Shown here piece by piece: positions 1 to 23,048 of a stretch of DNA of 23,048 nucleotides; the stretch's first letter is position 1, and the number at the start of each line of letters is the position of its first letter. Under the pieces are notes generated by a model. The model saw nothing but the letters and a program-made list of their open reading frames with translations, did not search any database and had not been told where the DNA came from. Source of the DNA: a virus; the IMG/VR virus record IMGVR_UViG_3300006919_000486, positions 1-23,048 of that record; one strand, given 5' to 3'. A program made the position numbers and the translations under genes.

Positions 1-206
1 AAATTTACAGTTGATGGTTCTGTTACAGATAACTTAACATATCTTGCGGCTTCTTCTACTAATGTACAATAGAAGGCCTTTTTTACCTTTGTCATATCGT
101 TTTCTACTTCCATAAAGAAATAAGGAGTAGTACCTTTAGATACTTTTCTAGTATCAGATATACTTATTTCAAAGATATTAGTACTATTATCAGTCCACTT
201 AATCAT
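1..206 (-). CDS. Unidentified protein, partial (C-terminus beyond window)
   Basis: An open frame starts with ATG at 206 (MIKWTDNSTNIFEI...) and stays open to the left edge, giving 68 codons without a stop. I do not recognise the family. It is the next gene after the head genes and follows a strong terminator-like hairpin, so it may be a separately expressed structural or connector gene. The visible part is mixed charged and polar with no signal peptide or membrane segment. The leader before the ATG is AT-rich with no Shine-Dalgarno sequence, like its neighbours. Confidence 0.6.
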   Translation of the reverse strand, partial: MIKWTDNSTNIFEISISDTRKVSKGTTPYFFMEVENDMTKVKKAFYCTLVEEAARYVKLSVTEPSTVN

Positions 207-247
207 ATTGTAATATATATAAATACTAGTATTTGTTTCAATAATGT

Positions 248-275
248 AAAAAAAAAAGGGCAAAAAGCCCTCTTT
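248..275 (-). terminator. Intrinsic terminator after the 192-aa structural gene
   Basis: On the minus strand an AGGGC / GCCCT stem with a TTTTT loop is followed directly by a run of ten T. Flanking A/T pairs extend the stem. It lies about 25 nt after the stop codon at 298 and before the start at 206. This is the most canonical rho-independent terminator in the window and should end most transcription of the capsid operon. Confidence 0.85.
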
Positions 276-297
276 TCTTAGTATTTTCTAGTAAATT

Positions 298-876
298 CTA
301 GTCATTATCTATAGTGATAGCTGTACCGCCATTAAAAGCTGTGTTATCAAAAGGTGATGTAGTATAGTCAGCTACTAAAGCCGCTGGATAACGCTCCATA
401 CCAGAGAAGGTAAGGCTATATCCATTCATATCACCAAAAGCAGCACCACTAGCACTTGTGCCTGTAGTAAGCTCTAAACCATTCTCACGACCTAAACATA
501 CTATAACGTCATTACCGCCTGTAGATAATCTTTGATTAAGTTGTACAAAGACTACTAGTCTATTTTGAGCTAATAGTTTTATCTCATTTTGGTCTGCCGC
601 TGTTAAGCCATGTAACATGATAGTTACTGAAGGCTCATAGAAAAAAGTACCATTTTCTGAGCTACCTGTAATAGTCTCTGTCATAGAGCCTGTACCTCTA
701 GGTAACTCATATTTATATAGGGTATCTGTAGCACCAGCAGCAAACTCAATATCTGTAATAGAACCAGAGCTTTCTGTAAGTACTAGGTCGTCTACTTGTG
801 CAAAATAAACAGCTGAAATACCTCCAGCTTGTGATTTGCAATCTAGTGAACGTCCTTTAGTTAATTCGCAAGCCAT
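298..876 (-). CDS. Virion structural protein, possibly tail tube
   Basis: A 192-aa protein encoded directly after the major capsid protein. It is rich in Thr, Ser and Gly, has alternating beta-type segments, and has no membrane segment or signal peptide. The N-terminus MACELTKGRSLDCKSQAGGI resembles structural proteins I associate with Bacteroidota phages, some of which are thought to be tail tube subunits; that identity is inference. The gene is bracketed by hairpins at 903-919 and 248-275, so it may be transcribed as its own unit and at high level, as expected for an abundant virion protein. It could instead be a head decoration or head-tail connector protein. Confidence 0.7.
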   Translation of the reverse strand: MACELTKGRSLDCKSQAGGISAVYFAQVDDLVLTESSGSITDIEFAAGATDTLYKYELPRGTGSMTETITGSSENGTFFYEPSVTIMLHGLTAADQNEIKLLAQNRLVVFVQLNQRLSTGGNDVIVCLGRENGLELTTGTSASGAAFGDMNGYSLTFSGMERYPAALVADYTTSPFDNTAFNGGTAITIDND

Positions 877-902
877 ATTATTGTTTTTTAGTAGCTATAG
901 GA

Positions 903-919
903 AAGGGCACGAAGCCCTT
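903..919 (-). terminator. Hairpin between major capsid gene and next gene (attenuator or mRNA stabiliser)
   Basis: On the minus strand AAGGGC, a five-base loop TTCGT and GCCCTT form a six-pair stem 24 nt after the capsid stop codon at 943. The stem is followed by TCCTATAG and not by a T-run, so it is likely a partial terminator or a 3'-end stabiliser of the capsid mRNA. It resembles the stronger terminator at 248-275 in sequence (AGGGC...GCCCT). Confidence 0.5.
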
Positions 920-942
920 ACCATAAGCTGTTATTATTATTA

Positions 943-1794
943 TTAAGACTGATAAACAAAGTCAGAAGCAACGCCTACTTGTACACCAGCAGTCCATTTA
1001 GCAACCATTCTGATGTTATCAGAACCATCTAAGTCAGCCATATCTAAAATTCTAACTTCAGTTAAGTCAGAGCTTAAAGATGTACCAAAGAATATGTTAG
1101 ATTTCTCACCAGCAAACATAACGTTATCTGCAATACCATCTACAACGGCAATTTTAACGCCTTCAAATTCTGGAGTATATTGACCCATGTGATTGAAAGG
1201 GAAAGCACTAAGAGCTGAAATAGCTGAAATGTAGTAACGATAAGTTTTCTTGTTCATGTAGATGTACAAATCATCTCTCATGTAAACGTTAGAAGGAATA
1301 TCAGCAGCTAAAGTCTGTAAATTTTCTATAATGTTACCAGAAGTATAAGCAGCTGAAGCTGAAGATGTACTCATAGAACCTGTAGGTACTTTGTCAAATT
1401 GACCGCTAGTAGCTGTAGAACCTTGCCAGATAGAATACTCGATACTATCAGCAATACTATCAGCTAAGTAAGAAACAGCGTAAGCTGTAAAATCGTCCAT
1501 TTTAGAATAAGTCCAATCAGATAACATAGTAGATTTACATACGTCAATGTTGATTTGGAATGGTTCTACTTGTAAAACGCTTTCAGTAAGCGTCAAAGTA
1601 GCTGAATTTTCAGTAAAGTCACAGCTTCTATCTTTTACTAAGTTAGAACCAGCAACCTTTGTAACTACCTCTTTGTAGTTTACATTTTCACGAACAGTTA
1701 AATACTCTAAAGATTTAGCCTGTCTTAAAGCAGCGTTAATATATAACCCTGCGTGTTCACCAGCGTATGATGAAGATGAAATAGTTAAAGCCAT
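943..1794 (-). CDS. Major capsid protein, HK97-fold type
   Basis: A 283-aa protein encoded immediately after a scaffold-like gene and an XkdF-like protease, the usual order for an HK97-fold major capsid protein. The sequence has an Ala/Ser-rich N-terminus, a middle part with ADSIADSIEYSIWQG, which looks like the spine helix region, and a C-terminal part with DLTEVRILDMADLDGSDNIR, typical of the peripheral beta-rich domain. The length fits capsid proteins without an N-terminal delta domain, consistent with a separate scaffold protein. The start at 1794 is 3 nt after the scaffold stop. A hairpin follows the gene. The assignment rests on context and general sequence character, not on a database match. 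Confidence 0.85.
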   Translation of the reverse strand: MALTISSSSYAGEHAGLYINAALRQAKSLEYLTVRENVNYKEVVTKVAGSNLVKDRSCDFTENSATLTLTESVLQVEPFQINIDVCKSTMLSDWTYSKMDDFTAYAVSYLADSIADSIEYSIWQGSTATSGQFDKVPTGSMSTSSASAAYTSGNIIENLQTLAADIPSNVYMRDDLYIYMNKKTYRYYISAISALSAFPFNHMGQYTPEFEGVKIAVVDGIADNVMFAGEKSNIFFGTSLSSDLTEVRILDMADLDGSDNIRMVAKWTAGVQVGVASDFVYQS

Positions 1795-1797
1795 TTT

Positions 1798-2430
1798 TTA
1801 TTGTTTATTTTGGTTATTAAAATTGTATAAATATTTTTCACGTGGAGAAAGTTTATCATACTCTACAGCTGATAACTCCACTTTCTTTTCAAATTTAGAT
1901 ACTTTTACAGGCTCTTCAGCTGGACTTTCGTTAAGCTCTTTTACCTGTGCAGCTAATTGAGTGTTTTCTTCTTGAAGCTCACAGATGTTTTCATCTTTTG
2001 CTAAGTTTTCGCCTCTTAACTCATCTAGCTCAGCCGAAATACGGCCAATATCTTTTCTTACCTCTTCTAAAAGCTCTTTTACTACGCTACCTACTTCAGC
2101 AAATAGTTCAGCGTGAGCCTCCATATAGGTTTCTTCTTCCTCTTCTTCAGCTTGTACCTCTTCAGCTTCTGATACCTCTAATACGATACCTTCAGCGTCT
2201 ACAGTAAAAGATACTCCATTCTCTAGAGTGTAAGTACCTTCTGGTAGCGGAGTTTGTACACCATCTTCAGATAGGATATTCATAACAGCACCAGCAGCTA
2301 ATTCATCAGCCTCTGATACAATAATAGTGCCATCTACTAGTTTGTCCTCAAACATTAGTTGCACTTCTTTTGGTTCTGTTGCCTCTTCCTCTAATCCGAG
2401 TGCAACCTTAATACGTTGTTTTAAGTCCAT
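1798..2430 (-). CDS. Capsid scaffolding protein
   Basis: A 210-aa, very acidic protein between the protease and major capsid genes. Residues about 20-85 look like a small beta domain (LVDGTIIV, PEGTYTLENGVSFTVDAEG), followed by a run of glutamates near residues 94-100. A long charged coiled coil spans about residues 105-170 (KELLEEVRKDIGRISAELDEL and on), and a basic C-terminus ends NFNNQNKQ. A coiled coil with a basic tail before the capsid gene is the classical scaffold layout; the tail usually contacts the capsid shell. The upstream protease may remove it during maturation. Confidence 0.8.
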   Translation of the reverse strand: MDLKQRIKVALGLEEEATEPKEVQLMFEDKLVDGTIIVSEADELAAGAVMNILSEDGVQTPLPEGTYTLENGVSFTVDAEGIVLEVSEAEEVQAEEEEEETYMEAHAELFAEVGSVVKELLEEVRKDIGRISAELDELRGENLAKDENICELQEENTQLAAQVKELNESPAEEPVKVSKFEKKVELSAVEYDKLSPREKYLYNFNNQNKQ

Positions 2431-2484
2431 TTCGTACGTTTTAAGCGTGTTTTACGGTTAATATAAGATAATATATAGAAAATG

Positions 2485-3345
2485 TTATTTTGTTTCGTTT
2501 TTGGGCTTTAAAATCTTTTTAACCTCTTCTTCTTCTATAAGCTCCATCAATGTTTCTATTATTTCATGGTCTGAACATGGCATATAATATACAATATCAT
2601 TAATAGTGTATTCATGAGCACCTTCACAGCCTATTTCTTTAGCGGCTTGTATAGCGTCCTCTTCTTTTTCGTACAAAGGTAGGCCATTTACTTCACCTAC
2701 AGGTTCTGCAAATTTTTCTTTAGCCAAAGTTTGCATTTTATCTACAAAATACCCTTCTATACTAAGGCCTTTAAGCTCACCGCTCTTAATACGGTTCCAT
2801 ACGTCATCATTTAATACCCTCATAGTAACAAACCATGTGCCCTTAGGTAAATTGTATCCGTATAAATTGCTTTTATCCTTTTCTGGGTTATCTACTATCC
2901 AGCTTTCTATCGTATGTACCCCTGTTACCTTTTCATTATGCTGAACAGTAGCGTTATTTGTATTTTGGTGCTTCATATAAGCTTCAGCGGCTCTACGTAC
3001 AGTATCTTCAGTAAAATACACGTAATAATCTCTATTTGTTCTAGCGTCATATCTGTATATTTGTTTGTAAGGTATGAGTGCTGGGCTTACTAGTAGTCTT
3101 TTTTCTTCGTCAATAGCGGCTAAGGTTAGATTATGCTCTTTATTAAAGAACACAAAATCCTGTTCAATAGCTGGCTCAGTAACTAAACTAATAGCGTCTA
3201 TTGCTAAAGCTTCGTTATCATCATCTACTACTAGCTCTACTATATCAAAATTTATATGGGCTTTTTCGCAATCCTCTAGGGTATTATATCTGCAATCACC
3301 ATTACCCCATTTATATTTTCCATTTTCACATTTAGTACAAGGCAT
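2485..3345 (-). CDS. Prohead maturation protease, XkdF-like (peptidase S78_2 type)
   Basis: A 286-aa protein with the conserved XkdF-type core: LVSPALIPYKQIYR (residues 85-98), YYVYFTEDTVRRAAEAYM (107-124), QHNEKVTGVHTIESWIV (135-151), LPKGTWFVTMRV (166-177) and LKGLSIEGYF (191-200). In this family the protease acts inside the prohead on scaffold and capsid proteins. His136 and Ser195 are plausible active-site residues. The N-terminal 30 residues form a small Cys-rich leader (Cys at 3, 6, 18 and 26) with GKYKWGNGDCRYNT, which may bind a metal. The position just before scaffold and capsid genes supports the call. Confidence 0.85.
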   Translation of the reverse strand: MPCTKCENGKYKWGNGDCRYNTLEDCEKAHINFDIVELVVDDDNEALAIDAISLVTEPAIEQDFVFFNKEHNLTLAAIDEEKRLLVSPALIPYKQIYRYDARTNRDYYVYFTEDTVRRAAEAYMKHQNTNNATVQHNEKVTGVHTIESWIVDNPEKDKSNLYGYNLPKGTWFVTMRVLNDDVWNRIKSGELKGLSIEGYFVDKMQTLAKEKFAEPVGEVNGLPLYEKEEDAIQAAKEIGCEGAHEYTINDIVYYMPCSDHEIIETLMELIEEEEVKKILKPKNETK

Positions 3346-3356
3346 ATTTTTATTTT

Positions 3357-4922
3357 TTATATTGTTGCTTTTCTTCTAATCTTACTTAGTTTATCTTGTT
3401 GTTTAGTCATATCATCAGCTACTACAAAAGCTTTGATAACTCCCATTGTAGTACCTCCAGAACCTTCAGTGCCAGCAAAACTACGGCCTCCTCCAGCTTC
3501 ATTAATAGCACTTAGTATAGGTTTAAACATTCTAGTAGACCTAGAATTTATAACGCTCTCACCTTTAGATAATCTAGCACTAATACTATCACTAGTACCT
3601 GTACCATAACCACCTACTATACCACCTCTAGCAAGTTGTGGTTCTTGAGTACTCATAATATCTGATACTGTTTTAAAACCAGCTGCGGCTGTAGTAGCGG
3701 CTGCAATAAAGTTGAAAGGAGGCGGAGCCGAACCAATAGCGGCTGATATACCTTTATATGTATTCATAGTAGCTTCTACTATTGCTACAGCTTTACCAGC
3801 AGCTGTCTCTTCACCTAGTGCACTTTTAAGAGCGTTCAAACCACCATATATTATAGCTTCCTTTTGAGCGGCTAGTTGTTTTTCTAGCTCTAATTCTTCT
3901 TCTCTTTTCTTTTGTCTAGCTTCAGCTTGTTGTTTCTCATAGTCTTCTCTAGCCTTCTCACTATCCTTACGTATTTTTTCTTGTTCTTTACGTTTAGTTT
4001 CTTTATCCGCTTCTTCTTGTTTTATTCTATCAGCTTCTTCCTTATCGTCTGCATTTTTTTGTGCTTGAAATTCTCTACGTAAAGTCTCCTCAGCCGTCAT
4101 CAATCGTTTTCTAGTCATAAAAGATTGAGTTTGCATATTGATTAGCTCTACCTCTAAAGCAGCTAGCTCGTCTAAATCTTCGGCCATGCTTTCGCTTTGT
4201 TCTATCTCAATTCTTTTAGCGTCTAGCTTTTCTTTTTGTAGTGCAATAGCTTTTTCAGTAGTTTCAATTTCTAATGTATTAGCTCTTTGTAACGCCTCTA
4301 TTCTTTTTTCATAACTAGCCGTTTCATCTTCAGCTAGCATACGTGCCTTAGCTATTTCTTGATTTGTTTTAGCTCTTTCTTTACTAAAATCACGTTCAGC
4401 GTCTCTAACTCTTTGTAATGTTTGAGTTAGTTCTATCATAGCTTTAGTTTCTTTTACTATTTCTTCACCTAAGCCAGATATAGCGTTTTTAGCGTCTTCT
4501 GCAGCCCCTTTAAAATCACCTTGAAACACTTTAACAATAGCACTACCTATTTTGCTTATTCTATCTCTAACAACAGAAATAGCTGCACCAACAGCTTTAA
4601 AAGCTACCTGTAGTTGTTCAGCTCCTTTCTTTGTACTAGTGAAATAAGATAATAATGAACCTATAGCCACTACAAAAGCACCTATACCTGTAGATATTAA
4701 TCCAGCTTTGATAGTAGTGAACATACCTTTAGCAATAGGTATAGCTTTACTAAAGGCTGTTTTAACAGAATTTATACTAACACCCATCACTGAGAATTCA
4801 GCGGCGGCGTCTTTAGCAGCATTACCTGTCTCTACTGTAGTTTTCTTAACCTTCTCTAAGCTCTTATCAGCACTACCTGTACGTGCTTCTACTTCTAGTA
4901 TTATTTTTTCCTTTTCTGCCAT
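3357..4922 (-). CDS. Tail tape measure protein
   Basis: A 521-aa protein with the layout of a tape measure protein. It has an N-terminal coiled region, a hydrophobic Gly/Ala-rich stretch (about residues 60-125, GLISTGIGAFVVAIGSLLSYF), a long charged coiled coil (about 150-350, with many EKxR/KKREEEL repeats), a second hydrophobic Ala/Gly stretch (about 355-425), and the ARGGIVGGYGTGTSD...SKGESVINS segment common near tape measure C-termini. Tape length sets tail length; at the usual ratio of about 0.15 nm per residue this predicts a short tail of roughly 75-80 nm. It lies between a fibre-like gene and the head genes, which is unusual. Confidence 0.9.
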   Translation of the reverse strand: MAEKEKIILEVEARTGSADKSLEKVKKTTVETGNAAKDAAAEFSVMGVSINSVKTAFSKAIPIAKGMFTTIKAGLISTGIGAFVVAIGSLLSYFTSTKKGAEQLQVAFKAVGAAISVVRDRISKIGSAIVKVFQGDFKGAAEDAKNAISGLGEEIVKETKAMIELTQTLQRVRDAERDFSKERAKTNQEIAKARMLAEDETASYEKRIEALQRANTLEIETTEKAIALQKEKLDAKRIEIEQSESMAEDLDELAALEVELINMQTQSFMTRKRLMTAEETLRREFQAQKNADDKEEADRIKQEEADKETKRKEQEKIRKDSEKAREDYEKQQAEARQKKREEELELEKQLAAQKEAIIYGGLNALKSALGEETAAGKAVAIVEATMNTYKGISAAIGSAPPPFNFIAAATTAAAGFKTVSDIMSTQEPQLARGGIVGGYGTGTSDSISARLSKGESVINSRSTRMFKPILSAINEAGGGRSFAGTEGSGGTTMGVIKAFVVADDMTKQQDKLSKIRRKATI

Positions 4923-5065
4923 TTTCCTAGTATAATATCGTTACTATTTGTTTTTACTTTATATCTAGTTATCGCTGGTAAAACGTCTTTTAGGCTTGCA
5001 TAAGCCAAACTAATCATTTCACCTTTTAACTTATAGCTTCCTACTAAATTGCTTTTGTTATCCAT
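4901..5065 (-). CDS. Small protein between fibre and tape measure genes
   Basis: A 54-aa frame reads MDNKSNLVGSYKLKGEMISL... and ends GKWQKRKK. It overlaps the stop of the fibre gene by 8 nt and the start of the tape measure gene by 22 nt, and fills a space with no other gene. Tight overlaps on both sides suggest translational coupling and a real gene. It is basic at the C-terminus, with no membrane segment. I do not recognise it; a small tail-assembly role is possible from its place only. Confidence 0.55.
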   Translation of the reverse strand: MDNKSNLVGSYKLKGEMISLAYASLKDVLPAITRYKVKTNSNDIILGKWQKRKK

Positions 5066-5825
5066 ATCTTACTTCTGTTATTCTTAATGTTACATTCCAA
5101 TATACTGTGTGTCCAGCCTCACCTGTTACATCTACTGATATATGAACACCTTCATGTGTATGAGGTGCAAAATCACAGACGTAATCTAGTGCACTATCAC
5201 GTATTGTGGTTCCTTTTTGATGGCCTACCTCTGTTAGTGTACTATTACAATATTTATACGTACATCTTCCATACTCAGTCCATATTTGATTATCTACTGC
5301 ATTTAAAGCTACAGCCGAATAATCAATAGCATAAGCACTTTCGTAATCTGTATTTATATTAAATCTAACGTTATCATGGCCTCCTAGATAAAGCTCGGTT
5401 CTAGTGTCATCTGTAGTTATACCGTCATATTGATATACACTATATTTAGCTCTGTTTTCTATTCTTGAACAGCTGTATGCAAATTCACCAAAACTTTCTG
5501 CATAAGCATTTTTACCTATAGCTATAGCGTTTTGTGCGTCACGTTTTATGAGGTTTTTAAAGCCTAAGGCGACATTATGTGCTCCGCTAGTTATTCTGTT
5601 ACCAACACCCAAAACAAAGTTACCAGCACCGCTTAAAACGTTTCCTTTCGGCATATTTTTATCGTTAGCTGGCTTAGTTACTGTTTCATAACAATAACAG
5701 GCGTCATTTCTGAATTTAAAACCATAAGCCAAACAATCAGCCTTAGTGCCTTCAGTAGTACCTGTTCCTTTTTCATCTACAAACAGTACTTTTCCTTGAT
5801 TATCTATGCTACTTATTTTTTTCAT
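5058..5825 (-). CDS. Tail fibre or receptor-binding protein with YadA-like head repeats
   Basis: A 255-aa protein. Residues about 60-115 contain repeats of the form N-x-x-x-G-x-x-N-x-I (GNVLSGAGNFVLGVGNRI, SGAHNVALGFKNLI, AQNAIAIGKNAYAES), the pattern of the trimeric left-handed beta-roll of YadA-like adhesin heads. The C-terminal half is rich in Tyr, Thr and aromatic residues and would be the tip or binding domain. The N-terminal 60 residues contain three cysteines (C31, C43, C45) and may attach it to the tail. It overlaps the preceding tail gene by 4 nt (ATGA-type). Host recognition is the likely role, inferred from the fold and place beside other tail genes. Confidence 0.65.
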   Translation of the reverse strand: MKKISSIDNQGKVLFVDEKGTGTTEGTKADCLAYGFKFRNDACYCYETVTKPANDKNMPKGNVLSGAGNFVLGVGNRITSGAHNVALGFKNLIKRDAQNAIAIGKNAYAESFGEFAYSCSRIENRAKYSVYQYDGITTDDTRTELYLGGHDNVRFNINTDYESAYAIDYSAVALNAVDNQIWTEYGRCTYKYCNSTLTEVGHQKGTTIRDSALDYVCDFAPHTHEGVHISVDVTGEAGHTVYWNVTLRITEVRYG

Positions 5826-7915
5826 ATTCTCAATAGTTCTACTTTAGCTAAGCTGGTTCTATCTGTATTGTATTCTATCTTGTTTACTCTGTATATCTGG
5901 TCTTGTATTCTTACTTTGTTAGCAAAGCTAAAATTTAATATATCTGTAGGCTTTAGATTTGCCTCACACTTTAGCAATATACCATTTGTTACATTATATT
6001 TCTCATTTAAGAAATCATACCAATACTTGAAATAAAATGTGTTTAATGGTTGAGCTCCAATTGTAGGTATGTATGTAGGGTTGATATATCCAAACAATAA
6101 AGAGTTATCATCAGCTGTTAGCTGAGGTATAGGAGGGTTACTATCATCAGAGCCGTCAAAATGTGTACCATTATTTATAGTAGTATAACCAGCTCCGAAA
6201 GTTTCACCTTCATTTATATCATATACAATATAATCTATATCAAACCCATTAGGGTTTTTAAATATTAATCTAGGCTTATTGTCAAAACTTACAAATTCAT
6301 TGCCATCTTGTTTAGCTCTGTGCTGTAAGTTTATATTTGTATTATCTAGCTCTTTAATGAAAGGTGCTGAAAATACACTAAGCTCTATATTTAATACATC
6401 TGTACTATCTACGTCAAATTCTAAGCGTTGAGTACCATACATAATATTGTGTATAGACTTGTATTGCTTATGATAGTAGTCGTCGTCTTCTTTTGCATGA
6501 TTGAGCTCTATTCTTCTAGGTATTTCTAGCGTCTCAATAATATGTTCATTTATATTGACTTTATTAGTCCAATCTAGCTCAATTCCAGAGCTTATAAAAT
6601 CATTATACGGCTCTATTACTATAGTGTTATTACCTCTACTTTCTAAAGTTAAATTAAACATAGTAACAATATCCTTCAATATATCAGCTAGCTTAATATC
6701 ACCTCTGTGAGCTATTATTTTACCACTAGTAGCAGTATTAAACACATTAAGCTCAATAGTTGGTATAGTAGTATAAGAGTTGTATATCATCAAAGGTGCT
6801 CCTATTCTACTCCATTTAAAAGTAATCGTTTGTCCTTCTTCAGCGTATACTGTACCTGTAAATGTATGTGTAACTATATATACACTTCCAGCTGATGGAG
6901 CTTCTTGTACGTAAGTTCCTCCTATTAAAAAACTTTCACCGTCAATAAAAGCATGAAGCATTAATATACCATACATAAACTCCTCTTCATTACCTACGGC
7001 TACAGTATATGAAACATTCACGTTACAGTCATAAGGAGCTGTAAATACACTAGTATCATGGTCAAAATCACCATCTGTATCACCTGTTTCATTTACAAAA
7101 TCAATAGCAGTAGCGTTATAAAAGCTATTGCCTATATCAGTACCAGAATTCACACCTATAGCGTCAGTACCACTACCTGTGTCAGCTGTAATAACTAAAC
7201 TAGGCGTTTCGTTTACGCTTTCATCACCTATATCAAAGTAAATATCAGTAAAAGGTGAGCTAGTAAAAAAAGAGCTTAAATAACTAAAACCAGCGTATTC
7301 AAATATCTTGTCTAACACATATTTTAAGCTCAAGTTTAATACATAGTGTTTATTATGGTCTATATATATCTTGCTATCGTCAGTATATATCTGGCCATCG
7401 TTTATCAAAGGATAATAAACGTCATTAGTAGTGCCTCCAGCTGTTAAAGGTACCTCATCATCATTCCAGCTTAATATAATGTTACTAGGGCTAAACTGAT
7501 GGTTTATATCTGTAAAATCTAAATCAGAAATAGTAGCGTCCGCTAAGGTTTCTATAATGTTTGCTACGTCATTAAATAGCACTACTGTATAACTTATCTC
7601 AGTGCTTTTATCTAAAACGTTTATTAGTCTCATGAAACCTTCTAAGACTAGAACATCATCTACATACAAAAACGCTTTAAGGTTTCTATAGGCGTTAAAA
7701 TTAGTATTATATCTATTAAGGTCATAATAGTGCTCAAAAAACTTGTTATTTCTCTTCGTTGCTGGTAAATTGAATTCTTTAGAGTAACTAGCGTTTTTAT
7801 TCTCTATGTTTCTAACATCATCTACCTGTAAAGTAAGGGCTACATTTTCGCTACCAAAAGTATCTAGCTCTTGCTGAGTATTGTTTTGTTGGTCTAGTAC
7901 TATTAATCTTATCAT
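5822..7915 (-). CDS. Large tail or baseplate structural protein
   Basis: A 697-aa protein, the largest in the window. The N-terminus has DVRNIENKNASYSKEFNLPATKRNNKFFEHYYD (around residues 33-65; read in parts as NKNASYSKEF and LPATKRNNKFF), a pattern I associate with large tail or hub proteins of Bacteroidota phages. A middle section (about 400-470) reads KLADILKDIVTMFNLTLESRGNNTIVIEPYNDF, reminiscent of tail hub domains. The protein is acidic, Asn-rich and mainly beta-type, with no membrane segment. It overlaps both neighbours by 4 nt, so it is translationally coupled to other tail genes. Baseplate hub is the best guess; the exact role is unproven. Confidence 0.65.
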   Translation of the reverse strand: MIRLIVLDQQNNTQQELDTFGSENVALTLQVDDVRNIENKNASYSKEFNLPATKRNNKFFEHYYDLNRYNTNFNAYRNLKAFLYVDDVLVLEGFMRLINVLDKSTEISYTVVLFNDVANIIETLADATISDLDFTDINHQFSPSNIILSWNDDEVPLTAGGTTNDVYYPLINDGQIYTDDSKIYIDHNKHYVLNLSLKYVLDKIFEYAGFSYLSSFFTSSPFTDIYFDIGDESVNETPSLVITADTGSGTDAIGVNSGTDIGNSFYNATAIDFVNETGDTDGDFDHDTSVFTAPYDCNVNVSYTVAVGNEEEFMYGILMLHAFIDGESFLIGGTYVQEAPSAGSVYIVTHTFTGTVYAEEGQTITFKWSRIGAPLMIYNSYTTIPTIELNVFNTATSGKIIAHRGDIKLADILKDIVTMFNLTLESRGNNTIVIEPYNDFISSGIELDWTNKVNINEHIIETLEIPRRIELNHAKEDDDYYHKQYKSIHNIMYGTQRLEFDVDSTDVLNIELSVFSAPFIKELDNTNINLQHRAKQDGNEFVSFDNKPRLIFKNPNGFDIDYIVYDINEGETFGAGYTTINNGTHFDGSDDSNPPIPQLTADDNSLLFGYINPTYIPTIGAQPLNTFYFKYWYDFLNEKYNVTNGILLKCEANLKPTDILNFSFANKVRIQDQIYRVNKIEYNTDRTSLAKVELLRI

Positions 7916-9318
7916 AATCTTTGTACTCTAGTATTATGGCCTTTCTCGATACTAATAATGTACTGTATTAGCTTATCGTTAGCTGTAGTTTGTTTTACAT
8001 ATTGAGTTTCACTAATAACAACAGGTTCAAAATTGTTACCTGTTTGCATATATACATCTACACTAGTAAAAAGCTCTTCTAATAAGCTAGCTTCATCTTC
8101 AGTTATAAAATCTGTATTAGCTTCTATAGTTTGTATTGCGTTTACGTTGAAGGTTCTAGTACCCCCATCATAGGTGCCTTGATTATATGTTGTAACGCCT
8201 TGAAGAGCTCCAGCAAAACTAGTAGAGTACTCTGTAGTGTGCCCATAGTTTTGTTTCATAGCACTTCTGGTTATTTCGGTAGTCCTTACAGACCTTTTGT
8301 TAAAGTTGTAATAATCCCATGCACCTAATCTATTAAGAAAGGCTAGCCTAATAGTTTCGTAACCTTTGCAATCAGCGTCTTGTATTTGAAATCTGTAAGA
8401 AGCACTACAAGGTGCAACCCCATTAATAGCTACTACATAATAATCGGCAACATTTGTCATATCAAATCCTAATTCCTCTAGCTGAGCTGTACCACAGCCA
8501 AAATATAGTAAACCTTCATCTACATTTGTTGTATTCTGAAATAAGTTATAGCCTATTGTCGTACCAAATGGAGCACCACCATTAGCTGTAGTATTATTTA
8601 TAGCTTGTGCTTCTATTAAGGTATTATTACTATCGAATGTGCTAATAGATATTCCTGTTACCTCACTATCTAAATAATGATTGCCATTTAAAAACGCTAC
8701 AGTATGATACTGGCCTAATTGTATTTTTTGTGATACTATATTATCTAGGTTTCTAGGAAATATTGTCAAAAATCTTTTAGTAACCCCTGTTAAAAGATAA
8801 TCTGAAAAATCCTGTGAGCTGAAGCCATCTACATGTTGTAAAACTGAGTTAAAATATAAAAATCCTACCTCTGTGTTTATACTAGTAACTTCTAATATTT
8901 CTCCATTTATGGTATTACTATATTCATATCCTCCTATACATAAACAGGTCTTTAAGTTAGCTCTGTTTCTAGCAAATTTATCTATCTGGTGAATTGAATG
9001 AGGGTTATCTATATATTGCGAACCTTCAAATGTACTATTACATTCAATACTATCAAATCCTAGCTTATCTGTACTAGTGTAATCTTGCAATATATTATGT
9101 ATTCTAAAATGAGCTCTTCTATTTAGGTTTGTATCTGGTATTGCTTTTAAGGTAGCGGCTAATACGCCATCTATATAAACTTTACATATATATTTAACGT
9201 TATATTTGTTATCATATATGTCATTAGGCATTCCTTTAGCTCTTATTATTATATCAGAATAGGCTGGTGCTAAATACTGCACATTGCCTGTCATTAGTGT
9301 TTCTAGCTCTACTGCCAT
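7912..9318 (-). CDS. Tail-associated structural protein
   Basis: A 468-aa, beta-rich protein with no membrane segment. Near residues 310-345 is a Cys-containing stretch (YRFQIQDADCKGYETIRLAF, then LNRLGAWDYYNFNKRSV) of a kind I associate with structural proteins from marine Bacteroidota phages. It sits between a neck/tail-completion type gene and the large tail protein and overlaps the latter by 4 nt. It is probably a baseplate or tail-tip component, but I cannot assign a specific fold from sequence alone. Confidence 0.6.
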   Translation of the reverse strand: MAVELETLMTGNVQYLAPAYSDIIIRAKGMPNDIYDNKYNVKYICKVYIDGVLAATLKAIPDTNLNRRAHFRIHNILQDYTSTDKLGFDSIECNSTFEGSQYIDNPHSIHQIDKFARNRANLKTCLCIGGYEYSNTINGEILEVTSINTEVGFLYFNSVLQHVDGFSSQDFSDYLLTGVTKRFLTIFPRNLDNIVSQKIQLGQYHTVAFLNGNHYLDSEVTGISISTFDSNNTLIEAQAINNTTANGGAPFGTTIGYNLFQNTTNVDEGLLYFGCGTAQLEELGFDMTNVADYYVVAINGVAPCSASYRFQIQDADCKGYETIRLAFLNRLGAWDYYNFNKRSVRTTEITRSAMKQNYGHTTEYSTSFAGALQGVTTYNQGTYDGGTRTFNVNAIQTIEANTDFITEDEASLLEELFTSVDVYMQTGNNFEPVVISETQYVKQTTANDKLIQYIISIEKGHNTRVQRL

Positions 9319-9322
9319 TTTA

Positions 9323-9841
9323 TTATATTTCTTTTGTTACTGTTCTTATAAACTCTTGAGCGTCTAAAACGTAAGCTCTAGCAAATTCTCTAGGTAATCC
9401 TTTAAGTCCTTGATTGACTGCGTCTGAAAAAAAGTTTGTAGGCTTAATACCATATAGTTTAATACTTCTAGCCATTAAGAATACTAGGCTTTTTCTAGGT
9501 ATAAAACGTCCTCTTTCATCTCTAGCCGACTTAATACCCTTTCTTACAACCCACTTGTCAATAACTCCTGAGGGTGGCTGTTTTGTTCTATACGAAAAAG
9601 GGCTTTTGGGAGCTTTTGCCGAGCTTTTGCTACCTTTTATACCCTCATCTACTATACGTGTATAAGGAGCTCCTAAAAAGCGTAAATCGAGCTTGCCATC
9701 TTTAACGTCTAAATGATAACCTAAGCTGTCACTTAAATTGCCACTAGTGTTTTTACCTAAGGCGTTTAAAATACCTCTAGCCGTTTCTACTGTCTTTTGG
9801 CCAAAAATATCAAATACTCTTTTTACGTGTTTTGTCTTCAC
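9323..9841 (-). CDS. Tail completion / neck protein, HK97 gp10-like
   Basis: A 172-aa basic protein. The segment LRFLGAPYTRIVDEGIKGSK (residues 53-72), followed by KAPKSPFSYRTKQPPSGVIDKWV and KGIKSARDERGRFIPRK, resembles HK97 gp10-type neck or tail-completion proteins, which have a 'Y-A-x-x-V-D-E-G' motif and a Pro-rich loop. The start is GTG at 9841, sharing its first base with the TAG stop of the preceding gene (TAGTG), so translation is coupled. Family placement is by motif pattern and genome context. Confidence 0.65.
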   Translation of the reverse strand: MKTKHVKRVFDIFGQKTVETARGILNALGKNTSGNLSDSLGYHLDVKDGKLDLRFLGAPYTRIVDEGIKGSKSSAKAPKSPFSYRTKQPPSGVIDKWVVRKGIKSARDERGRFIPRKSLVFLMARSIKLYGIKPTNFFSDAVNQGLKGLPREFARAYVLDAQEFIRTVTKEI

Positions 9842-10296
9842 TATGCTGTAGCTATAACTATTTCTACGTCTATTATACTAGCATTAGGGTTATGTATTGC
9901 TAGTTTGTCTAGTGCCGCTGTAGTAGTTACTGCACCTCCTGTTGAGTTACCGCTAATATCAGTATCAAATAAAATAACTGATTTGCCAGCTAATATCTCA
10001 ATAGCAGCGGTAGCTGTACTACTATCTGTAAAATTCACTATAACTGCGTCTGTGTCGTCTAGGTTAGTTACTCTTATGTATTTCAAGTCATCTATATCAA
10101 ACTCATTATTACGTGGAGTAGTTGTAAATGTATTTACCGTCTGAGTAGCACTTGCACCTAAAGGTAATATTTTTTTCATGTAGTTACCTATACCTGTGAT
10201 AGTGTGGTTCACCGTCTGGTCATAGCTTGTGCCGTTTAATGTTATTGCCTCTAAAATTTGTACTGTTAGTGTAGAGGAGGTTACTGTTGTTGCCAT
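9841..10296 (-). CDS. Small beta-rich virion structural protein
   Basis: A 151-aa, Thr-rich protein with almost no charged clusters; predicted all-beta. It contains LKYIRVTNLDDTDAVIVNF (about residues 72-90) and IEILAGKSVILFDTDI (about 98-113), a pattern I associate with small structural proteins of marine phages. It may be a neck, tail or decoration protein. It starts 84 nt after the preceding gene, across an AT-rich spacer that carries one copy of a repeated 29-bp element, so its transcription may start afresh here. Confidence 0.55.
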   Translation of the reverse strand: MATTVTSSTLTVQILEAITLNGTSYDQTVNHTITGIGNYMKKILPLGASATQTVNTFTTTPRNNEFDIDDLKYIRVTNLDDTDAVIVNFTDSSTATAAIEILAGKSVILFDTDISGNSTGGAVTTTAALDKLAIHNPNASIIDVEIVIATA

Positions 10297-10380
10297 AGTA
10301 TTAGTATTATATTAGTATTATATCTATATATCTTTATTATATTATATATTATATTATTATTTGTGTCGGTTTGTAGTCGG
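10297..10380 (-). promoter_or_regulatory. AT-rich spacer with repeated 29-bp element, candidate phage promoter
   Basis: An 84-bp spacer between two structural genes. Positions 10352-10380 match 21561-21589 at 24 of 29 bases; the first 17 bases (TATTATTATTTGTGTCG) are identical and both end in GTCGG. On the minus strand this reads CCGAC-TAC-...-CGACACAAATAATAATA, with CCGAC repeated 11 bp apart, followed by nearly pure A/T down to the ATG at 10296. I see no host-type TAnnTTTG box. A promoter for a phage-modified polymerase or an activator site is a reasonable guess. Confidence 0.4.
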
Positions 10381-10863
10381 TTAAACGTTTCCAGAACATG
10401 CTGAGGCCTCAAACATTACCTCTAGTGATATATCAGCCGTCCAGCCTGTTACTTCGTTGTCGAACCTTTCCGTAAACGGCTCACAAGTTATATTGTCCTG
10501 TATTCTTATATTGTTTCTAAAATCTGTAAATTCTCTTAGTAGCGTATTTGTATTTCTTAGGTAGCTGATAATATCTCCAATTGTTTGTAGGGTATCACCT
10601 AGTACATAATCTTCATTACTTTCATCTTTATTGACTAAATCCATCACTATTATTTGAAAGTTGTATGTAAGATTGTTTGTGTCATACACAGCATTATTAG
10701 TAGCCACGTGCATAAGAGGGTAAGTTGTCTCTACTAGGTCTACTTCAAATATATCACCTATTGTTATGGTATTTACTTGTACAGTATTGCCTATTTCTCT
10801 AAATAGCTCATATATAGCACCTAGTGTTATATTTTTTACTTCGTATCCGTTTCTCTTTAGCAT
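10381..10863 (-). CDS. Neck or tail-completion structural protein
   Basis: A 160-aa protein. The part LMHVATNNAVYDTNNLTYNF (about residues 50-69), with IIVMDLVNKDESNEDYVLGD following, resembles proteins found between terminase and tail genes in Bacteroidota phages, and a tail-terminator or head-tail connector role is plausible. Its ATG overlaps the stop of the -1 frame extension of the preceding gene (TAATG), so it is likely translated with it. It has no membrane segment. The call is from context and recalled pattern only. Confidence 0.5.
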   Translation of the reverse strand: MLKRNGYEVKNITLGAIYELFREIGNTVQVNTITIGDIFEVDLVETTYPLMHVATNNAVYDTNNLTYNFQIIVMDLVNKDESNEDYVLGDTLQTIGDIISYLRNTNTLLREFTDFRNNIRIQDNITCEPFTERFDNEVTGWTADISLEVMFEASACSGNV

Positions 10864-11108
10864 TATTTTGTATTTTGTATTCGGCCTAAATCTGTTGTGT
10901 AAGCCATAAAGTTAAAACATTCATTTACTGTTAAATTTAGCACTTGGTCAAACTTTAGTATATCACCATTAGCTAAGCTATATATCACTCCGTACCAGCC
11001 GTATTTCTCCGTAACGAGCTCTTCATCACTCTTGACGCCTCTCTCCTCTGTCTTCTGTTTAGTTTTGAATATACTTGCGTAATCTTCATATAATCTATTG
11101 CGATAGCT
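10863..11108 (-). CDS. -1 frame extension of the tail chaperone-like gene
   Basis: This frame has no start of its own but is open for 81 codons, from the base after the slippery heptamer at 11114-11108 to a TAA at 10865-10863. It reads SYRNRLYEDYASIFKTKQKT..., continues through ELVTEKYGWYGVIYSLANGD and ends TTDLGRIQNTK. It overlaps the zero-frame gene by 124 nt and then covers the otherwise empty space up to the next ATG, with which its stop overlaps as TAATG. A -1 shift at codon 175 would give a 256-aa fusion, the G-GT arrangement of tail assembly chaperones. The frame has ordinary amino-acid composition downstream of the zero-frame stop. Confidence 0.65.
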   Translation of the reverse strand, partial: SYRNRLYEDYASIFKTKQKTEERGVKSDEELVTEKYGWYGVIYSLANGDILKFDQVLNLTVNECFNFMAYTTDLGRIQNTK

Positions 11109-11632
11109 AAAAAAAAACTAGCGGCTGCGTTTACTAAATCTACGCTTAACTCTTTTTTGAATAGCTCAGCTCTTTTGGAGGCTGTTACATAATCATATTC
11201 CTCTAGCTGGTATTTTTCACCTCTACGGCTCTCAATAGGTCTGTAAAGAATAGCCATTATATAGTGCATATTTTCCCATGCAAATTCTAGCTTGTTATCT
11301 AGGTCTACAAATTCCTTTAACTTCAATTCATGTAGATTAGGATGAAAACCATAGTCTACGCCATCTATTTCAAATTCAAGCACTAGATTGTCACTACTTT
11401 CAGTTAGCATAAGTTCTTTTAGGGCGTCTATAGATTTGTTTAAAACATTCTTAGTAGCTTCGCCTAATACGTCTTGTGGAGCTCCTGTTAATGTACTAAG
11501 TAAATGTAACTCTTGTTCACTCTCACTAACTTTATCGTTGTGAGTATTCATAAAGTCCATGTATCTACCTAGAGGCACTTCGCTCCAATTAGCTGGTATA
11601 TAATACCTGTTTTCGTTAATAACTAAATTCAT
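10985..11632 (-). CDS. Tail assembly chaperone-like protein (zero-frame product)
   Basis: A 215-aa, largely helical protein beginning MNLVINENRYYIPANWSEVP. Residues 36-75 (SESEQELHLLSTLTGAPQDV, then KSIDALKELM) resemble tail assembly chaperones of the gpE/gp41 type, which carry an 'L-x-x-L-T-G-x-x-x-x-x-L' segment. The C-terminus is very basic (LNRRQRREASRVMKSSLRRN). A nine-T run near codons 172-175 contains the T TTT TTA slippery heptamer in the correct phase, and an open -1 frame follows. Chaperones of this kind are made as a short and a frameshifted long form that bind the tape measure protein. It lies right after the terminase, far from the tape measure gene. Confidence 0.65.
   Translation of the reverse strand: MNLVINENRYYIPANWSEVPLGRYMDFMNTHNDKVSESEQELHLLSTLTGAPQDVLGEATKNVLNKSIDALKELMLTESSDNLVLEFEIDGVDYGFHPNLHELKLKEFVDLDNKLEFAWENMHYIMAILYRPIESRRGEKYQLEEYDYVTASKRAELFKKELSVDLVNAAASFFLAIAIDYMKITQVYSKLNRRQRREASRVMKSSLRRNTAGTE
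11108..11114 (-). promoter_or_regulatory. Candidate -1 ribosomal frameshift site T TTT TTA
   Basis: On the minus strand codons 172-175 of the chaperone-like gene read AGT TTT TTT TTA. The last seven bases fit X XXY YYZ in zero-frame phase and equal the well-known HIV-1-type heptamer U UUU UUA. One base later a short CTAT/ATAG hairpin could form, which is a weak stimulator at best. The -1 frame is open for 81 codons after the site. Confidence 0.65.
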
Positions 11633-11690
11633 TATAGTAATATATAAAATTCATTAATTCGTATTTTTGCACCTTCTCGTTTGTTTTAGG

Positions 11691-11720
11691 GGGCGTTGAG
11701 TTATAGTAGTCTTGACGCCC
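11691..11720 (-). terminator. Hairpin after the large terminase gene
   Basis: An inverted repeat GGGCGTTGAG / CTTGACGCCC lies 8 nt past the terL stop at 11728. Read as minus-strand RNA it gives a six-pair GC-rich stem with two internal mismatches, followed by a weak T content, so it is at best a leaky terminator separating packaging from tail genes. As plus-strand RNA the stem would be complete through two G-U pairs, but no plus-strand gene is seen. Confidence 0.4.
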
Positions 11721-11727
11721 TCTTCTT

Positions 11728-13035
11728 TTAGTGCACATAGTATTGCCCTGTACTTTTTAACTCATATATCATCCTCATCATTATAGCGTCAGCATAATCT
11801 GGAGACCTCCCCAAAGCCGTTTTAACGTCTTCTTTCGATATTATTTGCAATTTTGTATCTTTGTCATAGTTCTTACGTCTAACTTGCTCCAGCTCCTCCA
11901 AAATAGCGTTTTTTAGGCCTATTTGCTCAGCACGTATATATATCTGGAGTTTGTTTATATGGTCAGCTAGCGTATAGTAACATTGTGTTTTTAAGTTCAC
12001 ATAGTTCTCACCTCTTATGGCTTTACTATTATTTACAAAGCCACGACAACGTAAAATATCCTTAACGCCTCCGCCAATACCATCTTCATCTACTACAATA
12101 TGGTTTAAAGGTACGCTATATCTCCTTTGTAGCTCTGATATTTTTTCAGCCGCTTCAGTTACGCTATTAGTGTTCATGGTTATAAATTGTTCAGCCCTTA
12201 AACCGCTCCAATATACTATTACTGTTTTATCCTTACCATATCTAGCTATATCCGCTGTTATATAAGAATTACCTGTTTGTACTGAGGTATTACTGAAGGT
12301 ATTTAGTATAGCGTCATAGTTTATCAATTTATCGTCGCTATCATCATACTCCCAATTACCAAATAGTAAACGCTGTTTGCTTATATAATCTAGTTTATTG
12401 AGCTGTTCTCTATAGTGCTTACTAACGTGTCTATTATCGGTTACTAATGATTGTATAAACTTCCGATATTTAGGTAGTGTATTTTCTTTGTAAGGTTTGT
12501 AGAAGCTACTATATACCCATTCCTTACTAGGGTTACATGTAAGTAGTATTTTTGGTATTAATCCATTTTCATCTAGCTTATACCTTATCCTTGAAGCTAC
12601 TATCTGTTTAGCCTTCTCAGTTATTTGTGAGCACTCATCTATAAAAGCCGCTGTAAGCTCTAAAGAACCTAAGCTATCAAAGTTTCTATCTGAAGGGTAT
12701 TGAAATAAGTCTTTTAATATAACTTCAGAGCCATTAAAAAAGGTTATTACGTTAGTACTAGCGTTATACTTGTAATGTACGTTAGCTTCTATATTCCACG
12801 CCTTACAAACTTCAAAAAAGGTGTTTAAAGTAGTCTTTTTAAGCGTATCAAGTTTACTACGGCCTATTAAACAGCGTACGCCATCATATTCAGTGCATAA
12901 CCATATAATATAACAGCAACCTAGATAGCTTTTGCCACCTCCAGCCGCTCCGCCGTAAAGTACCTCAGTAGTTGTACTATCTGTAAGGTATCTTAGTGCT
13001 TCGCCTTGTTTACTCGTTAGGCTCGCTATCTTCAT
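11728..13035 (-). CDS. terL: Terminase large subunit
   Basis: A 435-aa packaging motor protein. The N-terminal ATPase has Walker A GGAAGGGKS (residues 28-36, Lys35), Walker B AAFIDE (Asp133, Glu134) and motif III LLTCNPS (164-170). The C-terminal RNase H-like nuclease shows ADIARYGKDKT (Asp262), VVDEDGIGGG (Asp316/Asp318) and SPDYADA (Asp413, Asp416), the expected acidic residues for cutting concatemeric DNA. The length is normal to slightly short for the family. It overlaps the small subunit gene by 26 nt, so the two are coupled. ATP-driven packaging into the prohead follows from the family. Confidence 0.95.
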   Translation of the reverse strand: MKIASLTSKQGEALRYLTDSTTTEVLYGGAAGGGKSYLGCCYIIWLCTEYDGVRCLIGRSKLDTLKKTTLNTFFEVCKAWNIEANVHYKYNASTNVITFFNGSEVILKDLFQYPSDRNFDSLGSLELTAAFIDECSQITEKAKQIVASRIRYKLDENGLIPKILLTCNPSKEWVYSSFYKPYKENTLPKYRKFIQSLVTDNRHVSKHYREQLNKLDYISKQRLLFGNWEYDDSDDKLINYDAILNTFSNTSVQTGNSYITADIARYGKDKTVIVYWSGLRAEQFITMNTNSVTEAAEKISELQRRYSVPLNHIVVDEDGIGGGVKDILRCRGFVNNSKAIRGENYVNLKTQCYYTLADHINKLQIYIRAEQIGLKNAILEELEQVRRKNYDKDTKLQIISKEDVKTALGRSPDYADAIMMRMIYELKSTGQYYVH

Positions 13036-13363
13036 CTATAACTAGCTTGATATTTACAGGTTTATCACCTCCTGTATGCTCTAGTTCTTGACGCTCTACA
13101 AATCCTCTACGCTTTCCTTTAGTCTTTAAGTAGAATATAGTAGCCGCTGTAGAACCATCTTGTATTTGCTCAAAGAGTTTACTTTCTGCAAAGTCTAAAG
13201 CTACCTCTTGTATAGCTAAAGCTTCACTAGCAAATTCTGCGTCTTCATCTAACCATCTGTAATATGTAGCCCTACTCACGTCTGTTTGTTTGCACGCTGT
13301 AGTAACTACGCCTAAATTCTTCTCTAGTGCCTTGAGTAACGCTTCCTTTTTATTGTGTTTCAT
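13010..13363 (-). CDS. terS: Terminase small subunit
   Basis: A 117-aa protein with an N-terminal helix-turn-helix (residues about 5-38, KKEALLKALEKNLGVVTTAC then SRATYYRWLDEDAEF), a helical oligomerisation part (FAESKLFEQIQDGSTAATIF), and KTKGKRRGFVERQELEHTGG, a typical ending of this family. It recognises phage DNA and delivers it to the large subunit. It overlaps terL by 26 nt. It starts 5 nt after the dioxygenase-like gene ends. Confidence 0.9.
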   Translation of the reverse strand: MKHNKKEALLKALEKNLGVVTTACKQTDVSRATYYRWLDEDAEFASEALAIQEVALDFAESKLFEQIQDGSTAATIFYLKTKGKRRGFVERQELEHTGGDKPVNIKLVIDEDSEPNE

Positions 13364-13368
13364 TTGTC

Positions 13369-14121
13369 TTATTTTTTATCCTTAAAACTAGCCAAAGGAT
13401 AGAATACTAAGCTGTTTCTATAGCCTTTAGGCTTAGTAGGTGTTATAGGTGTAACTCCATGTACATTACGCCATGCTGGATAAACTACCATGCTATTATC
13501 TATACCGTCCATAGTAGCATTATAATCTGGTACGTGAAGGTCTCCACCTTGTACGTCTTGCTTCTTATTTATTATCACATTTACACAGCCTTTGATATTT
13601 GCTGTATCTCTATGAAAAGGAGCTGATATATTATAGTTATTAATACTACTAGTGAATAGCTTGCCAAAACGATATTTTTCTGGTACATTCTCTTCTATTA
13701 GCTTGAGCTGTGTTTCGTATTGTTCTGGTATTATCTCACGTATAACATTCTCAGCCTCTCTACATGCTGCTAACATGGCTTTAATGAAAGTTCTAGCACT
13801 CTTAGTATTATGCACACTTGATATACTAGGGTATGGTCTTCTTAAATGTGGTTTAGGAGGTACAGAACCAATAATAGTGCTGTATTGTTCTACTCCTGAA
13901 GCTCTTACCATAGTGCTCTTAGGTACTCTATCACTTCTGAATTCATTATTAGCTATCTCAATAAATTGTCTTAGCTTACCTTCTATTGATTTGATGAAAA
14001 ACCCTATAGGCTTGCCTTCAAATGTAAATATGGTATCCTCTAATATATTAGGCTCCTTATATTCACAGTTATCACCTACTTGTACGTTATGTTCTACTTG
14101 TACTAACTCTACTGATTTCAT
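13369..14121 (-). CDS. 2-oxoglutarate/Fe(II) dioxygenase, resembling the TET/JBP family
   Basis: A 250-aa protein whose C-terminal half has the dioxygenase core: FHRDTANIKGCVNVII (169-184) with His170 and Asp172, GGDLHVPDY (192-200), YPAWRNVHGVTPI (214-226) with His221, and GYRNSLVFYPL (233-243) with Arg235. HxD...H would bind Fe(II) and Arg the 2-oxoglutarate. The GG-D/N-L-x-V-P-x-Y strand and spacing are those I associate with TET/JBP-like enzymes that oxidise 5-methylpyrimidines in DNA. The N-terminal 150 residues (with RRPYPSISSVHNTKSARTF) look specific to the phage subgroup. ATGA overlap with the ParB-like gene and 5 nt to terS suggest action on DNA before packaging. No C5-methyltransferase is visible here, and the substrate is unknown; a protein hydroxylase is an alternative. 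Confidence 0.7.
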   Translation of the reverse strand: MKSVELVQVEHNVQVGDNCEYKEPNILEDTIFTFEGKPIGFFIKSIEGKLRQFIEIANNEFRSDRVPKSTMVRASGVEQYSTIIGSVPPKPHLRRPYPSISSVHNTKSARTFIKAMLAACREAENVIREIIPEQYETQLKLIEENVPEKYRFGKLFTSSINNYNISAPFHRDTANIKGCVNVIINKKQDVQGGDLHVPDYNATMDGIDNSMVVYPAWRNVHGVTPITPTKPKGYRNSLVFYPLASFKDKK

Positions 14122-14708
14122 AGTCCAGCGTTTTTACGTTCTTCCTTTAAAAATTCTATTATCATAGCCCCTACATAGGCTCCTTCATTTACCCAAAAGT
14201 TATATAACTCTTTAGCCTCTTCATAGTGTTCAGCTTCAAAAGGTATCTGTAAGGCTCTTCTTACGTCTCCTTCCATATTATCTAACTCCTGTTCAAAGTC
14301 TTCTTCATCTAATAATGAATAGTCAATATCTTCCTTAAACATATCTGCTGGTAAATCCATAGCCCATTCATCTAGCTCTTCAAAGTTATACTCATTACCT
14401 AGTATATCCCAATCCCATTCACCATAGCTTACATTATCTTTAATAACAAAGCTTTTTTTTTGCTCATCTGTAAGCTCACTAGCTACTATGATAGGCACTT
14501 CCTTTAGACCAGCTTCTATACAGGCCTTATATCTCATGTTACCGCCTAATATAGTGTAATCTTCGTCTACTACTATAGGTCTTAAATGTAACATGCTAGG
14601 TAGGTCTTGAATTGAGGCTACTAGCTTCTTAAATTTAATATTCTTGATTATTCTAGGGTTATTAGCATTAGGTCTAACCTTACTAATAGGTACTATCTGT
14701 GTTTCCAT
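14118..14708 (-). CDS. ParB-like nuclease domain protein
   Basis: A 196-aa protein starting with the ParB/sulfiredoxin fold: VPISKVRPNANNPRIIKN (residues 6-23), LRPIVVDEDYTILGGNMRYK (42-61, with the GGNMRYKA nucleotide-binding-type motif) and EVPIIVASELTDEQKKSFVI (70-89). KDNVSYGEWDWDILGNEY follows, as in many phage ParB-domain proteins. The acidic C-terminal part is less characteristic. Such genes often stand just before terminase genes and beside DNA-modifying enzymes. Its activity in this phage is unknown; DNA binding, nicking or CTP binding are possibilities known for the superfamily. Confidence 0.85.
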   Translation of the reverse strand: METQIVPISKVRPNANNPRIIKNIKFKKLVASIQDLPSMLHLRPIVVDEDYTILGGNMRYKACIEAGLKEVPIIVASELTDEQKKSFVIKDNVSYGEWDWDILGNEYNFEELDEWAMDLPADMFKEDIDYSLLDEEDFEQELDNMEGDVRRALQIPFEAEHYEEAKELYNFWVNEGAYVGAMIIEFLKEERKNAGL

Positions 14709-14964
14709 TGAAGAGTTTTTTATTTATTCTATCTATTGCTTTCTTTTCTTTGTCGTTTAATTTTTCTAGCTCAAAATTTAGATGGTCTATAGCCTTTTTA
14801 ATATCTTGTTCTATAGGGTTATTAGGCTTTTTGCCAGCACGTAACAAATATGTTACAGCCGTACCTATATTATAGCTTAAATTGTAGTCAGCAATAATGT
14901 GGTGAGCACGTATGCCACGATACTGACCTTCATAATACGTTGGTAAATCATTGTTTTTAGCCAT
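14683..14964 (-). CDS. DUF3310 family protein
   Basis: A 93-aa protein with the DUF3310 pattern: PTYYEGQYRGIRAHHIIADY (residues 8-27), LSYNIGTAVTYLLRAGKK (29-46), PIEQDIKKAIDHLNFELEKL (50-69). DUF3310 proteins are common in phages, are sometimes labelled nucleotide-kinase-like, and have no firmly established role that I can cite. The gene overlaps the ParB-like gene by 26 nt. Its ATG follows a CTTAAAACGCTTTAAA leader without Shine-Dalgarno sequence. Confidence 0.85.
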   Translation of the reverse strand: MAKNNDLPTYYEGQYRGIRAHHIIADYNLSYNIGTAVTYLLRAGKKPNNPIEQDIKKAIDHLNFELEKLNDKEKKAIDRINKKLFNGNTDSTY

Positions 14965-14995
14965 TTTAAAGCGTTTTAAGAGGTTTTTGTTGTTT

Positions 14996-15205
14996 TTATA
15001 TCATTTTACCTATCGCAATGTTTTTTATGCCGTTAAACACAGCTTTTAAACACGCTCCACAATTTGTGTTAGTTTTGTATTTAGTATTATATATTTCGTT
15101 ATATAACTCTATTAGCTCAGCTTTAACCTCATGACTAGGTGCTATACCATCTTTGCACTTATCATAAAGTTTACTAGCTTTTATCTTTTGTTCATCAGTT
15201 ACCAT
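14996..15205 (-). CDS. Small protein with CxxC motif, unknown function
   Basis: A 69-aa protein, MVTDEQKIKASKLYDKCKDG..., helical for its first half, with NTNCGACLKAVFNGIKNI near the C-terminus. The single CxxC pair could bind metal as a dimer or be redox active. Similar small proteins with a terminal CxxC are frequent in Bacteroidota phages as far as I recall, without known function. It overlaps the zinc-ribbon gene before it by 7 nt and lies in the operon between the sigma-like and terminase genes. Confidence 0.65.
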   Translation of the reverse strand: MVTDEQKIKASKLYDKCKDGIAPSHEVKAELIELYNEIYNTKYKTNTNCGACLKAVFNGIKNIAIGKMI

Positions 15206-15426
15206 TTACCTTCTGGGCATTTTTCGGTTTTCCATGAAGCTTTTGTTTCTACAGGGCACCCACATACCATACATTCCATATTTTCGCTTAACATAGGGCA
15301 CCTACTACAAATATAACTTCTGTCATAATAAGTTGTTGTATCTACATTTTCTGAACCTCCCAAAACTCTTTTACTAATCGCCTTGAGGTAGTTATAGGTC
15401 TTCACCATTAAATTCGGGTTCTTCAT
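15199..15426 (-). CDS. Small zinc-ribbon protein
   Basis: A 75-aa protein with a helical N-terminus and a zinc-ribbon-like second half: YICSRCPM (two Cys), ECMVCGCPVETKASWKTEKC (four Cys) and PEGKW at the end. The layout CxxC...CxxCxC...C-P-x-G-x-W resembles small phage zinc-ribbon proteins (DUF6171-like). It probably binds one zinc ion and may contact nucleic acid or polymerase; no direct evidence. It overlaps both neighbours slightly. Confidence 0.7.
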   Translation of the reverse strand: MKNPNLMVKTYNYLKAISKRVLGGSENVDTTTYYDRSYICSRCPMLSENMECMVCGCPVETKASWKTEKCPEGKW

Positions 15427-15604
15427 TGTCTCTATATAATTTGATTATTCCATAAGGTTGCCCATTTTCATAAAAATCAATATCAATATCCTCTATTTCT
15501 AGTGAAGATAGATTGATTACGTATTCTAGTAGGCCTGTTTCGTTATATATCTCAATATAAGGTATATCATAATCCATGTATCGTGCTAGCTCCTTATATA
15601 TCAT
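15392..15604 (-). CDS. Small acidic protein, unknown function
   Basis: A 70-aa, strongly acidic protein (many Asp, Glu and Tyr) that overlaps the end of the sigma-like gene by 11 nt and the zinc-ribbon gene by 35 nt. I recognise no domain. Its size, charge and place beside a transcription factor would fit a small regulatory partner, but that is a guess from position. Confidence 0.6.
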   Translation of the reverse strand: MIYKELARYMDYDIPYIEIYNETGLLEYVINLSSLEIEDIDIDFYENGQPYGIIKLYRDNEEPEFNGEDL

Positions 15605-16112
15605 CTCTTAATTCATTTAAACGCTTTCTAATATACTTTTTTACGCTTTTAATAGTATAATAGATAGACGTTCGGCTTATTCCTGTTTTCTTAGCTAAAC
15701 TAGAATATGAATAACTATCGTTTTCACTATCACCTAGTACGTATAACTTAAATAAATCTCTATAATACCAGTACAGCTCATCTAATATACTGTTAATCAA
15801 GTCACTATCATCAGTAATATATATATTATCTGGTTTTTGTGATTTGTCCTTTTGTAAGTCATCAGTAAAATCCTCGTTAAAGCTAATATGTTCATTGACT
15901 TTACCATAGGTATAATAATACTTACTATTTCTTGAATAATAGTTAAGCTTACACATTCTATTAAAATACTTGTATATATCACCTGTATTTATTAGTGCTT
16001 CTAACTTGTTCGGCTCCATATTCAAAAGTTGTTCAAATACCTCTTGAGTTAAATCATCAAGGTCTTTAGCTGGTATAAAATTTTTAGCTATTGCCTTGAG
16101 TTCTACACACAT
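15594..16112 (-). CDS. Sigma-factor-like transcription regulator
   Basis: A 172-aa protein from ATG 16112 (MCVELKAIAKNF). It has a region-2-like part with DLDDLTQEVFEQLLNM, a variable acidic linker, and a C-terminal region-4-like helix-turn-helix (ILDELYWYYRDLFKLYVLGD, then YSSLAKKTGISRTSIYYTIK followed by KKYIRKRL). This layout matches small sigma-70-family or phage sigma-like proteins. I rejected the longer frame from 16172 because its first codons lie in the terminator hairpin; ATG 16127 is also possible but has a T-rich leader. It is the first gene after that terminator and heads the run of packaging and structural genes, so it may direct host polymerase to late promoters. Confidence 0.7.
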   Translation of the reverse strand: MCVELKAIAKNFIPAKDLDDLTQEVFEQLLNMEPNKLEALINTGDIYKYFNRMCKLNYYSRNSKYYYTYGKVNEHISFNEDFTDDLQKDKSQKPDNIYITDDSDLINSILDELYWYYRDLFKLYVLGDSENDSYSYSSLAKKTGISRTSIYYTIKSVKKYIRKRLNELRDDI

Positions 16113-16140
16113 TTTGTTTGTAAGCATGTACAATAGTAAT

Positions 16141-16169
16141 AAAAAAACCCACTTAAACAAGTAGGTTTT
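16141..16169 (-). terminator. Intrinsic terminator after the NinG-like gene
   Basis: On the minus strand AAAACCTACTT, loop GTTT, AAGTGGGTTTT form an 11-pair stem with one T-G pair; the T-run continues for three more bases and then ATTAC. It lies 25 nt after the ninG stop at 16194 and just before the sigma-like gene start, separating early from later genes. Confidence 0.8.
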
Positions 16170-16193
16170 CAAATAGTTATAAACAATTGAATG

Positions 16194-16595
16194 TTAATCT
16201 ACAAGGTTCTGAACCTTCTTTTTATAGTAGTCTATTAAATACTCTAAATCAGACCTACTATATTTTTCTGTACCTTTAGATAGCTTCATAAGTTCTTCAA
16301 ACATAGTGCTACCTATCTCAGCTTCTAGCTTCAATCCAAATAGGTATTGTTCTCCTTGAGAAAACATATTACACTTTACACACTGAGGCCTAACATTATT
16401 TTCGTGCCATCTAGTTGCCATGTGTTTCCTAGATTGAAAATGGCCAGCTTGTATTTCCTTTACATGTTTTTTAGTATGACAAGTATAGCACTCTACCATG
16501 CCGCTATCATCAGCATAAGCCCATCTAATATATTGACTAAATATCTTATCTAGTTCTTTCTTTAGTTGTGCGTGTGTTTTTGAACCTTTCTTCAT
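16194..16595 (-). CDS. NinG-like recombination nuclease (Rap type)
   Basis: A 133-aa protein with an HNH-like zinc centre: VECYTCHTKKHV (Cys36, Cys39), IQAGHFQSRKHMATRWHENN (residues 48-67, with His52) and RPQCVKCNMFSQGEQYLFG (Cys72, Cys75, Asn76). This is the NinG family pattern; lambda NinG (Rap) is an endonuclease for branched recombination intermediates. The protein is shorter than lambda NinG (about 200 aa), as in many Bacteroidota phages. It overlaps a small membrane-protein frame by 50 nt and is followed by a clear terminator. Confidence 0.85.
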   Translation of the reverse strand: MKKGSKTHAQLKKELDKIFSQYIRWAYADDSGMVECYTCHTKKHVKEIQAGHFQSRKHMATRWHENNVRPQCVKCNMFSQGEQYLFGLKLEAEIGSTMFEELMKLSKGTEKYSRSDLEYLIDYYKKKVQNLVD

Positions 16596-16704
16596 ATTCC
16601 TTATTAAGTTTATCTAATCTATGTTCAAAGTATAGTGTAAGACCTGTGTACATAATACCTAATATTATCATTATAATATATATAATTTGTAGTGGTGTTT
16701 TCAT
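16546..16704 (-). CDS. Small membrane protein
   Basis: A 52-aa frame, MKTPLQIIYIIMIILGIMYT..., with one clear membrane segment (about residues 5-25) and a highly charged basic tail (RLDKLNKEYEERFKNTRTTK). It fills the space before ninG and overlaps it by 50 nt. The composition bias (hydrophobic helix then charged tail) is not expected by chance, but the long overlap lowers certainty. A membrane-targeted accessory role is all that can be proposed. Confidence 0.5.
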   Translation of the reverse strand: MKTPLQIIYIIMIILGIMYTGLTLYFEHRLDKLNKEYEERFKNTRTTKERTR

Positions 16705-17015
16705 AATTTATAACTTTTCAAAATATGATTAATTTAAGTAATATTTTGAGTTATTACCAATTTAAAGCATATTTCATAATTTTAGTTTTTTAATTGTTTA
16801 ACAAATAAGTCGGTGAGCCTTTCTTTATTCCTTTACTGTACGGGCAACAACCTTGTATTGCTCGGTCATTTGCAACTGACTTTTACCTATCATACCAACA
16901 AGTTTTTACTTATTTGCAACATATCTATCTCATAATTGTATCTACTTGCTTGTCGCAATTTGCAACATCAAGCTAAGATTGATATGTTAATGTCAAATAT
17001 ATAAATTTAATATCT
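16705..17015 (-). promoter_or_regulatory. 311-bp non-coding region with three TTTGCAAC boxes; candidate origin or control region
   Basis: No gene is visible. TTTGCAAC occurs at 16869-16876, 16913-16920 and 16959-16966 (44- and 46-bp spacing) in the same orientation, with a related GGGCAAC at 16842-16848. Short hairpins can form around 16841-16864 and around 16952-16966. The flank at 16705-16805 is very AT-rich. A TATATTTG (-7-like) box is at 17001-16994 on the minus strand but no TTTG -33 box stands at the usual distance. Iteron-like boxes next to an AT-rich tract and near replication genes suggest an origin; an operator or untranslated leader of the next operon is the alternative. Confidence 0.4.
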
Positions 17016-17417
17016 TCATTTTAATCTTTTTGCTTTGTTAATACTATCTCCTATGTACTTTAAGTTATCTCTGTGCCTTTGATATTCTGTTAGCCTATTT
17101 TGTTGTCTAGCTAATTGAGCAGCTTTTTTATGATTTGAGAGCCATACGCTCCAGCTACGTACATTTACAAAACAGCTAGTACCTTCATCAGCATTTCTTA
17201 TACCTTTATTAAAGGCGAAAGCTACCTCTTCCATTTCCATACTACCATAGTTATTAGCTAAGTCATCTAGCAATAAAGTAGCCATTAAAGTTATTGTTTC
17301 TGGTGTAGGTTTTTGTCCTAGTTCTAAATATGATTTGCTTATTAGGTCTACACAGTCAATATGTAACCCTTTTTTATCATGTACGTATCTATACCATACT
17401 TGTTTATCTTTTTTCAT
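17016..17417 (-). CDS. Unknown protein of the replication module
   Basis: A 133-aa protein from ATG 17417 (MKKDKQVWYRYVHDKKGLHI); an ATG at 17444 would add nine residues but overlaps the preceding small gene more. It is helical and contains ATLLLDDLANNYGSMEMEEV and FVNVRSWSVWLSNHKKAAQL, with a basic C-terminus. I do not recognise a named family. Its place after a DnaD-like gene suggests a helicase-loading or other replication accessory role, which is inference. It is the last gene before a non-coding region. Confidence 0.6.
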   Translation of the reverse strand: MKKDKQVWYRYVHDKKGLHIDCVDLISKSYLELGQKPTPETITLMATLLLDDLANNYGSMEMEEVAFAFNKGIRNADEGTSCFVNVRSWSVWLSNHKKAAQLARQQNRLTEYQRHRDNLKYIGDSINKAKRLK

Positions 17418-17574
17418 GTCTTCTATCTCTTTTACGTGGTGCATGTTTCCAACCTGTTATTAAATATTCCGCATCCCATGTGATAATACCTCTGTATCTG
17501 GGGTCGTTTTCATATATTTTGAACATATTTTGTACTGTTACGTCCTTTCTTTCTACTATCTTATTATTATCCAT
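17404..17574 (-). CDS. Small basic protein in the replication module
   Basis: A 56-aa frame, MDNNKIVERKDVTVQNMFKI..., ending in a very basic tail (KHAPRKRDRRHEKR). It overlaps the preceding gene by 8 nt and the next by 14 nt, filling a gap of about 120 nt. The part IYENDPRYRGIITWDAEYL weakly recalls the N-terminal motif of VirE/primase-type phage proteins ('nDp...g-i-yN'), but the protein is much too short for such an enzyme. The basic tail may bind nucleic acid. Confidence 0.5.
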   Translation of the reverse strand: MDNNKIVERKDVTVQNMFKIYENDPRYRGIITWDAEYLITGWKHAPRKRDRRHEKR

Positions 17575-17815
17575 AAACTTGTTCTTTTACTTCTTGTATT
17601 ACTTCCATAAGGCAATCATAAACGCCTTCTAACTCATCACTATTATCTGTTAATTTAACTATTTCATTCTCATAAGCCCTAGCTACATTCTGAAGCCTGT
17701 TAAACTTCATTTTAAGTACTTTGCTATGCTTACCCTTTATGTTGTATAACTGTTCGTTAAAACAGCGAAAAGTAGCTAATAATAGTATTATATCTATGCT
17801 AGTATCCTTATCCAT
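17567..17815 (-). CDS. Small helical protein, unknown function
   Basis: An 82-aa protein, MDKDTSIDIILLLATFRCFN..., predicted mainly helical with heptad-like patterning through its second half (VARAYENEIVKLTDNSDELE). It overlaps the DnaD-like gene before it by 8 nt and the next small gene by 8 nt. I do not recognise it. Its place implies a replication-linked accessory role only. Confidence 0.6.
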   Translation of the reverse strand: MDKDTSIDIILLLATFRCFNEQLYNIKGKHSKVLKMKFNRLQNVARAYENEIVKLTDNSDELEGVYDCLMEVIQEVKEQVYG

Positions 17816-18404
17816 TATTCACTATATTTCTAGCGGCTTGCCAGCTATCAAATATTTCTGGCTTATCACTAGGTTTATTAAACTTACTATCATTCTTGTG
17901 CCATGTAGCTAATCTACGGCCTATGTCAAAAGTTGGCTGTAGCTCATATCTTAACTTGGTTTTACTTCTATTCGGCTCAGTCCAATACGAAATAAAGCTT
18001 TTTAAGACGTCTTTGTCATATTGATTATCATAACCCATAACATCAAACATAAAAAGCTTTGAAACGTGCTCTAAATTGCGTTTTTTGGGCTGTTCAAAAC
18101 CTTGATACATATTATATCGTTTTACGGTTATTACAGTATTCTTAGTGTTACTATCTAAAGATATATACCCTAGCTTTTCTAGTTTTTTTATTCTATCATA
18201 TACTGTAGTAGGCTTCATTCTTAGTTCTTGTGAGGCTGATAACTTACCTGTAACAAATTGACCTATTTTTAACTTTCTATCAAATACTTCTCTGGGTTCT
18301 GTGTTAGCTCTTAGTATAGTCCATACATACACCTTTAGTAGTTCTGGATTATCAAAGATACCATTATCTAGTATTTTTCTGTATAGTTTAATATATCCTT
18401 CCAT
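17808..18404 (-). CDS. Replication initiation protein, DnaD/replisome-organizer-like
   Basis: A 198-aa protein. The N-terminus GYIKLYRKILDNGIFDNPEL...VWTILRANTEPR (about residues 3-37) is the start typical of phage replisome organizer and DnaD-like proteins. A winged helix follows: KIGQFVTGKLSASQELRMKP then TTVYDRIKKLEKLGYISLDS and NTVITVKRYNMYQ (about 46-115). The C-terminal part is basic and less conserved. Such proteins bind origin DNA and help load the replicative helicase. It starts directly at the stop of a small HTH gene. No helicase, primase or polymerase gene lies in the window. Confidence 0.7.
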   Translation of the reverse strand: MEGYIKLYRKILDNGIFDNPELLKVYVWTILRANTEPREVFDRKLKIGQFVTGKLSASQELRMKPTTVYDRIKKLEKLGYISLDSNTKNTVITVKRYNMYQGFEQPKKRNLEHVSKLFMFDVMGYDNQYDKDVLKSFISYWTEPNRSKTKLRYELQPTFDIGRRLATWHKNDSKFNKPSDKPEIFDSWQAARNIVNNG

Positions 18405-18658
18405 TATGCTATACTTATTTCATCTAGTATTGATAGTTGTTTTGTAGGCTTAGATAAAAGCTCATATACGGCTATTGTTGTTTGGTTTCCCAATCTAGTA
18501 ACTACCTGTTTGTTAGTAGTACTTATAATATAGCCGTCATTTCTTAAATGGTGAACAACACAATTTACTTTAGTTATTCCATATTCCATGATAGCTTCCC
18601 ATGAGGATATTTTGCCATATTTATCAAAATGTTGTAGTATTGTTTCTCGTTGTGTCAT
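18404..18658 (-). CDS. Small helix-turn-helix protein
   Basis: An 84-aa protein: MTQRETILQHFDKYGKISSW, then EAIMEYGITKVNCVVHHLRN and DGYIISTTNK. This is a winged-helix pattern (helices about residues 3-40, wing about 41-60), like the phage HTH_39/HTH_55-type proteins. It may regulate early genes or join origin binding with the next gene, whose start shares its last base. The acidic C-terminus (LSILDEISIA) could be a protein contact. Confidence 0.7.
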   Translation of the reverse strand: MTQRETILQHFDKYGKISSWEAIMEYGITKVNCVVHHLRNDGYIISTTNKQVVTRLGNQTTIAVYELLSKPTKQLSILDEISIA

Positions 18659-18660
18659 GA

Positions 18661-19086
18661 TTAAATAGTTTTTAAAGATTGTTCTAGTAGTAGTTTTTGT
18701 TCTTTTAAATTTTTTATTGTGCTATCAATATCATCTAGCACGTCAAGTCTTTTTAGTGTGTTTTGAAAACAAATATTAGCCGACCTTTGTTCATATTCAT
18801 TTATTACTTGATTAAACGTGTCAAGATAATAAGGGTATGCTTTAGGGTTAGTTACATAATATTTGTGCTGTTTTCTATAGTGATAGTAGTTTGTTCTATC
18901 TTGTAGAAAATATTGTGCTAATTTTGCTGGAGTTACTCCGCCGTCCATTAGTATATTGCATACTACCATTCGGCCAATAACTAATTCTTCTGTTTTTGTT
19001 TTCACTTTCAAGCTATTAGAAGGTAAGCCTAAAGTCTTTTCAGTAATAGAGGTTATTAAATTTACCTCAAATTCAAATTCATTCAT
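18661..19086 (-). CDS. DnaA C-terminal-domain-like protein
   Basis: A 141-aa protein. Residues about 33-82 (EELVIGRMVVCNILMDGGVT, then PAKLAQYFLQDRTNYYHYRK and QHKYYV) follow the layout of DnaA domain IV: an 'R-x-x-x-x-x-L/M' helix, an HTH and an 'R-D/T-H/N-x-x-x-x-H' recognition segment. No AAA+ ATPase part is present. The C-terminal 45 residues form a coiled coil (LKRLDVLDDIDSTIKNLKEQ and on). It may bind DnaA-box-like sites at the phage origin or in the host. The match is pattern-based and moderate; it is followed by HTH and DnaD-like genes, which supports a replication role. Confidence 0.45.
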   Translation of the reverse strand: MNEFEFEVNLITSITEKTLGLPSNSLKVKTKTEELVIGRMVVCNILMDGGVTPAKLAQYFLQDRTNYYHYRKQHKYYVTNPKAYPYYLDTFNQVINEYEQRSANICFQNTLKRLDVLDDIDSTIKNLKEQKLLLEQSLKTI

Positions 19087-19280
19087 TGTGTAGTAGTTTT
19101 ATGGTTATCGTCTTCGTTTAAAATTTTAAATATTTCAGGCTCTATTTCTTTTATCTTACGATATATAGCCCTTACTTGTTTATAAGCTTCATCAAGTTTG
19201 TATTTAGGTACGTCCATACCTGTAGCACTGGTAACTATAGAATGAGCTTGTTTTAAGAGTTTACTTGTTGTCTTTTTCAT
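19083..19280 (-). CDS. Small basic protein, unknown function
   Basis: A 65-aa helical protein, MKKTTSKLLKQAHSIVTSAT..., rich in Lys in its first half and acidic near the end. It overlaps both neighbours by 4 nt (ATGA-type), strong support for a real coupled gene. No family recognised. Confidence 0.6.
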   Translation of the reverse strand: MKKTTSKLLKQAHSIVTSATGMDVPKYKLDEAYKQVRAIYRKIKEIEPEIFKILNEDDNHKTTTQ

Positions 19281-19531
19281 AAGTCATCTCTATTAAATTC
19301 ATTTGCGTTATCTCTTTGTATTTCCTCGTATTCGTATAGCTCTACCATATTGTAAAACCCATTAGTTTCACCACATTCAGAACAATAGAATATTTTACTA
19401 TCATCACACAAATTTTCTTTTATTTCTTCTTCAGCACCACAACAGGAGGTTACTAAGTCGCTATACCAACCCTCGTCTTGAGGGTTAGATAGCTTCCAAT
19501 TGTCATAACTCATTTTAGAAGGGCATTTCAT
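19277..19531 (-). CDS. Zinc-ribbon protein
   Basis: An 84-aa acidic protein with a zinc-ribbon-like centre: YSDLVTSCCGAEEEIKENLC (Cys-Cys at residues 30-31) and IFYCSECGETNGFYNM (CxxC). The pattern 'D-L-x-x-S-C-C-G-A...C-x-x-C-G' is common in small phage proteins. It overlaps the SSB-like gene before it by 17 nt and likely acts on nucleic acid; no specific role is known to me. Confidence 0.7.
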   Translation of the reverse strand: MKCPSKMSYDNWKLSNPQDEGWYSDLVTSCCGAEEEIKENLCDDSKIFYCSECGETNGFYNMVELYEYEEIQRDNANEFNRDDL

Positions 19532-19931
19532 CTGTTATACTTGCTGTAGTCTTCTCACCTGTAAGAACCCATTTTGAAAAGATTTCAGCTATATCTAGAA
19601 TATCATCAGTAGTGCCACCATTATTGCATACAAAGTTTGTAGCGTTTGTTAGTGCGTTTTGTTTGATAATAAATTCCTGTACGCTATCATTCTTAGCTTG
19701 AGGTTTGTAACTACCTTGTTCATAGTTACTTACAGGTTTAATTTTAGGGTATTGACCTCCTATAAATTCATACTCTACTTCTTTACCGACTTCAAATTTA
19801 CATTTTTCTGTCTTAGATAAGCATTCTCCAGTGTCTTCACCTATAGTGACTTCAAATTTGTACATAAGGCCATATTTGCCTTCCCATGTTCCATTGTTTT
19901 GAACATTTTTTACGGTTCCTTTTTTTACCAT
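19515..19931 (-). CDS. Single-stranded DNA-binding-like protein with SSB-type C-terminal tip
   Basis: A 138-aa protein. Residues 1-70 have the strand pattern of an OB fold (GTVKNVQNNGTWEGKYGLMY then KFEVTIGEDTG and VEYEFIGGQYPKIKPV). A Gln/Asn/Ser-rich linker follows, then a helix (TTDDILDIAEIFSKWVLTG) and the terminal DEMPF, close to the D-D-x-P-F tip by which bacterial SSBs recruit partner proteins. It is therefore likely the phage SSB. It is slightly shorter than typical SSB (about 150-180 aa). It starts 4 nt after a small membrane-protein frame. Confidence 0.65.
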   Translation of the reverse strand: MVKKGTVKNVQNNGTWEGKYGLMYKFEVTIGEDTGECLSKTEKCKFEVGKEVEYEFIGGQYPKIKPVSNYEQGSYKPQAKNDSVQEFIIKQNALTNATNFVCNNGGTTDDILDIAEIFSKWVLTGEKTTASITDEMPF

Positions 19932-19935
19932 AATC

Positions 19936-20034
19936 TTAATATGTTAATGTTATTATTCCTAATATATCTAGCACTATCAAAAGGGCTGCTAGACTTAGCC
20001 CTAAAACTATTGTTATCTTAGTATCTTTTTTCAT
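19936..20034 (-). CDS. Very small membrane protein
   Basis: A 32-aa frame, MKKDTKITIVLGLSLAALLI..., ending VLDILGIITLTY. One membrane helix fills most of it after a Lys-rich start. It overlaps the preceding gene by 17 nt and ends 4 nt before the SSB-like gene, exactly filling the gap. No function can be given; a short hydrophobic phage peptide could modulate the host membrane. Confidence 0.5.
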   Translation of the reverse strand: MKKDTKITIVLGLSLAALLIVLDILGIITLTY

Positions 20035-20281
20035 CGTTTATTCTAATATAAAGTTCTTTTAATGTATCTAAAGCCGATTTGTAGCCATCAATTTTGCCTT
20101 GAGCATATTCTACTAAGGCGTCATGATTTGCATTTTTCCATTCTAATTGAGTTTCTTCAGCCTTTTCTATAAGGTCTTCAAATAATAGCTGTTTGCATTG
20201 TAGCCAATAGTTTACGTCACCTAGCTTTACTTTTTGTACTTGTAAGCTGGTTAAGTCATAAATTTTTTGATACTTATTCAT
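20018..20281 (-). CDS. Small helical protein, unknown function
   Basis: An 87-aa protein from ATG 20281 (MNKYQKIYDLTSLQVQKVKL). An upstream GTG at 20335 is rejected because it lies inside the terminator-like stem. It is charged and helical (FEDLIEKAEETQLEWKNANH, then DALVEYAQGKIDGYKSALDT), with no recognised domain. Its leader TTAACACACAATATT resembles the ardC leader and can pair with the end of ardC. Confidence 0.6.
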   Translation of the reverse strand: MNKYQKIYDLTSLQVQKVKLGDVNYWLQCKQLLFEDLIEKAEETQLEWKNANHDALVEYAQGKIDGYKSALDTLKELYIRINDEKRY

Positions 20282-20325
20282 AATATTGTGTGTTAAATTA
20301 GTAGGCACTATTGCCTTATACCACC

Positions 20326-20351
20326 AAAACCCCACTAGTTTCCTAGTGAGG
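20326..20351 (-). terminator. Hairpin between ardC and the next gene, probable terminator or attenuator
   Basis: On the minus strand CCTCACTAG, a GAAA tetraloop and CTAGTGGGG form nine pairs (one T-G), followed by TTTT and GGTGG. Only four T follow, so termination may be partial. Outer arms CCACC (20321-20325) and GGTGG (20364-20368) could lengthen it. Confidence 0.6.
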
Positions 20352-20371
20352 CGTTTGATTTCTGGTGGTTC

Positions 20372-21322
20372 TTAACACACACTAAGAATATGTTTTACAG
20401 CTTTATCAGCTTGTGCACTAGCTTGCATAATCATTTTAGGGTGGTCTGTAAGCTTTTTAACCCAGCCATTAATATATGCTTGTGAGTTATTCATATTATC
20501 TTTAGGTTCAATACCTGTAACAGATACTAAAAACATTGAAGCCATCTCAGCTACTAGTTCTTCTTGACTATAAATGTCTGAACCAAAGCTTGCTACAACA
20601 TTACTAGTATTACTAACTCCTATTCTGTTTAATCTATCTTCGTGGCCTGTAGAGTGAGCTAACTCATGAAATAAAGTTTTGTAGTAACTAGCATTATCAA
20701 CAAAGCTTTTAGCTACAGGCATGTTAACTAAGTCAGCTGATGGTCTGTAGTAAGCTTGATTACCGCCATGCTTAAGCTTAGGTGCATTCTTATATCCAGC
20801 ATATACTTTTTCAGCATTATCAATCTTCTCAAATACTGTACCCTCAGTAACTTTATCAATATTAATATCTAAAGGTTTAACGCCTTCAGTTTGTTCAATA
20901 TTAAATACATAGTAAAAACGTGCGTTAAAGTTAGTTAATACGTCTTCATCATTTTTCTTATATCCAGCTTCGTTAAGAGCTTTTTCATTGTTGTACCATA
21001 CATTAGTAGGTTTGTGAAGAAAAGATACTATCCAATAAGTAACTATTTCACTTTTTGAACCTTTTATAACTGTACCGCCAGCGTTTGTAACTTGTTTGAA
21101 GGTTAAGAATTCTGGACGGCTCCAGCCGTTGTCTTGCATAGCTCCAGACAATATAAGAGCATTGATACCTGTATAAGGTTTTTTGCTGTCATAACTTATA
21201 GGTAAGTTAAGGGTATCTCCGTTAGAGCTCCAAGGCTTGAACCAATTAAGGCCTTGAGTTTTTAAACCATTGATTACTTTTTCTGTGATAATCTCGTTAG
21301 TAGTTTTCTTAGTAGTTTTCAT
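20372..21322 (-). CDS. ardC: ArdC-type antirestriction protein
   Basis: A 316-aa protein from ATG 21322 (MKTTKKTTNEIITEKVINGL). The N-terminal part has the ArdC ssDNA-binding domain pattern (WFKPWSS, PYTGINALIL, FLTFKQVTNAGGTVIKGSKS). The C-terminal part is a zincin metalloprotease: HELAHSTGHEDRL (His219, Glu220, His223) and EELVAEMAS with Glu259 as third metal ligand. ArdC proteins protect incoming DNA from type I and II restriction on known plasmids. I reject the longer frame from GTG 21406 because a good promoter lies at 21397-21366, downstream of that start. The gene is followed by a hairpin. It would act early in infection. Confidence 0.9.
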   Translation of the reverse strand: MKTTKKTTNEIITEKVINGLKTQGLNWFKPWSSNGDTLNLPISYDSKKPYTGINALILSGAMQDNGWSRPEFLTFKQVTNAGGTVIKGSKSEIVTYWIVSFLHKPTNVWYNNEKALNEAGYKKNDEDVLTNFNARFYYVFNIEQTEGVKPLDINIDKVTEGTVFEKIDNAEKVYAGYKNAPKLKHGGNQAYYRPSADLVNMPVAKSFVDNASYYKTLFHELAHSTGHEDRLNRIGVSNTSNVVASFGSDIYSQEELVAEMASMFLVSVTGIEPKDNMNNSQAYINGWVKKLTDHPKMIMQASAQADKAVKHILSVC

Positions 21323-21365
21323 TTGTGTGTGTGTGTTAAAATTAATATCTCGTTGTTTACGCTTG

Positions 21366-21397
21366 CAAATATGGGGCGTATTTTTATAACCGCCAAA
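21366..21397 (-). promoter_or_regulatory. Bacteroidota-type promoter for ardC
   Basis: On the minus strand TTTG (21397-21394), 20 bases, then CATATTTG (21373-21366). The Bacteroidota consensus is TTTG, about 19-21 bp, TAnnTTTG, so there is one mismatch. Transcription would start near 21358, giving a leader of about 36 nt before the ATG at 21322. Confidence 0.65.
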
Positions 21398-21560
21398 CAT
21401 TTTCACAAAAATTTTTGAAAAAAAACGAAAAAAAAACGTTTTCCTAGTAAGAAAAAAATAAAAAAAAATTTTAAAAAAAAATAATATAAGTATATTATAA
21501 GTATAATATTAGTATTATAATATATTATTCTCTATAAACTAATATTACTTAGTAAAGTAT

Positions 21561-21589
21561 TATTATTATTTGTGTCGAAACGTGGTCGG
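21561..21589 (-). repeat. 29-bp element, second copy
   Basis: TATTATTATTTGTGTCG is identical to 10352-10368, followed by four unmatched bases and GT-x-GTCGG, giving 24 of 29 matches. Both copies lie next to AT-rich DNA that contains ATTAGTATTATA. Within each, GTCG occurs twice 11 bp apart, like a one-turn direct repeat for a DNA-binding protein. Confidence 0.6.
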
Positions 21590-21689
21590 ATACTAGTAGG
21601 AAATAGCGTTTTAGCCGTTTTAAGACGTTTTAACAGCTTTGCTATACTTTGTGCTTAAAAATTCGTGAAATACGCTTAAAAACGATTTG

Positions 21690-22412
21690 CTAGAGTTCCA
21701 TAAGGATATTTATAGGTAATGTACCATTTTCTTTTATTACAGCACAGGCTATAGCTGGCTTTTTACCAGCCTTAGCGTAAGCCATAGCGTAACTATCATG
21801 GTCAATACCACAACCTACTTGCATAGCATAAATACGATAGTTTTGGCCAACATAGTTATCTATATAACATTGAGTATGTAGATGGCCTTGTACAGTGTTC
21901 ATCATATCTGCTCTAGCTTTAGTACGTGCTGTACCAGCTTCTCCATGTATGAATTGTACGTCATGTTTTACGTATCTTTCAGTAAATATCCAATTAGGTA
22001 CCTCTAAAACGTCTTGATAGCTCTTAATCCATCTACTAGGTATAGCTGAAGATTGAGCTTTTCGCATTATTATTCTATCATGATTGCCTATAATAACTGT
22101 AGCTACAGGAAAATCTTTGTACCATTTAGCTATTTTAGATATAGCTAGTTCTAGTTCTGTTTTACCTGTGTGCTCAGCGTCAATAGAAACCTCATGATAG
22201 CTTGAATAATGATTGTCGATTATATCACCTATAAATATAACCTCACTACAATTGTGTTTAATATACTGCTCTTTACAGAATTCTCTATATCCATCTAAAC
22301 AAAAAGGTTCATGTATATCACCTATTACTAGTATATTATTTTCGCTGTATTTTCTGTAGTTTAATAGTAGTTTTTCTTCTTCTGGCTTTAATCTGTAACG
22401 ATTATTTGGCAT
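21690..22412 (-). CDS. Calcineurin-like metallophosphoesterase
   Basis: A 240-aa protein with all metal-binding motifs: VIGDIHEPF (Asp32, His34), FIGDIID (Asp63), IIGNHD (Asn110, His111), FIHGEAG (His156) and GHLHT (His177, His179). It is a phosphoesterase with two metal ions; substrates in this superfamily range from nucleotides to phosphoproteins and nucleic acids. The gene starts 3 nt after the holin-like gene, so it is co-expressed with lysis genes, although a direct lysis role is not implied. It is the last gene before the long control region. Confidence 0.85.
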   Translation of the reverse strand: MPNNRYRLKPEEEKLLLNYRKYSENNILVIGDIHEPFCLDGYREFCKEQYIKHNCSEVIFIGDIIDNHYSSYHEVSIDAEHTGKTELELAISKIAKWYKDFPVATVIIGNHDRIIMRKAQSSAIPSRWIKSYQDVLEVPNWIFTERYVKHDVQFIHGEAGTARTKARADMMNTVQGHLHTQCYIDNYVGQNYRIYAMQVGCGIDHDSYAMAYAKAGKKPAIACAVIKENGTLPINILMEL

Positions 22413-22415
22413 AAA

Positions 22416-22796
22416 CTATTTTTTAATTTTTTCTAATCCTCTTGAACCGAAATATGAACCTATTACTGTAATAAGAACGACCGTTAATAGGTCAGTCCAT
22501 TTTTCCTCTACTACAAAGTTAATAGCTCCAGCGTCAATAAAAATAAGTAAAGTTGTGCTAACTACTAGCCAACCTAATACTAGAGGTCTTATAGACTTAC
22601 TAAGCCAGCTATCACTATTCATATCAGCTTGCCAACGCTTTGATACCTCCTGTTCTATTACTACTCTATTTTCATTAAGTATTTTTTCTAGTTCATTTTT
22701 AAGTACTAGTTTTTCTTCTTGCGAAGTTACACATTCATCTATAATATTTGAAGCGTCTCCTAAAAGTTTTGAAAAGATAGTTGTTAATAAAGCCAT
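22416..22796 (-). CDS. Holin-like membrane protein
   Basis: A 126-aa protein. The first half is a charged helix (TSQEEKLVLKNELEKILNEN) and the second half has two membrane segments, about residues 69-91 (RPLVLGWLVVSTTLLIFIDA) and 100-117 (DLLTVVLITVIGSYFGSR), ending GLEKIKK. WLSKSIRPLVLGWL and SYFGSRGLEKI match the 3TM holin family first described from gene transfer agents. Holins open the inner membrane so the endolysin can reach the cell wall. The start overlaps the endolysin stop by 13 nt. Confidence 0.75.
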   Translation of the reverse strand: MALLTTIFSKLLGDASNIIDECVTSQEEKLVLKNELEKILNENRVVIEQEVSKRWQADMNSDSWLSKSIRPLVLGWLVVSTTLLIFIDAGAINFVVEEKWTDLLTVVLITVIGSYFGSRGLEKIKK

Positions 22797-23048
22797 ATAG
22801 CATTTGGTTTATCCTTATCTAAGTCTACATGTATAAAATTTTTGCCAATACCAATACGTGTAAAACCTACTTTAATCAAGGAGGTTAATATCATTTCTCT
22901 ATAGCCACTATTTTCACATGATATATCGACGGCTAACCCTTTAACGTGACTAGAACCTATTCGGCCACCTACGTCTAAATTGTGTTGAGGCGTTCTATAT
23001 CCGCTGGTTATAACAAAAGGTATTGAAGCTAGGCCACGTGCCTCGTCT
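22784..23048 (-). CDS. Endolysin, M15 D-Ala-D-Ala carboxypeptidase type (partial, N-terminus outside)
   Basis: The last 87 residues are visible, with stop TAA at 22786-22784. SGYRTPQHN, SSHVKGLAVDI and NFIHVDLD are the M15 motifs: SxHxxGxAxD gives the His and Asp zinc ligands, and HVD the third ligand. The end (NAIWLY) is also typical. The family cuts peptide cross-links or stem peptides of peptidoglycan. The gene precedes a holin-like gene and so completes a lysis pair. The start codon lies beyond the right edge. Confidence 0.9.
   Translation of the reverse strand, partial: DEARGLASIPFVITSGYRTPQHNLDVGGRIGSSHVKGLAVDISCENSGYREMILTSLIKVGFTRIGIGKNFIHVDLDKDKPNAIWLY

Follow-up and report, generated by a model that had tools for sequence, protein, structure and literature searches.

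Does the gene that follows the terminase on the minus strand of this phage DNA encode one protein or two and, if two, which machine changes the reading frame? The window, the whole of a 23,048-base IMG/VR record, holds there an ORF with a run of nine T's near its 3' end, behind which the -1 frame lies open. Tail-chaperone frameshifting has been treated as ribosomal and sought with heptamer models, and the earlier note on this DNA had likewise proposed a -1 shift at the heptamer T TTT TTA in a gene resembling those for tail assembly chaperones. The answer reached here is that RNA polymerase probably slips at the T9/T10 run and makes a two-product gene, most likely a tail-chaperone pair of the G/GT kind, in a tailed phage.

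Two open frames behind the terminase gene

The positions and lengths that the earlier note gave are all right when the minus strand is re-read, and both predicted products, 215 aa in the zero frame and a 256-aa fusion through the -1 frame, are re-derived from the frames (Table 1). In the mRNA sense the run lies within the codons AGT TTT TTT TTA, and from 11108 onward the -1 frame stays open up to a TAA (10865-10863) that shares one base with the next gene's ATG (10863-10861). In the +1 frame a stop comes right after the run.

The placement claimed earlier, after the terminase and about 6 kb before the tape measure, agrees with the neighboring genes: TerL (E 1.3e-14) adjoins, and in transcription order another 5.9 kb separate the gene from the tape-measure-like one, beyond which lie capsid and major-tail candidates assigned by eye. 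Between 298 and 4922 in the window the tape-measure-like gene is followed by a protease (XkdF-like, Pfam PF14550), a scaffold-like gene and candidate capsid/tail proteins, a transcription order that puts the tail module before the head module. The conserved neighbor at 9323-9841 is presumably HK97 gp10-like, as judged by eye only.

Table 1. Features of the two-frame locus and its surroundings in the window
Feature	Position	Strand	Basis or remark
Zero-frame ORF, short form of 215 aa	10985..11632	-	upstream ~174 residues common to the long form
T9 run (U9 in the mRNA), putative slip site	11109..11117	-	T9/T10 in 287/287 loci
T TTT TTA heptamer, run plus next base	11108..11114	-	sequence
-1-frame extension, 81 codons, C-terminal domain of the predicted 256-aa form, motif KYGWYGVIYSLANGDI	10866..11108	-	alignment and AlphaFold2
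TAATG, -1-frame stop overlapping the next start codon	10861..10865	-	sequence
TAG, stop of the third (+1) frame after the run	11107..11109	-	sequence
Next gene, 160 aa	10381..10863	-	syntenic in 121 related loci
Conserved neighbor, 172 aa	9323..9841	-	phrog_29822, E 2e-28; 109 related loci
Terminase large subunit, immediately upstream	11728..13035	-	Pfam Terminase_3
Tape-measure-like gene	3357..4922	-	PHROG tape measure, phrog_3336, E 9.5e-17

The -1 part has the core motif KWGWY..I..LA.GDI, with F14, K35, G37, W38, Y39 and L45 near-invariant in an alignment of 70 diverse members. The zero-frame and -1 parts were modelled with AlphaFold2 separately, not as the fusion; the -1 model is all helical with a mean pLDDT of 82, and the zero-frame domain has a mean pLDDT of 90. 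Its alignment marks the -1 part as a genuine, conserved protein domain.

Conservation of the frame relation and of the T run

The first scan returns the identical protein and homologues of 63% and 42% identity, all with T9 and the -1 relation and with a heptamer ending in A or G. This set was widened by profile scans of IMG/VR, bacterial genomes and cultured phages, and most loci were retrieved with zero-frame patterns placed far ahead of the run, so that these scans did not select for it. The downstream domain stands in the -1 frame in all 287 distinct loci that hold both parts, and the overlap carries T9 (239 loci) or T10 (48 loci), never a shorter or longer run. Among these 287 homologous loci a lost run, a -1 frame broken by stops, an in-frame fusion or separate genes were sought, and no exception turned up; seven further loci without the -1 domain are all cut by a contig end. 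Elsewhere in the coding DNA of these contigs (387 kb) a run of at least nine T's is observed once compared with 5.6 expected, and runs of at least nine A's are observed 11 times compared with 31.5 expected, so that a T9 or T10 kept in every one of the 287 loci is not attributable to chance. Since the -1 relation and the T9/T10 run are universal, no fusion occurs among these loci and the -1 part is a conserved domain, the comparison of sequences indicates that the programmed -1 frame change claimed earlier, yielding a long and a short product, is real.

Two simpler explanations of the overlapping frames were weighed against this set. The Nonlabens phages P12024S and P12024L carry annotations of two hypothetical proteins here, as would suit a -1 ORF that is a separate gene using its own start codon, but such a gene is very improbable given that in 264 of the 287 loci the -1 frame is free of ATG up to the conserved motif. 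In 175 loci an own start is excluded because no ATG, GTG or TTG precedes the motif there (a fixed distance was used in the start-codon count for 51 loci lacking a pattern match to the motif), and the window has no start-bearing -1 ORF of at least 60 aa. Homopolymers are error-prone and their length can vary between genomes, as a sequencing error, gene decay or a phase-variable broken gene would have it; such an origin is scarcely credible for 287 distinct sequences from independent assemblies that are all -1, cultured phages and two bacterial isolate genomes among them, with conserved proteins coded in both frames and no in-frame version in the set.

The cultured members of the family, the Nonlabens (Persicivirga) phages P12024S and P12024L (NC_018271 and NC_018272), were found with the zero-frame protein of a relative; tblastn searches of cultured phages with the window protein or the -1 domain as query gave nothing useful. 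Their genes gp38/gp39 likewise follow the terminase and have T9 with a -1 relation, and differ from the window gene in being annotated as two unconnected hypothetical proteins and in having T9 in a different codon phase. Six loci matching the zero-frame profile include relatives in contigs of Galbibacter pacificus, Flagellimonas onchidii and a Winogradskyella MAG, and the scan of bacterial genome contigs with the -1 domain gave no match. The hosts of the named relatives are Flavobacteriaceae. A contig binned as an Epsilonproteobacteria MAG also holds a family member, probably through binning contamination or from an unusual host.

Four BFVD proteins of 241-267 aa (A0A516L611, A0A516L5A8, A0A6J5N0W0 and A0A6J5SVK3) each align in Foldseek with the zero-frame domain as well as with the -1 domain, suggesting in-frame fusions or records with homopolymer errors. 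Flavobacterium phage 6H has a weak profile match (10927-10352, E 1.5e-4), left out of the count, with an unannotated -1-frame ORF in the ~305 nt that follow on the minus strand and without a long homopolymer or clear shift site; it is possibly an exception or a case of a different shift.

Run length, codon phase and the slipping machine

The position of the run relative to the codons varies among the 287 loci (phase 1 in 210, phase 2 in 43 and phase 0 in 34), and on a tree of 84 members the state of phase and length changes at least 13 times while nine to ten T's stay. Codon choice in 168 representatives follows the run: its first codon always ends in T though the amino acid varies, being AGT, AAT, GGT, GCT, GAT or ACT (S, N, G, A, D, T) in phase 2, where the expected share of T-ending codons averages 0.49, and GTT, CTT or ATT (V, L, I) in phase 1, where it is 0.26, and Phe codons inside the run are always TTT, compared with a TTT share of 0.72 for the gene's other Phe codons. 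Relatedness among the sequences is left out of account in these shares, to which a constraint on the amino acids may contribute. A phase-1 T9 is followed by no residue other than Tyr, Trp, Cys or Ser, whose codons there all begin with T. Within every T9/T10 run U UUU UUU can be read in frame. As these alignments show, what is kept is an unbroken stretch of nine or more T's, whatever its codon phase, not a heptamer. The T TTT TTA singled out by the earlier note is present, and the window clade has T TTT TTR, but most phase-0 and phase-1 relatives have no T TTT TTR available. No signal of RNA structure occurs near the run in 87 representatives (mean z of 0.04 downstream and -0.02 upstream), and on these flat z-scores a stimulatory RNA structure or nascent-RNA hairpin was rejected. 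An internal control is provided by the in-frame A9 at 14453-14461 in the ParB-like gene (14118-14708, minus strand), which is not kept in relatives and is probably incidental, although it might be a slipping site.

A nine-base homopolymer is also found in a second family. Gene 38 of Flavobacterium phage 11b (NC_006356, 17864-18525) ends in A9 and is followed by a -1 ORF that extends up to a tape-measure-like gene, and among forty IMG/VR relatives fetched exactly A9 with the -1 relation is present in 26 of 26 distinct 11b-family sequences. In 17 of 20 members the -1 part has a match to phrog_441 'tail assembly chaperone', and on this profile evidence and its position the 11b gene 38/39 pair is a tail-chaperone pair in the classical place. 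It resembles the window gene in the nine-base homopolymer, the -1 shift and the two-part gene, and differs in having A9 in place of T9/T10 and in lying just before the tape-measure-like gene; profile comparison of the two families gives no significant homology. Phase is uninformative for the 11b family because it has a single one (KKK). Runs of A followed by a +1-frame ORF end chaperone-like genes before the tape measure in Cellulophaga phages phi10:1 (A8, 3362) and phi18:1 (A9, 2984) and in Croceibacter phage P2559S (A8, 14747), each a single case.

At nine A's or T's slippage by bacterial RNA polymerase is efficient in vivo, and the enzyme's RNA:DNA hybrid spans 9-10 bp (PMC5009743); A/T runs often show signs of being selected against once they reach nine (PMC1088944). 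The site in the window shares these properties. In the proposed mechanism RNA polymerase would slip at T9 (template A9) in a fraction of its passages, which is possible because the whole 9-10-bp hybrid is then U:A and could re-pair after moving back by one base. With one U added (U10), the 81-codon -1 domain would come into frame and the 256-aa long form would result, the unslipped mRNA would give the 215-aa short form, and an mRNA lacking one U would run into an immediate stop. Apart from their C-terminal parts the two forms would be alike, and they would be made at a fixed ratio, like lambda gpG/gpGT. Runs of about nine A's or T's are likewise known from Shigella mxiE and spa13 and Thermus dnaX (PMC1088944, PMC5009743), and in mxiE one inserted U joins two overlapping ORFs into an extended product (PMC1088944). 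Those genes are bacterial, whereas the one in the window presumably serves phage morphogenesis and is kept across hundreds of phage contigs.

The length of nine to ten that is kept while the phase varies, the missing structure, the avoidance of such runs elsewhere and the A9 of the 11b family favor transcriptional slippage and suggest the polymerase rather than the ribosome as the slipping machine; the missing RNA structure fits, since slippage needs none. Ribosomal -1 frameshifting, with two tRNA-Phe or a tRNA-Phe/tRNA-Leu pair slipping on U UUU UUA/G or U UUU UUU, is rather unlikely. A slipping ribosome would find the T TTT TTR heptamer in the window clade, with U UUU UUU at hand in all members, and the literature describes the known cases in tail chaperones as ribosomal (review PMC5009743), but six or seven T's would be enough for it, yet none of the 287 loci has fewer than nine, whatever the phase. 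Also at odds with a slipping ribosome are the flat structure signal, the nine-base homopolymer in the unrelated 11b family and the +1 frame at A8/A9 in the three cultured Bacteroidota phages, a direction that -1 ribosomal slippage cannot give and that polymerase slippage can through loss of a base from the transcript. Ribosomal and polymerase slippage may also add up at one site.

Probable role of the two predicted products and meaning for the phage group

The zero-frame part matches phrog_32199 in 70 of 70 members, and there are weak matches to phrog_166 'tail protein' (10 of 70 members, best E 3e-4) and to Pfam Phage_TAC_7 (PF10109; one of 70, E 0.0019), both of which match in the same two of 14 control genomes. 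No solved structure in the PDB is matched by the zero-frame domain, either by profile or by fold. The viral Foldseek matches in BFVD are uncharacterized proteins, including that of P12024S, with a weak match at rank 44 (E 0.011) to a protein annotated as tail assembly chaperone. The head-tail genes of the window contain no other G/GT-like or two-frame pair.

The G/GT tail assembly chaperones of lambda-type phages (Xu, Hendrix and Duda 2004, 2013 and 2014; reviewed in PMC5009743) share with the window gene an N-terminal part common to two products and a C-terminal domain gained through a -1 shift late in the first ORF, the long form presumably being the rarer one in both. They differ in that the window family has a 9-10-base T run in any phase, with no constraint to a 6-7-base heptamer, and in gene order, as the window gene follows the terminase and does not occupy the classical place between the major tail protein and the tape measure; the comparisons by profile and fold showed no significant homology. 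The tail-chaperone role put forward in the earlier note is therefore plausible by its G/GT logic and the phrog_166 and Phage_TAC_7 matches, but sits in a gene order unlike that of lambda-type phages. A two-product gene with another morphogenetic role, as a neck protein, head-tail connector or packaging accessory, is possible if doubtful: the location directly after the terminase and before neck-like genes, kept in 109-121 loci, the distant tape measure and the missing structural match to solved chaperones point toward it, and the G/GT logic, the weak profile and Foldseek chaperone matches and the lack of any other such pair among the head-tail genes point away. From this sequence evidence the product is likely a tail assembly chaperone of the G/GT kind.

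A search of the open-access literature, with subscription papers outside its scope, gave no earlier report of transcriptional slippage in tail assembly or in phages of Flavobacteria, or of tail-chaperone frameshifts in Bacteroidetes. With at least two unrelated families (T9/T10 here and A9 in 11b) and some +1 cases (phi10:1, phi18:1 and P2559S), the balance tips slightly toward the view that Bacteroidota tailed phages generally set the chaperone ratio by polymerase slippage at 8-10-base A/T runs, not by ribosomal frameshifting. If polymerase slippage does operate throughout this phage group, heptamer-based tools would miss or misread such sites and hundreds of phage genes would be split or truncated in annotation. 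The -1-frame domain, unannotated in these genomes, would gain an identity, and whether ribosome or polymerase is the source of the product ratio would become testable in one system.
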